Shown: positions 1 through 64,000 of the stretch, in pieces
Layout: every line of letters begins with the position of its first letter
Numbering within the stretch: position 1 is the first letter of the stretch
DNA from: Geothrix sp.
Lineage (GTDB): Bacteria > Acidobacteriota > Holophagae > Holophagales > Holophagaceae
Assembly (NCBI RefSeq): GCF_030219325.1
Contig: NZ_CP126625.1
Coordinates: forward strand, 3,336,857-3,400,856
Direction: 5' to 3'
DNA length: 64,000 nt
Made by a program: the position numbers and the translations under genes
Notes under the pieces: generated by a model
The model's database searches: none
Seen by the model: the letters and a program-made list of their open reading frames with translations, nothing else
Told to the model about the DNA's origin: nothing

Positions 1-120
1 GCTTCGCGAGATGCCCACGGGATCTGCGGCCGGCAGGGCCATGCTCTGGGCGGCCACTGGAAGGGCGGCCAAGCCCACCGCCAGCCCCATCCCGACACTT
101 CCACGAACCAGCTGGACCAT
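1..120 (-). CDS. secreted protein, N-terminal part only
   Basis: Only the first 40 codons lie in the window; the gene runs off the left edge. The visible part is a typical Sec signal peptide: start MVQLVRG, a hydrophobic Gly/Ala/Leu core and a likely cleavage site after VAA at about residue 24. A GGGAGG ribosome binding site lies just upstream of the ATG. The mature protein is outside the window, so its function cannot be named. Confidence 0.6.
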   Translation of the reverse strand, partial: MVQLVRGSVGMGLAVGLAALPVAAQSMALPAADPVGISRS

Positions 121-233
121 ACCTGACGCCTCCCGAGACACGCTTCTTGAATGGCTCGAACCCGGGAAGGGTTCAAACCGAAGACTCCAGGATCGCCAAA
201 AGGGCACGAATCACCAAGCGCATTCCGCTCAGG

Positions 234-524
234 TCAATGCTCAGACTCGCCCATGAAGCGCACCAGCAGGCGATCCACCAGTTCCCAGACCTCCAGCAGG
301 GCCGCCAGGCACATGACGAGGCCGGCCCCCAGGGCGAGCGCCCGGCCCCAGGGCCCCATGACCGCCCGGCAGAGGCCCGGCCACTGCCAGAACAGGGACG
401 GCAGCCTCAGCCGGCCATAGAAGGCCAGGGTCGACAGGAGCATCCCGCCCCACAGCAGGTAGAAGAACCTCAGCGCTCGGAAGAGGACGTCCCAGGCGAA
501 GGGACGGGGTCGGGGGGCAGGCAT
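234..524 (-). CDS. small membrane protein of unknown function
   Basis: A 96-residue protein with two hydrophobic stretches, about residues 18-38 and 58-80, and Arg-rich ends. It would sit in the inner membrane as a hairpin. No family was recognised. The start lacks a clear ribosome binding site, and the gene lies between a histidine kinase and a secreted-protein gene on the same strand, so it could be the middle gene of an operon. It could also be a chance open frame in high-GC DNA; the membrane pattern is the main argument for it. Confidence 0.4.
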   Translation of the reverse strand: MPAPRPRPFAWDVLFRALRFFYLLWGGMLLSTLAFYGRLRLPSLFWQWPGLCRAVMGPWGRALALGAGLVMCLAALLEVWELVDRLLVRFMGESEH

Positions 525-553
525 GGAGGGTTCAGCATACCGTGACCCACTGC

Positions 554-1705
554 TCAGTCATCCCCCGGAAGCTCGATGAAGAAGCGGGTGCCTTCGGTCC
601 AGTTGCTGGTGAACCCCACCACTCCGCCCAGGACCGTCTCGCCCAGCAGCTTCATCCCGTAGGTCCCCAGCCCCCGTCCGCGGTTCGCCTTGGTGCTGAA
701 AGAGCGCTGGAAGACCCGGTCCGCGACCTCGGGGGCCATGCACCCCGGGTTCTCGACGACGAAGCGGGGGCGGCCGGCACGGCGCTCGAACCAGATCCTG
801 GCCAGCCCCCCGGGCGGCATGGCCTCCAGGGCGTTCACCACCATGTTGCTGAGGATCCGGCAGAGGATGCTCGGGTCGGTGCGCAGGCTGCCAGCTTCCG
901 GAGAGATGGGCATCCGGATCAACCGGGAGGCCACGTCCGCACCCAGGGCCACTTCCAGGGCATCAAGCACCCCTGCGCAGGGCACGCGGCGCAGGTCGGG
1001 TACCAGCTCGCCGCACTCGGCCTGCAGGAGGCGGCGCTGGGCGTCCACCTCGGCGGTCAGGTGGCCCGCCATGTCGAGCACGTGCCCGGCCACGGAGGTG
1101 GCATCGGCCCCGGCGCCCTGGAGGATCTCCGCCCAGCCCTTCAGACCCTGGAGGGAGTTCATGAGGTCGTGGATGAAGATGCGCTCCAGGGTCTCGCGCC
1201 GCTTCAGGGCGCTGATGTCCCGGAGGGTGAGCAGGGTCAGGGGGTGCCCTGCCACCACGATGGAGGAGGTCCTCACCGCGAACTCCCGCGCTTCCCAGCG
1301 TCCGTCCCGGTGCAGGCTGATCAGGCATTCCCCTCCGGAAGGCTGACCCGTGGCCTGCGTCGCCAGGATGGACAGCAGGGCCCCGCAGCGGCGGCAGGCC
1401 CGGGAGCTGCCGCAGCCATCGGGCCCCTCTCCGGCGTGGATGCACTCCATGGTCTCGCCCAGCCTCAGCCCCCGACACCGCGTCGGCCCATCCAGCGCCA
1501 GCGCGTCGAGCAGCACGGGGTTGGCCGCGAGAATCTGACGCTGGCCGTTGAGGATCACCGCATAGCTGTCCACCGCCTCCAGGACTGCGTGGACCGTCGC
1601 GTCATCGAGGCAGAGGTCGACCTGATCATTCAGCTCTCCAGGCGTGGCCCGGCCCTGGGGCGCGAAACTGCCCCCCTGCCCAGACGGCCCGCCTGCCTTG
1701 GTCAT
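554..1705 (-). CDS. PAS-domain sensor histidine kinase
   Basis: A 383-residue soluble kinase. Residues about 36-165 form a PAS-like sensor with a cysteine set (C88, C98, C104, C107; pattern C-x9-C-x5-C-x2-C). The phospho-acceptor H-box is FIHDLMNSLQG with H179. The ATPase domain has the N-box around N287-N291 and a glycine loop GRGLGTYG near 343; the usual D-x-G-x-G box is replaced by ENPGC. No membrane segment is present, so it should sense a cytoplasmic signal, and the cysteines suggest metal, Fe-S or redox input (inference). No response regulator gene lies next to it. Confidence 0.85.
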   Translation of the reverse strand: MTKAGGPSGQGGSFAPQGRATPGELNDQVDLCLDDATVHAVLEAVDSYAVILNGQRQILAANPVLLDALALDGPTRCRGLRLGETMECIHAGEGPDGCGSSRACRRCGALLSILATQATGQPSGGECLISLHRDGRWEAREFAVRTSSIVVAGHPLTLLTLRDISALKRRETLERIFIHDLMNSLQGLKGWAEILQGAGADATSVAGHVLDMAGHLTAEVDAQRRLLQAECGELVPDLRRVPCAGVLDALEVALGADVASRLIRMPISPEAGSLRTDPSILCRILSNMVVNALEAMPPGGLARIWFERRAGRPRFVVENPGCMAPEVADRVFQRSFSTKANRGRGLGTYGMKLLGETVLGGVVGFTSNWTEGTRFFIELPGDD

Positions 1706-1722
1706 TCATACCTCGTGGGACA

Positions 1723-1750
1723 AGTATGTCGAGCCAGGGTCATCCGGCAA
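1723..1750 (-). promoter_or_regulatory. candidate sigma-70 promoter of the histidine kinase
   Basis: Read on the minus strand, TTGCCG (1750-1745) and CATACT (1728-1723) are 16 bases apart, about 20 bases before the kinase ATG. A second promoter candidate in this window, before rplU, has the same CATACT hexamer. Confidence 0.4.
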
Positions 1751-1753
1751 TAA

Positions 1754-1776
1754 GGGGTTTCCCTACCTGAAACCCC
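1754..1776 (-). terminator. hairpin after the TSUP permease gene
   Basis: A 7-base stem (GGGGTTT / AAACCCC) with a 9-base loop lies 13 bases past the permease stop codon. It is followed on the minus strand by only a short TTATTG tract, so it is a weak terminator candidate for the frr-permease unit. Confidence 0.4.
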
Positions 1777-1788
1777 GAACTCCGGCCT

Positions 1789-2562
1789 TCAACCGCGCAG
1801 AATCTGCCAGCCCAGACGAAGGATCAGGGCACCCACCACCCCGATGAAGACACCCCGAACCCAGCGGCTGCCCTTGCTGAGTGCCACGTGGGCCCCCAGG
1901 TAGCCCCCCACCCCATTGGCGGCCGCCATCCCCAGGGCCACGGAGGGGAGCCAGCTCCCCTGCCAGACGAAGAGTCCCATGGCCGTCAGGTTCGAGGCCC
2001 AGTTCACGCTCTTGGCCAGGGCCGAGGCCCGCAGGAAGTCGAAGCCGAGGACCGCCACGAAGAGGAAGATGAGCAGCGAACCCACGCCCGGCCCGAAGAA
2101 CCCATCGTAGAAGCCGAGACCGAGGGCGATGAGCGCCGCCAGGCCCCGCTGATGGCTGAGGCCGAAGCGCGGGGCATGCAGGTTGCCCATGTCCGGCTTG
2201 AGCAGGGTGAAGGCCAGCATCACCAGCAGCAGGCCGAACATGACCGGGCGCAGGAAGTCCCCGTGCACCCGGTAGGTGAGCCACACGCCGCCGGAGGCCC
2301 CGACGGCGGAAGCGGCCACGGGACCGATCATCTCGCGCCAGGAGAGCGTCCCCGAGCGGAGGAACTTGCCCGCCGCCATGGTGGCGCCGGTGACGGCCAC
2401 CACCTTGTTCGTGCCGAGCAGGGTCGGCAGGGGCGTGCCGAAGGGCAGCGCGATCATCAGCGCCGGGATGGTGATCAGGCCGCCCCCGCCCACGATGGCA
2501 TCGACGAAGCCCGCCAGCAGGGCGGCGAGCATGAGGAGGAGGAGGACTGGAAGGCTGGGCAC
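1789..2562 (-). CDS. TSUP family (TauE/SafE) membrane permease
   Basis: A 257-residue polytopic inner-membrane protein. The N-terminus has the family pattern GFVDAIVGGGGLITIPAL followed by LLGTNK, both typical of TSUP anion transporters, which move sulfite, sulfoacetate or other sulfur-containing anions. About seven hydrophobic segments are visible. It starts with GTG 4 bases after the frr stop codon, so it is probably co-transcribed and perhaps translationally coupled with frr. The substrate cannot be read from the sequence. Confidence 0.85.
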   Translation of the reverse strand: MPSLPVLLLLMLAALLAGFVDAIVGGGGLITIPALMIALPFGTPLPTLLGTNKVVAVTGATMAAGKFLRSGTLSWREMIGPVAASAVGASGGVWLTYRVHGDFLRPVMFGLLLVMLAFTLLKPDMGNLHAPRFGLSHQRGLAALIALGLGFYDGFFGPGVGSLLIFLFVAVLGFDFLRASALAKSVNWASNLTAMGLFVWQGSWLPSVALGMAAANGVGGYLGAHVALSKGSRWVRGVFIGVVGALILRLGWQILRG

Positions 2563-2566
2563 GAAT

Positions 2567-3142
2567 TCAGACTTTGAGAATCTCCGCTTCCTTGTGCTTC
2601 ATGGCTTCATCGATCTCCTTGATGTGGGCGTCGGTGAGCTTCTGGATGTCATCCAGGCACTTCTTGGCCGTGTCCTCGGAGATGTGGGCTTCCTTCGCCT
2701 TCTCGAGCTTCTTTACGTCCTCGTTGGCATCGCGGCGGATGTTGCGTACGCCGGTCTTGATCTCCTCGCCCAGGCGGTGGAGCACCTTCACCAGCTCGCG
2801 GCGGCGTTCCTCCGTGAGCATGGGGATGGGCAGGCGGATGACGTTGCCGTCGTTCCCGGGGTTGATGCCCAGCTCGGACTTGAGGATGGCGGTCTCGATG
2901 GCCTTGATGGCGCTCTTGTCGAAGGGCTGGATCACGAGCATCCCGGCCTCGGGCACCGACACCGTGGCCATCTGGTTCACAGGCACCGTGGAGCCGTAGT
3001 AGTCCACGTGGACGTTGTCCAGCAGGCTGGCGTTGGCCCGGCCGGTGCGGATGGTGGCCATCTCCTTCTTCAGCGCCTCCACGGACGCATGCATGCGGCG
3101 CTTCGTCTCCTGAAGGATGGCGTCGGGGGTCTGGGCGGACAT
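2567..3142 (-). CDS. frr: ribosome recycling factor
   Basis: A 191-residue protein that frees the ribosome from mRNA after termination, together with EF-G. Family signatures are visible: TIRTGRANASLLDNV near the start, PFDKSAIKAIE, and the long helical ends with LTEERRRELVK. Length is normal (family about 185). The ATG at 3142 was chosen because GAGG lies 7 bases upstream; an in-frame GTG two codons earlier is less likely. pyrH and tsf, the usual neighbours, are not beside it here. Confidence 0.97.
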   Translation of the reverse strand: MSAQTPDAILQETKRRMHASVEALKKEMATIRTGRANASLLDNVHVDYYGSTVPVNQMATVSVPEAGMLVIQPFDKSAIKAIETAILKSELGINPGNDGNVIRLPIPMLTEERRRELVKVLHRLGEEIKTGVRNIRRDANEDVKKLEKAKEAHISEDTAKKCLDDIQKLTDAHIKEIDEAMKHKEAEILKV

Positions 3143-3167
3143 GGGCACCTCGGGTTGTTCAGGTTTC

Positions 3168-3179
3168 CTTTATACAACA
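3168..3179 (-). promoter_or_regulatory. extended -10 element upstream of frr
   Basis: On the minus strand the sequence GTTGTATAAAGG contains a good -10 hexamer (TATAAA), about 27 bases before the frr ATG. The same 12 bases occur upstream of pth at 39800-39811. No clear -35 box was found. Confidence 0.4.
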
Positions 3180-3258
3180 GGGTGCGCCGCCTGGCTTGCC
3201 GTGGGACTTCCAATTCCCCCAGCAGGCGCCTAGAGTGAGGCCATTCCCCGAGGTACCC

Positions 3259-4110
3259 ATGCGCACGCTCCGCCTGTTGGCCCCCTTGGCATCCCTGGCG
3301 CTCGTTCCGGCACTGACCGCCGCCCCCGCCGACATGGCGCTCACCAGCTCGGACGGCTATACCCTCAAGGGCACCCTCACCCTGCCTGCCGCCAAGGGCA
3401 AGGTCCCCGTGGTGATCCTCGCCCACCAGTTCGGCGCGGACCGCTCCGGCTGGGCGCCCCTGGCCGAGCGCCTCGCGGCCCGGGGCATCGGCACCCTGGC
3501 CCTGGACCTCCGCGGCCACGGCGCCAGCACCCGGAAGAACGGTGTGGATGTGGCGGTCACCGGCGACTTCATGGCCTCGGCCAAGGCCGTGGGTTTCGAC
3601 CAGATCCCCGCCGACCTGGCCCAGGCCGCCGCCTGGCTCCGCAAGCAGCCCGGCGTGGATGGCCGCCGCATCGGCCTCGCGGGCTCCAGCGTGGGGGCCT
3701 TCTCCGTGCTGCTGGCCGCCCCCGAGGTGAAGCCCGTGGCCGTGCTCAGCCTGAGCGCCGCCGGCACCGGCGCCTTTGGTGAAGGCGCCCGGGAACGCCT
3801 CAAGGGCGCCACCCTGCGGGGCAAGGCCTCGACACTGGTGCTCGCCTCCACCGGCGACAAGGATGCCTACGAGACCGCCCTGGCCCTGAAGGACCTGCCG
3901 GGCGTGGCCCTCAACCTGAAGGAGGGCGACGAGCACGGCTTCGCCTACTTCAAGGCGCGCGCCGACCTCATGGCCGTTTTCTTCGGCGAGTACCTCACCT
4001 ACCACCACACGGGCAAGGCCTACGCCACCGCCCCGAAGAAGCCCGCCACGCCGGGCAACGTCATCAACGACCAGACTGTGGCCAACCAGAAGTCGCAACC
4101 TTCCAAATAG
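3259..4110 (+). CDS. secreted alpha/beta hydrolase (dienelactone hydrolase-like)
   Basis: A 283-residue protein with a Sec signal peptide (MRTLRLLAPL start, cleavage near residue 23). The alpha/beta-hydrolase fold is seen as HQFGADRSGW, the DLRGHG strand-turn and the nucleophile elbow GLAGSSVGAF (Ser in G-S-S-V-G). A late HGF near the C-terminus supplies the likely catalytic His. The ATG at 3259 follows GAGG and begins the signal peptide; longer in-frame starts are unlikely. It probably cleaves an ester or lactone in the periplasm. It is followed 16 bases later by a lipoprotein gene, so the two may form an operon. Confidence 0.8.
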   Translation: MRTLRLLAPLASLALVPALTAAPADMALTSSDGYTLKGTLTLPAAKGKVPVVILAHQFGADRSGWAPLAERLAARGIGTLALDLRGHGASTRKNGVDVAVTGDFMASAKAVGFDQIPADLAQAAAWLRKQPGVDGRRIGLAGSSVGAFSVLLAAPEVKPVAVLSLSAAGTGAFGEGARERLKGATLRGKASTLVLASTGDKDAYETALALKDLPGVALNLKEGDEHGFAYFKARADLMAVFFGEYLTYHHTGKAYATAPKKPATPGNVINDQTVANQKSQPSK

Positions 4111-4126
4111 ACCCGCAGGAGGCCCC

Positions 4127-4552
4127 ATGAGCCGGTTCTGGCAAGGGTCATCCATCGCCTGCGGCTTCTCGGCCCTGCTGATGCTCTCCCTGTCCGCCTG
4201 CTCGGGTCCCCGGCGCCTGGAGACCCGACTGGGCGGACGGCCCCTGGAGGACCTGCGCGCGGAAGCCCGCAAGGTCGAGGGTCGCTGGCAGGTGGAGCTG
4301 CTGCTGCCCATGGGGACCTGGAAGGTGGAGACCGAGGAAGGGCAGACCTTCAACGTGATCCCCGACGAACCAAGGGCGACCCTCCGCTGGACGGTCGCCC
4401 CTGATCGCTGGTCCCAGCAGGACCGGCCCTTCCGCTTCGACCTGGTGAGCGAGAAGGGCCTGCGCCTCTCCTTCGCCGTGGTCTACCCGAACACCCTGCC
4501 GAAAGCCGCGGAAGTGGTGCTCCAGGTTCTCCGCGGTTCGATTCCGATCTAG
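4127..4552 (+). CDS. predicted lipoprotein of unknown function
   Basis: A 141-residue protein with a lipoprotein signal: hydrophobic segment ending in the lipobox LSAC, lipid-anchored Cys at about residue 25. The mature part is rich in beta-strand-like alternation and has no recognised family. GCAGGAGG precedes the ATG. Its 3' end is odd: a 19-base unit that contains the stop codon is repeated in tandem, and the second copy forms the end of aceA on the other strand. Confidence 0.7.
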   Translation: MSRFWQGSSIACGFSALLMLSLSACSGPRRLETRLGGRPLEDLRAEARKVEGRWQVELLLPMGTWKVETEEGQTFNVIPDEPRATLRWTVAPDRWSQQDRPFRFDLVSEKGLRLSFAVVYPNTLPKAAEVVLQVLRGSIPI

Positions 4553-4570
4553 CGGCTCGATTCCGATCTA
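4533..4570. repeat. 19-base tandem repeat spanning two stop codons
   Basis: Two adjacent 19-base copies (4533-4551 and 4552-4570) differ at one position. The common core is TCGATTCCGATCTA. The first copy carries the stop of the lipoprotein gene; the second carries the stop of the convergent aceA gene. It looks like a local duplication by slippage. Confidence 0.85.
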
Positions 4571-5842
4571 ATGGAACTGCTGGGACTCCGTGGAGCCCAC
4601 CAGAGCCAAAGTGGATGCCAGACCCCCGCTGATGGCCTGGGCCACCTCGTCGAAGTAGCCGGTGCCGACTTCCCGCTGGTGCCTGGTGGCGGTGTAGCCC
4701 TTCGCTTCGGAGGCGAACTCGGCTTCCTGTAGCCGCGAGTAGGCGGTCATGTGCTCGGTGCGGTAGGCGCTGGCCAGCTCGAACATGCCGTGGTTGAGGC
4801 TGTGGAAGCCCGCCAGGGTGATGAACTGGAACTTGTAGCCCATGGCCCCCAGTTCCTGCTGGAAGGTGGCGATCTCCTCATCCGAGAGCTTCTTCTTCCA
4901 GTTGAAGGAGGGCGAGCAGTTGTAGGCCAGCATCTTGCCGGGGAACTCGGCGTGCACGCCCTCGGCGAATTCCTTGGCCTCCTTCAGGTCCGGCGTGGAG
5001 GTCTCGCACCAGATGAGGTCGGCGTAGGGCGCGTAGGCCTTGGCGCGGGCGATGGCCATCTGAACGCCGCCCGTGATGCGGTGGAAGCCCTCGGGCGTGC
5101 GCTCGCCCGTGAGGAAGGGCTTGTCGCGGTCATCGATGTCGGAGGTGATGAGGCGGGCGGAATCGGCATCCGTGCGGGCGATGATGAGGCTGGGCACGTC
5201 CATGACGTCGGCGGCCAGGCGCGCAGCCACGAGGGTGCGGATGAAGTGGCCGGTGGGGATGAGCACCTTGCCGCCGAGGTGGCCGCACTTCTTCTCGCTG
5301 GAGAGCTGGTCCTCGAAGTGGACGCCGGCGGCGCCCGCCTCGATCATGCCCTTCATGAGCTCGTAGGCGTTCAGGGGCCCGCCGAAGCCGGCCTCCGCAT
5401 CGGCCACGATGGGCAGGAACCAGTCGCGGGTGATGCCGCCTTCGCCATGCTCGACCTGGTCGACGCGCTGGAGGGCGTTGTTCAGCCGCTTGACCAGGGC
5501 CGGGACCGAGTTGGCCGGGTAGAGGCTCTGGTCGGGGTAGGACTGGCCTGAGAGGTTGGCGTCCGCGGCCACCTGCCAGCCCGAGCAGTAGATGGCCTTC
5601 AGGCCCGCCTTGGCCATCTGCACCGCCTGGCCCCCGGTCATGGCGCCGAGAGCGCGGGTGGGCTCCTCGTTCTGGAGCAGCTTCCAGAGCTTGCGGGACC
5701 CCAGCTTGGCCAGGGTGTGCTCGATGCGCAGGCTGCCGCGGAGCTTCTTCACCGTCTCGGCGGTGTAGGGCCGGCTGATGCCCTCCCAGCGATGGGCGGA
5801 GAAGTCGTCTTCGATGGGGGGAACGGGAAACTGGGGGGTCAT
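4568..5842 (-). CDS. aceA: isocitrate lyase
   Basis: A 424-residue enzyme that splits isocitrate into glyoxylate and succinate, the first step of the glyoxylate shunt, needed for growth on acetate or fatty acids. The catalytic loop motif [10 protein letters not shown] is intact, and family blocks such as [21 protein letters not shown], and [12 protein letters not shown] are visible. The ATG at 5842 follows CGAGG; an upstream extension is not needed. No malate synthase gene is in the window. It is divergent from an ScfR/RamB-type regulator gene, which known biology links to control of this pathway. Confidence 0.97.
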
Positions 5843-5879
5843 GGGGCACCTCGGGAAGGGTTGTGGGTGGCGTGATGTC

Positions 5880-5993
5880 AAAGATTGACCTATTCTGGTT
5901 CAAGTCAATGAACAGCTGATTTGATAGGGGTTGAATTGAAAATTTCAGTCAATCATCTTCATTGATTTTGTAAATGAATGTAAACGAGGCCCC
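5880..5993. promoter_or_regulatory. AT-rich intergenic control region between aceA and the ScfR-like gene
   Basis: This stretch is clearly AT-rich in a GC-rich window. It holds two inverted repeats: ATTGAC (5884-5889) with GTCAAT (5904-5909), and TCAAT (5949-5953) with ATTGA (5961-5965, 7-base spacer). Further TTGAA half-sites lie at 5931-5939. These are good candidates for operators of the adjacent regulator, acting on both divergent genes. Confidence 0.6.
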
Positions 5994-5994
5994 C

Positions 5995-7437
5995 ATGCCC
6001 TCCGCCGCCCCCACCAAGCCCGCCGCCCGTCTCGGCGCCAAGATCCGCCTCCTCCGCCGCCAGGAAGGCCTGAGCCAGGTCCAGCTGGCCGAGGCCCTGG
6101 GCATCAGCCCCAGCTACCTGAACCTCATCGAGGGCAACAAGCGGCCCCTCACGGCCCCCCTGCTCATCCGCCTGGCCCAGCAGTTCAAGCTGGACCTGAA
6201 GGCCCTGGCCCCAGAGGAGGACCAGCGCCTCTCCGACGACCTCATGGAGGTCTTCGGTGACCCGCTCTTCGAACCCCTGGGGCTCCAGGCCCAGGATGTC
6301 CGCGAGCTGGTGCAGAACAGCCCGGACCTGGCCCGGGGCGTCTTCGAGCTCTACCGCGCCTTCCAGCATGCCCAGGGCAGCCTGGGCACCCTGGCCTCCA
6401 AGCTCAGCGATGGCCAGGGCTTCGACCCCGAGGCCACTCGGCTGCCCTCGGAAGAGGTCGGCGACTTCATCCAGCAGGCCATGAACCACTTCCCCGAGCT
6501 GGAAGCCGCCTCTGAAGACCTGTGGACCAGCGCCGCGCTGGATGTGGACCACCCCTACCCCGGCCTGGTGGCGGCCTTCGAGACCCGCGGCATCCAAGTG
6601 CGCGTGCATCGCGTGTCCGAGGGCCCAGGTCTCTTGCGCCGCTTCGATCCAGACCGTCGCTCCCTCAGCCTGTCCGAGCTGCTGCCCCAGCGAAGCCGCA
6701 CCTTCCAGCTAGCCCACCAGCTGGCGCTGCTGGAGCACAGCGACCTGCTGGATCGCCTCACCACCCATCCGCTGCTGCGCACGCCCGCCTCGCGGGCCCT
6801 GGCCCGGGTGGCGCTAGCCAACTACTTCGCCAGCGCCGTACTCATGCCCTACGAGCGATTCATCCGCGCTGCCCGGAGTGAGCGCTATGACATCGACATC
6901 CTGGCCCGGCGCTTCCAGGCCAGCTTCGAGCAGGTGTGCCACCGCCTCACCACCCTGCGCCGCCCGGGCCTGGAGGGCGTGCCCTTCCACTTCCTGCGCA
7001 TCGACATCGCCGGGAACATCTCGAAGAGCTTCTCCGCCTCGGGCATCCGCTTCGCGCGCTTCTCCGGCGCCTGCCCCCGCTGGAATTGCCATGCGGCCTT
7101 CCTCACGCCGGGCCTCATCCGCACGCAGATCAGCGAGATGCCGGATGGCCGCAAGTACTTCTGCATCGCCCGCACCCTGCAGAAGGACACCGGCGGCTAC
7201 CGCGGCCAGCACGCCATGCAGGCTCTGGGGCTGGGCTGCGAGATGGGCCACGCCAAGGACCTGATCTACGCCGACGGCCTGCGCCTCGACCAGCCGCCCG
7301 TGCCCATCGGCGTCACCTGCCGCCTCTGCGAGCGCACGGACTGCGAACAGCGCGCCTTCCCGCCCCTGCAGCAGGCCTTCAAGGTCGAAGAGAACCTGCG
7401 CCGCACCAGCTTCTACGCCCGCATCGAAGGGAGCTGA
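5995..7437 (+). CDS. ScfR/RamB-type short-chain fatty acyl regulator
   Basis: A 480-residue regulator. Residues about 10-70 are a Cro/CI-type helix-turn-helix (LRRQEGLSQVQLAEALGIS, SYLNLIEGNKRPL). The middle has an ImmA/IrrE-like region around LAHQLALLEHSDLL, and the C-terminal half matches the DUF2083-type domain, with cysteines in GACPRWNCHA and CRLCERTDCEQR. Proteins of this layout (RamB, MccR/ScfR group) control acetate and propionate use by sensing acyl-CoA. The ATG at 5995 was preferred over 5974 because GAGG precedes it. Position opposite aceA supports a role in controlling the glyoxylate shunt. Confidence 0.88.
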   Translation: MPSAAPTKPAARLGAKIRLLRRQEGLSQVQLAEALGISPSYLNLIEGNKRPLTAPLLIRLAQQFKLDLKALAPEEDQRLSDDLMEVFGDPLFEPLGLQAQDVRELVQNSPDLARGVFELYRAFQHAQGSLGTLASKLSDGQGFDPEATRLPSEEVGDFIQQAMNHFPELEAASEDLWTSAALDVDHPYPGLVAAFETRGIQVRVHRVSEGPGLLRRFDPDRRSLSLSELLPQRSRTFQLAHQLALLEHSDLLDRLTTHPLLRTPASRALARVALANYFASAVLMPYERFIRAARSERYDIDILARRFQASFEQVCHRLTTLRRPGLEGVPFHFLRIDIAGNISKSFSASGIRFARFSGACPRWNCHAAFLTPGLIRTQISEMPDGRKYFCIARTLQKDTGGYRGQHAMQALGLGCEMGHAKDLIYADGLRLDQPPVPIGVTCRLCERTDCEQRAFPPLQQAFKVEENLRRTSFYARIEGS

Positions 7438-8496
7438 TCAGCCCTTCCCCAGCCGCCCGGCGGGCTCTTCGATCCACCGATGAACCGCCGCCGCCGCGAG
7501 GATGGCGAAGCCCAGAGACAGGCTGAACCCCAACCGGCCGGACACATGTGGGGCCACCAGCTTCATGGTGAACGGATGGAGCAGGTAGAGGCCGTAGCTC
7601 CAGGCGCCCAGGCGCGTGAGGGCCTTGCCGAACCAGCCCGGCTCGCCATCCCGCGTGAAGGCCGCCAGGGCCACCAGGATGGTGATGATCAACAGGTAGC
7701 GGTACCGGAGCCAGCCGGTGAGGGCCACCAGGTGGTCGAAGAACTGGGGCGTGGGCCGCAGCAGCAGCCAGAGCAGGGGCAGGGCGATGAGCAGGGCCAG
7801 CTTCGGATCCAGCCGCTCATGGGTGGTGGCGTGGAGACCCGCCAGCAGCCCGCCCCAGGCCAGCAGGAACAGCTGGTTTGGGGCCAGGACGTAGGTGTGG
7901 AACTGGTTCCAGCGCTCCTGGTCCATCACGCCATGCAGGGTGGACGGCAGGCTCCAGAGCCACAATCCGACGGCCAGGGCCGCCAGGAAGACGAGGCCAC
8001 CGCGGGGCCGGCCTTTCTCCCGCAACCAAGCCAAAGCCGGATAGGCGAAGTAGAGCAGGGACACCAAGCCCACGTACCAGCCGCCGGTCACCAGGGCGTG
8101 GTTGGGGTGGAAGGCGCCGAAGGTGAGCGTCAGGTTCTCCAGGAGGAAGCGCGGCGTGGGGTCGGGCCCCATGCCCAGGTGGAAGGCCACGTTCAGCGCG
8201 CAGGCCAGGTAGAACACTGGCGCCAGGCGCAGGAAGCGCCGGAACCAGAACTTCCAGACGCCCTCCTTCTGGATCCGCGCCCAGGACGCGGTGCGAAATA
8301 ACAGGAACCCGCTCAGCACGAAGAAGGCCGAGACCCCGTAGTTCCCCAGCTTCGCCAGAGCCATGTTCTGGCCCGAGCCCGACTGGGTCAGGTCGAACCA
8401 CACGCTGAGGTGGTACACCGCCACGCAGAGCGCCAGGATGCCGCGCAGGGGATCCAGGAAGCCGAGGCGGCCAGCCTTGCTCGGTTCAGTCGCCAC
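7438..8496 (-). CDS. acyltransferase 3 family membrane protein
   Basis: A 352-residue integral membrane protein that likely transfers acyl groups to a sugar or other envelope component (OafA/YrhL type). The N-terminus has the family pattern LDPLRGILALCVAVYHLSVW with the conserved Arg and His; about ten hydrophobic segments follow, including the SAFFVLSGFLLF block. GTG start. Its stop codon abuts that of the ScfR-like gene. No polysaccharide cluster is nearby, so the substrate is unknown. Confidence 0.87.
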   Translation of the reverse strand: MATEPSKAGRLGFLDPLRGILALCVAVYHLSVWFDLTQSGSGQNMALAKLGNYGVSAFFVLSGFLLFRTASWARIQKEGVWKFWFRRFLRLAPVFYLACALNVAFHLGMGPDPTPRFLLENLTLTFGAFHPNHALVTGGWYVGLVSLLYFAYPALAWLREKGRPRGGLVFLAALAVGLWLWSLPSTLHGVMDQERWNQFHTYVLAPNQLFLLAWGGLLAGLHATTHERLDPKLALLIALPLLWLLLRPTPQFFDHLVALTGWLRYRYLLIITILVALAAFTRDGEPGWFGKALTRLGAWSYGLYLLHPFTMKLVAPHVSGRLGFSLSLGFAILAAAAVHRWIEEPAGRLGKG

Positions 8497-8550
8497 GGCA
8501 CTCCCGCCTACAAATGGTTGCCCACAAATGCCTCAAGGGAAATGCCGGTT

Positions 8551-8834
8551 ATCCACAGATGATTCAGATTACACAGACGGCCAGATTTGCTGTGAATATC
8601 CGGGTCCAGGATCCGGGGCCATCCCCATCTGCATGAAAGCTAACCGCGAATGACGCGAATGGGCGCGAATGCGGCGGGGATGGGCCGCCTGGACCTCGGG
8701 CCCCCAGCCGCGCTCTGCGGTGGCTGGCCGCTCGCGTTTCGCGCGTCCGAAGGGCGATTCGCGCCATTCGCGGTTCCAAGCTTTAAGTCTGCGTGGTTCC
8801 GGACCTAGGGATGTGTGAATCGGAATCTGTGGAC
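8551..8834. repeat. nested imperfect inverted repeat, no gene
   Basis: The 360-base gap between two genes is filled by a nested palindrome. The outer arms share TCCACAGAT and nearby GATT and CACA blocks (8552-8575 and 8811-8833). The inner arms pair AACCGCGAATG-x-CGCGAAT at 8642-8660 with its complement at 8757-8775 (18 of 19 bases). The left part has short GCGAATG-like tandem units. No transposase or open reading frame is present. It looks like an intergenic repeat element or a large structured RNA. Confidence 0.7.
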
Positions 8835-8855
8835 CCAATTTCTTTGCTTTGAGCC

Positions 8856-9890
8856 TTAGCGGTAGCGCACCACGCCCGAGCCCTTCACCAGGCGCCCCAG
8901 CACCCAGGCGGGTTCCTCGGCGGCATGGAGGTCGGCGAGGACCTCCTCCACGCGGTTGGCCTTCACCACCAGCACCATGCCCACGCCCAGGTTCAGGGCT
9001 TGGCGGGCGTCGTCGATGCCCAGGCCGCCCTTCTCCATGAGGAAGGTGAACAGGGCGGGGATCTGCCAGCTGGCGGTGTCGATCTCGGCATCCAGGGTTT
9101 CGGACAGCACGCGGGGGATGTTGTCCGTGAGGCCGCCGCCCGTGATGTGGGCCATGGCCACCAGCTTGCCCGCCTTCACCAGGGGCATGACCTGGCTCAG
9201 GTAGCTGCGGTGGATGGCCAGCAGGGCCTGGGCCACGGTCTGCGTAGTGCCGGGCAGGGTGTCGTTCACGTCGAGTTTTTCGAGCTCGAAGCAGACCTTG
9301 CGGGCCAGGGAGTAGCCGTTGGTGTGCAGGCCTGAGCTGGGCAGGCCGAGCAGTACGTCGCCTTCGGCCATGTAGGTCAGCCGCGGCAGCAGGTCCGCCT
9401 CGTCCACCACGCCCACGATGGTGCCGGCCACGTCCACTTCGCCTTCGGCGTAGACGCCGGGCATCTCCGCCAGCTCGCCCCCGATGAGGGCCGATCCGGA
9501 GTTCTTGCAGGCCGTGGCCATGCCCTTCACGATCTGCTCGATGACCTCGGGCTCCAGCTGCTGGGCCGCGATGTAGTCCAGGAAGAACAGGGGCCGGGCG
9601 CCCTGCACCAGGATGTCATTGATGCAGTGGTTCACCAGGTCCTGGCCCACGGTGTCCCAGATGCCGGCGCGGCGGGCCACCTTCATCTTGGTGCCCACGC
9701 CATCCATGCTGCTCACAAGGATGGGCTTGGTCTCGGGGAACCGGGCGTCGAAGAGGCCGCCGAACAGCCCGATGTCGCTGCGGACGCCGGGGGTCTTGGT
9801 GGCCTTCACCAGGGGCTTGATGCGTTTCAGCGCCTCGTCCTGGCGGTTGATGTCCACGCCACTGGACGCGTAACTGACCTTCTGGCTCAT
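8856..9890 (-). CDS. purM: phosphoribosylformylglycinamidine cyclo-ligase
   Basis: A 344-residue enzyme of purine synthesis that closes the imidazole ring (AIR synthetase). Family blocks are visible: YASSGVDINRQDE at the start, SSMDGVGTK, NDILVQGARPLFFLDY, IGGELAEMPG and HITGGGLTDNIPR. The ATG at 9890 is preceded by GGGAGGGG. Length matches the family (about 345). No other pur gene is adjacent. Confidence 0.97.
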   Translation of the reverse strand: MSQKVSYASSGVDINRQDEALKRIKPLVKATKTPGVRSDIGLFGGLFDARFPETKPILVSSMDGVGTKMKVARRAGIWDTVGQDLVNHCINDILVQGARPLFFLDYIAAQQLEPEVIEQIVKGMATACKNSGSALIGGELAEMPGVYAEGEVDVAGTIVGVVDEADLLPRLTYMAEGDVLLGLPSSGLHTNGYSLARKVCFELEKLDVNDTLPGTTQTVAQALLAIHRSYLSQVMPLVKAGKLVAMAHITGGGLTDNIPRVLSETLDAEIDTASWQIPALFTFLMEKGGLGIDDARQALNLGVGMVLVVKANRVEEVLADLHAAEEPAWVLGRLVKGSGVVRYR

Positions 9891-9978
9891 CGCCCCTCCC
9901 GAATCCACCATGATCCCACAGGGATCTTTTCCCTCCGAGGCCAAACCTTCCCGCGGGAAAGGCCTATCTTTGGGGTGT

Positions 9979-10659
9979 ATGGACGCCCTCTCCCTCAGCC
10001 CCCTCAGTCCGGCCAACCTCAGTGCCCTGACCGCCCTCCGCCCGGTCCCACCCCTGCCCGTCCAGGACGGCAAGACCACTGGATCCAGCGCCCTGGCCAT
10101 CCAGGACCTGGCCCAGGGGTTGTTCCAGCGGGCCCTCCAGGCCAGCATCCACTCGCCGGTGTCCGAATCGGGTGGCGGCAATGTCGGGTTGGGCCAGGAG
10201 GCCACGGCCTCCCTTCTGGCCTCCCTGGCGGCCCCCCAGGCCCCAGCCAGCGCCACTGCGCCTACCGACGCCACCACCAACGCCATCACCCAGGCCGCCC
10301 CCTCCACCGCCCCCAGCGCCACACCCCCCGCAGCCGTCCTGGCGGATGCCCCTGTCACCCAGGACGCCTTTGCCAGCAGTTCGACCCTGGACTTCGCCCT
10401 GCAGGCGGCCCTGCGGTTCGGGGCTGGCGTTGCCGGCCAGGGCACGCCCGCGCTGGCCACGGCGGACCTGAGCACGGGCCTGATCCGGGATGCCGCCACC
10501 GTGCAGCGCCTGGGCAACCTCCAGGCCCAGGCCGGGGCGCCCGGCCCCGAGGCCTTCACCCTGCCCCAGGCCACCACCTCCCGGGTCCTGAGAAGCTACG
10601 AGGCCGCCCCGATCCCTGCCATCAGCGCAGAGGCCAGCAGGGTGGACGTCTTCGCCTGA
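9979..10659 (+). CDS. Ala/Pro-rich protein of unknown function
   Basis: A 226-residue low-complexity protein rich in Ala, Ser, Thr and Pro, with no signal peptide and no recognised domain. A short more ordered stretch lies around FALQAALRFGAG. The start at 9979 gives MDALSLSPLS; a longer frame from 9910 has a less likely composition. It is followed by another Ala/Ser-rich gene on the same strand. Composition resembles disordered secretion or motility substrates, but this is only an impression. Confidence 0.55.
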   Translation: MDALSLSPLSPANLSALTALRPVPPLPVQDGKTTGSSALAIQDLAQGLFQRALQASIHSPVSESGGGNVGLGQEATASLLASLAAPQAPASATAPTDATTNAITQAAPSTAPSATPPAAVLADAPVTQDAFASSSTLDFALQAALRFGAGVAGQGTPALATADLSTGLIRDAATVQRLGNLQAQAGAPGPEAFTLPQATTSRVLRSYEAAPIPAISAEASRVDVFA

Positions 10660-10741
10660 GGTTGGCCCAGGATGACCCAAGCGCAGGGAGGCCTCATCTT
10701 CAGGCCCGGATCTGCCGATGATTCCAAGAGGAGGTGGGGAC

Positions 10742-11212
10742 ATGAGCGTGAATGCGATCAGCGCCCTCAGTTCCTATGCCTACCAGAGTGCCCTGAGCCA
10801 GACCGGGAGCAGCAGCCAGGCCATGTCGCAGGGGCTGGCCATGGTCCAATCCCAAGTGGCGGAGGCCAGTTCCCTCTTCTCGAACTCCGGAGCAACCGAC
10901 CCGCTGGCGGCCCTGAGTGGGAGTTCCAGCCTTCCGGCCCTGTCCTCCCTGACCTACTCCGCCTCGGCTGCCTCCGGCAACGGTTCCTCCGCCGTGCAGG
11001 ACCTGCTGTCCTCCTTGAGCGGGAGCCAGGGTTCGGCGCCCTCCGCCGTCACGGCCCTCCCGTGGTCCGTGGCCCTGCTGTCACCCTCCTCCGCACAGGC
11101 CCTGGTGCGCTACGCCTACGATCAGAGTCAGAACCCGAGCCACACCGCGGCCCAGGCCGCCGCGGCCGGGCAGCAGACACTGCTGGCCTCGGGCCTGAAC
11201 CTGCTGGCCTGA
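10742..11212 (+). CDS. Ser/Ala-rich protein of unknown function
   Basis: A 156-residue protein, very rich in Ser, Ala and Gln, with N-terminus MSVNAISALSSYAYQ and a more structured C-terminal half around AQALVRYAYDQSQNPS. No signal peptide or known domain. A GGAGGTGGGG ribosome binding site precedes the ATG, which supports translation. The 3' end has a near-tandem duplication across the stop codon. It may pair with the preceding Ala-rich gene. Confidence 0.6.
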   Translation: MSVNAISALSSYAYQSALSQTGSSSQAMSQGLAMVQSQVAEASSLFSNSGATDPLAALSGSSSLPALSSLTYSASAASGNGSSAVQDLLSSLSGSQGSAPSAVTALPWSVALLSPSSAQALVRYAYDQSQNPSHTAAQAAAAGQQTLLASGLNLLA

Positions 11213-11226
11213 ACGCCTGCTGGCCT
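11180..11226. repeat. short repeats across a stop codon
   Basis: The 10-mer CTGCTGGCCT occurs at 11180, 11201 and 11217, and a 14-16 base unit starting GCCTGAAC is nearly tandem at 11193 and 11207. The stop codon of the Ser/Ala-rich gene lies inside the second unit. Confidence 0.7.
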
Positions 11227-11261
11227 GCATCCGGGGCGGGAAGGCGTAGACTGGCGGAACC

Positions 11262-11825
11262 ATGTCCGAGCCGCCTGTCATCCCCTTTGATCGCCACGCC
11301 ACCGAGACGGCCGTCCGGGCGCTGCTGCGCGGTCTCGGCCAGGATCCAAGCACCCCGGAGCTCCAGGACACCCCCTCGCGGGTGGCGGAGTTCTGGGCCG
11401 AGAGACTGGCGGGCTATGGCGTGGACCTGGCTGCCGAGCTGAAGCCCCTGCCGGGCGACCTGACTCCCGTGCCCGTCATCCTGGAGCGCATCCCCTTCGT
11501 GAGCACCTGTGAGCACCACCTGGCCCCCTTCGAAGGGCATGCCACCATCGGCTACCTTCCCGGGGAGGGCGGCACGGTGGGCCTCAGCAAGCTGGTGCGC
11601 GTGGTGCAGGCCTATGCCTGGCGCCTGCAGGTGCAGGAACGCATCGCCCAGCAGGTCGCCGAGGCCCTCCAGACCCACCTCCGCCCCGCGGCCTGGGGCG
11701 TGCAGCTCGTGGCCGTCCACACCTGCATGGCCCACCGCGGCGTGAAGACCCCCGGCGTGCCGGTGCGGACCACCCTGCTGGGCGGGGCCTGGGAGGTGAA
11801 TCCGCCCCCCCCCTTCCGAGCCTGA
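11262..11825 (+). CDS. folE: GTP cyclohydrolase I
   Basis: A 187-residue enzyme that opens the GTP ring to make dihydroneopterin triphosphate, first step of folate and pterin synthesis. Zinc ligands are seen in FVSTCEHHLAPFEG (Cys and His) and in VHTCMAHRGV (second Cys); GLSKLVRVVQAYAWRLQVQER is the conserved core. Length and motif order are normal. The downstream STAS-like gene starts 8 bases later and may be co-transcribed. Confidence 0.96.
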   Translation: MSEPPVIPFDRHATETAVRALLRGLGQDPSTPELQDTPSRVAEFWAERLAGYGVDLAAELKPLPGDLTPVPVILERIPFVSTCEHHLAPFEGHATIGYLPGEGGTVGLSKLVRVVQAYAWRLQVQERIAQQVAEALQTHLRPAAWGVQLVAVHTCMAHRGVKTPGVPVRTTLLGGAWEVNPPPPFRA

Positions 11826-11833
11826 AGGCCCCC

Positions 11834-12211
11834 GTGTTCGCTGTCACTTCGGATCTGGAGCGCAACCGACTCTACATCACCCTCTCTGGCCATCTGGACG
11901 GCCCGGAGCGGCAGGCGGCCATCAAGGCGCTGATCGCGGAATCCGCCAAGCTGACCGAAGGATTCGGCGTGGTCACCGACATCTCGGCCCTGCACGCCTC
12001 CAACGAGGAGGGCTTCAAGGACCTCCTGCGGGTCAAGGCCGCCCTGAAGCTCAAGGGCGCCGGGCCCATCATCCGGGTGGTGGGGATCCCCCTCAGCCGC
12101 ATCCAGTTCGAGCGGATCACGGAGGCCGGCGGCTACCACGCTGAAGAGGCCACCAGCCTCCAGGCAGCCGACCGTCGCCTGGACGAGCTGCAGGCCGGGG
12201 CGCGCCCCTAG
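11834..12211 (+). CDS. STAS-like domain protein
   Basis: A 125-residue soluble protein with alternating strands and helices (LYITLSGHLDG, GFGVVTDISALHASNEE, GPIIRVVG) that resemble STAS/anti-sigma antagonist folds or the SpoIIAA-like group. There is no clear phospho-acceptor serine motif, so it may be a structural relative and not a partner-switch protein. GTG start, 8 bases after folE. Function unknown. Confidence 0.6.
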   Translation: MFAVTSDLERNRLYITLSGHLDGPERQAAIKALIAESAKLTEGFGVVTDISALHASNEEGFKDLLRVKAALKLKGAGPIIRVVGIPLSRIQFERITEAGGYHAEEATSLQAADRRLDELQAGARP

Positions 12212-12270
12212 ATGGGCCCGGCGATGGCCATGATTGTGGAGCCGCACGCTCGCCGTGAGGTGAGGATTCC

Positions 12271-13158
12271 ATGCACATGAACGACTTCGGAACGACGGGC
12301 CTGAAGGTCACCCCCCTCGGATTCGGCGCCATGCACCTCAACGATGGCCGCGTCACGGAAGCCGAGGCGGAACACCTGCTGAACGCGGTGCTGGACCTGG
12401 GCGTGAACCTCATCGACACGGCCCGGGGCTATGGTCTTTCGGAGGAGCGGATCGGCCGCCACCTGGCCCGCCGGCGGCAGGAATTCCTGCTCTCCACCAA
12501 GGTGGGCTACGGCATTCCCGGCATGCCCGACTGGACGGGACCCTGCATCACCGCGGGCGTGGAGGCTGCCCTCACGCGCCTGCGCTGCGAGCGCCTGGAT
12601 ATCGTCCACCTGCATTCCTGCCCGCTGGCCATCCTCGAGCAGGGCGAGGTCATCGACGCCCTCCAGGCCTGCGCCCGAGCCGGCACCGTGGGCGTGGTGG
12701 CCTATTCCGGGGACAACGCCGAGCTGGACTTCGCCGTCTCTTCCGGCCGCTTCGGCTCCGTGCAGACCTCCATCAGCCTCTGCGACCAGGTGAACCTCGA
12801 CCAGCGCCTGCCCGCCCTCCAGGCCCTCGGCATGGGGGTGATCGCCAAGCGCCCCCTCGCGGGTGCGGTCTGGGATCACATCCATAGGCCCGAGGCCCAT
12901 GCCGAGGGCCAGTACTGGGACCGCTGGCAGGCCATGGGGCTGGGCGGCCACCAGGCCGCGCTGCCCTGGACCGAGACCGCCCTGCGCTTCACCGCCCACC
13001 GGCCCGGTGTGGCCAGCAGCATCGTGGGCACCCGCAGCCTGGCCCACTTCAGGCAGAACCTGGCCTGGGTCGAGAAGGGTCCCCTGCCCGCAGATCAGGT
13101 GGAGGTCCTCAGGGAAGCCTTCCGGCGCCATGATCGGGGCTGGTCCGGGTTGATCTGA
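12271..13158 (+). CDS. aldo/keto reductase
   Basis: A 295-residue NAD(P)H-dependent oxidoreductase with the TIM-barrel AKR pattern: FGTTGLKVTPLGFGAM, the catalytic Asp/Tyr pair in LIDTARGYG, the Lys in LLSTKVGYG and the His in IVHLHSCP. The C-terminal cofactor site IVGTRSLAH is present. The preceding bases have GTGAGG. Substrate is unknown; AKRs of this type reduce small aldehydes and ketones. Confidence 0.88.
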   Translation: MHMNDFGTTGLKVTPLGFGAMHLNDGRVTEAEAEHLLNAVLDLGVNLIDTARGYGLSEERIGRHLARRRQEFLLSTKVGYGIPGMPDWTGPCITAGVEAALTRLRCERLDIVHLHSCPLAILEQGEVIDALQACARAGTVGVVAYSGDNAELDFAVSSGRFGSVQTSISLCDQVNLDQRLPALQALGMGVIAKRPLAGAVWDHIHRPEAHAEGQYWDRWQAMGLGGHQAALPWTETALRFTAHRPGVASSIVGTRSLAHFRQNLAWVEKGPLPADQVEVLREAFRRHDRGWSGLI

Positions 13159-13181
13159 CCGCTCGCCGGTACACTGTCCCC

Positions 13182-13499
13182 ATGTCCCTCCCCACCCCTG
13201 AACTGAAGCTCGGCTACGACCTGTTCTCCAAGCTGCTGAACTGGGCGGCGGGCAAGCGGCAGTCGAAGCGCCTGGAAGCCCTGAAGTCGGCGGCCTTCCA
13301 GGAGCTGCTGAAGGGTGACGCGGCGAACCTGGATCTGGTCGCGTCGGTCCTGAAGGAGATCCACAAGGCCGCGGACACCTCCGCCCAGGCCATCCGGCTC
13401 GAGACCCTCTACGACAACGCCACCCAGCCTCCCGCCAAGGCCCGGAAGCCCGAGCGCCGGCGCGGGGCCCCGAAGAAGCCTGCCCCCAAGAAGCCCTGA
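13182..13499 (+). CDS. small basic-tailed protein of unknown function
   Basis: A 105-residue protein with a helical body (LFSKLLNWAAGKRQSKRLEA) and a very basic Lys/Pro/Arg tail from about residue 84 that resembles histone H1-like or ribosome-associated tails. No family recognised. It lies 23 bases after the reductase gene. Confidence 0.6.
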   Translation: MSLPTPELKLGYDLFSKLLNWAAGKRQSKRLEALKSAAFQELLKGDAANLDLVASVLKEIHKAADTSAQAIRLETLYDNATQPPAKARKPERRRGAPKKPAPKKP

Positions 13500-13513
13500 C
13501 CCCGGGAGTCCCT

Positions 13514-13969
13514 GTGCGCCCTGCCCTCTGCCTCGTGCTCGCCCTGTCCGCGTTCTGCCTGCGGGCCGGATCGGACGATCCGCCGAAAGCCGCACCCACA
13601 GCTCCCACCGTCACCACCATCGACTTCGTGGGCCGCTGGGAAGGCACGGACGACACTGGCATCACGGCTGCCTTCGAGTTCGGAGGCGACGGCTATGCCA
13701 CCCTCCACATGAAGGGCCAGGTCCTCGGCGGGCGGGGGACGGGAACTCCCTCGATGCGCTACCACCTGGACTTCACTCACTCGCCCATCTGGATGGACTT
13801 CATCGCAGAGGATGGCGCCGGCAAGGAACTTGGCCGCCTGCTGGCCATCGTCGAACTGCTGAGCCCCTCTGAACTGCGGGTGATGATCCACGAGGATGCC
13901 TCGGTCCGGCCCGCCGGGTTCCATGCCGCGACGCCAAAAAACTGCGTCACCTTGAAGCGAAGGCCCTAA
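13514..13969 (+). CDS. secreted protein of unknown function
   Basis: A 151-residue protein with GTG start and a signal peptide (MRPALCLVLALSAFCLRAGS). The mature part begins with a Pro/Thr linker, then a single domain with FVGRWEGTDDTG and YATLHMKGQVLG, a pattern seen in small lipocalin-like or 'TIGR03067-like' extracellular domains. The assignment is only a resemblance. Confidence 0.6.
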   Translation: MRPALCLVLALSAFCLRAGSDDPPKAAPTAPTVTTIDFVGRWEGTDDTGITAAFEFGGDGYATLHMKGQVLGGRGTGTPSMRYHLDFTHSPIWMDFIAEDGAGKELGRLLAIVELLSPSELRVMIHEDASVRPAGFHAATPKNCVTLKRRP

Positions 13970-14046
13970 GCGCCGCCCCCCGGCCCGACCTTCCCGGTCT
14001 GAACCGGCCCACCCATGGTGGAATGGAGACCTCCCTCGGAGTCCCC

Positions 14047-14262
14047 ATGTCCCTCAAGCCGTACGCAGGCCTGGCCCTCATCGCCCTCGGGGCGGCCTCC
14101 CTCGCCTGGCCGGACCTCAGCTACACCAAGGACAGCCACGACGCCAAGCTGGGCCCCCTGGAGTTCACACTGAAGCAGAAGGAAACCATCCGCGTGCCGG
14201 TCTGGGTGGGCTTGGCGGCCATCGCCGGGGGCACCCTGCTGATCTGGCGGCGGAAGGGCTGA
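14047..14262 (+). CDS. small two-helix membrane protein (DUF3185-like)
   Basis: A 71-residue protein with two membrane segments (LALIALGAASLAW and VWVGLAAIAGGTLLI) and a charged middle, ending in RRKG. This layout matches small DUF3185-type proteins of unknown role. The ATG at 14047 has GGAG upstream; an in-frame ATG at 14023 is less likely. Confidence 0.65.
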   Translation: MSLKPYAGLALIALGAASLAWPDLSYTKDSHDAKLGPLEFTLKQKETIRVPVWVGLAAIAGGTLLIWRRKG

Positions 14263-14267
14263 CCGCC

Positions 14268-14804
14268 GTGCGCATCCTGGCCCTCTCCGGCAGCCTCAGG
14301 CCGCAGTCGCTGAACGCGCTGCTGCTCCGCGAGGCGGCGCGGCTTGCCCCAGCAGGCACCGAGGTCGCCTTCTGGGAGCGCCTGGACGACCTGCCCCACT
14401 ACAGCCCAGAGCGCGACCTCGATCCGCCCCCCGCGCCGGCGGCCGAGCTGCGGGGCCTGATCCGCGAGGCGGACGCCCTGCTCATCTGCACCCCGGAATA
14501 CATCCACACCCTGCCCGCGGTCCTGAAGAACCTCCTGGAGTGGGTGGTGTCATCGGGCGACTGCGTGGGGAAACCCACCGCGGCCTGGAGTGCGTCCCCG
14601 TCGCTGGAGGGCGGGGCCAGGGCCCAGGCCGCCCTGGTCCACACCCTGGAGGTGATGTCCGTGCGGGTGGTGCATGCCTCTTCCCTCTGCCTCACCCTGG
14701 CCCGGTCCGGTCTGGACGATGGGGGCCGCCTGAAGGACCCCGCCCAGGAAGCGGCCCTGCGCGGGGCCCTCGAGGCGCTGGCCGCCGCCGTGGCCACGCC
14801 ATGA
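14268..14804 (+). CDS. NADPH-dependent FMN reductase family protein
   Basis: A 178-residue flavodoxin-like enzyme. The N-terminus MRILALSGSLRPQSLN is the FMN phosphate-binding loop, and TPEYIHTLPAVLKNLLEWV is the conserved second block. GTG start 5 bases after the preceding stop. It probably reduces FMN, quinones or azo/chromate compounds with NAD(P)H. Its end overlaps the next gene by ATGA. Confidence 0.87.
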   Translation: MRILALSGSLRPQSLNALLLREAARLAPAGTEVAFWERLDDLPHYSPERDLDPPPAPAAELRGLIREADALLICTPEYIHTLPAVLKNLLEWVVSSGDCVGKPTAAWSASPSLEGGARAQAALVHTLEVMSVRVVHASSLCLTLARSGLDDGGRLKDPAQEAALRGALEALAAAVATP

Positions 14805-15283
14805 CTGGTGGAAGCGAACCGCCAGCCTCACGGATCTTCGTGGATGCGGATGCCTGCCCCGTGAAGGACGAGATCTTCCGGGTCGCCCAGCGCTACGCCC
14901 TGAAGGTGCTGGTGGTGTCCAACTCGATGCTGCGGCTCCCCCGCCACCCGCTCATCGAGGCGGTGGTGGTGGCCAAGGGCCAGTTCGATGGGGCCGATGA
15001 CTGGATCGTCGAACAGATCACGGACCGGGACATCGCGGTGACGGCGGACATCCCCCTGGCAGCCCGCTGCCTGGAGAAGGGCGCCCGGGCGCTGGATGCG
15101 AAGGGCAAGGTGTACTCGCCCGATTCCATCGGCGATGCCCTGGCGAGCCGCGAGCTGATGGCCCACCTCCGGGCCATGGGCGAGATGGGCGGCGGGCCGC
15201 CGCCCTTCACCGCGAGGGATCGCTCGACCTTCCTGCAGCGCCTCGACGACCTGATCCAAGCGCTGAGGCGCGCGAAGCGGTAG
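14801..15283 (+). CDS. YaiI/YqxD family (DUF188) protein
   Basis: A 160-residue protein with the family start IFVDADACPVKDEIFRVA and the PIN-like Asp motif TADIPLAARCLEKGA. Members are predicted PIN-fold nucleases of unknown target. The ATG overlaps the previous stop codon (ATGA), so translation is likely coupled. Confidence 0.9.
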   Translation: MTGGSEPPASRIFVDADACPVKDEIFRVAQRYALKVLVVSNSMLRLPRHPLIEAVVVAKGQFDGADDWIVEQITDRDIAVTADIPLAARCLEKGARALDAKGKVYSPDSIGDALASRELMAHLRAMGEMGGGPPPFTARDRSTFLQRLDDLIQALRRAKR

Positions 15284-15335
15284 ACTGCAGCCTAGGGCTG
15301 AGTCGGCTTCACCCTTTTTCGTGACGGGATTCACC

Positions 15336-15509
15336 ATGGCCAGAAAGCCCAACTACAACTTCGAGAAGCGGCAGAAGGACCTGGCCCGGCAGAAGAAGAA
15401 GGAAGAGAAGCTGCAGAAGAAGGCGCTGAAGAAGGACGCCCAGGGCAACGACATTCCCGATTCCGAAGAGTCCGAGGGCGCCACCGAAGAAGGCCAGGCC
15501 TCCGAGTAG
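15336..15509 (+). CDS. small Lys/Glu-rich protein
   Basis: A 57-residue protein, highly charged, starting MARKPNYNFEKRQKDLARQK and ending acidic. Small proteins with this 'NYxFEKRQKEL' start recur in many bacteria without known function. The helical, basic first half and acidic second half suggest a single long helix, perhaps RNA- or ribosome-associated (inference). Confidence 0.7.
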   Translation: MARKPNYNFEKRQKDLARQKKKEEKLQKKALKKDAQGNDIPDSEESEGATEEGQASE

Positions 15510-15575
15510 CCCAGTCATCCAGGCGGACTCTGAGGGCAGCTTCCTGATAGAAGAGGACGCCTTCGAGGAGCCCCC

Positions 15576-16433
15576 ATGACCCGGATGGTGCTGGCAGCCG
15601 CCCTGTGGATCCTGCCCGTCATGGCCGCTCCGCCCCCGTCCTTGTCGATCGCCCGACTCGCGACCCTGGAGGCGCGTATCGGGGGACGCCTCGGCGTGGC
15701 CGCGCTGGACACGGGCTCCGGCCGCCGCCTCGAGTACCGGAGCGCCGAGCGCTTCCCCCTGTGCAGCACCTTCAAGGTCCTGCTGGCCGGGGCGGTGCTG
15801 GCGCGGGTGGATTCGGGCCGGGAATCTCTGGACCGGCGCATTCCCTACAGCCAGACCGACCTGCTCGACCACTCCCCGGTCACGGCCACCCATGTGGCGG
15901 AGGGGGGCCTTCCGGTGGAGACGCTCTGCGCCGCGGCCGTCCAGGACAGCGACAATGCCGCGGCGAACCTGCTGCTCACCAGCCTCGGCGGACCGCGGGC
16001 CGTAACCGCCTTCGCCCGCACCCTGGGCGACGGCATGACGCGCCTGGATCGCAACGAGCCCAGCCTGAACGAGGCCACGCCCGGCGATGCCCGGGACACG
16101 ACCACGCCCGCCGCCATGGTGGGTGCCCTGAAGGCCCTGCTCCTCGCCCCCACCCTGTCGACCGCTTCCCGGGGGAAGCTCGAAGGCTGGATGGCCGCCT
16201 GCACCACCGGCAGGGCCAAGCTCCGGGCGGGCCTGCCCGCGGATTGGATCGTCGGGGACAAGACGGGATCGGGAGCGCACGGCACCATGAACGACATCGC
16301 CATCCTGCGGCCGCCCCACCGGGCGCCGATCCTCGTGGCCGTCTACGCCACGGGGTCGAAGGCCTCCTGGGGCGACCGGGAGGCGATGGTCGCCGAAGCC
16401 GGTCGGATCGTGGCGGGCGAGTTCAGGGACTGA
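15576..16433 (+). CDS. bla: class A beta-lactamase
   Basis: A 285-residue periplasmic serine hydrolase that opens beta-lactam rings. Signal peptide residues 1-17. All active-site motifs are present: STFK (nucleophile Ser), SDN, the omega-loop Glu in RNEPSLNEA, and KTG in GDKTGSGAHGT. GGAG lies before the ATG. No LysR-type regulator is next to it, so expression may be constitutive. It is intact and normal in length, so intrinsic beta-lactam resistance is expected. Confidence 0.95.
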   Translation: MTRMVLAAALWILPVMAAPPPSLSIARLATLEARIGGRLGVAALDTGSGRRLEYRSAERFPLCSTFKVLLAGAVLARVDSGRESLDRRIPYSQTDLLDHSPVTATHVAEGGLPVETLCAAAVQDSDNAAANLLLTSLGGPRAVTAFARTLGDGMTRLDRNEPSLNEATPGDARDTTTPAAMVGALKALLLAPTLSTASRGKLEGWMAACTTGRAKLRAGLPADWIVGDKTGSGAHGTMNDIAILRPPHRAPILVAVYATGSKASWGDREAMVAEAGRIVAGEFRD

Positions 16434-16440
16434 GGCCAGC

Positions 16441-16480
16441 TCTCGGCATATCGTGAAAGCGGGTCTCGGCCCGTCGTGAA
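16441..16480 (+). promoter_or_regulatory. direct repeat upstream of the rubrerythrin group
   Basis: Two 17-base copies (16441-16457 and 16464-16480) share TCTCGGC-xxx-TCGTGAA, 23 bases apart start to start, about 120 bases before the rubrerythrin ATG. This is about two helical turns, as expected for paired regulator sites. A TTGACT box lies downstream at 16528-16533 but a matching -10 is not clear. Confidence 0.4.
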
Positions 16481-16597
16481 TTTTCCCTGATCAAGGGGCT
16501 TGGAAGTTACAGTATCTATTCAATGATTTGACTTATTGCTTTGGCATGGGGATCGCTCTACCTTGGGTGCCGCCGATCGCGGCCCACAGGAGCCCCC

Positions 16598-17062
16598 ATG
16601 TCCTTCACCGAGTCCAAGACCCACCAGAACCTCAAGGCTGCCTTCGCCGGCGAGAGCCAGGCGAACCGGCGCTACACCTGGATGGCCCAGGTCGCGGAGA
16701 AGGAGGGCCTGCCCGAGGTGGCCGCGCTCTTCAAGCACAGCGCCGATGGCGAGACCGGCCACGCCCTGAAGCACCTGATGTACCTGGCGGCCAAGGCCGG
16801 CGACCCCGCCACGGGCCTGCCCCTGGGCGATTCGCTCACCAACCTGAAATCCGCCGTCGCCGGCGAGACCTATGAATACACCGACATGTATCCGGAGTTC
16901 GCCCGGGTGGCCCGCGAGGAAGGCCACACCGAGATCGCCGCCTGGTTCGAGACCCTGGCCAAGGTGGAGCGCTTCCACGCCGGCCGCTTCCAGGACGCCC
17001 TGACCCGCCTGCAGTCCGGCGCCATCGCCGCCCCCGACGCCGACATCGCCAAGCACATCTGA
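16598..17062 (+). CDS. rubrerythrin-type diiron protein
   Basis: A 154-residue four-helix diiron protein that reduces hydrogen peroxide. Ligand motifs are [33 protein letters not shown] and ERFHAGRF. It ends without the C-terminal rubredoxin Cys4 domain of classical rubrerythrin, so an external electron donor is needed. AGGAG lies before the ATG. It opens a group with Dps and superoxide dismutase. Confidence 0.93.
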
Positions 17063-17069
17063 GGTGAGC

Positions 17070-17618
17070 ATGAACCTGGTTTTCGACCCCGCCACCGAGC
17101 TGGCCCGCTACGAGACGCGCCAGGCCCTCCTGGGCCGCCAGGCCGCCCTGCGGCTGGAACTGGCGGAGGGCATCACCTTCCAGCCCGAGACCGCCGAGAG
17201 TGTCGAGGACCAGGTGGTGGAGACCCTCTGGGCCGAAGGCCTGACGCTGGAAACCGCACCGGCCGAAGATGTCGTCGAGGCCCGCGCCTCCTTCGCCGTC
17301 CTGGCCCCGCGCCGCGAGCATGGCGGCCGCAGCGTCGTCGCCACCCTGTTCCTGGGTTTCCCGGACGCGGTCCGCGATGCGAAGCTGGCGGCCCTGCAGC
17401 GGTTCCCCGATCAGCTTCGGCTGGAGCTGAGTGACGGTTCCCTCGCCGCGCCCGCCGTGGATCGCGGCGCGGCCGGTCCCGAGGATCGCCTGCCCGCGGT
17501 GCTGGCCCTACGCTTCTTCCTTCCGGATGGCTGCCGCATCGCCGCCCTCGTTTCCAACCATGCCGTCGTTCCGGGTCGCTGGTCCGCGCCGCCGACCTGG
17601 GATGCCTGGCCTTCCTGA
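17070..17618 (+). CDS. unknown protein between rubrerythrin and Dps (DUF3501-like?)
   Basis: A 182-residue soluble protein. Its size, the strand pattern [15 protein letters not shown] and the position directly after rubrerythrin recall DUF3501 proteins, which often sit beside rubrerythrin. The sequence match by eye is weak, so the family name is a suggestion. The ATG at 17070 has GAGGTG upstream, 7 bases after the rubrerythrin stop. Confidence 0.6.
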
Positions 17619-17627
17619 GGAGCCTCC

Positions 17628-18098
17628 ATGAGCATCAACATCGGCATTCCCACCGAGGACCGCAAAGCCATTGCCGACGGCCTCTCCCGGCTGCTGGCCG
17701 ACAGCTACACCCTCTACCTCAAGACCCACAACTTCCACTGGAACGTGAAGGGCCCCATGTTCCAGACTCTGCACCTGCTCTTCGAGACCCAGTACACCGA
17801 GCTGGCCCTGGCCGTGGACCTGGTGGCCGAGCGCATCCGCGCCCTGGACTACCCCGCCCCCGGCACCTATGCGGAGTTCGCCAAGCTCTCCAGCATCCCC
17901 GAGCCCACGGGCGTGCCCAAGGCCACGGCCATGATCAAGGAACTGGTCGAGGGCCAGGAGGCCGTGGTCCGCACGGCCCGTTCCATCTTCCCCGTGGTGG
18001 ACAAGGTGGGCGACGAGCCCACCGCCGACCTGCTGACCCAGCGCATGCAGATCCACGAGAAGAACGCCTGGATGCTCCGGAGCCTGCTGGAGGAGTGA
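17628..18098 (+). CDS. dps: Dps family DNA-protecting ferritin
   Basis: A 156-residue ferritin-like protein. Ferroxidase motifs are THNFHWNVKGPMF and the following EtxYTELALAVDLVAERIRALD-type helix. Dps proteins form 12-mers that oxidise and store iron using peroxide, protecting DNA. GAGGAG lies before the ATG, 9 bases after the preceding stop, so it is in an operon with rubrerythrin. Confidence 0.94.
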   Translation: MSINIGIPTEDRKAIADGLSRLLADSYTLYLKTHNFHWNVKGPMFQTLHLLFETQYTELALAVDLVAERIRALDYPAPGTYAEFAKLSSIPEPTGVPKATAMIKELVEGQEAVVRTARSIFPVVDKVGDEPTADLLTQRMQIHEKNAWMLRSLLEE

Positions 18099-18196
18099 AC
18101 GTCACCCCTCCGGGACCGGGCAATCACTCATTTCTCCTATTTCCGACTTTTTTGGTAAACTACCGATCCGCGCCCCGCGCACCTGAGGAGATGACC

Positions 18197-18775
18197 ATGG
18201 CCTACACCGCCAAGTCCTACGATCACTTGAAGGGCGGCGCCCTGAAAGGGCTCAGCGACGCCCAGCTCGACCAGCACTTCACGCTGTACAAGGGCTACGT
18301 CACCAAGCTGAACGAGATCGAGGAGAAGCTGGCGACGGCCGACAACACCAAGCCCAACTACTCCTTCAACGACTTCAGCGAGCTGAAGCGCCGCGAGGCC
18401 GTGGCCTTCAACGGCTCCTTCCTGCACGAGCTCTACTTCGAGAACCTGGGTGCGGACAGCGATGTCAGCGCCGGCCTGAAGGCCGCCCTGGAGGCCGCCG
18501 GCGGCCAGGATAAGGTCATCGCCGACCTCAAGGCCACGGCCATGGGCGGCCCCGGCTGGGCCCTGCTCACCCGCAACCGCCGCGACGGCAAGCTGCACAC
18601 CTACTTCGTGGCCGAGCACCACCTGGGCCTGCCCATTGAGCAGGACCTGCTCGTGGTGCTGGACTCGTGGGAACACGCGTTCATGGTCGATTACGGCATC
18701 GCCCGCGCCAAGTACCTCGACACCTTCGTTGAGAACATCAAGTGGAGCGAAGTCAGCAAGCGCTTCGGGAAATAG
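18197..18775 (+). CDS. sodB: iron/manganese superoxide dismutase
   Basis: A 192-residue enzyme that converts superoxide to oxygen and peroxide. Metal ligands are seen as His in LDQHFTLYKGYV, His in NGSFLHELYFENL, and Asp/His in VLDSWEHAFMVDY. The ATG at 18197 is 6 bases after GAGGAG; an in-frame ATG two codons earlier has no room for the site. A TAAACT -10-like box is at 18156-18161. It completes the oxygen-defence group. Confidence 0.95.
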   Translation: MAYTAKSYDHLKGGALKGLSDAQLDQHFTLYKGYVTKLNEIEEKLATADNTKPNYSFNDFSELKRREAVAFNGSFLHELYFENLGADSDVSAGLKAALEAAGGQDKVIADLKATAMGGPGWALLTRNRRDGKLHTYFVAEHHLGLPIEQDLLVVLDSWEHAFMVDYGIARAKYLDTFVENIKWSEVSKRFGK

Positions 18776-18815
18776 GACGCGGGCGGCATCGCGCCGCTCG
18801 ACGCGTGCTCATGGT

Positions 18816-18843
18816 TGGGCCCCCATTCGGGGGCTCATCTTTT
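18816..18843 (+). terminator. rho-independent terminator after sodB
   Basis: A GC-rich stem (GGGCCCCC / GGGGGCTC with ATTC loop) is followed by ATCTTTT, 40 bases after the sodB stop. Confidence 0.75.
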
Positions 18844-18933
18844 CCCGCTGGCTCTGGCCGCCAGGGCCTGAAGTTGGCGTGACGCCGGGCACCCGGCGGT
18901 CCTACCCTGGAGCCACGCATCGAGGAGGCCAAG

Positions 18934-19632
18934 GTGGCAAAGGCAACACCCTCCGGGCTGGAAAATCCGCTGGGACCCGGGCTCTTCCGGTTCCTGAAGG
19001 ACCTGAAGGCGAACAACGACCGCGAGTGGTTCCAGGAGAACAAGGCACGGTACGGGGCCGAGGCCCGTGACCCTGTGCTGCGGCTCATCGCCGCGTTCGG
19101 CGAACCGCTGGCCTCGGTGAGCCGGCACTTCGAAGCCGACCCGCGCCCCGTGGGCGGCTCCCTCTTCCGCATCCACCGCGACACCCGCTTCAGCAAGGAC
19201 AAGACGCCCTACAAGACCCACCTCGGCATCAACTTCCGGCACCGCTCCGAGGCGGCCGGAGGCGTCCACGGACCGGGGTTCTACCTCCACCTGGACCCCG
19301 GCGGCTGCTTCGCCGGCGGCGGGCTCTGGCATCCGGAGCCCGAGGCGCTCTACAAGGTCCGCCAGGCCATCGCTGCCAAGTCCACGGCCTGGAAGAAGCT
19401 CCGTGCCTCGGGGATCGACATCGAAGGCGAGTCCCTCAAGCGGGTGCCCCAGGGCTTCGATCCGGACCACCCCTGCGCCGAGGACCTCAAGTTCAAGGAC
19501 TTCTACACCGCCACCAGCTTCACGGATGCCCAGGTGCTATCGCCGGACTTCCTTGAGCAGGTGGCCGGAGCCTGCCAGCGGGCGGCCCCCCTGGTCCGTT
19601 TCCTGTGCAAGGCCCTGGACCTGCCCTGGTAA
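18934..19632 (+). CDS. DUF2461 family protein (TIGR02453)
   Basis: A 232-residue protein with the family blocks FLKDLKANNDREWFQENKARY, FRIHRDTRFSKDKTPYKTHLG and GFYLHLDPGG. The biochemical role of the family is not known. GTG start after GAGG. It is monocistronic, with a terminator upstream. Confidence 0.88.
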   Translation: MAKATPSGLENPLGPGLFRFLKDLKANNDREWFQENKARYGAEARDPVLRLIAAFGEPLASVSRHFEADPRPVGGSLFRIHRDTRFSKDKTPYKTHLGINFRHRSEAAGGVHGPGFYLHLDPGGCFAGGGLWHPEPEALYKVRQAIAAKSTAWKKLRASGIDIEGESLKRVPQGFDPDHPCAEDLKFKDFYTATSFTDAQVLSPDFLEQVAGACQRAAPLVRFLCKALDLPW

Positions 19633-19733
19633 GCCCGATCCACCGATCCGACATCCAATCCCCGGCTCCTGGCGTATCTCTCTGTGCCGCAGGTTTGGCG
19701 TGGCGCATCGGGCCTTGCCCGGGAGGAGGGCGC

Positions 19734-20684
19734 ATGGGATCGCAGATGGATCGGCTGACCTTCATGAAGGTCATGGGCATCGGCGGGGCGGTATTCGCCA
19801 CGGGGTTGCCGGGCTTCGCGGAAGCGCTCGGTTCCGCGGCCAAGGCGAAGGCTTCGGACTTCTACTTCGTGCAGCTCACGGACACCCACTGGGGCTTCGA
19901 GGGCGCCAAGGCCAATCCGGAGGCCAAGGGCACCCTGGGCAAGGCCATCGACGCGGTCAACGCCCTAGATCCCCAGCCGGATTTCGTCATCTTCACCGGC
20001 GACCTCACCCACATCACCGATGACCCGGCGGTGCGCCGCCAGCGCATGGCCGAGTTCAAGGCCCAGGCGAGCCGCCTGAAGGCCAGGCAGATCCGCTACC
20101 TGCCCGGGGAACACGACGCCTCGGGAGACCACGGCGAGGCCTTCCGCGAGGCCTTCGGAGCCACCCGCTACGCCTTCGCCCACAAGGGCATCCACTTCAT
20201 CGTCCTGGACAACGTGTCCCAGGAGGGCTCGATCCTCGGCGAAGAGCAGTTGAAGTGGTTCGCCGGTGAACTCGGCAAGACCCCCAAGAACGAGCCGCTG
20301 GTGATCTTCACGCACCGGCCCCTCTTCGACCTGTACCCCGACTGGGACTGGACCACCACCGATGGGCAGAAGGCCATCGACCTGCTGAAGGACCACGCCT
20401 TCGTCACCGTGTTCTACGGACACATCCACCAGGAGCACCACCACGCCACCGGCCACATCCAGCACCACTCGGCCACCTCGCTGATCTTCCCCCTGCCGGC
20501 CCCGGGGTCCACACCCAAGCGCGCCCCCATTCCCTGGGACCCGGCCCGCCCCTACCTGGGGCTGGGCTTCCGGCAGATCCATGCCCAACCGGCCCAGCTG
20601 AAGGCTGGCGAAGGCCAGGGGCTTCTGGTCCTTGCGGAGAAGGCCCTGGCGGATGCCCCGAAGGCCGTGGAGAAGCCCGCATGA
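19734..20684 (+). CDS. metallophosphoesterase, first gene of the Rieske operon
   Basis: A 316-residue calcineurin-like phosphoesterase. Metal motifs are QLTDTHWG, FTGDLTHIT, a GEHD variant of the usual GNHD, IFTHRPL and FYGHIHQEHHH. An N-terminal hydrophobic segment (VMGIGGAVFATGLPGF) suggests export or an anchor, but no twin-arginine is present. The ATG follows a strong GGGAGGAGGG site. The stop overlaps the Rieske gene by ATGA. Substrate unknown; cyclic nucleotides, phosphoproteins or phospholipid headgroups are options. Confidence 0.88.
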   Translation: MGSQMDRLTFMKVMGIGGAVFATGLPGFAEALGSAAKAKASDFYFVQLTDTHWGFEGAKANPEAKGTLGKAIDAVNALDPQPDFVIFTGDLTHITDDPAVRRQRMAEFKAQASRLKARQIRYLPGEHDASGDHGEAFREAFGATRYAFAHKGIHFIVLDNVSQEGSILGEEQLKWFAGELGKTPKNEPLVIFTHRPLFDLYPDWDWTTTDGQKAIDLLKDHAFVTVFYGHIHQEHHHATGHIQHHSATSLIFPLPAPGSTPKRAPIPWDPARPYLGLGFRQIHAQPAQLKAGEGQGLLVLAEKALADAPKAVEKPA

Positions 20685-21157
20685 CGCACGATCGACCCCT
20701 TGCACCGATGGCCCCGGATCCCTCCCGGCGGGCCTTCTGCGCCACGGCCTGCGCCCTGGCCATGGCGACGGCCCTCCGCGGAAGCACGCAGACGCCCGCC
20801 CCCGGAGAGCACCCGCCGGATCCCCACCCCGTGAAGCTCACGGAAGCGACCCGGGCCCAGCTGACTCCGGGGACGGTGCTGGACTACCGCAGGCTCGGCG
20901 CCTTCTACCTGGCTGCGGATGACCGGGGCGTGTTCGCCCTGACGGCCATCTGCACCCACCGCGGCTGCCTCGTGCTGTCAGAAGGCCCCACAGGCTTTGG
21001 CTGCCCCTGCCATGACAGCGCCTACAACCTCCAGGGCGAGGTCACCGAAGGCCCGGCCAAGCTCCCCCTCCGCCACCTGGCCGTGCAGGAGACCGAGCCT
21101 GGTGGCCGGCTGCAGGTGGACACCTCCACCACGGTGCCTCCGGAGCTCCGCCTTTGA
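20681..21157 (+). CDS. Tat-exported Rieske [2Fe-2S] protein
   Basis: A 158-residue protein with a twin-arginine signal (PSRRAFCATACALAMA). The Rieske cluster ligands are intact: CTHRGC and CPCHDSAY. It folds before export, as expected for a cluster protein. No cytochrome b partner is nearby, so it is not part of a bc complex; it could be a periplasmic redox sensor or electron carrier. It overlaps the phosphoesterase gene and is followed 62 bases later by a membrane-bound sigma factor. Confidence 0.9.
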   Translation: MTHDRPLAPMAPDPSRRAFCATACALAMATALRGSTQTPAPGEHPPDPHPVKLTEATRAQLTPGTVLDYRRLGAFYLAADDRGVFALTAICTHRGCLVLSEGPTGFGCPCHDSAYNLQGEVTEGPAKLPLRHLAVQETEPGGRLQVDTSTTVPPELRL

Positions 21158-21219
21158 CCTTTTCGGTGGCCGGGCAGGGACTGGCGGGACGGGCCCGGCG
21201 GGACCAGGATGAAACCACC

Positions 21220-22269
21220 ATGCCCACCCCGCTCCCCTCCACGCCGGCCGCGCCCCTCGGGGAGGATGATGCCTCGCTGCTCCAGCGCATCCGGGCCGGG
21301 GAGGAGGATGCCCTCCAGCAGCTGCACCGGCGCCATGCGCCCCTGGTGTTCCACCTGGCATGCCGGGCCCTCGACCGCGCGGCCGCGGAGGAGGTGGTGC
21401 AGGACACCTTCCTCTCCGTCTGGCGCAAGGCGGCCGATTTCGACCCGACCCGGGGCGCGGTCCGCACCTGGCTGCTGAGCATCGGGCACCACCGCATGCT
21501 GGATGAGCTGCGCGCCCGGTCCCGGAGGCCCCAGGCCGCAAGCGACCAACTGCTCGACCAGGCGGCCCTGTGGGCCGACGAGCCCCTTCCCGATGAGACC
21601 CTCTGGAAGGCCTACCAGCGGGACGCGGTGTCCGAGGCCCTGGCGGCCCTCCCGGAACCCCAGCGCGCCGCCCTCCGCCTGGCCTTCTTCGCCGACCTCA
21701 CCCACGAGGAGGTGGCCCGCGCGCTGAAGGTGCCCCTGGGCACCGCCAAAACGCGCATCCGCAGCGGCCTGCGGCAGCTGGAGCGCCACCTCGGCGGGCT
21801 GGTGGCCCTCCTGGCCGTGGCCCTGGCCGGCACGGGGTCCTGGCTCTACCACCGGCGGGCGCTGGAGGACGCGCAGATGCAGCGGGCAGTCCACCTCCTG
21901 GCGGACAGCCAGACGCGGGCCCTGCGCCTGGCCCCGGCTGGGGCCGCCGTCCCCGAGGCCGGCACCCACGCCACCTTCCGGAGCGCCCCCGGGGCCGGGA
22001 TCGCCGTGCTCACGCTGACCCATTTCCCGGCGCCACCCGAGGGTGCCCAGCACGTGCTTTGGGTTCAGGCTCAAGCGGGCTGGAAGCCCTGGGCGCTGCC
22101 GCCACCGGACCGCGCGGGCAAGGTTCTCCAGGTTCTGGAGGATCCCTGGCTGGCCCAGGCCTGGCCAGTCCGGCTCCGCATCACCGTGGAAACCCAGCCG
22201 ACCGGTCAGCCCTCGGGGCCCGTGGTGGTCGAATGGCGGGAACCCGACCCACCCTCCGCCACACCCTGA
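21220..22269 (+). CDS. ECF sigma factor fused to TM segment and RskA-like domain
   Basis: A 349-residue fusion. Residues about 26-100 are sigma region 2 (VFHLACRALDRAAAEEVVQD), about 135-190 are region 4 (LPEPQRAALRLAFFADLTHEEVARAL). A single membrane segment follows at about 191-210 (GGLVALLAVALAGTGSWLY). Residues 211-349 look like the periplasmic C-terminal domain of RskA-type anti-sigma factors. The zinc-binding inhibitory domain that normally binds sigma is absent, and no separate anti-sigma gene lies downstream. ATG 21220 with AGGA was preferred over an overlapping TTG at 21154. Confidence 0.82.
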   Translation: MPTPLPSTPAAPLGEDDASLLQRIRAGEEDALQQLHRRHAPLVFHLACRALDRAAAEEVVQDTFLSVWRKAADFDPTRGAVRTWLLSIGHHRMLDELRARSRRPQAASDQLLDQAALWADEPLPDETLWKAYQRDAVSEALAALPEPQRAALRLAFFADLTHEEVARALKVPLGTAKTRIRSGLRQLERHLGGLVALLAVALAGTGSWLYHRRALEDAQMQRAVHLLADSQTRALRLAPAGAAVPEAGTHATFRSAPGAGIAVLTLTHFPAPPEGAQHVLWVQAQAGWKPWALPPPDRAGKVLQVLEDPWLAQAWPVRLRITVETQPTGQPSGPVVVEWREPDPPSATP

Positions 22270-22275
22270 CCTGAC

Positions 22276-22554
22276 TTATCTGGAGCCCGGATTCATTCTG
22301 GGATCCGATGCGTCTCCACCCGGAAAGCCGCACTGCAACCGCTCTGGATAGGCGCTCACGGACCACTCTGCACGCGGATCGCGGTCCTCCACATTCATGC
22401 CCATCTGATGTTTGCAGAAAGCGCAGAAGGCGAAGGTCGGACCGGACACGTCGCGCTCGGCGTCATGCAGCGTGTGGAACTGGGGCAGCGGGCAGCCGAG
22501 AATCAGGAGCCAGGCGCCTCGACCGGATGGATCTTCCGTCAAGATGTGATCCAT
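22276..22554 (-). CDS. possible small CxxC protein
   Basis: A 92-residue frame, convergent with the sigma gene, with a coding-like composition: LLILGCPLPQFHTLHDAERD and FAFCAFCKHQMGMNVEDRD. The CxxC pair and other Cys residues suggest a small metal or redox site. There is no clear ribosome binding site and no recognised family. The rest of 22555-22658 holds nothing that I can support. Confidence 0.4.
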   Translation of the reverse strand: MDHILTEDPSGRGAWLLILGCPLPQFHTLHDAERDVSGPTFAFCAFCKHQMGMNVEDRDPRAEWSVSAYPERLQCGFPGGDASDPRMNPGSR

Positions 22555-22658
22555 TGGATGGCCCCTTATCCGAGCGGCTGCTCCCCTGAGTTTCCTCCAC
22601 CGGAATTGAAATTGTCTTTACTGTGATTCGAAACACACGCTTTCGACGGGGAGAACCT

Positions 22659-23699
22659 TTACCGCCCCTGGGCACTTCGCGAAGCCCTCAGCACGGCCCG
22701 GAAGACCTCCTCCACGCCCTGGGCATCGAGCCCCGATTCCCTGGCCCAGTCCCGCCGGGCCTGCAGCTGCGAGGCTTCCCGCTCGGGATCATGGATGGGG
22801 AGGTTCAGCTCGGCCTTGGCACGGCCCGCGCGGAGCACCAGTTCCGTGCGGCGGGCGAGCAGGGCCACCAGCTCCTGATCCAGCGCGTCGATGTGATCCC
22901 GGGCCTCCTGCAGAGCCGGCGACCGCGTGCCCAGGTCGGGGATGGAGAGCTGCTCGCCCCCCCCCGACTCGGCCGCCTCGGCCAGACTCCGGTGGATGGC
23001 CGACAGGGCCTCCAGCAATCCTTCCCGGGCGCCGGAGGCGAAGGGGTTCTCGTTCTGCAGGGCGGCGAAGAGATGCCCCGCGTCCTCCCGCACCGACTCG
23101 AGCGTCCGCGCGATGGCGTGGAAGGAGGGGGGCGTGAAGGGCAGCTCGGCGCCGGCACCCACGGCCAGCAGCCCCTTGGCGATGAAGAAGGTCAGCGCAT
23201 GGGTCGTGGCCATCACGCGGTCGTGGTCCTCGGGGCTCTGGCGCAGCACCTCGCAGCCCAGGCTGTGGAACAGGCTTTCGACACGCTGAGCGGCGGCCGG
23301 ATGGTGGGGCGAGGCGCAGAGCACCACGCGCAGGGGACGCTCGGCCCGGGCGAGGCTCACCGGTCCGAACAGCGGATGGGTGCCCGCATGGGGGATGGCC
23401 GGGCCCAGGTGCTCTTCGAGGAGGGCACAGGGCCCCACCTTCACGCTGCCCACGTCGAAGACGAGGTGGTCGGCCCTCAGGCGGGGCCGCAGGGCCCCGA
23501 TGAGGCCGCCCAGCGCCGGGATCGGCACCGCCAGCACCAGGGCCTCCTGGCCGTCCACCAGGTCATGGAAGCCGGCGACGCGGTGCTCCCCGGGCACCTC
23601 TGCGACGGGATCCCAGGCCCGATAGGCATGGCCGGCCTCGCGGAGGAGCGAGCCCAGCGCCCTCCCGAAGCGGCCATAGCCCAGGATGCCGATGCGCAT
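22659..23699 (-). CDS. tyrA: prephenate dehydrogenase fused to chorismate mutase
   Basis: A 346-residue bifunctional enzyme of tyrosine synthesis. Residues 1-250 are the dehydrogenase: Rossmann loop GILGYGRFGRALG and HPLFGPVSL with catalytic His. Residues about 258-340 are an AroQ-type chorismate mutase (IDALDQELVALLARRTELVL, then DPEREASQLQARRDWA). The order is dehydrogenase-mutase, the reverse of the E. coli T-protein. The two activities convert chorismate to hydroxyphenylpyruvate. Confidence 0.9.
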   Translation of the reverse strand: MRIGILGYGRFGRALGSLLREAGHAYRAWDPVAEVPGEHRVAGFHDLVDGQEALVLAVPIPALGGLIGALRPRLRADHLVFDVGSVKVGPCALLEEHLGPAIPHAGTHPLFGPVSLARAERPLRVVLCASPHHPAAAQRVESLFHSLGCEVLRQSPEDHDRVMATTHALTFFIAKGLLAVGAGAELPFTPPSFHAIARTLESVREDAGHLFAALQNENPFASGAREGLLEALSAIHRSLAEAAESGGGEQLSIPDLGTRSPALQEARDHIDALDQELVALLARRTELVLRAGRAKAELNLPIHDPEREASQLQARRDWARESGLDAQGVEEVFRAVLRASRSAQGR

Positions 23700-23726
23700 G
23701 GGAGTCTCCGGAGACAGGAGGCCATC

Positions 23727-23957
23727 CTACCGCAGCAGGCCCTCGATGGCCGCCACGGTCGGCACGTGACCCTGGCTCTTCACCACGCCGTCCACCACGA
23801 GGCCCGGCGTCGTCATCACGCCCCGGGCCACGATGTCCGGGTACTCGGTGACCTTCACCAGCGTGAAGGTCGCACCCAGGTTCTTCGCGGCCTCCTCCGC
23901 CCGCTCCGCCAGCAGCTTGCACTTGGCACAGCCGGTGCCCAGGACTTCGATTCTCAT
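23727..23957 (-). CDS. small thioredoxin-like protein
   Basis: A 76-residue protein of the 'redox-active disulfide protein 2' type, with the active-site GTGCAKCKLL (CxxC) at residues 9-12 and the cis-Pro loop VMTTPGLVVDG. Such mini-thioredoxins often sit beside ArsP/DUF318 permeases, as here. It may reduce an arsenical or the permease cysteines (inference). AGGAG precedes the ATG; the permease gene ends 8 bases before it. Confidence 0.88.
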   Translation of the reverse strand: MRIEVLGTGCAKCKLLAERAEEAAKNLGATFTLVKVTEYPDIVARGVMTTPGLVVDGVVKSQGHVPTVAAIEGLLR

Positions 23958-23965
23958 GGCAGCTC

Positions 23966-25039
23966 CTACATCAGGATGTTGAACAGGTATCCCACCAGCA
24001 CGATCCCCAGGGTCACGATGCCGAGGAAGGTGGCCAGCAACGTGGGCTTCAGCACCTTCCGCAGGATGACGGTCTCGGGCAGGGACAGACCCGCCACCGC
24101 CATCATGAAGGCCAGTGCCGTGCCCAGGGCCGCGCCCTTGGCCAGCAGCACCTGCACGATGGGGATGATGCCCGCAGCGCTGGCGTAGAGCGGCACGCCG
24201 ATGAGCACCGCCAGGGGCACGCTCCACCAGGCAGACTTGCCCATGAACCGCGCCAGCAGCTCCGCCGGCACATAGCCGTGCAGGAAGGCGCCCACGGCGA
24301 TGCCCACCAGGACATAGAGCCACACCTTGCGCACGATGTCCTTGGTCGCCTGGAACGCCAGTTCCAGGCGCGCCACGAAACCCGTCGGAACCTCGGTCCC
24401 CACCGAGGCCTCGAAGGGGATCTCCATCACCCACGGCTCCAGATGCCGCTCCATGCGGAGCTTCCCGATGATCCAGCCCGAAAGGAAGGCGATGGCCACG
24501 CCGGTCACGGTGTAGAGCAGGGCGATGCGCCACCCGAACAGGCTCCACAGCAGGAACAGCGCCACCTCGTTCACCATGGGTGCCGAGACGAGGAAGCTGA
24601 AGGTCGCGCCCAGGGGCACGCCCACCCGCACGAAACCGATGAAGAGGGGCACGGCGGAGCAGGAGCAGAAGGGCGTGGCGATGCCCAGCAGCGAGGCCAG
24701 CAGGTTGCTCCAGGCGCCGGTGCGCTTCGCCAGCAGGTCGCGGGTGCGCTCGGGGCTGATGAAGGTCTGCACGAAGCTCACGCCCAGCACCACGAGCCCG
24801 AGCAGCAGCAGCACCTTCGGCCCGTCATAGGCGAAGAAGGCCACGGCCTCACCCAGGCGGCTGCCCACTTGCAGCCCAAGCGCGCGGAAGGCCAGCCAGT
24901 CCGCCAGGGGCTTCAGGCCGAGGTAGAGCGCGAACCAGGCCGGAAGGGCGGCCAGCAGCCACCCTCCGGACCTCCAGAAGCCATCGCCCTGGACGGGCGC
25001 CGGGGCGGCACAGGCGCAGGATTTCGATTCCACGGCCAT
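23966..25039 (-). CDS. arsP: ArsP-like permease (DUF318)
   Basis: A 357-residue membrane protein with the family signature LGIATPFCSCSAVPLFIGF and the SAPMVNEVALFLL block, in two hydrophobic halves. ArsP proteins export methylarsenite and aromatic arsenicals; DUF318 relatives have other substrates. Location between arsM and a thioredoxin-like gene favours the arsenical role. N-terminal cysteines (KSCACAAP) are extra. ATG 25039 follows GGAGG and overlaps the arsM end closely. Confidence 0.82.
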   Translation of the reverse strand: MAVESKSCACAAPAPVQGDGFWRSGGWLLAALPAWFALYLGLKPLADWLAFRALGLQVGSRLGEAVAFFAYDGPKVLLLLGLVVLGVSFVQTFISPERTRDLLAKRTGAWSNLLASLLGIATPFCSCSAVPLFIGFVRVGVPLGATFSFLVSAPMVNEVALFLLWSLFGWRIALLYTVTGVAIAFLSGWIIGKLRMERHLEPWVMEIPFEASVGTEVPTGFVARLELAFQATKDIVRKVWLYVLVGIAVGAFLHGYVPAELLARFMGKSAWWSVPLAVLIGVPLYASAAGIIPIVQVLLAKGAALGTALAFMMAVAGLSLPETVILRKVLKPTLLATFLGIVTLGIVLVGYLFNILM

Positions 25040-25043
25040 GGCC

Positions 25044-25970
25044 TCAGCCTCCGCAGCAGGTGGGCGCGCAGCCACAGGCCCGGGGGCTCTTGGTGGCTTC
25101 AAGCTGCAGGCTCAGCACGGCACCCGCCGCGGTCTCCAGTTCCTCAGGCCCCAGCTCTGGGTACCGCTGGCGGGCCGCTTCCATCAGCTCGGGCGAGAAC
25201 ATGTCCAGGCCGTAACGCCGCTCGCCCGCCACGGCCAGGCCGAGGAAGCCCGCCGCCTCGATGGCCTTGAGGTAGTCCGCCTTCAGCAGCGCCCCGGCCA
25301 CGCAGGCGCCGTAGATGTCCATGTCCTGACGGATGGCCTCGGGCAGGGGCCGTTCCAGCACCAGGTCGGAGACCATCAGCCGCCCGCCGGGCTTCAGCAC
25401 CCGGTAGGCTTCGCGGAAGGTGCGGGCCTTGTCCGTGCTGAGGTTCACCACGCAGTTCGAGATGATGACGTCCACGCTGGCATCCGCCAGGGGCAGGGCC
25501 TCGATGTCACCCAGCCGGAACTCGACGTTCGCGTAGCCGTGGGTGGCGGCCAGGGTGGTGGCGCGCTCGATCATCTGGGGCGTCATGTCCACGCCAATGA
25601 CGCGGCCCGTGGGTCCCACGCGCTTCGAGGCCAGAAAGGCGTCGAAGCCCGCGCCGGAACCCAGGTCCAGCACCGTTTCGCCGGGTTTCAGGGAGGCCAG
25701 GGCCACGGGATTGCCGCAGCCCAGGCCCAGGTTGGCACCCTCGGGTACGGCGGCGAGGTCCTGCACGCCGTAGCCCAGGCCCAGGCTGGCCGCACCCGGA
25801 TCGGAATCAGGGCCGCAACCGCAGGATGATGAGGAGGTCGAGCAGCAGCTTGGCTGCGCCTCGACCTGGGGGTCCGGGGGTATTCGCGCAGCGAGGGACC
25901 CCCGGGTGGAGTTGGTGACGAAGCCCGCGTAGCGTTCGCGGACAGCAGTTTTGATGGTCTGGGAATCCAT
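25044..25970 (-). CDS. arsM: arsenite methyltransferase
   Basis: A 308-residue SAM-dependent enzyme that methylates arsenite. The SAM motif is [25 protein letters not shown] follows. The As-binding cysteines are in [10 protein letters not shown] and GACVAGA, with more cysteines near the N-terminus (42, 43, 50, 52) and in the tail CGCAPTCC. Product methylarsenite is more toxic, so co-encoded ArsP-like export makes sense. ATG 25970 has AAAGGA upstream. Confidence 0.94.
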
Positions 25971-26038
25971 GGCAGATCCTTTCGAAGGTAGACGTTCCCC
26001 GGGACGCGGTGGCATCCAGTTCCCAGGAAAGTGGAAGG

Positions 26039-26374
26039 TCAGTCCCCGCCGCAGCAGGGTGAAGGGCTCGGCTCTGACGCGGTGCCACCGGAGCAGCAGT
26101 CCTGCCAGAGGTACTCGGTGAGGGCCCGCAGCACGCCGTAGTCGGCGCGGTAGCGCAGGGTCGTGCCTTCCCGGGCCACCAGGACCAGACCCGCCTCGGC
26201 GAGGGTGGCCAGGTGGTGGCTGAGGGTGGAGGCCGGGATGTCCAGGCGCGTCTGCAGCTCCCCGGCGGGCGTCCCCGCCTCGGGGCCCTGCACCACGCGG
26301 CGCAGGATGGACAGGCGGACCGGGTGCCCGAGGGCCTTCAGTCGCTCTGCCGCCTGCTCCACTTGCCCGGTCAT
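26039..26374 (-). CDS. arsR: ArsR regulator with C-terminal cysteine pairs
   Basis: A 111-residue winged-helix repressor with [17 protein letters not shown] and the recognition helix [17 protein letters not shown]. The canonical N-terminal CxC is missing. Cysteine pairs at C93-C94 and C107-C108 are at the C-terminus, as in Acidithiobacillus-type ArsR with As(III) sites there. GGGAGG precedes the ATG. It lies just before arsM and probably represses that part of the island. Confidence 0.9.
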
Positions 26375-26424
26375 GGGTGCCTCCCGACTTAATTCTAAAA
26401 TTATCGAAATAGAACGCAAGGCCT

Positions 26425-26446
26425 AATTTCGATTTTTTTCGAAATT
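26425..26446. promoter_or_regulatory. perfect palindrome, candidate ArsR operator
   Basis: Arms AATTTCGA (26425-26432) and TCGAAATT (26439-26446) are perfect, with six T between. A third half-site, ATCGAAAT, lies at 26403-26410. The stretch 26385-26450 is AT-rich between arsC and arsR, so this is a good operator for an internal arsR-arsM-arsP promoter. Confidence 0.65.
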
Positions 26447-26865
26447 TATGGAGTCCAGCGCCGATCGCGCCCCAAAGCCGCCAGGCGGCGGGCGATCTCA
26501 TCTCGGGCCGTGCGGAAACGGGCGCGCAGATCCTCGGGCCCGAGCTCCGGATCCTCGCTCGCCGGATCCGGGATGGGCCAATGCAGGCGCTCGGCCCGGC
26601 CCAGGAAAGCGGGGCAGACCTCCTCGGCACAGAGGGTGATGACCAAGTCCACGGTGGCGGGGTCGATGTCCGCCACGGATTTGGAGGCATGGGCCGACGC
26701 ATCGATGCCCACCTCGGCCAGGGCCTCGATGGCATACGGGTTCACGCGGCTGGGCCGGCTGCCGGCGCTCTGGATGCGGAAGCCCGGGAACCGCTGGCGG
26801 GCCAGGCCTTCGCCCAGCTGGGAGCGGGCGCTGTTGGCCACGCAGAGGAACAGGATGGATGGCAC
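26446..26865 (-). CDS. arsC: arsenate reductase (low-MW phosphatase family)
   Basis: A 139-residue enzyme that reduces arsenate to arsenite. The P-loop nucleophile motif [15 protein letters not shown] is intact; the second catalytic block is WPIPDPA. Length and cysteine pattern match the thioredoxin- or mycothiol/bacilliredoxin-coupled ArsC group related to low-MW tyrosine phosphatases. GTG start. It is followed by the operator and the second arsR. Confidence 0.92.
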
Positions 26866-26874
26866 GGTCTCCCC

Positions 26875-27357
26875 CTACAGCAGCAGTTCCCAGAAACCCA
26901 CGTCGATCCAGCAGTCGAACTTGCGACCGGCTTCGCGCATGTGGGCAGCCTGGCGGAAGCCCAGCTTCTCGTGCAGGCGGACGCTGGCCTCGTTGGGCAG
27001 GGCCAGGCCACCCAGCACCAGGTGGAAACCCCGCCGACGCAGTTCGTCGAGGAGGGCCTGGTAGAGCGCGGCCCCTCGGCCCCGGCCGCACTGGTCCATG
27101 GCGAAGTAGATGGCCGTCTCCGTCGAGTGGCGGTAGGCGGCCCGGGCCCGCCACACCGAGCTGTAGGCGTAACCCAGCACCCGGCCTTCCTCCTCCCAGA
27201 CGAACCACGGGTAGGCCGCGGTCACCCTCTCGATGCGCGCGGCCATCTCCTCCGCCGTGACCGGCTCCTCCTCGAAGGTGATGGTGGTGTCCCGGATGTA
27301 CGGGTTGTAGATGTCGGCCAGGGCCTGGGCATCCGTCGGTCGCACGGGGCGGATCAT
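26875..27357 (-). CDS. arsN1: ArsN1-like GNAT acetyltransferase
   Basis: A 160-residue GNAT protein of the phosphinothricin acetyltransferase group: start IRPVRPTDAQALADIYNPYI, acetyl-CoA loop QCGRGRGAALYQALLDEL, and HEKLGFRQAAHMREAGRKFDCW. In arsenic clusters this type is ArsN1, which acetylates the arsenical antibiotic arsinothricin. The substrate is inferred from context. Its ATG overlaps the stop of the preceding gene (ATGA). Confidence 0.82.
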   Translation of the reverse strand: MIRPVRPTDAQALADIYNPYIRDTTITFEEEPVTAEEMAARIERVTAAYPWFVWEEEGRVLGYAYSSVWRARAAYRHSTETAIYFAMDQCGRGRGAALYQALLDELRRRGFHLVLGGLALPNEASVRLHEKLGFRQAAHMREAGRKFDCWIDVGFWELLL

Positions 27358-28154
27358 GGCGCTCCCTCCTCAGGTCTGGGCCCCACGTTGTAGGCGATCT
27401 CCCCCACCCGGAAGCGGGCGTAGGGGAAGGGTCCGGCAGGCTCCTGCCAGATGGCGTCCCCTTCCACCATGAGATGGAATCCTTCAAAGCCACCGTACTT
27501 GCGGATGGGTGTGGACCAGGGGTAGTTCAGGTAGGTCTTCCCATCGGCGGACTGGTACCGGTCTTCGGAACGGAAATCCGCCAGGTCGCCCTGGTCATCG
27601 AAGCGCAACACCGCCGCCACGCAGTGGCCCTGGTGATGGAAGGTGCCCTTGAGCGTCCGTCCCGGGCCCTCCTCCCAGCGCACGTCCACCTCCAGCAGGG
27701 CCGCGGGCGCCAGCAGGCAGAGGTCGTTGAAGAAGGTGACCGTCTCGCTCTGGTCCATCTCGGGGCCGCGGGCCTCCACCACCTGGAAGAGGGAAGCCAC
27801 GCGCACCTGCATGGTGGCCGTGGGACCGACGAAGCGATGGAAGCTTTCGAAGGGGATGCCGAAGCGGGAGGCCCTCATCAGGAAGAGCCGCGCGGGATCG
27901 GGCCCGAGAAACGTGTGCTGGTCGACCCGGATCTTCATCCAGCCCGATCCGTGGCTGGGGCGCATCTCGCCACTGAAGCGCACGCGGAAGTTCCGCACCC
28001 GGGGTCGCCCCACCACGCCCACCCGGCGGAGATAGGCCTGCAGCAAGGACGGCAGTCCGGACAACTCCTGCTCGGTGACCAACACCTCGGGTTCCACGCT
28101 CGCCAGACCGCGGGACACCTCGCGTTCGTAGCGCGTGCGGAAGCCCGGTCTCAC
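27354..28154 (-). CDS. DUF6544-like protein in the arsenic operon
   Basis: A 266-residue soluble protein with LPSLLQAYLRRVGVVGRPRVRNFRV and ARGPEMDQSETVTFFNDLC, which resemble the DUF6544 group; function unknown. GTG start 4 bases after acr3, and ATGA overlap with arsN1, so it is a true operon member. A lipid- or hydrophobic-ligand-binding fold is possible. I know of no established arsenic role. Confidence 0.75.
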   Translation of the reverse strand: MRPGFRTRYEREVSRGLASVEPEVLVTEQELSGLPSLLQAYLRRVGVVGRPRVRNFRVRFSGEMRPSHGSGWMKIRVDQHTFLGPDPARLFLMRASRFGIPFESFHRFVGPTATMQVRVASLFQVVEARGPEMDQSETVTFFNDLCLLAPAALLEVDVRWEEGPGRTLKGTFHHQGHCVAAVLRFDDQGDLADFRSEDRYQSADGKTYLNYPWSTPIRKYGGFEGFHLMVEGDAIWQEPAGPFPYARFRVGEIAYNVGPRPEEGAP

Positions 28155-28158
28155 GCCA

Positions 28159-29250
28159 TCACCTCTTGGGTTCCACCGCCGGACAGCAGAGGACGTCCGC
28201 CACGGCCTGCGTCTCCCCGGGGAACCAGCGCTGCCGGAGTCGCAGCGACACGTTCACCAGCCCGATGAGCACCGGCACTTCCACCAGCGGTCCGATGACC
28301 GCCGCGAAGGCCGCGCCATGGCCCAGACCGAAGGTGGCCACGGCCACGGCGATGGCCAACTCGAAGTTGTTGCTGGCGGCCGTGAAGCTCAGCGTGGCGC
28401 TCTGGGGGTAGTCGGCACCGGCGCGCTTCGACAGCCAGAAGCTGGCCAGGAACATCACCAGGAAGTAGACCAGCAGCGGCAGGGCCACCCGCAGCACGTC
28501 CGTGGGCCGGGCCACGATCTGGCGGCCCTGGAGACTGAACATGGCGATGATCGTGAAGAGCAGCGCGATGAGCGTGATGGGGCTGATCTTCGGCACGAAG
28601 ACGCGGTGGTACCAGTCGAGGCCCTTGAGCTTGCCGAGCACCTTCCGCGTGAGGAAGCCGGCGATGAAGGGAATCCCCAGGTAGATGAACACACTGGTGG
28701 CGATCTGCTGGATGGTGATGTCCACCCGCGTGCCCGGCAGGCCCAGCTTGGTGGGCAGCACCGTGATGAAGAGCCAGGCGTACACGCTGAAGAAGAGCAC
28801 CTGGAAGATCGAGTTGAAGGCCACGAGGCCGGCGCAGTACTCGGTATCGCCCTCGGCCAGGTCGTTCCACACGATGACCATGGCGATGCAGCGCGCCAGG
28901 CCGATGAGGATGAGGCCCACCATGAGCTCGGGCCGGTCCCGCAGGAACAGGATGGCCAGGCCCGTCATGAGCAGGGGGCCGATGACCCAGTTCTGCAGCA
29001 GCGACAGGCCCAGCACCTTCCTGTTGCGGAAGACCAGGTGCAGTTCCTCGTAGCGCACCTTGGCCAGGGGCGGATACATCATCACCACGAGGCCGATGGC
29101 CAGGGGCACGCTGGTGGTACCCACGTTCCAGGCGTTCAGGGCCGCGTTGAAGCCCGGCGCGAAGCGGCCCAGCAGGATGCCGGCCGCCATGGCCAGGAAG
29201 ATCCACAGGGTGAGGTAGCGATCCAGGAAAGACAGCCGGCCCGTGGACAT
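28159..29250 (-). CDS. acr3: arsenite efflux transporter Acr3
   Basis: A 363-residue ten-helix membrane transporter that exports arsenite. The essential Cys is in [18 protein letters not shown]; the N-terminus [18 protein letters not shown] and [14 protein letters not shown] are also typical. GGAGGG lies before the ATG. It is the main efflux route of the island. Confidence 0.95.
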
Positions 29251-29259
29251 CTCACCCTC

Positions 29260-29586
29260 CTAGCGGCAGTCGCAGTCGTCGCCGCAGTCGCCCTTCTCCT
29301 TGCCCTCGGTCTCACAGGCGCAGGCGCCGCCACAGCATCCACCGCCATCGGTCAGGGTGGATTCGGCCAGGGCCATCATGATCGAGTGGGGATCGCCCTT
29401 CACCCGCAGGGCCATGTTCACGGCCTCGATCATGGCCTCCTTGGAGACGCCCAGCTCTTCCAGGCGGGCCTGATGGGCCCGGAAGGCGCGCTCGGCGTTG
29501 GCGCCGATGGCCGCGCCCAGGGCGACGAGGTTGAGGGTGATCTCGCTGAGGCCGGTCTCGAGCTGGGGATCGGTCTGGGTGGTCAT
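29260..29586 (-). CDS. AhpD-like protein with Cys-rich tail
   Basis: A 108-residue protein. Residues 10-75 match the carboxymuconolactone decarboxylase/AhpD helical core (LNLVALGAAIGANAERAFRAHQ), but the AhpD catalytic CxxC is replaced by ANAERAF. The last 30 residues contain seven cysteines (CCGGACAC and DCGDDCDC). This tail could bind As(III) or another soft metal, so it may be a metallochaperone between ArsR and Acr3. CAGGAG precedes the ATG. The role is an inference. Confidence 0.72.
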   Translation of the reverse strand: MTTQTDPQLETGLSEITLNLVALGAAIGANAERAFRAHQARLEELGVSKEAMIEAVNMALRVKGDPHSIMMALAESTLTDGGGCCGGACACETEGKEKGDCGDDCDCR

Positions 29587-29615
29587 GGAAGCTCCTGGTG
29601 GTGGGAAGGGGAAAG

Positions 29616-29993
29616 TCAGGCGGGTTCAGGAACGGGACAGGCGGCCGGATCGCAGGTGACGCAGCGCAGGGCCCGCGCCTGGGCCAGGTCCCTGGCCAGG
29701 TCGGCTTCGGCCGCGGCCATGAGGGGCCACAGGGCCTCCACCATCGGTCGGGCGGCGGCTTCGTCGGCCAGGGCCACATGGACCCAGCGGCCCACCTTCC
29801 GCTCCCGCACCAGGCCGGTACGGCGCAGGGCCGTCAGGTGCTCGGACACGGTGGAGGGGGCCAGCCCCAGCACCTCGGCCACCTCGCAGACGCAGAGCTC
29901 GCCACCCTGCAGGAGGGCGAGGATGCGCAGGCGCACGGGGTGCGCCAGGGCCTTGAGGGTGTCGACGAGGGGCCGGAGGGTGTCTGTCGTCAT
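29616..29993 (-). CDS. arsR: ArsR regulator with canonical CxC motif
   Basis: A 125-residue repressor with LKALAHPVRLRILALLQ, the As(III)-binding GELCVCEVAEV (C34, C36) and recognition helix STVSEHLTALRRTGLV. Extra cysteines are at the C-terminus (CVTCDPAAC). It is the first gene of the island and likely controls acr3 and downstream genes. The upstream region 30000-30040 is AT-rich with an imperfect TTTCTCG / CCGAAA palindrome. Confidence 0.93.
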   Translation of the reverse strand: MTTDTLRPLVDTLKALAHPVRLRILALLQGGELCVCEVAEVLGLAPSTVSEHLTALRRTGLVRERKVGRWVHVALADEAAARPMVEALWPLMAAAEADLARDLAQARALRCVTCDPAACPVPEPA

Positions 29994-30094
29994 TTCTCGT
30001 TTTTCCGAAACATTCCCAGCCTAACCCGAAATACTTCCCCTTGTCATGCCTCAATAGATGAGGTTACCTGATGATACCCCTCCAGGAGCCACCC

Positions 30095-31588
30095 ATGCCG
30101 CGGTCCACCCCCGCCCTTTTGTCGCTGGCCCTCGCCACGGCTCTGCAGGCCCAGAACCCCGCCCGGACCACCCCCCCGCCGCCGTCACCGGTCCCGGTGC
30201 TGGTCAGCTACCCCGACACGCCCGCTGGCAAGCTGCTGAAGGAGATCAAGGAACACGCCGACGTGGTGGCCCGGGTGGAATACCTCGCGGACCAGATCGG
30301 TCCCCGGCTCACCGGCTCCGAGCAGCTGCGCCGGGCCCAGGCCTGGGCCCTGGCCGAGATGAAGAAGCTGGGCGCCGAGAACGTGCACGAGGAGGCCTAC
30401 GACTTCGGCCTGGCCTGGACCCGCGGCGTGGACAGCGCCCGGCTCCTCACCCACAACGGCCTGCGCTTCCGCGTGGACCAGCTGGCCTGGTCGCCGGCCA
30501 CCCGGGGCCCCATCCAGGGCGAGGTGATGCTGGTGGATGCGCGCAACCTCGACGAGCTGCAGGCCTTCAAAGGCCGCCTCCGGGGCCGGATCCTCCTGCG
30601 CACGAACCCCTATGACAAGCGCCCGCCCCTGCCCCGCCGCGACCGGGGCGACATGGCCGCCTTCCAGTCCCAGCAGGCGGCCATGACCCAGTTCCTCCTC
30701 GATGAGGGCGTCGCCGCAGTGCTGCAGATGTCGGGGCGCAGGAACGGCCTGGGCTTCACCACCAGTGGCCCGGGCCGGGACCCCGGGAAGCCGGCCCTGC
30801 CCTCGGCCTACGTGCCCCAGGAGCCCTACAAGATGCTGCTGCGCCAGGTGGCGGGGAAGGAGCCCGTGCGGCTCGAGCTCAGCCTCGGCGGCAGCTTCTC
30901 CGCCAAGCCGGTCCAGGCCTACAACGTGGTGGGCGAGATCCGCGGCACGGAGAAACCCAGTGAGGTGGTCATCATCGGCGGCCACCTGGACAGCTGGGAC
31001 CTTGGCACCGGCGCCACCGACAACGCCACCGGGACCTCGGTCTGCCTCGAGGTCCTGCGCGCCCTGCAGGCCACGGGCCTGAAGCCGAAACGCACCCTGC
31101 GCGTGATCCTCTGGAGCGGCGAGGAGGAGGGCCTGCTGGGCTCCCGGGCCTATGTGGAAGCCCACAAGGCCGAGCTGGACGCCATCCAGGCCGTCCTGGT
31201 CCACGACATGGGCACGGGCATGGTGAGGGGCTTCGACCTCCAGGCCCGAGAGGACGCCCGCGGCCTCATGGCCCAGGCCATCGCCCCGCTGAATGACCTC
31301 GGCGTACGGGAGCTGCCCCTCACCGTCATGAACGGTACGGACCACGCCCCCTTCGATCGAGCTGGGGTTCCGGCTTTCGCCGCCATCCAGGATGCGGTGG
31401 ACTACTTCGAAGGCACCCACCACAGCCAGATGGACTTCCCGGACCACGTGCAGCCCGACCAGCTGGCCCAGGGGGCCCAGGCCATGGCGGTCACCGCCTG
31501 GGAGCTGCTGAACATGGACGCCCGCCTGCCCCACGGCGTGGTGGCGAGGCCCGTCCGGCCCGGCACCGAGGCACCGGCACCCCGCTGA
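30095..31588 (+). CDS. secreted M28 family metallopeptidase
   Basis: A 497-residue protein with a signal peptide (first about 20 residues) and a Pro-rich linker. The zinc site is seen as GGHLDSWDLGTGATDN, WSGEEEGLLGS, HDMGTG and THHSQMD. A PA-like insert lies between residues about 140 and 280. It probably trims peptides in the periplasm or outside. CAGGAG precedes the ATG. It is divergent from the arsenic island. Confidence 0.88.
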   Translation: MPRSTPALLSLALATALQAQNPARTTPPPPSPVPVLVSYPDTPAGKLLKEIKEHADVVARVEYLADQIGPRLTGSEQLRRAQAWALAEMKKLGAENVHEEAYDFGLAWTRGVDSARLLTHNGLRFRVDQLAWSPATRGPIQGEVMLVDARNLDELQAFKGRLRGRILLRTNPYDKRPPLPRRDRGDMAAFQSQQAAMTQFLLDEGVAAVLQMSGRRNGLGFTTSGPGRDPGKPALPSAYVPQEPYKMLLRQVAGKEPVRLELSLGGSFSAKPVQAYNVVGEIRGTEKPSEVVIIGGHLDSWDLGTGATDNATGTSVCLEVLRALQATGLKPKRTLRVILWSGEEEGLLGSRAYVEAHKAELDAIQAVLVHDMGTGMVRGFDLQAREDARGLMAQAIAPLNDLGVRELPLTVMNGTDHAPFDRAGVPAFAAIQDAVDYFEGTHHSQMDFPDHVQPDQLAQGAQAMAVTAWELLNMDARLPHGVVARPVRPGTEAPAPR

Positions 31589-31607
31589 ATCGCAGACGGC
31601 GCGCCGG

Positions 31608-32666
31608 CTACTGCCGGGTCATCTCCGCCCGGGCGAGGCGGGTGAGGTTCGCCAGCGCTTCCGCGGGTCCCATGATCAGGAGCTCGTCCCCCGCCTGGAA
31701 GCGCTCATCGCCGGAGGGGTTGAAGCGGAGCCCCGCGCCCGGATGGACGAGCCCCACGAGCAGGGAGCCCGTGGCATGGCGCAGTCGGGCCTCCCGCAGC
31801 GTCTGCCCCACCAGGGGGCTGCCGGCCGAGATGGTGATCCGCTCCAACCCGAGCTCGAACTGCTCCTGCTGGAGCACGATGTCGAAGAAGCTCATCATCT
31901 CGGGCTTGAGCAGCAGGCCCGCCATGCGCCGTCCGCCGATCTCGTAGGGGCTCACGATGTGGTCGGCGCCCGCGGCCTTCAACTGGCGCTCAGTCCCCAG
32001 TTTCGCGCTGCGGGCCACCACGGGCAGGTCCGGGCGGAGCTGCTTCACCGTGAGGGTCACCAGCACGTTGTCGGCATCCGTGGTCAGGGCGGTGATGAGG
32101 CCCTTGGCTGAGCGGATGCCGGCCCGCTGGAGGATCAGCTCGTCCATGGCGTTGCCGTACAGGATCAGCTCACCGGCAAAGCGGGGGCTGCGGCCCTTGG
32201 TCTCGTCCTGCTCGATGATGACGAAGGACACGCCGGCCTTCTTCAGCTCCCAGGCGGCCTGGAAGCCCATCTTCCCGAAGCCGCAGACGATGACGTGGTC
32301 CTTGAGGTCGTCCAGGCGCTTCTGCATGCGGCGCTCCATGAGATAGCCCCGGAGGTCACCCTCGAGGAGCAGGGCCGTGAGGTTGGAGATGGCATAGGTG
32401 GCCACGCCCAAGCCCACGATGAGGTAGAAGATCGTGAAGAGCTTCGTGCGGGCGTTCACCTCGCCCAGTTCCCGGAAGCCCACGGTGAACAACGTGGTGA
32501 TGGCCATGTAGAAGCTGTCGAGGGTGTTCAGCTTCGACAGGACGTGGTAGCCCAGAGCCCCCGCGAAGATGACCACCAGCAGGAGGATCAGGGCGTACCG
32601 CAGGCGCTTCAGGGGCGCATCCGCGTCATGGTTGGGGACGTAGGGGAAGGGCGTGTGGATCCGCAT
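31608..32666 (-). CDS. two-helix K+ channel with TrkA-N/RCK domain
   Basis: A 352-residue channel. Two membrane helices flank a pore loop with filter TTLFTVGFREL (TVGF in place of TVGYG). The RCK part has the Rossmann loop VIVCGFGKMGFQAAWEL and a C-terminal TrkA-C region. It should admit K+ under ligand or NAD control. The stop codon of the downstream-strand neighbour leaves only one base between genes, so the thioesterase gene is upstream in the same operon. Confidence 0.87.
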   Translation of the reverse strand: MRIHTPFPYVPNHDADAPLKRLRYALILLLVVIFAGALGYHVLSKLNTLDSFYMAITTLFTVGFRELGEVNARTKLFTIFYLIVGLGVATYAISNLTALLLEGDLRGYLMERRMQKRLDDLKDHVIVCGFGKMGFQAAWELKKAGVSFVIIEQDETKGRSPRFAGELILYGNAMDELILQRAGIRSAKGLITALTTDADNVLVTLTVKQLRPDLPVVARSAKLGTERQLKAAGADHIVSPYEIGGRRMAGLLLKPEMMSFFDIVLQQEQFELGLERITISAGSPLVGQTLREARLRHATGSLLVGLVHPGAGLRFNPSGDERFQAGDELLIMGPAEALANLTRLARAEMTRQ

Positions 32667-32667
32667 C

Positions 32668-33108
32668 TCAGCCGATCCCCTGCCGGATGGCGAAGTTCGC
32701 CGTGGCCAGCGTCACCAGGTGGTCGCCGCAGGTGAGGCGGCACTCGAGAATGGCCCCCCGGCCCGAGAAGCGGATGACCTTGCCCTCGGCCCGCACCTCC
32801 CCCTTCGCTGGCTCCAGGTAGCGCACGTGCAGGTCCGACGTGGCGAAGGGCATGGCGCCATCGAAGGCGGTGCTGAGGGCCAGGGCGCTGACCATGTCGG
32901 CCACGGTGGCCAGCACGCCGCCATTCACCGTGCCCCGGGCCCCGTTGATCACCGTCTTGGTCGGGGTCAGGACCATCACGGCCCGGCCCGGATCCACCGA
33001 CTCGATGGTCAGTCCCCAGCCGCTGATGAGCGGCCAGGGATGAAAGCGCGCGCGCAACCGGTCCAGGAGATCCGGCGCCAGGGTCTCGGGGATCTGCGGC
33101 TTGGCCAT
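32668..33108 (-). CDS. PaaI-type hotdog thioesterase
   Basis: A 146-residue hotdog-fold protein with INGARGTVNGGVLATVADMVSALAL and SDLHVRYLEPAKGEVRAEG, typical of acyl-CoA thioesterases of the PaaI/YigI kind. It would cleave acyl-CoA or act on aromatic acyl-CoA. First gene before the K+ channel on the same strand. Confidence 0.85.
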   Translation of the reverse strand: MAKPQIPETLAPDLLDRLRARFHPWPLISGWGLTIESVDPGRAVMVLTPTKTVINGARGTVNGGVLATVADMVSALALSTAFDGAMPFATSDLHVRYLEPAKGEVRAEGKVIRFSGRGAILECRLTCGDHLVTLATANFAIRQGIG

Positions 33109-33216
33109 GGCCCAGGATAGCCGCGGCCCCCTCCGGAAGGGAGGTCACACCGATGGACCCCCTGCTTCACGGCGGCTTCACGCCCCCATGAGCCAATCAG
33201 GACCGGAGGATCACCC

Positions 33217-34221
33217 ATGTCCCTGCGCACGCTCTTTCCCGCTGCCCTTCTGGTCCTGGGTCTGGCCTGCCAGGTCCCAGAGGAGGCGCCGGCGAAACCG
33301 GCTCCGGCGCCCGCTGCCGCGCCGGTCAGGGAGGTGGCGCTCCCGGCCTATACCGCAGAACGCCCGGTATCCGGGGAGTTGAAGAGCATCGGCTCGGACT
33401 CCATGGAACCCCTGATGGCGCTCTGGGGGGACGACTTCAAGAAGTTCCATCCCCGCGTCAGCACCCTCTTCATCTGCAAGGGGTCGGGCACCGCCCCGAA
33501 GGCCCTCATCGACGGCAACGCCCTCATGGGCCACATGAGCCGCGAGATGAACGAGCAGGAGCAGGCGGCCTTCCAGGCCAAGTTCGGCTACGCCCCGACC
33601 CGCATCCCCGTGGCCGTGGATGCCCTGGTGGTCTACGTCAATGCCAACAACCCCATCCGGCAGCTGCGCATGGAGGAGATCGACGCGATCTTCTCCACCA
33701 CGCGCAAAGGCGGCGCGAAGAACGACCTGCTCACCTGGGGCGACCTGGGCCTGAACGGCGACTGGAAGCAGCGGGACATCCAGGCCTACGGGCGGGACGA
33801 GAATTCGGGCACCCGCGCCTTCTTCAAGGAGCACGCGCTGAAGAAGGGCGACTTCAAGCCCACCGTGAAGGCCCTCCTGGACCAGTTCGCCGTGGTGGAG
33901 GCCCCGGCCGTGGATGGCGGCGGCATCAGCTACGGCCCCCTCCAGTACGCCAACCGCATGGTGAAGGGCGTGCCCGTGGCCTCCTTCAAGTCGGACCGGT
34001 TCATCGAGCCCACGCTGGAGACCATCCAGAAGGGGACCTACCCCCTGACCCGCTTCCTCTATATCTACGTGAACAAGGCCCCGGGCAAGGCCCTGGATCC
34101 CACCGTGAGGGAATTCCTCCGCTTCGTGCTGTCGAAGGAAGGCCAGGCCGGCGTGTCCAGCTTCGGTGCCGTGGCCGTGCCCGGCGACTTCGCGCACATG
34201 AGCGTCGGCAAGCTCAACTAG
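33217..34221 (+). CDS. PstS-like phosphate-binding lipoprotein
   Basis: A 334-residue lipoprotein (lipobox LGLAC, Cys at 18; Pro/Ala linker) with a PBP-like phosphate site: GSDSMEPLMALWG, DENSGTRAFFKEH and NNPIRQLRMEEIDAIFS. PstS proteins bind phosphate in the periplasm. No pstC, pstA, pstB or phoU is in the window, so it may be a second binding protein or a sensor. AGGA lies before the ATG. Confidence 0.85.
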   Translation: MSLRTLFPAALLVLGLACQVPEEAPAKPAPAPAAAPVREVALPAYTAERPVSGELKSIGSDSMEPLMALWGDDFKKFHPRVSTLFICKGSGTAPKALIDGNALMGHMSREMNEQEQAAFQAKFGYAPTRIPVAVDALVVYVNANNPIRQLRMEEIDAIFSTTRKGGAKNDLLTWGDLGLNGDWKQRDIQAYGRDENSGTRAFFKEHALKKGDFKPTVKALLDQFAVVEAPAVDGGGISYGPLQYANRMVKGVPVASFKSDRFIEPTLETIQKGTYPLTRFLYIYVNKAPGKALDPTVREFLRFVLSKEGQAGVSSFGAVAVPGDFAHMSVGKLN

Positions 34222-34228
34222 GGGTTCC

Positions 34229-34732
34229 ATGCTCGCCGTCCTGCTTCAGGTGGCTCTGCTCGCCAGCGGCTTGGAGGAGCCCCCACCGCGGTACGTCATG
34301 CTGCTGCCGACCGTCACCAACCCGCCCACCGCCATGGCCGACATCCGCCTGGCCGAGAATGGCCAGACCTTCCCGGTGGCTGCGGGGACCCAGGTCAGCG
34401 CCCGGGTCAAGGGCGACCTGGTGGTGCCGCTCTCCGACCCGGGCCGGACCCAGATCCGCATCGAGATCGTCCTTCCGCTCCTCGCGAAAAATGGCAGGAC
34501 CATCCTCCTGCCCGCGGGCACGCAGCTGGTGGCCCGCGTGCACCTCCTGCGCGGGCAGTTCAGCTTCGTCGGCTTCCTCTTCCTGATCCTGCCCGACGGC
34601 CGCAGCGTGGCCATGCCCGAGGACGCCTTCCGTCTGGGGCCCGGCTCCCTCCTACCGCTCCAGGATGGAGCCCCCGCCCTGCTCACCGTGTGGCGCCCCC
34701 TGCGGGTGGAGGCCTTCGGCCCCGTCAAATGA
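34229..34732 (+). CDS. unknown protein with two 'AGTQ' repeats
   Basis: A 167-residue protein with an N-terminal hydrophobic segment. The blocks AAGTQVSARVKGDL and PAGTQLVARVHLLRG are similar and recall the beta-barrel core of VirB10/TrbI conjugation proteins. There is no other conjugation gene nearby, so this is only a structural resemblance. Starts 7 bases after pstS. Confidence 0.6.
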   Translation: MLAVLLQVALLASGLEEPPPRYVMLLPTVTNPPTAMADIRLAENGQTFPVAAGTQVSARVKGDLVVPLSDPGRTQIRIEIVLPLLAKNGRTILLPAGTQLVARVHLLRGQFSFVGFLFLILPDGRSVAMPEDAFRLGPGSLLPLQDGAPALLTVWRPLRVEAFGPVK

Positions 34733-35767
34733 TCAGAGCTTGAGAAGACCGCGCAGGCTTTCCGCCATGCCCTGGAAGACCCTGGTCTGGGGGCTGTCCG
34801 GATGGGCCGCCACCAGGGGCTGGCCGCTGTCGCCGCCCTCGCGGATGGACAGGTCGATGGGCACCTCGCCCAGGAAGGGCAGCTCCATGCGCTGGGCCGC
34901 GGCCTTGACGCCGCCGTGGCCGAAGATCTGGGTCTCCTTGCCACAGCCGGGGCAGAGGAAGCTGCTCATGTTCTCGATGATGCCGAGGATGGGCACCTTC
35001 ACCGTCCCGAACATGCCGATGGCCTTCTTGGCATCGAGGAAGGCGACATCCTGGGGCGTGCTGACGATGACCGCGCCATCCACCTGGGCGTTCTGGATCA
35101 GCGTGAGCTGCACGTCACCGGTGCCCGGCGGCAGGTCGATGAGGAGCACGTCCAGGTCGCCCCAGGCCACGTCCTTCAGGAACTGCTGGAGGGCCTTGTT
35201 GAGCATGGCGCCGCGCCAGATGACGGGGCGGTCCTCCTCGATGAGCACGCCCATGGACATGACCTTGATGCCGAACTTCTCCAGGGGCAGGATCTGGCCG
35301 TCGGGAGTTCCCAGCGGTGAATCCTTCAGCCCCAGCATCATGGGGATGGAGGGGCCGTAGATGTCGGAGTCGAGAAGTCCCACCTTGAGGCCCTGCTGCG
35401 CCATGGCCACGGCCAGGTTCACGGTGACGGTGCTCTTGCCCACGCCGCCCTTGCCCGAGCCCACCACCACGCAGCGCTTGATGCCGGGGATGAGGTTCTT
35501 GAACTCCACCTGGGCGGTCTTCTCCCAGCCGATCTCGATCTCCGCCGAGGCCACGCCGGGCTGATTGAGGATCAGCTCCTCCAGGGCCTGCTTGATGACC
35601 TGCACGCGATCCTGGTAGGCCTCCATGAGCTGCAGCAGCACCGTGACCTTGCCCTCGGTGACATCGATGCCCTTCACGGCCTTCAGCGTGGTGAGGGTGG
35701 CATTCGTCCCGGGAACCACGTAGGCATTGAGGGCTTCAAAGAGGGCGGCGCGGCTGATTTTCGTCAT
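34733..35767 (-). CDS. apbC: Mrp/NBP35-type Fe-S carrier ATPase
   Basis: A 344-residue protein: N-terminal MIP18-like domain (about 1-90), then the ATPase with the deviant Walker A GSGKGGVGKST, DIYGPSIPMMLG and the CPGC iron-sulfur bridging motif in FLCPGCGKE. It assembles or carries Fe-S clusters in the cytoplasm. ATG 35767 was chosen; a much longer open frame upstream is a high-GC artefact. 35768-36059 upstream holds no gene that I can support. Confidence 0.93.
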   Translation of the reverse strand: MTKISRAALFEALNAYVVPGTNATLTTLKAVKGIDVTEGKVTVLLQLMEAYQDRVQVIKQALEELILNQPGVASAEIEIGWEKTAQVEFKNLIPGIKRCVVVGSGKGGVGKSTVTVNLAVAMAQQGLKVGLLDSDIYGPSIPMMLGLKDSPLGTPDGQILPLEKFGIKVMSMGVLIEEDRPVIWRGAMLNKALQQFLKDVAWGDLDVLLIDLPPGTGDVQLTLIQNAQVDGAVIVSTPQDVAFLDAKKAIGMFGTVKVPILGIIENMSSFLCPGCGKETQIFGHGGVKAAAQRMELPFLGEVPIDLSIREGGDSGQPLVAAHPDSPQTRVFQGMAESLRGLLKL

Positions 35768-36059
35768 GCGTGTCTCCAGCCCACCAGTTTGACACGGCCC
35801 GGTTGGAAGTCTGAACAGCCAAGCCCGGAGGCCCGGCCCGTCTGGATTGCGCGCCTGGCCGCGCGAAGTCGGGGAACGCCCGGTCTGACCATCGGCCCAC
35901 ACCTGCGCTCCATTGCCGCGTCTTCTTGCGGTGGTTTCACCCCAACGCTGGTGGCAGAATGCGGAGGCCCCGAGCAGCCGACCCGTGGATCTGCAATCAG
36001 GGCCCCCGTGACACTCCCCCCGGCGCCGCCAGGCGCCCGCTGTCAGAAAGGTCGACGCC

Positions 36060-36704
36060 ATGTCCTCCCTGTTCTCATCCCGTTCCCTGCGCACGCACCT
36101 GGCCGGGTTGCTCCTGGCCGGTTCCTGCTTCGCCCAGGAGCCCAAGCCCACCCCCACGCCGGAACCCGCGCCTGCGCCTGCTCCCGCGCCTATTCCCGCT
36201 CCCGCTCCTGCCCCTGCGCCTGCCCCGGCCGGTGAGAAGCCGGCCCAGGCGCCTGAGGCCACCCCGCCACCCGTGGCCGTGCCCCCCACCGAGGCCAAGC
36301 CCGCTGAGGCCCCCAAGCCGGCCGAGGCCGCCGCGGTCGCCCGCCTGGTCTGCTATCGCGAGAAGAAGTTCGCCGGGTCCGCCCTGCATCACAGCATCTT
36401 CCTGGACGGCGTCGAGATCGGCGACCTGAACAACGGTACCTACTTCATCGTCAAGGTCGCGCCTGGTGAGCACAAGATGCACGCCGACGAGAAGAAGGAC
36501 GAGTTCGCCTTCACGGTCGAGGCCGGGAAGACCTACTACTTCAAGACCGAGATCCAGATGGGCTTCTGGAAGGGGCACGGGAAGATCGGCCCCGTCGAGG
36601 CCGCCTTCGGTGCCGGCGAGTTCACCAAGTGGAAGGGCGAGGACCGGCTCAAGTACACGCCTGCGGGCGACCTGAAGAAGGTGGACCTGCTCGAGATGCC
36701 GTGA
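36060..36704 (+). CDS. Pro/Ala-repeat secreted protein with DUF2846-like domain
   Basis: A 214-residue protein with a signal peptide ending FAQ, then a Pro-Ala repeat linker (residues about 28-90), and a C-terminal domain around FLDGVEIGDLNNGTYFIVKVAPGEHKMHA that matches DUF2846. The linker probably spans the peptidoglycan. A strong hairpin follows the stop. Function unknown. Confidence 0.8.
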   Translation: MSSLFSSRSLRTHLAGLLLAGSCFAQEPKPTPTPEPAPAPAPAPIPAPAPAPAPAPAGEKPAQAPEATPPPVAVPPTEAKPAEAPKPAEAAAVARLVCYREKKFAGSALHHSIFLDGVEIGDLNNGTYFIVKVAPGEHKMHADEKKDEFAFTVEAGKTYYFKTEIQMGFWKGHGKIGPVEAAFGAGEFTKWKGEDRLKYTPAGDLKKVDLLEMP

Positions 36705-36725
36705 ACCTCCAGGGGTTGCAATAAA

Positions 36726-36758
36726 GCAGAGGGCGGGCCCACGGGCCCGCCCTCTGCT
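36726..36758. terminator. strong bidirectional terminator
   Basis: A 14-base stem starting GCAGAGGGCGGGCC and its complement lies between convergent genes (DUF2846 gene and ppk1), followed by TTG on the plus strand and TTATTG on the minus strand. Confidence 0.75.
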
Positions 36759-36771
36759 TGTACCGGCCCGC

Positions 36772-38904
36772 TCAGATGTCCGGATCCAGCGGTCCCAGCT
36801 TCTGGGTGAGGGCCCCCACGCCGCTGGCGAGAAGGGTGTGCTCGTAGATCCGCAGCTGGCTCCGCAGCGGCGGATCCTGGGGATCCAGGCCGCGGTGCAG
36901 CACCTCGCCCTGGGGCCCGAGCACGCGCCCCTTGAGCGTGTCGTGCAGCTGCAGCTCGACCATCTCCATGACCTGGGCCGCGAGCAGCGGGTTCACCAGG
37001 GGGAAGGCCAGCTCCACGCGGCGGTCCAGGTTCCGGGGCATGAGGTCGGCGCTGGAGAGCAGGGTCTCGGGCTCGCCGTCGTTGGCGAAATGGTAGATCC
37101 GCGCGTGCTCCAGGAAGCGGTCCAGGATGGACAGGGCACGGATGTTCTCCGACAGCCCCGGCACGCCGGGGCGCAGGCAGCAGGTGCCGCGCACGATCAG
37201 GTCCACCTTCACGCCCTCGCGGCTGGCCTCGTAGAGCATCTGGATGAGCTGGGGGTCCACCAGGGCGTTCATCTTGAGGACCATGCGGGCGGTCCGGCCG
37301 GCGCGGGCGTGGTCGATCTCCCGCTGGATGCGCGCCTTCAGGGCCTTCTTCAGGTGCTGGGGCGCCAGCAGGATCCGATGGAACCGGGGCGGCCGTGTGT
37401 AGCCCGTGAGCATGTTGAAGAGGTTCGACAGATCCTCGCCGAACTCGGGCCGAGCCGTGAGCAGCCCGATGTCCGAATAGAGCCGGCTGGTGCGCTCGTT
37501 GTAGTTGCCGGTGCCCAGGTGGCAGTAGCGCTTGATGCCGCCGGCCTCCTGCCGCACCACGAGGCAGGCCTTGCAGTGGATCTTGTGGTTGGGCAGGCCG
37601 TAGACCACGTGGACGCCCGTCTTCTCCAGGCGCCGGGCCCAGGCGATGTTGGCGGCCTCGTCGAAGCGGGCCCGCAGCTCCACGATGGCCGCCACCTGCT
37701 TGCCCCGCTCGGCGGCGCGCTCCAGGGCCGCCGCCACCGGGCTGTTGGCCGTCACGCGGTAGAGGGTCATCTTGATGGCAAGGACCTTCGGATCCTCTGC
37801 TGCCTCCCGCACGAACCGCACGACGCTGTCGTCGAAGCTCTGGTAGGGATGGTTCAGCAGGATGTCGTTCTTGGAGATGGCATCGAAGATGTTGCCGGCC
37901 TGGTCCAGCTGGGGCACGGGCAGGGGCGGCAGGGGCATGTCCTTGAGGTGGGGCAGGTCCAGCTGCCCGTAGAGCTGCATCAGGTCCGAGAAGGCCGTGA
38001 GGCCCGAGCAGGGGTAGAGGTCCTCGGGGCTCAGCTCCATCTCCTCGATGAGCAGATCCAGCACCGGCGTGGACAGGCCGTGCTCGTACTGGAGGCGGAC
38101 CACCGCGCCGCGACGCCGGTCGCGGAGTCCCTCCTCCACGGTCTTCAGCAGGTCCTCGGAGGGATCTTCCTCCACCGGCAGGTCCGAATCGCGGGTGACG
38201 CGGATGGCGTGGCAGCTCTTCACGGTGTAGCCGAGGAAGAGCCGCGACAGGTGGTGCCGAACCACGTCCTCGAGCATGACGAAGGCGTGGGAGCCGGGGT
38301 TCGAAGGCACCCGGAGGAAGCGCGAGGCCAGGCCCGTGGGCACGTGGATGAAGGAGAGCTCGGAGGCGGGCAGGTCCCCGTCCAGCAGGTCCTCGTCCGG
38401 CTCCAGCTCCACCACCAGCACCAGGGCCCGGTTGCCCAGGCGGGGGAAGGGGTGGCCCGTGTCCACGGCCAGGGGTGTGATCAGGGGCAGCAGGCTGCGC
38501 TCGAAGTAGTCCAGGACGAAGGCGCCCTGGGCCTCATCCAGGTGGGCCGGGTCGAGGACGCGGATGCCCGCCGCCTCCAGCTGGGGCTCGAGGATGGCGT
38601 GGAAGAGCTCGTGCTGCCGGGCGGAGTAGGCGTGGATGCGGGAGGAGACGCGCTCCAGCAGCTGGCGGGGCGTCAGACCATCCGGTCCGGGCTGGGTGAT
38701 GCCGGCATCGATCTGCCGCCAAATGCCCGCCACCCGCACCATGAAGAACTCGTCCCAGTTGCTGGACACGATGCTGAGGAACTTCACCCGCTCCAGCAGG
38801 GGCACGGTGGAATCCTCGGCCTCTTCCATCACCCGGGCATTGAAATCCAGCCAGCTCAGCTCGCGGTTGAGCAGTTCCTCGGGGCGGGGGATGGGGTGGA
38901 ACAC
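36772..38904 (-). CDS. ppk1: polyphosphate kinase 1
   Basis: A 710-residue enzyme that makes polyphosphate from ATP. The start LLNRELSWLDFNARVMEEA, the catalytic His in VYGLPNHKIHCKACLVVR and the later block HLGTGNYNERTSRLYSDIGL are intact. GTG at 38904 is chosen because the family N-terminus begins there and AGAGG lies upstream; upstream residues look non-family. Length is normal. Confidence 0.95.
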   Translation of the reverse strand: MFHPIPRPEELLNRELSWLDFNARVMEEAEDSTVPLLERVKFLSIVSSNWDEFFMVRVAGIWRQIDAGITQPGPDGLTPRQLLERVSSRIHAYSARQHELFHAILEPQLEAAGIRVLDPAHLDEAQGAFVLDYFERSLLPLITPLAVDTGHPFPRLGNRALVLVVELEPDEDLLDGDLPASELSFIHVPTGLASRFLRVPSNPGSHAFVMLEDVVRHHLSRLFLGYTVKSCHAIRVTRDSDLPVEEDPSEDLLKTVEEGLRDRRRGAVVRLQYEHGLSTPVLDLLIEEMELSPEDLYPCSGLTAFSDLMQLYGQLDLPHLKDMPLPPLPVPQLDQAGNIFDAISKNDILLNHPYQSFDDSVVRFVREAAEDPKVLAIKMTLYRVTANSPVAAALERAAERGKQVAAIVELRARFDEAANIAWARRLEKTGVHVVYGLPNHKIHCKACLVVRQEAGGIKRYCHLGTGNYNERTSRLYSDIGLLTARPEFGEDLSNLFNMLTGYTRPPRFHRILLAPQHLKKALKARIQREIDHARAGRTARMVLKMNALVDPQLIQMLYEASREGVKVDLIVRGTCCLRPGVPGLSENIRALSILDRFLEHARIYHFANDGEPETLLSSADLMPRNLDRRVELAFPLVNPLLAAQVMEMVELQLHDTLKGRVLGPQGEVLHRGLDPQDPPLRSQLRIYEHTLLASGVGALTQKLGPLDPDI

Positions 38905-39113
38905 GGCTGGACCTCTGGGTCGGGAGCTTAGCGCCTGCGTGTAACAGACTGATGGTACAGCCGATGGAACGCCCGGATCGAAGAACATCCTTGGTTTTCC
39001 TGGGGTTTTCGGGCAGGATTGGTGGTTCGGCCCTCCATCGGGAGCGTCCGACCGGTCCGCCCGGACCCACCCCAACGAGAGGGCAGCGTCTGGCTGCCAG
39101 GTAGGAGGAATGA

Positions 39114-39755
39114 ATGTCCCAGGAAGTCCTGATCGTCCCCAAGCGCGAAACCTTCGGCAAGGCCGCCATCCGTGAGCTGAAGCAGAGCGGCATGATCCCC
39201 GCCGTCGTCTACGGTCTCACCGAGCCCCCCGTCGCCATCGCCATCAGCCCCAAGGCCGTGGCCCGCGTGCTGGCCAGCGACACCGGCATGAACTCCGTGA
39301 TGTTCCTCCAGCGTGAGGGCACGGACATCAAGCGCCACGTCATCATCAAGGACCTGCAGCGCGACCCCATCACCGGCCGTCTCCGCCACGTCGACTTCAT
39401 GCGCGTGGACATGACCCTCAAGGTCCGCGTCAAGGTGCCCGTGCGCCTGCTCGGCACCTCCATCGGCGTGAAGGGCCAGGGCGGCGTGCTCGACTTCGCC
39501 CACCGCGAGATCGAGGTCGAATGCCTGCCCAGCCTCATCCCGGCCCACATCGATGTCGACATCACTAACCTCAACGTGGGTGACAGCGTCCGCTTCGAGC
39601 AGCTGGTCCTCGCCCCCAACGTCGTCATCACCGGCGATGCCCACCAGGTGGTCTGCTCCGTCCACGGCAAGGCAGCCGAGGAGGAACTCGCCACCCCGGC
39701 TGCCGCCACCGAGCCCGAAGTGGCCAAGAAGGGCAAGAAGGACGACAAGAAGTAG
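39114..39755 (+). CDS. rplY: 50S ribosomal protein L25 (CTC/general stress form)
   Basis: A 213-residue long form of L25 that binds 5S rRNA: N-terminal domain (KRETFGKAAIRELKQSGMIPAVVYG) and C-terminal TL5 domain (PVRLLGTSIGVKGQGGVLDFAHREIEVECLP), followed by an acidic/Lys tail. AGGAGG precedes the ATG. It lies before pth, a frequent arrangement. Confidence 0.96.
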   Translation: MSQEVLIVPKRETFGKAAIRELKQSGMIPAVVYGLTEPPVAIAISPKAVARVLASDTGMNSVMFLQREGTDIKRHVIIKDLQRDPITGRLRHVDFMRVDMTLKVRVKVPVRLLGTSIGVKGQGGVLDFAHREIEVECLPSLIPAHIDVDITNLNVGDSVRFEQLVLAPNVVITGDAHQVVCSVHGKAAEEELATPAAATEPEVAKKGKKDDKK

Positions 39756-39778
39756 TTCCAACGGTCATTCAGTCCTGC

Positions 39779-39798
39779 GCGGGCGCCTCTCGGCGCCC
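39779..39798 (+). terminator. hairpin after rplY
   Basis: The stem GGGCGCC / GGCGCCC with TCTC loop follows the rplY stop by about 24 bases. No U-tract follows; it overlaps the start of the pth promoter region. Confidence 0.45.
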
Positions 39799-39799
39799 G

Positions 39800-39811
39800 C
39801 GTTGTATAAAG
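39800..39811 (+). promoter_or_regulatory. extended -10 element before pth
   Basis: GTTGTATAAAGG contains TATAAA only 7 bases before the pth ATG, so a transcript from it would have almost no leader. The same 12-mer occurs before frr on the other strand. Confidence 0.35.
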
Positions 39812-39817
39812 GCTTCT

Positions 39818-40387
39818 ATGTGGACCCTCGTGCCCCTCGGCAATCCCGGGCCTGAATATCAAGACACCCGGCACAACCTCGGTCGTCTGCTCCTGCAGCG
39901 CTGGCTGGCAGACCGGGGTCTCGCTCCTATTCCCGCGAAGCGGTTCCCCTCGGGCACGCTCTACCCGCTCACCGACGGGCTTCAGGCCCTGGTCCCCAGC
40001 ACCTACATGAACCTGTCGGGCGAGGCCTGCCTCCAGGCCGCCGCCGCCGGCATCTACCCCCGCCGCCTGGTGCTGCTCTACGACGACAAGGACCTGCCCC
40101 TGGGCACAGGCCGGTTCCGCCTGGACGGCTCGGATGGCGGCCACAATGGCCTGCGCTCGGTCTTCGGATGCCTGGACACCACGGAGATCGCCCGCCTCCG
40201 CCTGGGCATCGGCCCCTTCGAGCGCCCCCTGGTGGACTGGGTGCTGGGCCACTGGACCGACTCCGAATGGGAGCGCATCGACGGTCTGGACAAGCCCTTC
40301 GCCCGCTTCCTGGACCTGCTGGCCGGCGCCGGGGACCTGGGCACCCTGGCCAATCAGGTGAACCCGGCCGAGTTCTGGAGCGGCTGA
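39818..40387 (+). CDS. pth: peptidyl-tRNA hydrolase
   Basis: A 189-residue enzyme that frees tRNA from stalled peptides. Conserved GNPGPEYQDTRHNLG (catalytic His), STYMNLSGEA and GGHNGLRSVF are present. The ATG lies very close to the -10 element; no strong ribosome site is seen, so start could be leaderless-like. Confidence 0.95.
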   Translation: MWTLVPLGNPGPEYQDTRHNLGRLLLQRWLADRGLAPIPAKRFPSGTLYPLTDGLQALVPSTYMNLSGEACLQAAAAGIYPRRLVLLYDDKDLPLGTGRFRLDGSDGGHNGLRSVFGCLDTTEIARLRLGIGPFERPLVDWVLGHWTDSEWERIDGLDKPFARFLDLLAGAGDLGTLANQVNPAEFWSG

Positions 40388-40470
40388 CCCCGGACTTTCC
40401 GTTGATCTTCCTGCCTTTTCGCGCGAAACTGTCCCTTCGCGTCCTCCGCTGGAGGGCGTATCCGCCTGAC

Positions 40471-40515
40471 ACACGGTCCCCCGGACCGTGTTCCCCATCG
40501 GCTCCGCCGATGGGA
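40471..40515 (+). promoter_or_regulatory. two-hairpin leader of rpsF-rpsR
   Basis: Two stems lie in the 189-base leader: ACACGGTCC / GGACCGTGT (40471-40491) and CCATCGG / CCGATGG (40495-40511). S6:S18 complexes are known to bind rpsF leaders and repress them; these hairpins with CCG-rich loops are candidates for such a site. Confidence 0.4.
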
Positions 40516-40576
40516 GTCGGCACCTCTCTTGCTCCCTGGAATCCAAAAGGGGGCTTCACATCCACAAGGAGGACAG

Positions 40577-40966
40577 ATGCGTCGCTACGAGACCATCTTC
40601 ATCGCCTCCCCCACGCTGACGGACGAGCAGAGCGATGAGCTCGTCAAGCAGTACGAGGGGATCATTGCCGAGCAGGGTGGCGAACTGCTCAAGACCGACA
40701 AGTGGGGCCGCAAGAAGCTGGCCTACGAAGTCCAGAAGTTCAGCGAGGGCTACTACACGCTCTTCGAAATGAACGCCGGCCCCGACCTCATCCACGAGCT
40801 CGAGCGCCGCTTCCGCAACAATGACGCCGTGATCAAGTACCTGAGCGTGCGCATGGACGTGGCCGAGAAGGCCGCAGGCCGCACCAAGCAGCGCATCGAG
40901 CGCGAAGCCAAGCGCAAGGCCCAGGCCGGGATCAAGGAACGTTCCGCTGAAGAGGTGATGGGATGA
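40577..40966 (+). CDS. rpsF: 30S ribosomal protein S6
   Basis: A 129-residue ribosomal protein with [18 protein letters not shown] and [14 protein letters not shown], followed by a basic tail of about 30 residues. AGGAGGAC precedes the ATG. Overlaps rpsR by ATGA, so S6 and S18 are made together. The usual single-strand-binding protein gene is absent between them. Confidence 0.97.
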
Positions 40967-41229
40967 AGCGCCGCGCCGATGCCAAGAAGGGCAAGCCCAA
41001 GAAGAAGAAGGCTTTTGGGGGACGACGCGCCAAGTTCTGCAAGTTCTGCGTCGAGAAGTCCCTCATGATCGACTACAAGGACGTGAAGACCCTCCAGGCC
41101 TTCACCCCCGAGCGCGGCAAGGTCCTGCCCCGCCGCACCAGCGGCGTCTGTGCCGTCCACCAGCGCGAGCTGGTGGAAGCCATCAAGCGCGCCCGCAACA
41201 TCGCGCTGCTGCCTTTCGCCACCGACTAG
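40963..41229 (+). CDS. rpsR: 30S ribosomal protein S18 (Cys-containing form)
   Basis: An 88-residue protein with the zinc-type C+ cysteines CKFC and later GVCAVHQ, plus [26 protein letters not shown]. The N-terminus is very Lys-rich. The final 20 bases of the gene region are repeated downstream at 41289-41308. Confidence 0.97.
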
Positions 41230-41308
41230 TCTTTCTTTCGTCCCTGACGAACGTTGAAGGCCGCCCTCGGGCGGCCTTCGCACTGTTACCTTTCGCCACC
41301 GACTAGTC
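41212..41308 (+). repeat. 20-base direct repeat around the rpsR stop
   Basis: CCTTTCGCCACCGACTAGTC occurs at 41212-41231 (end of rpsR with its stop) and again at 41289-41308, 77 bases apart, perfectly. Each copy is followed by a terminator hairpin, so the gene end and terminator look duplicated. Confidence 0.85.
41257..41278 (+). terminator. first terminator after rpsR
   Basis: Stem AAGGCCGCCC / GGGCGGCCTT with a two-base loop, then TCGCACTG. Poor U-tract. Confidence 0.6.
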
Positions 41309-41324
41309 AGACCCAACGAACTCA

Positions 41325-41354
41325 AGAAAAGCCGCCTCCGGCGGCTTTTCTTTT
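41325..41354 (+). terminator. second terminator after rpsR
   Basis: Stem AGAAAAGCCGCC / GGCGGCTTTTCT with a short loop followed by TTTGG; this is the stronger of the two. 41355-41555 holds no gene. Confidence 0.8.
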
Positions 41355-41555
41355 GGCTCTCCGGCTCGCGATGAGAGGCGACCCCGGCACAGAGACTTGG
41401 CCTGGATGTACCGAGGACTTTACGAGGAGTCACCTGGCAGCGACTAGTCTTGTGTTTGAACAACCATTCCTGGATCCGGCCTAGCCTGCAAACTCCTGAT
41501 ATTGGCCAGGCTCCACCTTTTCAACAGTTGCAACGCTCGCCACAGGAGAACCTGC

Positions 41556-42722
41556 ATGCCTTCGAACCTTCGTCGCGTCCTCGGCCACTTCGCGGTCGCC
41601 CTGATCGTCTCGTCGGTGGCCGTCGCCGCCGCCCACGGGAATGAATCCGAAGACCGTGACCCCGTGGTGTTGAAGTTCTCGACCGTGGGGGACTCCCGCC
41701 AGGATCCGGTGGCCTTCGATCCCACCACCGGTCCTCTCTCCGCCCAGGACAAGATCTGGCTGCAGAACAGCAAGGCCTGGTCCCGGATCATGCGGTCCAT
41801 TGAGGATGAGAGATCCAGCCTGCTGTTCTTCAACGGCGACATGATCATGGGCTACGGGCTGGCGGGTCCGGCCCCCAGCAACAGCGTCGTGGACGTCGTG
41901 GGTTCGGATCTCATGGCCTTCTACCGCCAGTACGCCTTCTGGCGCGGCATGGTGGCCCCCCTGATGGAAGCCGGCACCTACGTGGTTCCGGTGGCGGGCA
42001 ACCACGAAGTCCAGTCGAAGCCGCTGGGCAAGAAGGCCCAGATCGAGAACGAGAACGCCTGGCGCGCCAACATGGGCGACCTGATCATCGACACCGCCCG
42101 GTTCAAGGCCATCGTGGGCACCGAGGCCACGAACGTCAATGTCCAGAACAACGGCGTCTACGACGGCCTGGCCACCGACCAGAGCCAGCTGTCCTACAGC
42201 TTCGACGTGGGCGACGTCCACTTCGCCGTGGTCAACACCGACCCCGTGGGCAAGGACAACGTCGCCCCCGCCGGCTGGCTGGCGACCGACTTCGGCGCGG
42301 CCGCAGCCCGGGGCGCCAGGCACTTCTTCGCTTTCGGCCACAAGCCCGCCTACACCTATTACTTCGGGACCAACACCCCGGCGAATCCCGGCATCTCAGG
42401 ACTCGACAAGCTTCCTGCCTCTCGCGATGCCTTCTGGAATGTCATCGAGCAGTACCACGCCACCTACTTCTGCGGTCACGAGCATGAATTCAACCTGATG
42501 CAGCCCAGGGGGGCCGCCTGGCAGGTGATCGTCGGATCCGGCGGATCGCCCTTCGATGCCAAGCCCGGCGAGGTGACCCTGAATCCGGCCACCGACCGCA
42601 CCTACGCCTGGGCCACGGTGGCGATCCACCGCAGCGGGAAGGTCACCCTCACGGCCCGGGGTTTCAACGACACCTTCGGCCCCACCCACATCCTCAAGCA
42701 GGTGAAGCTCTCGGCGGAATGA
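41556..42722 (+). CDS. secreted metallophosphoesterase
   Basis: A 388-residue calcineurin-like phosphoesterase with a signal peptide (first about 29 residues). Motifs: TVGDSRQD, FNGDMIMG, VAGNHE, FAFGHKP and FCGHEHEFN. CAGGAG precedes the ATG at 41556. It is flanked by terminators, so it is a single-gene unit. Substrate unknown. Confidence 0.87.
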   Translation: MPSNLRRVLGHFAVALIVSSVAVAAAHGNESEDRDPVVLKFSTVGDSRQDPVAFDPTTGPLSAQDKIWLQNSKAWSRIMRSIEDERSSLLFFNGDMIMGYGLAGPAPSNSVVDVVGSDLMAFYRQYAFWRGMVAPLMEAGTYVVPVAGNHEVQSKPLGKKAQIENENAWRANMGDLIIDTARFKAIVGTEATNVNVQNNGVYDGLATDQSQLSYSFDVGDVHFAVVNTDPVGKDNVAPAGWLATDFGAAAARGARHFFAFGHKPAYTYYFGTNTPANPGISGLDKLPASRDAFWNVIEQYHATYFCGHEHEFNLMQPRGAAWQVIVGSGGSPFDAKPGEVTLNPATDRTYAWATVAIHRSGKVTLTARGFNDTFGPTHILKQVKLSAE

Positions 42723-42760
42723 CGCCGCAGAGGGCCAGCGCCCGGTCGGGCGCCAGCCAC

Positions 42761-42797
42761 CACCAAGGGGCCCGCTCTGGCCCCTTGGTGCTTTCCC
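42761..42797 (+). terminator. terminator after the phosphoesterase
   Basis: A 12-base stem CACCAAGGGGCC / GGCCCCTTGGTG with a 6-base loop, followed by CTTTCCC. Confidence 0.75.
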
Positions 42798-42832
42798 CGA
42801 GGCCCCGGGCCAGAGCCTCCGAAAGTTCCTTT

Positions 42833-42860
42833 TTGCAAGACCCTCCTGCATTGGTAGGTT
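42833..42860 (+). promoter_or_regulatory. candidate promoter of fba
   Basis: TTGCAA (42833-42838) and TAGGTT (42855-42860) are 16 bases apart, 27 bases before the ATG. Confidence 0.4.
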
Positions 42861-42886
42861 GGAAGGGTACAGACCCGGAGGCTTCC

Positions 42887-43912
42887 ATGCCCGTCGTCAA
42901 CCCCGCCCAATACGCCAAGATGCTCGAGAAGGCGAAGCAGGAGAAGTTCGCCTACCCCGCCTTCAACGTCACTTCGACCGAGACGGCCAATGCGGTGCTG
43001 CTGGGCCTCAAGACCGCCGGCGCCGATGGCATTGTCCAGGTGTCCACGGGGGGTGCCGAGTTCATCAGCGGCCTGGGCGTGAAGGACATGGCCAAGGGCG
43101 CCATCGCGCTTGCTGATTACGTGCACTACATGGCCCAGCACTACGAGGTGAACGTGGCCCTGCACACGGACCACTGCCACCCCAAGTACCTCGAAGGCTT
43201 CGTGCTGCCCCTCATCGCGGAAACCGAGGCCCGCCGGGCCGTGGGCCGCCCGAACCTGTTCAACGCCCACATGTTCGATGGGTCGGAACTGGGCCTGGCC
43301 GACAACATCGCCCGCTCCTCGGAGCTGCTGAAGCGCTGCGCCGCCAGTGAGCTCATCCTCGAAGTGGAGATCGGCGTCGTGGGCGGCGAGGAGGACGGTC
43401 ATGACACCAGCGGCGTGGGCAAGGACAAGCTCTACACCACGCCCGAGGACATGGTGGCCACCCACTCGGCCCTGGCGCCCCTCGGCCGCTACATGCTGGC
43501 CGCCACCTTCGGCAACGTGCACGGCGTCTACAAGCCGGGCAACGTCGTGCTGAAGCCCACCATCCTGCGGGACGGCCAGGCGGCCATCGCCAAGGCCTGT
43601 GGCGGCGCGAACTCCCTGCTGGTGTTCCACGGCGGCTCGGGCTCCAGCCTCGATGAGATCCACGAGACGCTGGACTACGGCGTCATCAAGATGAACATCG
43701 ACACGGACACCCAGTACGCCTTCACCCGCGCCATCGCCGACCACATGTTCAAGAACTACGATGGCGTGCTCAAGGTGGACGGCGAGGTGGGCAACAAGAA
43801 GACCTACGATCCCCGCCCCTACATGAAGAAGGCCGAGCAGAGCATGGCCGACCGCGTCATCCGCGCCTGCCACGACCTGCGCTGCGCCGGCAAGACCATG
43901 GGGCGGATCTGA
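42887..43912 (+). CDS. fba: class II fructose-bisphosphate aldolase
   Basis: A 341-residue zinc enzyme that splits or makes fructose 1,6-bisphosphate. Zinc and substrate motifs: ALHTDHCHPKY, EVEIGVVGGEEDG, and HGGSGSS. ATG 42887 follows CGGAGG. It serves glycolysis and gluconeogenesis, matching the aceA gene in the window. The next gene begins 31 bases later. Confidence 0.95.
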   Translation: MPVVNPAQYAKMLEKAKQEKFAYPAFNVTSTETANAVLLGLKTAGADGIVQVSTGGAEFISGLGVKDMAKGAIALADYVHYMAQHYEVNVALHTDHCHPKYLEGFVLPLIAETEARRAVGRPNLFNAHMFDGSELGLADNIARSSELLKRCAASELILEVEIGVVGGEEDGHDTSGVGKDKLYTTPEDMVATHSALAPLGRYMLAATFGNVHGVYKPGNVVLKPTILRDGQAAIAKACGGANSLLVFHGGSGSSLDEIHETLDYGVIKMNIDTDTQYAFTRAIADHMFKNYDGVLKVDGEVGNKKTYDPRPYMKKAEQSMADRVIRACHDLRCAGKTMGRI

Positions 43913-43943
43913 ACCCGGGCCGCGACTGAGGTAACCTGAAGCC

Positions 43944-44459
43944 ATGTCCGAGCCCACGCCCGCCCTGAAGCTGCCCATGCCCCTCCGCCGCCAGAAGGCC
44001 ATCAAGGCCGCCTGGAAGCCCCTGCTCGTCCAGTGGCTGGTGCCCGGGGGCGGCTACTGGCTGATCGGCGAGAAGGGCCGGGCCAAGGTCTTCTTCGGCG
44101 TGTGGGTGCTCTTCTGCGTGCTCGGCGCACTCCAGATGCAGTTCGGCGCCGTGGCCGGCGTGAAGGGTGGCATCTTCGTGCCCGTGCAGGGTTCCTGGCT
44201 GCCCACCCTGGGCGCCCTGGGCACCCTGGGCATCGGCCCCCTCTATGGCGCCTTTGCGGCGGCCTTCGGTGGAGCCGGCACGGAGCCCGTGCGGACCCTC
44301 ACCCAGGAGTACGGGGCCACCTACGTGATGGTGGCCGGCCTCCTGAACTGGCTCTGCTGCTTCGACCTCTGGGATCGCATCACGGGACGCTGGATCTTCC
44401 GCCTGCCCAAGGATGAGCAGATCCAGAAGGCCAAGGACCTCGCCGCCAAGGCCGAGTGA
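43944..44459 (+). CDS. DUF6677-like membrane protein
   Basis: A 171-residue protein with LVQWLVPGGGYWLIGEKGRAKVFF, a TM2-like pattern, and three to four hydrophobic segments. DUF6677 proteins are of unknown role. It overlaps the next gene by four bases. Confidence 0.75.
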   Translation: MSEPTPALKLPMPLRRQKAIKAAWKPLLVQWLVPGGGYWLIGEKGRAKVFFGVWVLFCVLGALQMQFGAVAGVKGGIFVPVQGSWLPTLGALGTLGIGPLYGAFAAAFGGAGTEPVRTLTQEYGATYVMVAGLLNWLCCFDLWDRITGRWIFRLPKDEQIQKAKDLAAKAE

Positions 44460-46549
44460 GCGTGGACACTCCGGGCGGGCCCCCGGCGGAAGGCTCGCTC
44501 CGCCTGCCCGCCCTGACGATCTTCCTGAGTGCCTTCCTGCTCTTCCAAGTGCAGCCGATGGTGGGGAAGCTCGTCCTGCCGTGGTTCGGGGGCAGCGCCG
44601 GCGTCTGGACCACCTGCCTGCTCTTCTTCCAGACCCTGCTGCTGCTGGGCTACCTGTATGCCCACGTGGTGACCCATCACCTCTCCCACCGGGGCCAGCT
44701 GCTGCTGCATGGCGGTCTGCTGGTGGCGGCCATGCTCACCTTGCCCCTGCGGTTGCATCCCTTCTTCCAGCCCTCTGGCGGCGCGGAGCCCCTGGGGCGT
44801 CTCCTGGGCCTGCTGACGCTGACCGTGGGCCTGCCCTACCTGCTGCTCTCCACCACCGGGCCCCTGGTGCAGGCCTGGGTGGCCCGCCGGGGCCAGGTCC
44901 CCTACCGCCTCTTCGCCCTGTCCAACCTGGCCTCCATGGTGGCTCTCTTCTCCTACCCGCTGCTCGTGGAGCCCTACCTTCCCCTGCGGGCCCAGTCCTG
45001 GGCCTGGTCGGCGGGATTCATCCTGTTCGGCACGCTGGTCCTCACCCTGGCACGCCGGGTGGCCCGCGAAGTCCCGGCCCTTCCGTACGATCCCAACCCC
45101 GCGGAGCGACCGGGGGCGGGGATGAAAGCGCTCTGGATCGCCTTCGCCGCGGTGCCCTCCGCCCTGCTGATGGCCGTCACCACCCACCTCAGCACCAACG
45201 TGGCCCCCATCCCCTTCCTGTGGGTACTGCCCCTGGGGCTCTACCTGCTGAGCTTCATCCTCTGCTTCGATGGGACCCGCTGGTACCGACGCGGCCTCTT
45301 CCTGGGCCTGACCCCGGTCCTGCTGCCCCTCATGGCGCTGTCGCTCCATCCGGACTTCCGCTGGCTGGACTACCGGTTCGAGGTCCTGAGCCGGGCCGCG
45401 CAGTGGCTGGGTTCCGTGCGCGGCCAGGTGGTCCTCTTCAGCACCGGCCTCTTCGTCGCGTGCATGATGGCCCACGGCGAGCTGGCCCGGCGGCGGCCCC
45501 ATCCCCGGTTCCTGACGGGGTTCTACCTCCGCCTGAGCCTCGGCGGGGCCCTGGGCGGGGTCTTCGTGGCGTGGGTGGCACCCCGGGTCTTCACCACCTA
45601 CCTGGAGCTGCCCCTGGGCCTGGCGGCCGCGCTCGCCGTGGCCGGCCTGTCCCTGGCCTGGGAGGTCGGTCCCCGGCACCGCTGGCAGCCGGTCCTCGCC
45701 GGAGCCTTCGGTCTGCTGGCCCTGGGGCTCGGCCTCCAGGCGCTCCACCTGGACCAAAGCGCCGAGCAGGTCCTGGTGGCCCGGGGCCGGAACTTCTACG
45801 GCACCCTGGCGGTCTACGATGATCCGGCCCAGTCCTGGCGCACCCTGGCCCACGGCACCATCACGCACGGCGGCCAGTTCCTCGATCCCCGGAAGGCCGG
45901 CCGACCCGCCACCTACTACAGCCTGGACTCCGGCGTGGGGCTGGCCATCGCCAGCCTGCCTGAGGCCCCCCGGAAGCTGGGCCTGGTGGGCCTGGGCGCC
46001 GGCAGCCTCGCGGCCTACGGCCGCCCCGGCGACCACTTCCGCTTCTACGAGATCAATCCGCTGGTGGAGCCCTTCGCCCGGCGGTACTTCACCTACCTGG
46101 GCCAGAGCCGGGCCCGCACGGAGGTTGTGCTGGGCGACGCCCGCCTGAGCCTGGAAGGCGAGGCGCCCCAGGGCTACGACCTGCTGGCCATCGACGCCTT
46201 CTCCAGCGATTCCATCCCGGTACACCTCCTGACCCGCGAGGCCTTCGCCCTGTACTTCCGGAACCTGAAGCCCGACGGGGTGCTGGCGGTGCATGTCTCG
46301 AACAAGTACCTCGCCCTCCAGCCCGTGGTGCGGGCGGCCGTGGATGCCTTCGGCAAGCACGCCCGGGTCGTGGACACCGAATCGGACGAGGAGGAGGGCA
46401 GCTACGGCTCCACCTGGGTGCTGATCACGCAGGACGGGTCCTTCTTCGACCGGCCCGCCTTCAAGGGCAACGAGGACGTGAGACGCCTGCCAGGGGCATC
46501 ACTGCTCTGGCGCGACGACTTCAGCAACCTGTTCCGGGCCCTGAAGTAG
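44456..46549 (+). CDS. fused membrane / spermidine synthase-like protein
   Basis: A 697-residue protein: first half about ten membrane segments (FLSAFLLFQVQPMVGKLVLPWFGG), second half a spermidine synthase-like fold (LGLVGLGAGSLAAYGRPG, LDAFSSDSIPVHLLTREAF-type block). 'Fused MFS/spermidine synthase' proteins are common but their product is not known. GTG start, overlapping the previous stop. Its stop is followed immediately by a MITE-like element. Confidence 0.85.
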   Translation: MSVDTPGGPPAEGSLRLPALTIFLSAFLLFQVQPMVGKLVLPWFGGSAGVWTTCLLFFQTLLLLGYLYAHVVTHHLSHRGQLLLHGGLLVAAMLTLPLRLHPFFQPSGGAEPLGRLLGLLTLTVGLPYLLLSTTGPLVQAWVARRGQVPYRLFALSNLASMVALFSYPLLVEPYLPLRAQSWAWSAGFILFGTLVLTLARRVAREVPALPYDPNPAERPGAGMKALWIAFAAVPSALLMAVTTHLSTNVAPIPFLWVLPLGLYLLSFILCFDGTRWYRRGLFLGLTPVLLPLMALSLHPDFRWLDYRFEVLSRAAQWLGSVRGQVVLFSTGLFVACMMAHGELARRRPHPRFLTGFYLRLSLGGALGGVFVAWVAPRVFTTYLELPLGLAAALAVAGLSLAWEVGPRHRWQPVLAGAFGLLALGLGLQALHLDQSAEQVLVARGRNFYGTLAVYDDPAQSWRTLAHGTITHGGQFLDPRKAGRPATYYSLDSGVGLAIASLPEAPRKLGLVGLGAGSLAAYGRPGDHFRFYEINPLVEPFARRYFTYLGQSRARTEVVLGDARLSLEGEAPQGYDLLAIDAFSSDSIPVHLLTREAFALYFRNLKPDGVLAVHVSNKYLALQPVVRAAVDAFGKHARVVDTESDEEEGSYGSTWVLITQDGSFFDRPAFKGNEDVRRLPGASLLWRDDFSNLFRALK

Positions 46550-46550
46550 C

Positions 46551-46824
46551 TAGGGTCTGTTTTCAAGGTGGGGTGTGGCCGCGCAAGGGGTGCCGCCCAA
46601 GCGAGGCAAGGAAAGCGACGAAGGCGATAGCGGCACTATCGGCAAGGAGCTTGACGCAGCATCGCGCCGGGCGCCGCCCCTTGCCCTCCGGGACGTCGCC
46701 CAGCCGCACCCCTGGCTGCGTTGGCGGCCTCGAACGATGTCCCGCATCGCCCTTCGGCCTCCGCCTTGCCATGAGCGCGGCTGTACGGCGTCGCGGCTCG
46801 CATCCACTTTGAAAACAGACCCTA
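46551..46824. mobile_element. MITE-like element with terminal inverted repeats
   Basis: A 274-base element bounded by 21-base inverted repeats with 20 matches: left begins TAGGGTCTGTTTTCAAG (46551), right ends with its complement at 46824. TA is at both outer edges, as in a TA target duplication. No transposase is inside. The element lies exactly between two gene ends and its right end forms the prfB stop codon. Confidence 0.75.
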
Positions 46825-47928
46825 ACCCTCCGCCTTGAGACTCTTGGCCAGCAGCTGGGTGCGGATGAACACATCGATGTCGCCGTCCAGCACCTTCTGG
46901 GTCTGGCTGGTCTCTGCGCCAGTGCGGTGGTCCTTCACCATCTGGTAGGGCTGGAGCACGTAGCTGCGGATCTGGCTGCCCCAGGCCACGTCGGCCTTGT
47001 CGCCGCTGGCGGCGGCCACCTTGTCCAGGAACTTCCGCTGTTCCAGTTCGTACAACCGGCCCTGCAGCACCTTGAGGGCCGTCGCCCGGTTCTTGATCTG
47101 GCTGCGCTCGTTCTGGCAGGACACCACGATGCCCGTGGGCAGGTGGGTGAAGCGCACGGCGGACTCGGTGCGGTTCACGTGCTGGCCGCCGGCGCCGCTG
47201 GCGCGGAACACGTCGATCTTCAGGTCCTTCTCGGGGATGTCCACGTTGATGGTGTCATCCAGCTCGGGGCTCACGTACACGGCCGCGAAGCTGGTGTGGC
47301 GGCGCTTGGCGGAATCGAAGGGGCTGATGCGCACCAGGCGGTGCACGCCGGCCTCGGCCCGGAGATACCCATAGGAGAAGGGGGCGTCCACGATGAAAGT
47401 GGCGCCCTTGATGCCGGCCTCCTCCCCATCCTGGTAGTCGATCATCTCCGTGGCCCAGCCCTTGGACTCGCAGAAGCGCAGGTACATGCGCAGCAGCATC
47501 GCCGCCCAGTCCTGGCTCTCGGTGCCGCCTGCGCCCGGGGCGATGGCCACGATGGCGTGGTTGTTGTCCAGCTCCCCGCTGAGCATCATCCGCAGCTCGG
47601 CATCCTCGACGGCCTTCCGGAGATCGGCCTCGACCCCCTCGGTCTCGGCGAGCATGCCCGAATCCTCCCGGGCCAACTCCAGACCGGTCTCCAGGTCCTC
47701 GATCCCGGTGGAGAGGCGCTTGGCGAGGGCGATGTCGTTGGTGATGGTGCCCCGCTTCTGGAGGAGGGGCTTGGCAGCATCGGGGTCGTCCCAGAAGCCG
47801 GGCGCCGCGGTCCGTTCCTCGATCTGTTCCAACTCCAGGGCCTTGCGTTCGGGGTCCAGGTGGGCGACCAACTGCTGGACGCGGGGTTCCAGCTCGTTCT
47901 TGGCCCGCACCAGGGTCTCGAAATCCAT
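46822..47928 (-). CDS. prfB: peptide chain release factor 2
   Basis: A 368-residue factor that reads UGA and UAA. GGQ is in ASGAGGQHVNRTESAV; domain 1 is intact. There is no programmed frameshift near codon 26, because the reading frame is continuous from the ATG at 47928. The last codons end GCG-GAG-GGT-TAG, where the stop lies in the inverted repeat of the adjacent element. Confidence 0.96.
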   Translation of the reverse strand: MDFETLVRAKNELEPRVQQLVAHLDPERKALELEQIEERTAAPGFWDDPDAAKPLLQKRGTITNDIALAKRLSTGIEDLETGLELAREDSGMLAETEGVEADLRKAVEDAELRMMLSGELDNNHAIVAIAPGAGGTESQDWAAMLLRMYLRFCESKGWATEMIDYQDGEEAGIKGATFIVDAPFSYGYLRAEAGVHRLVRISPFDSAKRRHTSFAAVYVSPELDDTINVDIPEKDLKIDVFRASGAGGQHVNRTESAVRFTHLPTGIVVSCQNERSQIKNRATALKVLQGRLYELEQRKFLDKVAAASGDKADVAWGSQIRSYVLQPYQMVKDHRTGAETSQTQKVLDGDIDVFIRTQLLAKSLKAEG

Positions 47929-48012
47929 CGTCCGCCTCTCCGGCCCCGGCTCCGGGGAACCTTTGAGTTTAAGGCAACCGGAGTTGTCCCGTCCCCACGC
48001 TATTCTGGTTGG

Positions 48013-48993
48013 ATGTCTGGATTCATCCCCGTGATCCCCGCCGACCTGGAGCCCACCGTCCGTGGGGTCCTGGCCGGCCATGGGGGCATCCCCCTGGCCT
48101 GGGCCCGGTGGGAGCACCCCGAGCCCAAGGGCCGGGTGGTGATCGCCCACGGCTATGGTGAGCACGGCGAACGGTACCGGCACACGGCCCACTGGCTGTC
48201 CGGCCTCGGCTGGTCCGTCTCCAGCATGGACTTCCGGGGCTTCGGGCGTTCCGGGGGCATCCGGGGGGACGCGGTGGGCATCCGGGCCTTCGTGGACGAC
48301 TTCGCCCTCTTCCTCCGGCAGGAGCGCCGCCACGACGCCGAGCGCATGGGCGCGACGGCCCGGGTGGTGGACGGCGTCCCGATGCCGCCCCTGCCCGTCT
48401 GTCCCCAGGTGGTCCTGGGGCACAGCTTCGGCGGACTCATCGCCCTGCTCACACTGCTCTGGCATGCAGACACACTGGACGGCCTGATCCTGTCCAGCCC
48501 CGCCGTGGCGGTGAAATCCAACTCGAGGCTGCTCGTGATCATGGCGCGCCTCCTGCGCTGGTTCATGCCCCACCGCCCCGTCCTGCTGCACGGCGACAAG
48601 AGCCGAGTCTGCTCCGACCCCGTCCTCGTCCAGCGCTACGAGGCCGACCCCCTCTGCCACCGCTGGGCCACGGCCGCCTTCGGCGCCGCCCTGGACGAGG
48701 GCCGGGCCGAGATCCTGCCCCTGGGCCACGAGCTGGATCGCCCCATGCTCCTGCTGGAATCCGGTACGGATACGGTGGTGGACCCGGACGCTTCCGAGGC
48801 GCTCTGGTCCGCCGTCCGGCCCGAACTCCTCGAACGGCACCGGCTGCCCGGCTTCTTCCACGAAGTCTTCCACGACCGGCTCCGGGCCCAGGCCCAGGCC
48901 CTGGCCGAACCCTGGCTCGAATCGTTGCACCGGGCCTGGAACCCATCGTCCCGTCCCGCCATGTCTGAAGTGCTGTCTCCGGAGTCCGCATGA
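48013..48993 (+). CDS. alpha/beta hydrolase (monoacylglycerol lipase-like)
   Basis: A 326-residue lysophospholipase/MGL-type hydrolase: VVIAHGYGEHGERYRHTAHWL, SMDFRGFGRSGG, and nucleophile elbow LGHSFGGL. A late His near GFFHEVFHD completes the triad. ATG at 48013. Overlaps bamD by ATGA, an unusual pairing. Confidence 0.87.
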   Translation: MSGFIPVIPADLEPTVRGVLAGHGGIPLAWARWEHPEPKGRVVIAHGYGEHGERYRHTAHWLSGLGWSVSSMDFRGFGRSGGIRGDAVGIRAFVDDFALFLRQERRHDAERMGATARVVDGVPMPPLPVCPQVVLGHSFGGLIALLTLLWHADTLDGLILSSPAVAVKSNSRLLVIMARLLRWFMPHRPVLLHGDKSRVCSDPVLVQRYEADPLCHRWATAAFGAALDEGRAEILPLGHELDRPMLLLESGTDTVVDPDASEALWSAVRPELLERHRLPGFFHEVFHDRLRAQAQALAEPWLESLHRAWNPSSRPAMSEVLSPESA

Positions 48994-49922
48994 AGCGCAT
49001 CCTCACCGCCCTCACCCTGGTGGCCGTCCTGGCCGGCCTGGGCCTGGGCTGCAAGAAGCCGAAAGCCGTCGTCGACAAGGGCGTCACGGCCACAGAGCTG
49101 CTGGCCACCGCCGACAAGCAGCTGAAGCAGGGCAAATTCAACGAGGCCCGCACGACCCTGCGCCACCTGGAGCAGTACCTGCCGGGCTCGGCCGAGTTCC
49201 CCAAGGCCAAGCTCATGCTGGGGGACAGCTTCTTCTTCCAACCCAGCCCCAGCTACCCCGAGGCCGAGGTCGAGTACGCCAGCTTCCTGAACTACTTCCC
49301 CCGGCACGAGCTGCGGGACTATGCCATGTACCACCAGGCCCTGTGCCACTTCTCCTCCATCGAGAGCGCCGAGCGCGATCAGACGGAGACCCGCAAGGCC
49401 CTGACCGGCTTCCAGCAGCTGATCGCAGAGTCCCCGGGCAGTCCCTATGCCGGCGAGACCCGGGCGAAGATCCTCCAGTGCTGGCGCCGCATCGCCGAGC
49501 ATGAGCTGATCGTCGGCGTGTTCTACGTGAACACCTATTTCTACCCCGGTGCCGAACGCCGCCTCAAGAACCTGCTGGAGACCTACCCCGACTACGTGGA
49601 CCGTGAACGGGCCTACTTCTACCTGGGCGAGGCCATGCGCCAGCGCCTCCTCGTAGAGACGGACGTTGTCCAGTTCAACAAGGACTATCTCGCCAAGCGC
49701 GAGAAGGCGGATTTCAAGGAATTCACCCGAGAGCAAGTTGAACAGTACAACAAGGATTTCGTGTCCTTCAGTGAAGTTCAGATCAAGGGCTATCGCGCTG
49801 AAGCCAAGAGCTACTACCAGAAACTGGTGGAAAGCTATCCCGGCACGGAATGGGCCCGTCGCGCGGCTGATCGGCTGATCACCATGGGCACCAGCGGGGT
49901 CAAGGAAGAGTTGGATAGTTGA
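48990..49922 (+). CDS. bamD: outer membrane assembly lipoprotein BamD
   Basis: A 310-residue TPR lipoprotein (lipobox GLGC, Cys 21) of the BAM complex that inserts outer-membrane proteins. TPR-like blocks: ADKQLKQGKFNEARTTLRHLEQYLPGS, YPEAEVEYASFLNYFPRHE. The stop codon lies at the start of a conserved two-hairpin element. Confidence 0.88.
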   Translation: MKRILTALTLVAVLAGLGLGCKKPKAVVDKGVTATELLATADKQLKQGKFNEARTTLRHLEQYLPGSAEFPKAKLMLGDSFFFQPSPSYPEAEVEYASFLNYFPRHELRDYAMYHQALCHFSSIESAERDQTETRKALTGFQQLIAESPGSPYAGETRAKILQCWRRIAEHELIVGVFYVNTYFYPGAERRLKNLLETYPDYVDRERAYFYLGEAMRQRLLVETDVVQFNKDYLAKREKADFKEFTREQVEQYNKDFVSFSEVQIKGYRAEAKSYYQKLVESYPGTEWARRAADRLITMGTSGVKEELDS

Positions 49923-50000
49923 TGCTGTCTGGGGGTTCCTCGCTGACGAGAACACCCCCGGGCCCCCGCTAAAGGGGCGGGCAAAGCCCGCCGCTTTAGC
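49918..50000 (+). ncRNA. two-hairpin structured element after bamD
   Basis: Starts at the bamD stop (GTTGATG), then hairpin 1 (GGGGGTT-CCTCG-CTGA-CGAG-AACACCCCC) and hairpin 2 (GCTAAAG / CTTTAGC with inner GCGGGC / GCCCGC). A related element lies after rpmA at 60170-60248 with different bases that still pair. No U-tract follows. It may act on mRNA ends. Confidence 0.6.
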
Positions 50001-50025
50001 TTTCACCCCAACCTGGAGGCGCCCC

Positions 50026-51018
50026 ATGGAACTGAGCAGCCTCGGCCTCGGCACCTACCTCGGCCCCTCCACGGAGACCGCCGACGCGGCCTACACCGAG
50101 GCCGCGGGAGCCTTCTTCGCCGCAGGAGGCACCGTCTTCGACACGGCCGCGAACTATCGCGGCGGCCGCTCGGAACGGGCCCTGGGCGCGGCTTTCCGGG
50201 GCATCCCCAGGGGCGATTTCTTCGTCTCGACCAAGGCCGGCTACATCCCCATGCCTGAGACCACCGATCCGGACGAGGGCCCCCGTGCCTGGTTCCATCG
50301 CGTGTTCGAAGCGCCCGGCATCCTCTCCCCTGACGACCTGGTCGACGGCTGCCACGCCATGACGCCCCGGTACCTGGCCCACCAGCTGGAGATCAGCCGG
50401 CAGGCCCTGGGCCTCGAAACGGTGGACCTGTTCCATCTCCACAACCCCGAGCAGCAGCTGGCCCACCTGGGCCCAGACGCCTTCTACGCCGCCGTCGAAA
50501 AGGCCTTCGAGGCCTGCGAGGGCTTCGTGCAGTCCGGGAAGATCCGCGCCTACGGCGTGGCCACCTGGAATGGATTCCGCCTTCCACCCGGCCAGGACGG
50601 ACACCTGAGCCTGGCCCGGCTGCTGGCCGCCGCCTCATCGGCCGGGGGCCTGGACCACCACTTCCGCTGGATCCAGCTGCCCCTCAACCTCGCCATGCCC
50701 GAGGCCTACCTCGCCCCGACCCAGATGCTCGACGGCAAGGCCATGACCGCCCTGGGTGCCGCGCGGGCCGCCGGTCTGTCCGTGCAGACCTCCGCCTCCA
50801 TCATGCAGGCGAGGATCCTCCGCCAGCTGCCGGATGGGTTCGCCGAGGCGCTCGGACTGCAGACGCCGGCCCAGGCCGCCCTGCAGTTCACCCGCTCCTG
50901 CCCGGGCGTGACCACCGCCCTCTGCGGCATGGGCCGCGCGGCCCACGTGACCGAGAACGTGGCGGTCATGGCCCTGCCGAAACTCGACCCCATCGCCCTG
51001 GAAAGCCTCTTCGGATGA
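50026..51018 (+). CDS. aldo/keto reductase, second copy
   Basis: A 330-residue AKR with LGLGTYLGPSTE, catalytic FDTAANYRGGRSE, Lys in FVSTKAGYI and His in DLFHLHNPE. CTGGAGG precedes the ATG. It overlaps the next, TenI-like gene by four bases. Substrate unknown. Confidence 0.87.
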   Translation: MELSSLGLGTYLGPSTETADAAYTEAAGAFFAAGGTVFDTAANYRGGRSERALGAAFRGIPRGDFFVSTKAGYIPMPETTDPDEGPRAWFHRVFEAPGILSPDDLVDGCHAMTPRYLAHQLEISRQALGLETVDLFHLHNPEQQLAHLGPDAFYAAVEKAFEACEGFVQSGKIRAYGVATWNGFRLPPGQDGHLSLARLLAAASSAGGLDHHFRWIQLPLNLAMPEAYLAPTQMLDGKAMTALGAARAAGLSVQTSASIMQARILRQLPDGFAEALGLQTPAQAALQFTRSCPGVTTALCGMGRAAHVTENVAVMALPKLDPIALESLFG

Positions 51019-51569
51019 TCCTCCTGGCCATCACGCAGGGCATCGGCTTCGATCCCCAGGCCTGGCGGGGTGTGCTCACCAGCGGCGTGGATGCCTTCCT
51101 GATCCGGGAGAAGGGGCTTTCCGCCCGCGCGCTCCTGGAGGCGGCCCGCTGGTGCCAGGACACCGCACCGGGAGTGGAACTCTGGATCGGCGGCCGCCTG
51201 GATGTGGCCCTGGCCGTCGGCTGCGGACTCCACGCGCCCGAGGCCCACCCGGAGGTCGGACCCGGCCTCGTGCCCCTTTCCCGCCCCCTCCACGGGGAGG
51301 AGCAGTGGGCAGGCCGCAGCGTCGTGGAGCAGCTGCTGGTCGCACCCATCTTCGCCACCCCCGGCAAGACCGCCCCCTGGGGGCCGCAGCGCCTGCACCG
51401 CTTTCTCGATGGCCTGCCCGGCTCGGGACCGCGGATCCTCGCCCTGGGTGGCGTGGACCCCCTGAATGCCCGCCCGCTCCAGCACCCCCGCCTGGCCGGT
51501 TTCGCCGCCATCCGTCCGTTCTGGAGTGGCGATCCTGCGGGGGCCGTGGCCCGGTTTCGGGGGCAGTAA
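51015..51569 (+). CDS. TenI/ThiE-like protein
   Basis: A 184-residue TIM-barrel protein with FLIREKGLSARALLEAARWC, GGRLDVALAVGCGLHAPE, VAPIFATPGKT and ILALGGVDPLNARPL, matching the TenI/thiamine-phosphate synthase group. The usual early active-site blocks are altered, so it may not make thiamine phosphate. No other thi gene is nearby. Confidence 0.75.
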   Translation: MILLAITQGIGFDPQAWRGVLTSGVDAFLIREKGLSARALLEAARWCQDTAPGVELWIGGRLDVALAVGCGLHAPEAHPEVGPGLVPLSRPLHGEEQWAGRSVVEQLLVAPIFATPGKTAPWGPQRLHRFLDGLPGSGPRILALGGVDPLNARPLQHPRLAGFAAIRPFWSGDPAGAVARFRGQ

Positions 51570-51584
51570 GGGTATCCTCTCCCC

Positions 51585-53009
51585 ATGTTCAGGGATCTGC
51601 GGGAGAGGGTCAGCGCGCCGCGCCGCATGGTGGCCTGGGTCCTGCTGGTTCTCCTGCTGGTGGCGGCGGCCTTCGTGCTGCCGCACATGACGCCGCACCC
51701 CGCCGTCCATCGGGCCGCCGACGTGATCCTCTGGTCCGCCCTGGCCTACGGGGCCGTCCGGCTCGTCTCGTTCCTGCTGCTCGACCCCCTGCTGAGCCAC
51801 CGCCAGACCGCCACCCCGGGCTTCGCCAGGGACCTCATCGTCGTGGCGCTGTACCTGGTGGCCGCGGGCGGCATGCTGCGCGAAGTCCTGCAGGTGAGCC
51901 TGGGCCAGCTGCTGGGCACCGGCGCCATCGCCGCGGCCGTGGTGGGCCTCAGCCTCCAGGAGGTGCTCGGCAACCTCTTCGCGGGGATCTCCCTGCACCT
52001 GGACCCGGCCTTCCGCGAAGGGGACTGGGTGGAGATCACCGGCAACCTGCGGGGCGGGCCGGGTCGCGAAACGCTCATCGGGCAGGTGGAGGCCATGACC
52101 TGGCGCACGGTGCAGCTCCGCACCGAGAACGGCGACATGGACATCCTGCCCAACCGAGTCATCGCCCAGGCCGTCGTGACCAACCTCTACGTGCCCTCCG
52201 GGCTCCATCGGCGCACGGCCAAGGTCATCGTCGAACCGAGACCCGACCTGCACGCGGCCATCGACCGGCTGACGCGGGCCCTGGCGGGCCTGCCCCACCA
52301 CCCGCCGCACTACCCCGAGGTGGTGGTCCACAGCACCGACATGGGCGGGGCGGTGTTGGAGATGCGCTTCTGGGCCCTGGGTTTCCGGCATGGCCGCCAG
52401 GCCACCTTCCAGGCCACGCGGCTGGCGGCCACGGTCCTCCCCCGGGAGGGATTCCGGCTGATGGGTCCGCATGGCCCCACCCCGCTGGTGGCCTTCCCGG
52501 AGCCCGTACCCGGAACCGCCCTGATGGGCGACATCGTCCGCGAGCTGGGCCTTCCCGAGCACTGGATCGAGGATCTCCGCCCCCACCTGCGGCGACGCCT
52601 GCTGGCCCCCGGGGAGGGCGTCATCCGCGCGGGCGACCCCGGCAATTCCCTCTTCGCCGTCCACCGCGGCACCCTCCAGGTGGTCCGCGCCGAGGAGCGC
52701 CAGGACCCCTACACGGGACTGTTCTGGAAACCCCTGGCGGATCTGGGTCCGGGCCAGTGGTTCGGCGAGGCCAGCCTGTTGACGGGCGCTCCCCGCAACG
52801 CCACGGTGGTGGCCGCCACGGAGGCCGAAGTCCTCGAGCTGCCCAAGGAGGCCTTCGAGGCCTCCCTGAAGCGCGAGCCGGAACTTCTGGATCGGCTGGT
52901 GGACCTGATGGAACGCCGGGAATCGCAGGCCGCGGAGGTGCCGCTGCCGAAGGAGGGCCGCCGGTCCCAGTGGGCCCGGCAGGTACGGGTCTGGTTCGGT
53001 CTGGGCTGA
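51585..53009 (+). CDS. MscS-type channel with cyclic-nucleotide-binding domain
   Basis: A 474-residue protein: three to four N-terminal membrane segments, the MscS core (AAAVVGLSLQEVLGNLFAGI, LDPAFREGDWVEI), then a C-terminal cNMP domain from about residue 320 (GEGVIRAGDPGNSLFAVHRGTLQV and WFGEASLLTGAPRNATVVA). It should be a ligand-gated ion channel that opens on cyclic nucleotide binding or tension. Confidence 0.9.
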   Translation: MFRDLRERVSAPRRMVAWVLLVLLLVAAAFVLPHMTPHPAVHRAADVILWSALAYGAVRLVSFLLLDPLLSHRQTATPGFARDLIVVALYLVAAGGMLREVLQVSLGQLLGTGAIAAAVVGLSLQEVLGNLFAGISLHLDPAFREGDWVEITGNLRGGPGRETLIGQVEAMTWRTVQLRTENGDMDILPNRVIAQAVVTNLYVPSGLHRRTAKVIVEPRPDLHAAIDRLTRALAGLPHHPPHYPEVVVHSTDMGGAVLEMRFWALGFRHGRQATFQATRLAATVLPREGFRLMGPHGPTPLVAFPEPVPGTALMGDIVRELGLPEHWIEDLRPHLRRRLLAPGEGVIRAGDPGNSLFAVHRGTLQVVRAEERQDPYTGLFWKPLADLGPGQWFGEASLLTGAPRNATVVAATEAEVLELPKEAFEASLKREPELLDRLVDLMERRESQAAEVPLPKEGRRSQWARQVRVWFGLG

Positions 53010-53060
53010 CCCGACCGGACTGTAGAACCCCCACTGTTATCCTGATGGAAGGGAGGGGCC

Positions 53061-53321
53061 ATGGACTTGCCAGACCATCTGCATCACCTGGTGAGCGAGC
53101 TGGGCGATTCCCTGGTGAAGGCTCTGTCCGAGGATGACCACTGTCGGGACCTCGCCTTCCAGATCCAGGCCAAGGGCTACGGCCTGATGCTGATCCTGGA
53201 GGCCTCCCCCATGAACATCGGCCCCCGGGAAGCCTCGGATTCCGAGGACCCGGAAGCACCTCAGCCCTTCTCAGAGGACGACCTGCACCTGATGAAGTCC
53301 TTCAAGATCCGGATGGACTGA
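53061..53321 (+). CDS. small acidic protein before rlmN
   Basis: An 86-residue acidic soluble protein: MDLPDHLHHLVSELGD and a C-terminal SEDDLHLMKSFKIRMD. No family recognised. GGAGGGG site before ATG. The rlmN GTG follows after 2 bases, so translation is coupled. Confidence 0.7.
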   Translation: MDLPDHLHHLVSELGDSLVKALSEDDHCRDLAFQIQAKGYGLMLILEASPMNIGPREASDSEDPEAPQPFSEDDLHLMKSFKIRMD

Positions 53322-53323
53322 GG

Positions 53324-54427
53324 GTGGCCGCGCTCTGGGACGCCCCGGCGCCGGAAGCCGGACCCGGCCCGCGTCCCAACGCCGCGGGCCTCGACCGCGC
53401 CGAACTGGGCTCGCTGCTGGCGGGCCTGGGTGAACCCGCCTGGCGGGGGAAGCAGGTCTTCTCCGGCCTGCTGCGCCAGCGATGGACGCAGTGGGAGCAG
53501 TTCACGAACCTTTCGAAGGCCCTTCGCAGCCGGCTCGAAGCCGAGGTGGATCTGGCCTGGCCCCTCATCATCCAGAGCCAGAGCTCGCTGGACGGATCCA
53601 CCAAGCATGTGTTCGAGCTGGGGGACCGGAAGCAGGTGGAGGGCGTCCACATGCCCTACGAGGACCGGGTGACGCTCTGCCTCTCCAGCCAGGTGGGCTG
53701 CGCCATGGGATGCACCTTCTGCGCCACGGGCCAGATGGGCATCATCCGCAACCTCACGGCGGCCGAGATCGTGGGCCAGGTGGTGGCCATGCTGAACCAC
53801 CACGGGCACCCCGCGGACCGTCCGGTCAACCTGGTCTTCATGGGCATGGGCGAGCCACTGCACAACTTCGACCACCTCATGGCCGCCTTCGCCACGCTGA
53901 CCGATCCGGAGGGTCTTGCCATCCCGCCCCGCCGCATCACCGTGTCCACCTCGGGCCTGGTGAGCGGCATCGACCGGCTGGGCGCCTTCACCCGCCGCCC
54001 GCGCCTGGCCCTCAGCCTGAATGGCACCACCGACGCACACCGCTCGGCCATCATGCCGGTGAACCGTGTCTGGAATCTCGAGGCTCTGGCGGCGGCCCTG
54101 GGCCGTTTCCCCCTGCAGCCCGGCGAGCGCATCACCCTCGAGTACGTGCTGCTGAAGGGCCTGACCGACGGCCCCGAAGACGGCCGCCGCCTGGTCGCCT
54201 TCGCCCGCCGCTTCCCCGCCAAGGTGAACCTCATCCCCTTCAATCCCCATGAGGGCTCGGGCTTCGAGCCTCCGGACGAGACCCGCATCAGCGCCCTCTG
54301 CCGCCTGCTGTCCGAGGCGGATCTCCCGGTCAGCGTTCGCCGCAGCCGGGGCCAGGATGTGGCCGGGGCCTGCGGACAGCTGGTGCGCGAAGGACATTCG
54401 CGCAAACCCCTGAGGACTGAGGACTGA
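53324..54427 (+). CDS. rlmN: 23S rRNA A2503 / tRNA A37 methyltransferase
   Basis: A 367-residue radical-SAM enzyme with CAMGCTFCATG cluster motif, NLVFMGMGEPLHN and the C-terminal catalytic Cys in DVAGACGQL. GTG start. Its 3' end has three tandem copies of TGAGGAC, the last supplying the stop. Confidence 0.95.
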   Translation: MAALWDAPAPEAGPGPRPNAAGLDRAELGSLLAGLGEPAWRGKQVFSGLLRQRWTQWEQFTNLSKALRSRLEAEVDLAWPLIIQSQSSLDGSTKHVFELGDRKQVEGVHMPYEDRVTLCLSSQVGCAMGCTFCATGQMGIIRNLTAAEIVGQVVAMLNHHGHPADRPVNLVFMGMGEPLHNFDHLMAAFATLTDPEGLAIPPRRITVSTSGLVSGIDRLGAFTRRPRLALSLNGTTDAHRSAIMPVNRVWNLEALAAALGRFPLQPGERITLEYVLLKGLTDGPEDGRRLVAFARRFPAKVNLIPFNPHEGSGFEPPDETRISALCRLLSEADLPVSVRRSRGQDVAGACGQLVREGHSRKPLRTED

Positions 54428-54431
54428 GGAC
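54411..54431 (+). repeat. triple 7-base repeat at the rlmN end
   Basis: TGAGGAC three times in tandem (54411, 54418, 54425), followed by seven T. The stop codon TGA is at 54425 in the third copy; because the unit is 7 bases, each copy shifts frame. Confidence 0.85.
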
Positions 54432-54454
54432 TTTTTTTCCGTCATGCTGGACGG

Positions 54455-55057
54455 GTGCAACCCACGCCCAAGCCCTTCTTCGAGACCCTTCACGCCCTCC
54501 TCGACGCGGAAGGCGAGATCACGCTGGGAGAGCTTCTGGATGCCGCTGGCGAACAGACCTATGGATTCCTGGTGCTGCTGCTCTCGCTGCCGAACCTCAT
54601 CCCGGGGCTGAACATCGGCCTGGCACCGGTGGGCGGCATCGGGCTCATTGGCTTGGGCGCGCAGCTGTTCTGGGGCACGCACCATCCCTGGGTCCCCCGT
54701 CGCGTCCAGGCCCAGCCCATCCACAAGGGGCACATCAAGAACGCCCTCGCCAAGTTCGAGGCGCAGCTCAGCCGGTTCCGGTGGCGGGGTGCGCAGCAGC
54801 GGCCCCTGAGCCACCGCTGGATGGGCGCCTGCATCGCCTGGACGGGCTTCCTGCTGGCGCTCCCCGTTCCGCTTCCCTTCGGCAACCAGCTTCCGGCGGC
54901 CATCCTCTGCCTGCTGGGCGCGGCCCTGCTGGAGGAACGCCCCGCCTGGGCCTGGATTGGCGCCGCCGCGTCCCTGGGGAATACCCTCTATTTCGCCTCC
55001 AGCTTCGGCCTGATCGCACGAACCTGCGTGAAAGCCTTCCACGCGCTGGTGCATTGA
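54455..55057 (+). CDS. ExoD family membrane protein
   Basis: A 200-residue ExoD-type protein: EGEITLGELLDAAGEQTYGFLVLLLSLPNLIPG and GAQLFWGTHHPWVPRR. Family members affect exopolysaccharide or membrane function. GTG start. Overlaps trmD by TGATG. Confidence 0.88.
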   Translation: MQPTPKPFFETLHALLDAEGEITLGELLDAAGEQTYGFLVLLLSLPNLIPGLNIGLAPVGGIGLIGLGAQLFWGTHHPWVPRRVQAQPIHKGHIKNALAKFEAQLSRFRWRGAQQRPLSHRWMGACIAWTGFLLALPVPLPFGNQLPAAILCLLGAALLEERPAWAWIGAAASLGNTLYFASSFGLIARTCVKAFHALVH

Positions 55058-55848
55058 TGCGTTTCGATGCCCTGACCCTCTTCCCCGAATTCTTCGAGGT
55101 GGCCCGCCTCGGCATCACCGGACGCGCCTTCCGGGAGCGGGGGCACGGCCTGCACACCCACAGCTACCGCCCCTTCGCCGGCAATGCCTTTGGCCACGTG
55201 GACGACTCCCCCTTCGGCGGCGGCCCCGGCATGGTGCTGCGCCCCGAGGTGCTGCGTGACACCCTGGCTTCCGTGCCCCGGCAGGGCTCGAGCCGCGTCA
55301 TCCACTTCAGCCCCGCGGCCCCGCCGCTCACCCATGCCGGGGTGCTGGAGCTGGCCCGGCTGGATCAGCTGATCCTGGTCTGCACCCGCTACGAGGGGCT
55401 GGATCAGCGGGCCGTCGAGCGCTGCATCGACGAGGAGTTCAGCATCGGCGAGGCCGTCCTCAGCGGCGGCGAGCTGCCGGCCCTCTTCCTCATCGATGCC
55501 GTCTGCCGCTGGCTGCCCGGGGTGTTGGGGAACGAGGCTTCCGCGGAGCAGGACAGCTTCGCCACGGGCCTGCTGGACCACCCCCACTACACCCGCCCCG
55601 CGGCCTTCGAAGGCCTGGAGGTGCCCGGCGTCCTCCAGGGCGGCGATCACGGGGCCATCCGCCTCTGGCGCCTCCGGGAGGCCATGGCCCGCACCCGGCG
55701 GCTTCGGCCCGACCTCTGGGCCACCTTCCTCCAGGAGCGCCTGCCCGGCCTGGACCGCCCCGCCCAATGGTGCGCCTGGCAGGTGGAGCATCCCGCGGAC
55801 TGGGACCGGCCGAAGCCCAAGGGGTGGAAGGGGTGGAGGCGCGAATGA
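55057..55848 (+). CDS. trmD: tRNA (guanine37-N1)-methyltransferase
   Basis: A 263-residue trefoil-knot enzyme: MRFDALTLFPEFFEVARLGITGRA, SPFGGGPGMVLRPE, CTRYEGLDQRAVERCIDEEFSIG and DHPHYTRP. ATG overlaps the exoD stop. rpsP and rimM, the usual upstream partners, are not here; rplS follows after 107 bases. Confidence 0.96.
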   Translation: MRFDALTLFPEFFEVARLGITGRAFRERGHGLHTHSYRPFAGNAFGHVDDSPFGGGPGMVLRPEVLRDTLASVPRQGSSRVIHFSPAAPPLTHAGVLELARLDQLILVCTRYEGLDQRAVERCIDEEFSIGEAVLSGGELPALFLIDAVCRWLPGVLGNEASAEQDSFATGLLDHPHYTRPAAFEGLEVPGVLQGGDHGAIRLWRLREAMARTRRLRPDLWATFLQERLPGLDRPAQWCAWQVEHPADWDRPKPKGWKGWRRE

Positions 55849-55955
55849 GCGCTTCCCTTCCGGCCGGTTTCCGCTAGACTGGTGGACTCCCCGTCTGGGG
55901 ACTTTCGAGCCATGTCCGCCGAACTCGGTGTGGGACCGCTGGCCCAGGAGCCCAC

Positions 55956-56315
55956 ATGAGCCACATCATCGATCAGCTCGAAGCCAGCCTGCTTCGCCAC
56001 GACCTCCCGCGCATCCAGCCCGGCGACACCGTCAAGGTGCACGTCAAGGTGAAGGAAGGCGAAAAGGAGCGCATCCAGCTCTTCCAGGGCATCGTCATCG
56101 GCATCAAGGGCGGCGGCATGCGCACCTCCTTCACCGTCCGCAAGGTCGCGAGCGGCGTGGGCGTCGAGCGCATCTTCCCCCTCAACAGCCCCACCATCGA
56201 CAAGCTGGAAGTCATCCGCCATGGCAAGGTCCGCCGCGCCAAGCTCTACTTCCTGCGCGAGAAGCTCGGCAAGGCCGGCCGCCTCAAGGAGCGCCGCACG
56301 GACGGCGGCGAGTAG
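55956..56315 (+). CDS. rplS: 50S ribosomal protein L19
   Basis: A 119-residue protein: [31 protein letters not shown] and [16 protein letters not shown]-type block are intact. CAGGAG precedes the ATG. Confidence 0.97.
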
Positions 56316-56332
56316 GCTCCACCTTCCCTTCG

Positions 56333-56361
56333 AAAAGGCGCCCAGACGGGCGCCTTTTTTT
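56333..56361 (+). terminator. strong terminator after rplS
   Basis: AAAAGGCGCCC / GGGCGCCTTTTTT hairpin with poly-T. Confidence 0.9.
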
Positions 56362-56520
56362 ATCGATAATCTCTCGACCACAATGACTAACTCAATTTAG
56401 TTCTTTATTTCTACCCATGTTTTCTTTCATCAAACCTGGCCGGCCACTCGCATTCCATGGGAAAATGGACCCGGGTCCCAAGGCGGTTCCAGTCGAGTCC
56501 GCCACCTCCCGGGAGGAATC
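56362..56520 (+). promoter_or_regulatory. AT-rich upstream region of the barrel gene
   Basis: This 160-base gap has an AT-rich part (56360-56440) with an ACTAA / TTAGT palindrome near 56385 and no gene. GGGAGG before the ATG at 56521 is the ribosome site. Promoter boxes are not clear. Confidence 0.4.
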
Positions 56521-57054
56521 ATGAAAACCTCGTCGCTTCCCATCCTGGCCATCCTGGTCGCGGCTACCGGGTCTCTCCTGGCCGAAGCACCCAGGTATGG
56601 CGTGCAGGGCCTGGTGAACGTCCCCCTGGGCGACCTGAAAACCTATGTGGACAGCAAGCCGGGACCCGGGATCGGGGTCCATGGGACCTTCGACTTGGGC
56701 GATGGCCACATGGTGCGCCCGCGCCTCGACTACAGCGTCTACCCGGAGGCTTCGTTCGCGACAGTGAAGCAGACGGCTTCCTACCTCAGTCTGGGCGGCG
56801 ACTACCTCTACTTCGTCGCGGGAAAACCCGAAGGGCTGTATCTCACCGCCGGCCTGTCGGCCATCCGCTGGTCCTTCGAGCACAAGGACCCCACCTCCAA
56901 GGTGAGCAGCGACACCACCAAGGCTGGCCTGGCCTTCGGCGTGGGCTACCAGTGGAACGCCACCGTGGGCACCGAGGCCCGGTGGCTGCACTCGCAGGTG
57001 GCCAGCGGTTTCACGGCCGATGCCCTGCAGGCGGGGATCACGGTCCGCTTCTGA
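56521..57054 (+). CDS. small outer-membrane beta-barrel protein
   Basis: A 177-residue protein with signal peptide (about 1-21) and an alternating strand pattern; it ends in a C-terminal aromatic residue (GITVRF), the signal for BAM insertion. Eight strands are likely (OmpW/OmpA-like). Function unknown. Confidence 0.82.
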   Translation: MKTSSLPILAILVAATGSLLAEAPRYGVQGLVNVPLGDLKTYVDSKPGPGIGVHGTFDLGDGHMVRPRLDYSVYPEASFATVKQTASYLSLGGDYLYFVAGKPEGLYLTAGLSAIRWSFEHKDPTSKVSSDTTKAGLAFGVGYQWNATVGTEARWLHSQVASGFTADALQAGITVRF

Positions 57055-57110
57055 GCCCCCGCCAGCCTGCACCTTGAGACTCGCCCGGGGGCATGGCACA
57101 TGGAATCCGA

Positions 57111-57809
57111 TCAGGGCTTGGCGAGCCCCGGCCATTCGGCCGCCCGGGCCGCCTCAACCAGGGTCCGGTTCTGCGGATCGGCCAGCCAGGCAGCCCCGAG
57201 CTTCTCGGCCAGTCGCTGCCCGGCTTCGATGTCGGAGGGATAGTGGACCCCGCCGATCACTCGATCGACACCCACCAGACGGCCCTGGGCCAGCAGGGCC
57301 TCCCGCCACTCCGGGACCAGGTCGGCCAGCACCATGGCGTAGGCCAGGCCACGGGTCGCGTGGCCACTGGGATAGGAGGGACTGGTCTCCAGTTCGATGG
57401 CGGGGCGGACCCGGGGATCCGCCTGGTAGGGACGGGGCCTCATGAAGTGCTTCTTGAGGCCATCGGTGACGACCTTGATGTCCTTCCCCACCTTGTCGAT
57501 GAGTGCGGCCGTCTTCGGGTACCGGGCCTCCTCCAGGGGGACTCCGATCGCCTGCGCATAGGCCCCCAGTCCGAGTTTCACTTCCGAGAGGGCACGCTGC
57601 ACCTCCGGTGCCGTCCGGGTTCTCTGATGCCACAACACGATGGCGAGATCGGCCTTGCCTCCGTCCGAATCCACGGCTGGAGGGGCTCCGAGGAAGGTGG
57701 CCCACGCCTTGGCCTGATCGGCCTGAGCCGGGGCCTGCGCCCACAGGGACGGAGCACCGGGCAGCAACAAGGCCAGGGCCAGGACCGGGATCGTGAAGGA
57801 CCTGCGCAT
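57111..57809 (-). CDS. class A acid phosphatase (PAP2 family)
   Basis: A 232-residue periplasmic phosphatase with signal peptide. PAP2 motifs: KKHFMRPRP, PSYPSGHAT and DRVIGGVHYPSD (Asp replaces Ser in SRxxxxxHxxxD). It probably hydrolyses phosphomonoesters. Confidence 0.9.
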   Translation of the reverse strand: MRRSFTIPVLALALLLPGAPSLWAQAPAQADQAKAWATFLGAPPAVDSDGGKADLAIVLWHQRTRTAPEVQRALSEVKLGLGAYAQAIGVPLEEARYPKTAALIDKVGKDIKVVTDGLKKHFMRPRPYQADPRVRPAIELETSPSYPSGHATRGLAYAMVLADLVPEWREALLAQGRLVGVDRVIGGVHYPSDIEAGQRLAEKLGAAWLADPQNRTLVEAARAAEWPGLAKP

Positions 57810-57863
57810 GGAACCTCCGGAAAACGATCAGTATGGGGAGCCCCTGTGACGGCCCCGTGAAGC

Positions 57864-59333
57864 TTAGAATCCGTACTCCTTCCAGCGCCGGCCCACCCGA
57901 TCCAGGAGCTCGTCGGGGAACACCAGATCGCGGGGCCATTCCCTGGCATAGCCATCCCAGGGGCGGTTCTTGCGCGTGGCATCAATGCCCACCTTGCTGC
58001 CGAAGGCGAAGCGGTCGGCGGCGTGGTCCAGCACGTCCAGCGGGCCTTCCGTGAACAGCATGTCGCGCCTGGGATCCACGTTGCTGGTGAGGCGGAAGAG
58101 GACTTCATTCATGTCGTGCGGATCGATGTCCTCATCCACCACCACGATGCCCTTGGTGAACATGATCTGGCCCGTGCCCCAGATGGCGTTCATCACCTTC
58201 TGTGCATGACCCGGGTATTCCTTCTTCATGGAGAGGATCACAAGGTTGTGGAAGGCGCCGGCCGCGGGCAGGTGCATGTCGCGGATCTCGGGCAGCACCA
58301 TGCGGAGGAGCGGCAGGAAGATGCGCTCGGTGGCCAGGCCCAGATAGGCGTCCTCCTGGGGCGGACGGCCCACGATGGTGGCGGGAAAGACTGGGTTCTT
58401 CCGCATGGTGATGGCTTCCACGTGCAGCACGGGGTAGTCGTCGGCCAGGGAGTAGTAGCCCGTGTGGTCGCCGAAGGGGCCCTCGCGGCGCAGCTCGCCG
58501 GGGTTCACGTAGCCTTCGACGACGAGCTCCGAATCGGCCGGGACCTCTAGGTCGTTCGTCACGCAGGACACCATCTCAATGCCCTCGCCCCTCAGGAAGC
58601 CCGCGAACATCACCTCGCTGAGGAAGGGCGGCAGGGGTGCCGTGGCCGCGTAGGTCAGCGCCGGATCGCCGCCAAAGCTCACGGCCACGGGCATGCGCTC
58701 GTCCTTGCCGTAGCCATGGCGGTTGCGGGCGCCGTCGTGGTGCAGTTGGGTGTGGAAGCCCAGGGTGCGGTCGTCGTAGACCTGCAGGCGGTATAGGCCC
58801 ACGTTGCGGTGCCCGGTTTGCTTATTGCGGGTGTGGCTCATGCCCAGGGTGATGAAGGGGCCGCCGTCCTCGGGCCAGGTGGTGAGCACCGGCAGGTCGC
58901 TGAGCTTCACCTGGTCGCCCTTGAGCACGATCTCCTGACAGATGCCCCTGCGCACGCTCTTGGGCATCCAGTTGCTCACTTCGGCCAGCACCGGCAGCTT
59001 GGCCAGCTTCTCGAAGAAGCCCGTGCCGGGCTTGGGCATGGCCTCCTGGACCAGCTTCTCGATGCGGTCCGCGATGGCATCCAGGCCGCGGGGCTCCTGG
59101 TCCACACCCAGGGCCACCTCCATGCGCTTGAGGCTGCCGAAGGCGTTCATGGCCACGGGCATGGCCTTGCCGGTAGGCTTTTCGAAGAGCAGGGCCTTGC
59201 CACCTCCGGGCTCCTTGGAGACCCGGTCGGCCACCGCCCCCATTTCCAGATAGGGATCCACCTCGGGGGCCACCCGGGCCAGCTCGCCAGCGGCCTCGAG
59301 CTGCTTCAGGAAGGTCTGGAAGTCGCGGCCCAT
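57864..59333 (-). CDS. ubiD: UbiD family decarboxylase
   Basis: A 489-residue prenyl-FMN-dependent decarboxylase; FVGxxP-like and EGPFGDHTGYYS motif, and GRPPQEDAYLGLATERI are visible. It acts in quinone synthesis (ubiquinone or menaquinone) or on aromatic acids. No ubiX is in the window. Confidence 0.9.
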   Translation of the reverse strand: MGRDFQTFLKQLEAAGELARVAPEVDPYLEMGAVADRVSKEPGGGKALLFEKPTGKAMPVAMNAFGSLKRMEVALGVDQEPRGLDAIADRIEKLVQEAMPKPGTGFFEKLAKLPVLAEVSNWMPKSVRRGICQEIVLKGDQVKLSDLPVLTTWPEDGGPFITLGMSHTRNKQTGHRNVGLYRLQVYDDRTLGFHTQLHHDGARNRHGYGKDERMPVAVSFGGDPALTYAATAPLPPFLSEVMFAGFLRGEGIEMVSCVTNDLEVPADSELVVEGYVNPGELRREGPFGDHTGYYSLADDYPVLHVEAITMRKNPVFPATIVGRPPQEDAYLGLATERIFLPLLRMVLPEIRDMHLPAAGAFHNLVILSMKKEYPGHAQKVMNAIWGTGQIMFTKGIVVVDEDIDPHDMNEVLFRLTSNVDPRRDMLFTEGPLDVLDHAADRFAFGSKVGIDATRKNRPWDGYAREWPRDLVFPDELLDRVGRRWKEYGF

Positions 59334-59409
59334 GGGAGTCTCCGGATCCCGATCATCCCATCAGGGGGGACTCCCTGGAACCCAATGCCCCCAGGTTCAT
59401 GAATTTCCC

Positions 59410-59438
59410 TTGAGAGAACAGGCCTTTCCCCGCATACT
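59410..59438 (+). promoter_or_regulatory. promoter of the rplU-rpmA-obgE operon
   Basis: TTGAGA (59410-59415) and CATACT (59433-59438) with a 17-base spacer, about 80 bases before the rplU ATG. Confidence 0.6.
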
Positions 59439-59517
59439 GATGGGCCTTGCCCTGGCCATGGGCTCCCAAGCGCGTCCGATGGACTGCCGCCCATGTGCCC
59501 CAACCAAAGAGGTTTTC

Positions 59518-59829
59518 ATGTTCGCAATCATCAAGACCGGCGGGAAGCAGTACCGCGTCTCCGAAGGCGACGTCATCCGCGTCGAGACGCTGGAGCAGGA
59601 TCCCAAGCAGGCCGTCACCTTCGATCAGGTGCTCCTCATCGACAACGACGGCGACCTGAAGGTGGGCAAGCCCACCCTGGCCGGCGCCACCGTCGAGGCC
59701 GTCGTCGTCACCCATGACCGCGCCAAGAAGGTGATCATCTTCAAGAAGAAGCGCACCACCACCTACCAGCGCACCCAGGGCCATCGCCAGAACTACACGG
59801 AAGTGCGGATCAAGAGCATCAAGGCCTAG
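59518..59829 (+). CDS. rplU: 50S ribosomal protein L21
   Basis: A 103-residue protein: MFAIIKTGGKQYRVSEGDVI and KKRTTTYQRTQGHRQNYTEV. AAAGAGG precedes the ATG. First gene of a large operon. Confidence 0.97.
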   Translation: MFAIIKTGGKQYRVSEGDVIRVETLEQDPKQAVTFDQVLLIDNDGDLKVGKPTLAGATVEAVVVTHDRAKKVIIFKKKRTTTYQRTQGHRQNYTEVRIKSIKA

Positions 59830-59834
59830 TCCGG

Positions 59835-59859
59835 CTGTTTTCGCCGCAGGCGAAAACAG
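59835..59859 (+). promoter_or_regulatory. hairpin between rplU and rpmA
   Basis: A perfect 11-base stem CTGTTTTCGCC / GGCGAAAACAG with GCA loop. It may attenuate or stabilise the mRNA before rpmA. Confidence 0.55.
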
Positions 59860-59911
59860 GTAGAGAACAGCCTTCCAATTCACACGACATCCAAACTGAA
59901 GAGGTAATTCC

Positions 59912-60172
59912 ATGGCTCACAAAAAAGGCGTAGGTTCCAGCCGCAACGGTCGCGATTCCCACTCCCAGCGCCTCGGCGTCAAGGAGTTCGGCGGTGAGCA
60001 GGTCACCGGCGGCTCCATCCTCGTCCGCCAGCGCGGCACCAAGTTCAAGGCCGGCATCAACGTCGGCATGGGCAAGGACCACACCCTGTTCGCCCTCATC
60101 GACGGCAAGGTGCGCTTCCAGGACAAGGGCCAGAGCGGCCGCTTCATCCACATCGATCCCATCGAGGGTTGA
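59912..60172 (+). CDS. rpmA: 50S ribosomal protein L27
   Basis: An 86-residue protein starting [20 protein letters not shown], without the Firmicutes-type N-terminal extension. Ends at a two-hairpin element. Confidence 0.97.
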
Positions 60173-60248
60173 TGTTGTCCGGGGGTCCCGCGCTGCGCGC
60201 ACACCCCCGGAGCCCCCACGCACAGGCCGGGCGGAGCCCGGCCTGTGC
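60166..60248 (+). ncRNA. two-hairpin structured element after rpmA
   Basis: Homologous in layout to the element after bamD: GTTGATG over the stop, hairpin 1 (GGGGGT-CCCGCGC-TGCGCGC-ACACCCCC), shared CCCCCGGxGCCCCC, and hairpin 2 (GCACAGGCCGGGC / GCCCGGCCTGTGC). Stem bases differ from the bamD copy but pairing is kept. Confidence 0.6.
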
Positions 60249-60273
60249 TCATTCCACACCCACCAGGAAGTGA

Positions 60274-61331
<1,058 letters not shown>

Positions 61332-61332
<1 letters not shown>

Positions 61333-61946
61333 TGCGCATCGGCCTCCTCGGGGGAGCGTTCAATCCCCCTCATGAAGGCCATCTGAAGCTGGCGCGCCTG
61401 GCTCTGGAGCACCTTGACCTGGATGAACTGCGCTTCGTCCCCACCGCCCTCAGCCCCCACAAGCCCGATCCCGGAGGACCCGGCGCCGAAGCGCGCCTGC
61501 GCCTGCTCGAAGAGGCCCTGGCGGGGTTCGACCCCCGGTGCCGGGTGGAACCGCTGGAGCTCCAGCGCGGCGGCACCAGCTACACCGTGGACACCCTGGA
61601 GACCCTCGCCGAGCGGGAGCCGGATCGGTCCTGGATCCTCCTCATGGGCAGCGACCAGCTGCCTGGCCTGCCCACCTGGCGCCGGCCGGAGCGCATCTTC
61701 GAGCTGGCCTCGGCCGCCGTGGCCCTGCGCCCCGGCGCCCCCTTCCTGCTGCCTGAGGTGCCAGGGCTCCACACCTCCACCACCTGGAGTGGGCGGCCCG
61801 GCGAGCTGGTGGCCCTGCCCGCCACTGACCTGGACCTGGCCTCCTCGAAGCTCCGGACGCGGCTGCAAGCCTTGCCGGACGAGGATCCCGGGGGGCTCCC
61901 CCCCCAAGTTCTGGGTACCATCCGAACCGAAAACCTGTATCGTTAG
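61332..61946 (+). CDS. nadD: nicotinate-nucleotide adenylyltransferase
   Basis: A 204-residue enzyme of NAD synthesis: [22 protein letters not shown] with the HxGH motif, and SSKLRTRL near the end. GTG start overlaps the obgE stop. Confidence 0.94.
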
Positions 61947-61963
61947 CCTGCTCTGGAGCCCGC

Positions 61964-62338
61964 ATGACCCTTGATTCCCGGCTCGCGACCGTCGTCGACG
62001 CCGCCCGGTCCAAGAAAGCCTTCCGCATCCGCCTCGTGGACGTGAGCCAGATCGCCAGCTTCACCGACACCATGGCCTTCATGAGCGGCGGCAGCGATCG
62101 TCAGAACCGCGCCATCGCGGAAGCCATCGAGGATGCCCTGAAACTGGCCGACGAGCGTCCCATCTCCCGCGAGGGCGAGGCCAACGGCAACTGGGTCCTG
62201 CTCGACTACGGCAACCTCGTGGTCCACGTCATGGACGAGGAGACCCGCCGCCACTACAACCTCGAAGGCCTGTGGAGCACCGGCCTCGAGCTCGAACTGC
62301 CCGCCGAAACCCATCCCGATTCCGAAGTCCGCTCCTAG
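61964..62338 (+). CDS. rsfS: ribosome silencing factor
   Basis: A 124-residue RsfS/YbeB protein: LVDVSQIASFTDTMAFMSGGSDRQNRAIAEAI and GNWVLLDYGNLVVHVMDEETRRHYNLEGLW. It blocks subunit joining in starvation by binding L14. CTGGAG before ATG. Confidence 0.95.
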   Translation: MTLDSRLATVVDAARSKKAFRIRLVDVSQIASFTDTMAFMSGGSDRQNRAIAEAIEDALKLADERPISREGEANGNWVLLDYGNLVVHVMDEETRRHYNLEGLWSTGLELELPAETHPDSEVRS

Positions 62339-62350
62339 GAGACGACCTCC

Positions 62351-63604
62351 ATGCCCGCCGCCCCGATCAATCCCTACGAAGCGATGCAAGCCCGGCTGCG
62401 GGTGGCCGCCCAGCTCTACGGGCTGGATGACGCCCTCTTCAAGGTGTTCATGGCCCCCAACCGGTCCATGATCGTGAGCCTGCCCGTGCTCATGGACAAT
62501 GGCCACTGGGAGGTCTTCACGGGCTACCGCGTCCAGCACAACGTGGCCCGCGGCCCCGCCAAGGGCGGCATCCGCTACGACCTGAACGTCAGCCTGGAGG
62601 AGATCAAGGCCCTGGCCGCCTGGATGACCTGGAAGTGCGCCGTGGTGGACGTGCCCTTCGGCGGCGGCAAGGGCGGCATCGTGTGCGATCCCAACCGCCT
62701 CAGCGTGGGCGAGAAAGAGCGGCTCACCCGCCGCTACATCGCCGAGATCATGGACATCATCGGCCCTGACCGCGACGTGCCCGCCCCGGACATGGGCACG
62801 GACGCCCAGACCATGGCCTGGGTGCTCGATACCTACAACATGCACGTCCGGCGGACGGAGAACGCCGTCGTGACCGGCAAGCCCCTGGGTCTGGGGGGGA
62901 GCCTGGGACGCAACGAGGCCACCGGCCGCGGCGTGCTCATCACCGCCCGCGAGGCCATGCAGCGCCTGGGCAAGCCCCTGGCCGGCGCCACCGTGGCCGT
63001 GCAGGGCTTCGGCAACGTGGGCAGCCAGGCCGCGCGCCTGCTGCACGAGGCCGGCGCCCGCATCGTGGCCGTCAGCGACCTCAAGGGTGCCATCAAGAAC
63101 GACCGCGGCCTCGACATCCACGCGCTGCTGAAGCACGTGGCCGAAGCGAAGACCGTCACCGGCTTCAAGGGTTCGGAGCCCATGGAGGCCGCCTCGCTCC
63201 TGACCCACGCCGTGGACATCCTGGTGCCGGCCGCCTCCGAGAACCAGATCACCGAGGAGAACGCGGCCCACGTGCGGGCCAAGGTCATCGTGGAAGGTGC
63301 CAACGGGCCGACCACCCCCGAGGCCGATCCCATCCTGCTCGAGCATGGGGTCCTCGTGGTGCCGGACATCCTGGCGAACGTCGGGGGCGTCACCGTCAGC
63401 TACTTCGAGTGGGTGCAGAACCGCCAGGGCTTCTACTGGCGCGAGCGCGAGGTCAACGAGCGGCTCGTGGACTACATGACCCACGCCTTCCAGGCCACCT
63501 TCGCCACCACGGACAAGTACAAGACCAACCCCCGCATCGGCGCCTACATCCTGGCCCTCGACCGCGTCGCCCAGGCCATGAAGTACCGCGGATTCTACGC
63601 GTGA
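62351..63604 (+). CDS. gdhA: Glu/Leu/Phe/Val dehydrogenase
   Basis: A 417-residue dehydrogenase: GPAKGGIRY, KCAVVDVPFGGGKGGI with catalytic Lys, GFGNVGSQAARLL Rossmann loop and PDILANVGGVTVSYFEWVQN. It interconverts glutamate and 2-oxoglutarate. Starts 12 bases after rsfS and overlaps the last gene. Confidence 0.94.
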   Translation: MPAAPINPYEAMQARLRVAAQLYGLDDALFKVFMAPNRSMIVSLPVLMDNGHWEVFTGYRVQHNVARGPAKGGIRYDLNVSLEEIKALAAWMTWKCAVVDVPFGGGKGGIVCDPNRLSVGEKERLTRRYIAEIMDIIGPDRDVPAPDMGTDAQTMAWVLDTYNMHVRRTENAVVTGKPLGLGGSLGRNEATGRGVLITAREAMQRLGKPLAGATVAVQGFGNVGSQAARLLHEAGARIVAVSDLKGAIKNDRGLDIHALLKHVAEAKTVTGFKGSEPMEAASLLTHAVDILVPAASENQITEENAAHVRAKVIVEGANGPTTPEADPILLEHGVLVVPDILANVGGVTVSYFEWVQNRQGFYWREREVNERLVDYMTHAFQATFATTDKYKTNPRIGAYILALDRVAQAMKYRGFYA

Positions 63605-64000
63605 TCCAAGGCTACATCCAGGTCTCCCGGAAGGCCTGGGCTTACAGCGCCCAGGCCTATGGGACACCACCTGGGCAGGGGAAGCACCTCAAAAGGCACC
63701 TCCGCTGGGCGGCCCTGGCCGTCCTCCGGGAGGCCGCCGTCCAGGGCTGGTTCTCCTTCCTGGAGGAAGCGGTCATCCGGCCCTTCGTGACGGCCAATCC
63801 CAGGCTGGCCTTCCGGCCCATGGGAACCTACATGTCCCGCCGGTGGGGCTGGTCCAGGCGCTTCAAGGTGATCCGCGAAACCTACTTCTTCGTGAACGCG
63901 AAGGGCGGAGTCTTCCAGGAGGCCATGCTCCGGCAGGACGGGCTCCTGCTGGCCAGGATCCCCCTCGAGAAGACGGGGGCCATGAACCTCCGGATGCGCG
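63601..64000 (+). CDS. DUF535 (VirK/YbjX) family protein, 5' part
   Basis: GTG start overlapping the gdhA stop (GTGA). The first 133 codons are in the window and no stop is reached. Blocks NPRLAFRPMGTYMSRRWGW and RRFKVIRETYFFVNAKGG resemble the DUF535/VirK family, which includes virulence- and peptide-resistance-linked proteins. Function unknown. Confidence 0.65.
   Translation, partial: MIQGYIQVSRKAWAYSAQAYGTPPGQGKHLKRHLRWAALAVLREAAVQGWFSFLEEAVIRPFVTANPRLAFRPMGTYMSRRWGWSRRFKVIRETYFFVNAKGGVFQEAMLRQDGLLLARIPLEKTGAMNLRMR

Follow-up and report, generated by a model that had tools for sequence, protein, structure and literature searches.

A membrane-tethered ECF sigma factor without an anti-sigma domain, encoded with a metallophosphoesterase and a Rieske protein in a predicted autoregulated operon of Geothrix

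The locus lies in a 64,000-nucleotide stretch of DNA, analysed as a whole and referred to here as the window, from a Geothrix genome that consists of a single contig of 3.73 Mb. Three genes on the forward strand (window positions 19734-22269) encode, in order, a metallophosphoesterase-fold protein (MPE), a Rieske protein and an ECF sigma factor (Table 1). The MPE and Rieske genes overlap by 4 nucleotides (ATGA) and the Rieske stop codon is followed after 62 nucleotides by the sigma start codon; the tight order described in an earlier, sequence-only reading of this DNA was thus confirmed, with exact coordinates. The same reading had noted the absence of a separate anti-sigma gene downstream of the sigma gene, and this also held, since the next gene (22659-23699) is on the opposite strand. 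The spacer before the sigma gene carries a conserved GGGxCTGGC block in addition to its ribosome-binding site. Just upstream of the three genes (16598-18775) are genes for a rubrerythrin, a Dps-like ferritin and an Fe/Mn superoxide dismutase, named by sequence inspection. This block, an oxidative-stress neighbourhood, keeps its position in most relatives, and at five loci (L032, L033, L034, L037 and L040) a short extra copy of the 3' end of the superoxide dismutase gene, 15-32 codons long, is present about 0.15 kb downstream of the gene. Further out, and judged by eye only, are a class A beta-lactamase-like frame with STFK, SDN and KTG motifs (15576-16433, forward strand) and a group resembling a metal/arsenic cluster (23727-26735, reverse strand), with permease, small CxxC thioredoxin-like and Cys-rich methyltransferase-like frames.

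Table 1. Features of the MPE-Rieske-sigma operon (window coordinates)
Feature	Coordinates	Strand	Basis or remark
Predicted SigK-like promoter, CATCC-N16-CGTAT	19652..19677	+	-10 element ends 56 nt before MPE start codon; conserved
MPE, metallophosphoesterase-fold, N-terminal signal, PGEHD replacing GNH[D/E]	19734..20684	+	316 aa; Pfam Metallophos 1.4e-13; alignment
Rieske [2Fe-2S] protein, Tat signal SRRAFC, complete cluster ligands	20681..21157	+	158 aa; Pfam Rieske 2.8e-10
Rieske-sigma spacer, 62 nt, AGGA ribosome-binding site	21158..21219	+	Length near constant
Membrane-tethered ECF sigma factor: sigma2, sigma4, TM helix, RskA_C	21220..22269	+	349 aa
Sigma core, region 2 (residues 35-103) to region 4 (residues 135-187)	21322..21780	+	Pfam
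TM helix (residues 191-209), continuing region 4 recognition helix, no ASD between	21790..21846	+	Hydropathy; AF2
Extracytoplasmic beta-sandwich (residues 210-341), RskA_C family	21847..22242	+	Pfam; AF2

The N-terminal part of the third protein is an ECF sigma factor with regions 2 and 4 only (Pfam Sigma70_r2, 4.8e-18; Sigma70_r4_2, 1.5e-11). It scored 93 bits against TIGR02937 (cut-off 42.9) and 137 bits against the SigK-like NCBIfam model PRK09646, below the 226 cut-off of that model. Hydropathy analysis revealed a single strong hydrophobic segment in all 16 orthologues, starting at residues 184-193. In an AF2 model of the full chain, which has low overall confidence (pTM 0.41), one helix (residues 173-228) extends from the recognition helix of region 4 across the membrane, with a beta sandwich after it. 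The outer domain of the window protein is a borderline match to RskA_C (PF10099), with 26.5 bits (8.5e-6) for the whole protein and 29.6 bits for the C-terminal part against a gathering cut-off of 29.4; the assignment is nevertheless sound, since 13 of the 16 orthologues match (E<0.01) and the protein from a sister genus (G420) reaches 41.0 bits. Pfam and hydropathy analysis therefore bear out the earlier description of a one-piece sigma factor with a membrane helix and an RskA-like outer domain, and the possibility that the C-terminal domain would match no anti-sigma family did not materialize. No sequence match of the outer domain to a solved RskA outer domain was found in the PDB, and Foldseek returned no match under E 0.001. 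The best fold matches were Cu,Zn-SOD-like beta sandwiches (Z about 8-9, rmsd 2.8, 96 aligned residues), a likeness that perhaps reflects just the common sandwich arrangement. RskA_C is not always part of an anti-sigma factor: a second match in the genome (L160, 1468-1947, reverse strand; 28.2 bits, below the cut-off) is a small frame on its own that resembles a lipoprotein and has no adjoining sigma factor.

The sigma chain had been described as lacking an inhibitory zinc domain. The inhibitory domain is indeed absent, but the loss is not specific to zinc: the anti-sigma domain (ASD) of canonical RskA is zinc-independent (PMC7406223), and here the whole ASD is missing, because the RskA_C match begins at residue 195, only 7-8 residues past the end of region 4 at residue 187. 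Neither an ASD nor zf-HC2 was matched anywhere in the chain, and in each of the 16 orthologues just a few residues separate region 4 from the TM segment. An ASD hidden in the linker or at the N terminus was rejected; the linker joining sigma2 to sigma4 has only about 30 residues and the stretch ahead of sigma2 has 34, with no family match. The sigma factor has one cysteine, C48, which is missing from some orthologues, and the two conserved cysteines of SigK are not present.

The MPE belongs to the metallophosphoesterase fold (PF00149), and in place of the canonical metal-ligand motif GNH[D/E] it has PGEHD, as does the MPE of every locus examined. It scored 41 bits against the cyclic-nucleotide phosphodiesterases CpdA/SpdA (curated cut-offs 225 and 400). 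Identification as CpdA/SpdA or as an anti-phage phosphoesterase was rejected, with scores far under the cut-offs, and profile comparison identified Rv0805 and purple acid phosphatase as weak, distant relatives. The Rieske protein contains the motifs CTHRGC and CPCH, corresponding to the CxH...CxxH pattern of a [2Fe-2S] cluster with disulfide cysteines. Its ligands (C91/H93 and C108/H111), the disulfide cysteines (C96/C110) and the Tat RR are invariant in 16 orthologues, in agreement with the sequence-only reading of a Tat-exported Rieske protein with intact cluster ligands. The export route of the MPE is less certain than that of the Rieske protein, because the Geothrix MPE signal, DR[L/F/I/K]xF versus RRxF in relatives, has lost the RR. 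Membership of the bc1 or b6f Rieske subunits was not indicated by profile scores (46 bits versus b6f cut-offs of 154-250; 38 versus 97 for TIGR01416).

A survey of relatives revealed that the three genes are conserved as a unit, and the possibility that the triad is unique to one genome was thereby dismissed. Full-length fused sigma factors were found in 15 other congeneric genomes, with 67-75% identity in 14 and 47% in Geothrix rubra (G001), and beyond the genus set in UBA706, the sister genus (G420) and another family (G316); named orthologue records of the genus come from Geothrix and other Holophagaceae. Among 47 congeneric genomes the triad was all-or-none, 16 containing all three orthologues and 31 containing none (thresholds E < 1e-150 for MPE and E < 1e-60 for Rieske). 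Gene order was the same in all 15, with a first overlap of 4 or 1 nucleotides and a spacer before the sigma gene of mostly 59-62 nucleotides. In G. rubra (locus L117) the triad occupies a different genomic site and lacks its usual neighbours. G. campi, G. oryzisoli and G. limicola are among the species with the operon. Chance co-location of the three genes was rejected on the basis of this second location and the all-or-none co-occurrence.

Alignment of the DNA upstream of the MPE gene revealed a strongly conserved block, aCATCCA ... GGCGTATCC, with a CATCC -35 element as in SigK promoters. Each of the 19 operons with a fused sigma factor, those of G. rubra, UBA706, G420 and G316 included, contained the pattern ATCC[A/G]-N15-[C/T]GTA[A/T] at 29-77 nucleotides ahead of the MPE start codon. 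Dinucleotide shuffles matched in a mean of 0.007 of the 19 operons (maximum 1), and among 65 MPE loci without a fused sigma factor, most of which have a two-gene sigma system, only one contained the pattern. Exact CATCC-N16-CGTAT is rare across 16 genomes, and all four other matches in G000 are intragenic or antisense. A larger regulon was rejected on this basis, with the qualification that the search used the exact pattern and variant sites may escape it. The tethered sigma factor thus appears, from this promoter analysis, to run mainly its own operon, with autoregulation and a very small regulon.

A profile scan for the MPE, using one genome per species, identified 80 loci in Holophagaceae and many Proteobacteria, with single cases in Myxococcota, Cyanobacteriota and other Acidobacteriota. 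In 59 of the 65 non-fused loci an ECF sigma factor is encoded within 3.5 kb of the MPE, mostly divergently, and in four of the six without one, the contig ends near the MPE on at least one side. Zinc-type anti-sigma factors are present at 56 of the 65 (zf-HC2 8e-9 in one tested), and a cupredoxin follows the MPE in nearly all of them (Cupredoxin_1 1e-14 and COX2 1e-7 in one tested). Three zinc anti-sigmas beside an MPE (L226, 2966-3730, reverse strand; L233, 6116-6937, forward strand; L067, 4467-5258, reverse strand) have in common an outer domain that contains the motif SSD[RQ]HTVKPWF and is unlike RskA_C. The electron carrier varies: at one locus (L065) a HiPIP replaces the cupredoxin, in Derxia lacustris both are present, and in genome G016 the genes after a second MPE copy encode a membrane protein and a cytochrome c. 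Twenty further Acidobacterial MPE loci gave a sigma factor in 19, a cupredoxin in 11 and a two-haem cytochrome c in four. Among the loci with fused sigma factors, the operon of G420 reads MPE-Rieske-DUF2231-like-fused sigma and that of G316 MPE-cupredoxin-fused sigma. Since these non-homologous carriers replace one another beside a conserved MPE, what is needed would be an electron carrier and not a Rieske protein as such, and electron transfer probably matters to the job of the MPE. A redox-sensitive metal site in the MPE is possible, at most, given the PGEHD motif and a remote similarity to purple acid phosphatase.

In 396 Acidobacteriota genomes every strong match to the outer domain of the fused sigma factors adjoins an MPE, and of four weak matches the three inspected were RskA-type frames beside ordinary sigma factors. 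In the sigma tree the fused sigma factors form one clade (support 99/93), nested among Acidobacterial sigma factors, four of which have an adjacent reading frame with RskA_C; the sigma factors of two-gene MPE loci lie at a great distance from this clade. The MPE tree, on the other hand, requires at least two changes of the fused label on well-supported branches; the G316 MPE falls within a clade of MPEs from two-gene, cupredoxin-type loci, where branches are long. Taken together, the two trees indicate that one kind of tethered sigma factor came to control two MPE lineages with different carriers, and it would have displaced the two-gene sigma/zinc-anti-sigma pair normal for the PGEHD MPE family.

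From the gene arrangement and sequence analyses, we propose that the operon probably encodes an autoregulated one-piece envelope sensor, in which a SigK-like ECF sigma factor, joined directly to an RskA-type TM helix and outer domain, has lost the inhibitory ASD and is released by cleavage to drive its own MPE-carrier operon. With no break between the recognition helix of region 4 and the membrane helix, the intact protein would be held at the membrane and kept off promoters. Site-1 cleavage, triggered when the outer domain receives an envelope signal, would be followed by site-2 (RseP/Rip-type) cleavage, and the freed sigma core would transcribe mainly its own operon from CATCC-N16-CGTAT, yielding more MPE, carrier and sigma factor; the MPE and the electron carrier would act together outside the cytoplasm. 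Release by intramembrane proteolysis is plausible: the genome encodes a site-2 protease homologue (173 bits), and RskA of Mycobacterium tuberculosis is a site-2 substrate (PMC7509140). It is also conceivable that the sigma factor might be active while tethered, or be inhibited by an unlinked protein. Activity without proteolysis, as a membrane-bound transcription factor tuned by its outer domain through dimerization or shielding, is improbable in our judgement. It draws on the lack of an ASD, which leaves no obvious inhibitor, and on the high activity of cysteine-less Nocardia SigK without RskA (PMC7509140), with which the single, non-invariant cysteine here is in line; the few residues between the region 4 helix and the TM helix should, however, hinder -35 binding in the holoenzyme.

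The roles of the MPE and the carrier are a separate matter. Strict co-occurrence and tight linkage of the triad, and the fact that the outer domain of the sigma factor shares the compartment of the Rieske protein, would fit a scheme in which the signal to that domain is the Rieske cluster, or else a phosphoester that the MPE processes, and the two proteins are sensor parts instead of outputs. We regard this as unlikely, for the type of carrier varies while the same kind of tethered sigma factor remains. Moreover, MPE and carrier sit behind the predicted promoter of the sigma factor itself, as outputs do, and in most bacteria the same two genes face a conventional sigma/anti-sigma pair whose outer domain is unrelated; on these grounds they are most likely first of all outputs, although signal feedback is also possible. 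The MPE of this operon may be an ordinary envelope phosphatase, for example one that recovers undecaprenyl phosphate in envelope stress, with the carrier incidental; this reading concerns the output and not the switch, and is compatible with a tethered sigma factor. UpsH of Bacillus subtilis, a metallophosphoesterase under control of the ECF factor SigM that releases undecaprenyl phosphate (PMC11898649), provides a precedent, and the weak similarity of the MPE to the Rv0805 and purple acid phosphatase profiles points the same way. Against it, a carrier gene adjoins the MPE at nearly every locus, an association that outlasts changes in the chemical type of carrier, and the GNH motif is altered to GEHD throughout; an ordinary phosphatase is a somewhat unlikely explanation. 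More speculatively, and with little likelihood in our estimation, the GEHD MPE family would be periplasmic enzymes that depend on redox state, the metal site being held at its working oxidation state by any of the carriers an operon may encode (Rieske, cupredoxin, cytochrome c or HiPIP), and the Holophagaceae tethered sigma factor would read the periplasmic redox state by cleavage of its ASD-less chain.

The proposed one-piece sensor has relatives among known systems. With SigK/RskA (ECF18/ECF19) it shares the SigK-like sigma core, the RskA_C outer domain and a -35 element of the CATCC type, as in the SigK consensus, and the fused sigma factors nest among Acidobacterial sigma factors, some of them paired with an adjacent RskA_C frame. 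It differs in being one chain and not two, and in having no ASD, other target genes and no conserved cysteine pair (conserved in 94% of ECF18 and 56% of ECF19 SigK proteins). No separate adjacent RskA with an N-terminal ASD is encoded in the operon; in a related Acidobacteriota locus (L187) a canonical RskA with an ASD adjoins the sigma gene. Pro-sigmaK of B. subtilis is also kept inactive at the membrane, has no separate anti-sigma factor and is freed through intramembrane cleavage by SpoIVFB, much as proposed here, but it is not an ECF factor, and its tether is N-terminal and short, with no sensory outer domain. Sigma and membrane-anchored regulator are likewise joined in one polypeptide in IutY (ECF243), ECF48, ECF52 (SCO4117), ECF53 and some ECF36 proteins, proteolytic activation having been shown for IutY and predicted for ECF48, ECF52 and ECF53 (PMC8999054). 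The C-terminally fused ECFs are described with an anti-sigma or zinc-finger domain, whereas here the sigma core abuts the TM helix. The divergent ECF sigma/zf-HC2 anti-sigma loci beside MPE-cupredoxin genes in Proteobacteria and Acidobacteriota have a homologous MPE, a periplasmic carrier and ECF control, but are two-gene systems of an unrelated ECF lineage with another promoter, and use cupredoxin or cytochrome c in place of Rieske.

Searches of the open-licence literature for an MPE with a Rieske protein, a sigma factor and an anti-sigma factor, or for an ECF sigma factor with an MPE and a cupredoxin, returned no paper, and a search for membrane-tethered sigma factors returned one match, which was unrelated. 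An ASD-less fused ECF chain, an autoregulated one-operon regulon and an MPE-carrier-ECF association were not found in that literature, the main ECF classification paper not being part of it. Fused ECF sigma factors are already known, while the ASD-less version and the MPE-electron-carrier cassette are apparently undescribed. If the proposal is correct, the tether itself would do the job of the ASD, a minimal version of ECF sigma signal transduction. The cassette, with its swapped carriers and ECF regulators in Proteobacteria, Acidobacteriota, Myxococcota and others, points to an uncharacterised redox function of the cell envelope.

Follow-up and report, generated by a model that had tools for sequence, protein, structure and literature searches.

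Small repeats scattered through a genome as a rule keep out of genes and lie loosely between them. The double-hairpin element that directly follows bamD in a Geothrix genome recurs at a fixed distance behind the stop codons of many unrelated genes, and so offers a natural experiment on the making and replacement of gene ends. It raises the question of whether DNA is inserted at gene ends, or whether selection spares only the copies that land there. Judged from sequence comparisons, the element is probably a mobile repeat of two hairpins that settles specifically at gene 3' ends, and its second hairpin would act as a weak-tailed terminator.

Structure of the element behind bamD

The window, a stretch of 64 kb, carries bamD (Pfam YfiO, 6.2e-32) on the forward strand, and the element directly adjoins its TGA stop codon (49920–49922). 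All parts of the element lie on the same strand. A conserved 5-nt 5' end, TGCTG (TGYTS in the family; 49923–49927), leads from the stop codon into hairpin 1 (49927–49963; covariance model score 64.5 bits), which folds into an outer stem, GGGGGT/ACCCCC, and an inner stem, CTCG/CGAG. A C-rich spacer (49964–49967; CCCCC in the family) joins it to hairpin 2 (49968–50000), which folds into a terminator-like 15-bp stem with one mismatch and an AAA loop and is followed on its 3' side by a short T run, TTT, at 50001–50003. The two hairpins had been described in an earlier note on this DNA, and both the sequence and the RNA fold place them where that note did. Hairpins are common at high G+C, and chance palindromes in a GC-rich genome could be suspected; this reading is hardly credible, as the fold energy of the element, −51 kcal/mol, lies below the −33.8 averaged by shuffled sequences (z −5.0, equalled by none of 200 shuffles), the strict hairpin-1 pattern has no match in 100 shuffles of the window, and family E-values reach 4e-15.

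Two more copies lie in the window. The one behind rpmA (60171–60250, forward strand; hairpin 1 at 60178–60211, hairpin 2 at 60220–60248) shares the fold plan of the bamD copy (z −4.2) and, as the earlier note had reported, differs from it in stem bases that still pair (CTCG/CGAG versus CGCG/CGCG in hairpin 1; GCTAAAG/CTTTAGC versus GCACAGG/CCTGTGC in hairpin 2). The third (25832–25913, reverse strand) lies in frame in an open reading frame (25970–25044) identified by Pfam as a methyltransferase, which we take to be arsM, and has no counterpart in the sister species G013. Behind bamD at loci L233, L243, L245, L249 and L250 there is a related hairpin type with a ACCGCCTGCTCGCTTCGCTCGCGATGT interior, the same outer stem and the same position after the stop codon, which may represent a second family.

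Family and distribution

A covariance model of hairpin 1 only, built from seven aligned copies, detects 20 copies in the window's own genome (G000) at E<=0.02, with best E-values down to 4e-15. Read one by one, 12 of these directly follow a stop codon, two are tandem followers, one lies inside a gene, three follow a native terminator (one of an RNase P RNA, one of a tRNA-Leu), and two are of other kinds. When 100 relatives were scanned with the same model, 56 matched at E<=0.1. All 47 genomes of the genus carry copies (4–48 per genome), 7 of 14 other Holophagaceae genomes match at E<=0.1, and beyond the family 2 of 39 genomes match, both at an E of about 0.07, with none of the 39 at E<=0.01. 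Scanning genome contigs with the strict pattern returned at least 120 stretches, and the 80 titles listed are Geothrix, Holophagaceae or Acidobacteria. The family is thus found mainly in Geothrix; its repeat unit of about 76–80 nt reads ATGYYS-TCCGGGGG-(inner hairpin)-CCCCCGG-N-CCCCC-hairpin 2-GCTT. With 20 copies in one genome and copies in all 47 of the genus, the origin from one family that the earlier note had offered as its minimal reading is clearly right, and the covariance-model search of the genome and its relatives yields further copies in related genomes. The counts below draw on 140 copies collected with a pattern in which the outer stem of hairpin 1 is fixed, so that diverged copies are missing.

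Carriage by phages was rejected, as viral contigs contain no exact match to the element pattern. A known RNA family was likewise rejected: the window has no match in Rfam 15 at the gathering score, and six element loci gave only sub-threshold hits (E 0.28 or worse). Among open-licence PMC papers, we found no Geothrix repeat of this kind.

Covariation of the two hairpins

The earlier note took the compensating differences between the bamD and rpmA copies as a sign of selection for RNA structure. Two non-orthologous copies are not enough to show such selection; permutation tests on both hairpins and the rpmA orthologues do support it. Hairpin 2, whose stem is mostly 12–13 bp (82 of 137 copies) and whose loop usually has three bases, pairs 6.06 of its 8 distal positions with its own arm versus 3.86 with shuffled arms (137 copies; largest value in 1000 shuffles, 4.15). 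In 42 distinct 33-nt versions of hairpin 1, 155 of 168 cells of the inner stem are paired, whereas 2000 shuffles average 133 and never exceed 144; conservation of the outer stem proves nothing, being fixed by the search pattern. Structure is retained in the alignment, and the claim of the earlier note survives this check. A CRISPR-like array was rejected, because the variable part is a self-complementary hairpin. A short peptide was also rejected: the ATG after the stop opens a frame, but hairpin-1 lengths vary (mostly 33, 34 or 43) and no frame is conserved.

At the orthologous rpmA site the element is present in 22 of 30 species examined, and all 13 pairs of hairpin 2 are intact, with none broken, at each of the 22 sites (the palindromic pattern matched both strands, so that n=44 corresponds to 22 sites). 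Both-sided changes occur at two pairs, 10 and 13, which were the ones left free by a search pattern that fixed pairs 1–9 and 11. The interior of hairpin 1 is exchangeable. Read across the 22 species, 15 have a short interior, an extra hairpin (B) is present in 2, a larger branched insert (C) in 3 and both together in 1, and 1 is diverged; a separate tally of types is rough, and one of its C rows (L336) looks false. The B+C form folds into a multi-branched structure with a closing stem that is again GGGGG/CCCCC, and at another site two species that are 98% identical upstream differ by the B insert alone. Occupation of the rpmA site in most species with compensatory changes, and the swapping of the hairpin-1 interior while the site persists, would also fit a fixed functional 3'-UTR module (terminator plus stabiliser) that is copied by selection or gene conversion and does not move, an explanation that we regard as unlikely in view of the copies described below. 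Five species without the element behind rpmA (TAG stop; L198, L201, L204, L208 and L212) have that gene end filled by another long palindromic repeat, built of units like CACGGAG/CACGAAG.

Placement at gene 3' ends

Among the 112 copies with both neighbours called, 104 are in sense with respect to the upstream gene and 8 are not; the gene downstream of the 104 is co-directional in 56 cases and convergent in 48. In 55 of 80 copies the distance from the upstream stop codon to the start of the element is exactly 5 nt, compared with 4.7 copies expected under uniform placement, and when the upstream proteins are grouped into 30 families, 23 include a case of this exact spacing. The set of 80 is confined to sense-oriented copies within 150 nt of the upstream gene that lie outside the window, away from locus edges and outside called genes; both the orientation and the spacing counts rest on a home-made ORF caller. 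Nine copies were scored as inside a gene, of which four are in arsM (L111 twice, L122 and L139), and the remaining scores (L054, L072, L080, L083 and L099) are apparently errors of the ORF caller. Sense orientation and exact spacing after stop codons would be expected of a fixed 3'-UTR module as well. Copies lying farther downstream are rare although random insertion followed by selection would tolerate them, which argues for either targeted insertion or a selected position.

The 84 copies directly after a stop codon use TGA 42, TAA 25 and TAG 17 times, against a background of 279, 58 and 142, so that TAA is over-represented and TAG under-represented at copies. Selenocysteine insertion or programmed readthrough was rejected, as all three stop codons are used and the lengths behind them keep no frame. 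Between filled and empty alleles, protein length is usually equal. A TGA in the filled and a TAG in the empty allele is found at four sites: a putative pilC, acsA, whose "empty" allele is one without hairpin 1, a position near 20980 in G013, and position 109556 in G026. The filled allele at 82515 in G006 encodes a protein that has lost three codons relative to the empty one.

Stop codons are not the only gene ends occupied. Other copies follow a terminator hairpin and its T run, including that of RNase P RNA (four loci by Rfam), copies in arrays begin behind the hairpin 2 of the preceding unit, and in three Geothrix genomes, as well as in a fourth from another genus, the element starts right after the CCA of tRNA-Gln. 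These CCA copies may reflect one or two ancestral events; of the eight matches to the pattern used, four are tRNA-Gln with the element, a tRNA-Leu has no clear one, and three are not tRNAs. It is conceivable, if doubtful, that the element always inserts in sense at gene 3' ends as such, be they stop codons, terminator T runs or the CCA of tRNA-Gln. No mobile element of bacteria is known to us to recognise where a stop codon lies. If this one did so, insertion would be guided by an RNA product (a transcript, the ribosome or a mature tRNA end), representing a new mode of target choice, and would also provide the genome with a standing stock of ready-made terminators.

The sense-only orientation and the nature of the sites (terminator T runs, tRNA CCA ends and stop codons) could be accounted for by RNA-mediated insertion at gene or RNA 3' ends, in the manner of group IIC introns or by another form of reverse transcription. 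However, stop codons are not known as RNA 3' ends, and RVT_1 at E<=0.001 is present in 15 of 47 genus genomes (14 over the cut-off) and absent from 32, including G000, G018 and G025, making this route improbable.

Putative terminator role of hairpin 2

Hairpin 2 is a GC-rich stem-loop at a gene 3' end, as is characteristic of intrinsic terminators. The earlier note considered the element to have no U-tract, which was too strong: besides the TTT behind bamD, the five bases after the hairpin-2 stem include at least two T in 112 of 137 copies and at least three in 74. Its conclusion that the element is not a simple terminator holds insofar as hairpin 1 is additional, whereas hairpin 2 looks like the terminator of the upstream gene. 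Against a terminator role, the T run is short, and a terminator scan of the analysed stretch gave fewer sites than shuffles did, 2 versus 5.0. From its position, its structure and its alternation with simple terminators, we infer that hairpin 2 is a weak-tailed terminator that has been taken over by the upstream gene.

Copies in frame within genes

Coding copies were found in two genes only, arsM and rlmN. The methyltransferase gene at 25970–25044 contains one in-frame unit in the window; its G013 counterpart has none, whereas three further loci have one or two. In rlmN, in-frame units of 78 nt number three in G002 and G046 and two in G033, and there is none in G000, G006 or G013. The RlmN proteins of G002, G033 and G046 accordingly have two to three extra units of ~26 residues, located immediately before the DRVTLCLSSQ stretch. 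A fixed 3'-UTR module would not be expected to appear in frame in arsM and rlmN with varying unit number. Direct test cases for the question of insertion versus selection are provided by rlmN, with its zero, two or three in-frame units, and by the rpmA site, where 22 of 30 species carry the element and its interior is swapped between forms.

Turnover between sister species

Comparison of G000 with its sister species G013 over 181 kb of near-collinear sequence (identity mostly 86–95% in the larger alignment blocks) gave 12 element sites, based on model hits and alignments read one by one: 5 are shared, 4 are found only in G000 and 3 only in G013. With 7 of the 12 sites unshared between sister species, the family shows the turnover of a mobile repeat. 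In G000, two of the sites filled only in G013 have in place of the element a simple hairpin unrelated to it, whose stem is AAAAA/TTTTT (CTCCAAAAACGGGC...GCCCGTTTTTGGAG). G002 and G033, which are about 95% identical, have arrays of unequal unit number, and the acsA site of G002 carries hairpin 2 without hairpin 1. No target duplication or clean integration footprint came to light in the filled and empty pairs compared, since the flanks between genes have diverged even where species are 95% identical. A missing copy could have been lost rather than never gained; we nevertheless consider that presence and absence between the sisters probably reflect movement. The unshared sites, the tandem arrays and the copies placed after an existing terminator (RNase P RNA, tRNA-Leu) are also difficult to reconcile with a fixed 3'-UTR module.

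The element is short, non-coding, multi-copy and present or absent at orthologous sites, as MITEs are. Being palindromic, intergenic, about 80 nt long and arranged in arrays with tandem junctions (e.g., CTT joined to GATG), it could also be a REP-type palindrome moved by a RAYT or IS200-IS605-like Y1 transposase, with the sense bias arising from single-strand target choice. This is improbable, since Y1_Tnp (PF01797) is present in only 5 of 47 genus genomes, not including G000, and is lacking in 42, copy-rich ones among them; the stop-codon placement, and the lack of a consistent 5' tetranucleotide besides the stop-codon overlap, also speak against it. As a resident driver, a Y1 transposase (5 of 47 genomes) or a reverse transcriptase (15 of 47) was rejected as not general enough.

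As a plausible course of events for a mobile double-hairpin repeat, the element would be placed in sense directly behind a gene 3' boundary, i.e., a stop codon, a native terminator, a copy of its own or a tRNA CCA. Hairpin 2 would thereafter serve the upstream gene as a transcription terminator or 3'-end stabiliser, and through this role its sequence could drift while its pairing is kept. Hairpin 1 would be the shared part of the family and the one recognised by the moving machinery, its interior gaining and losing sub-hairpins.

Comparison with known systems

With none of four known systems, i.e., SPRITE, Rickettsia palindromic elements (RPE), the double-hairpin elements of Allomyces and group IIC introns, does the element share all the defining features tested. 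SPRITE of Streptococcus pneumoniae, a small repeat resembling a Rho-independent terminator with 30 copies in the genome studied (PMC3049150), is the closest in behaviour: it is likewise a terminator-like hairpin near gene 3' ends, is confined to one species group and has no known transposase (PMC3049150). However, SPRITE is described there as a single, AT-rich 18-bp duplex with a long U-rich tract (PMC3049150), whereas the Geothrix element has two GC-rich hairpins, a short T run, a hairpin 2 that varies between sites, a fixed 5-nt spacing after the stop and in-frame copies in genes. RPE are palindromic repeats of about 150 bp, both intergenic and in frame inside protein genes, many of them within genes (PMC10969869). 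In-frame copies also occur here, in arsM and rlmN; compared by description, the Geothrix element differs in having coding copies in these two genes only and most copies behind stop codons.

The Allomyces elements, which are mitochondrial, are similar in having two hairpins (by name) and species-variable insertions; an RNA intermediate has been suggested for them on the ground that they lack flanking duplications, and the passages on them in PMC2800124 contain no link to stop codons. Group IIC introns insert at terminator hairpins (PMC3898094), resembling the copies found after terminators, but most genomes here are without a reverse transcriptase and most copies follow stop codons, not hairpins. 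REP/BIME with RAYT are palindromic extragenic repeats, at times in arrays and usually over 100 per genome (PMC2817692); the Geothrix element has far fewer copies, arrays with the same instead of alternating orientation, and 42 of 47 genomes without a Y1 transposase.

Other structured motifs

Two further hairpin or motif sequences were noted. A motif, CCCCTCCGGGGGTGAGGCCATCCACCGAACCGCAAGGTTGCCGGGCCTC, without a match in Rfam, is conserved 3' of one gene in the window's own genome (L273, ~7690) and at the orthologous positions of G013, G002, G033 and L082, and is possibly a separate structured RNA. In the window itself, a perfect 16-bp hairpin (AAGCAGAGGGCGGGCC/GGCCCGCCCTCTGCTT) stands at 36724–36759 without hairpin 1.
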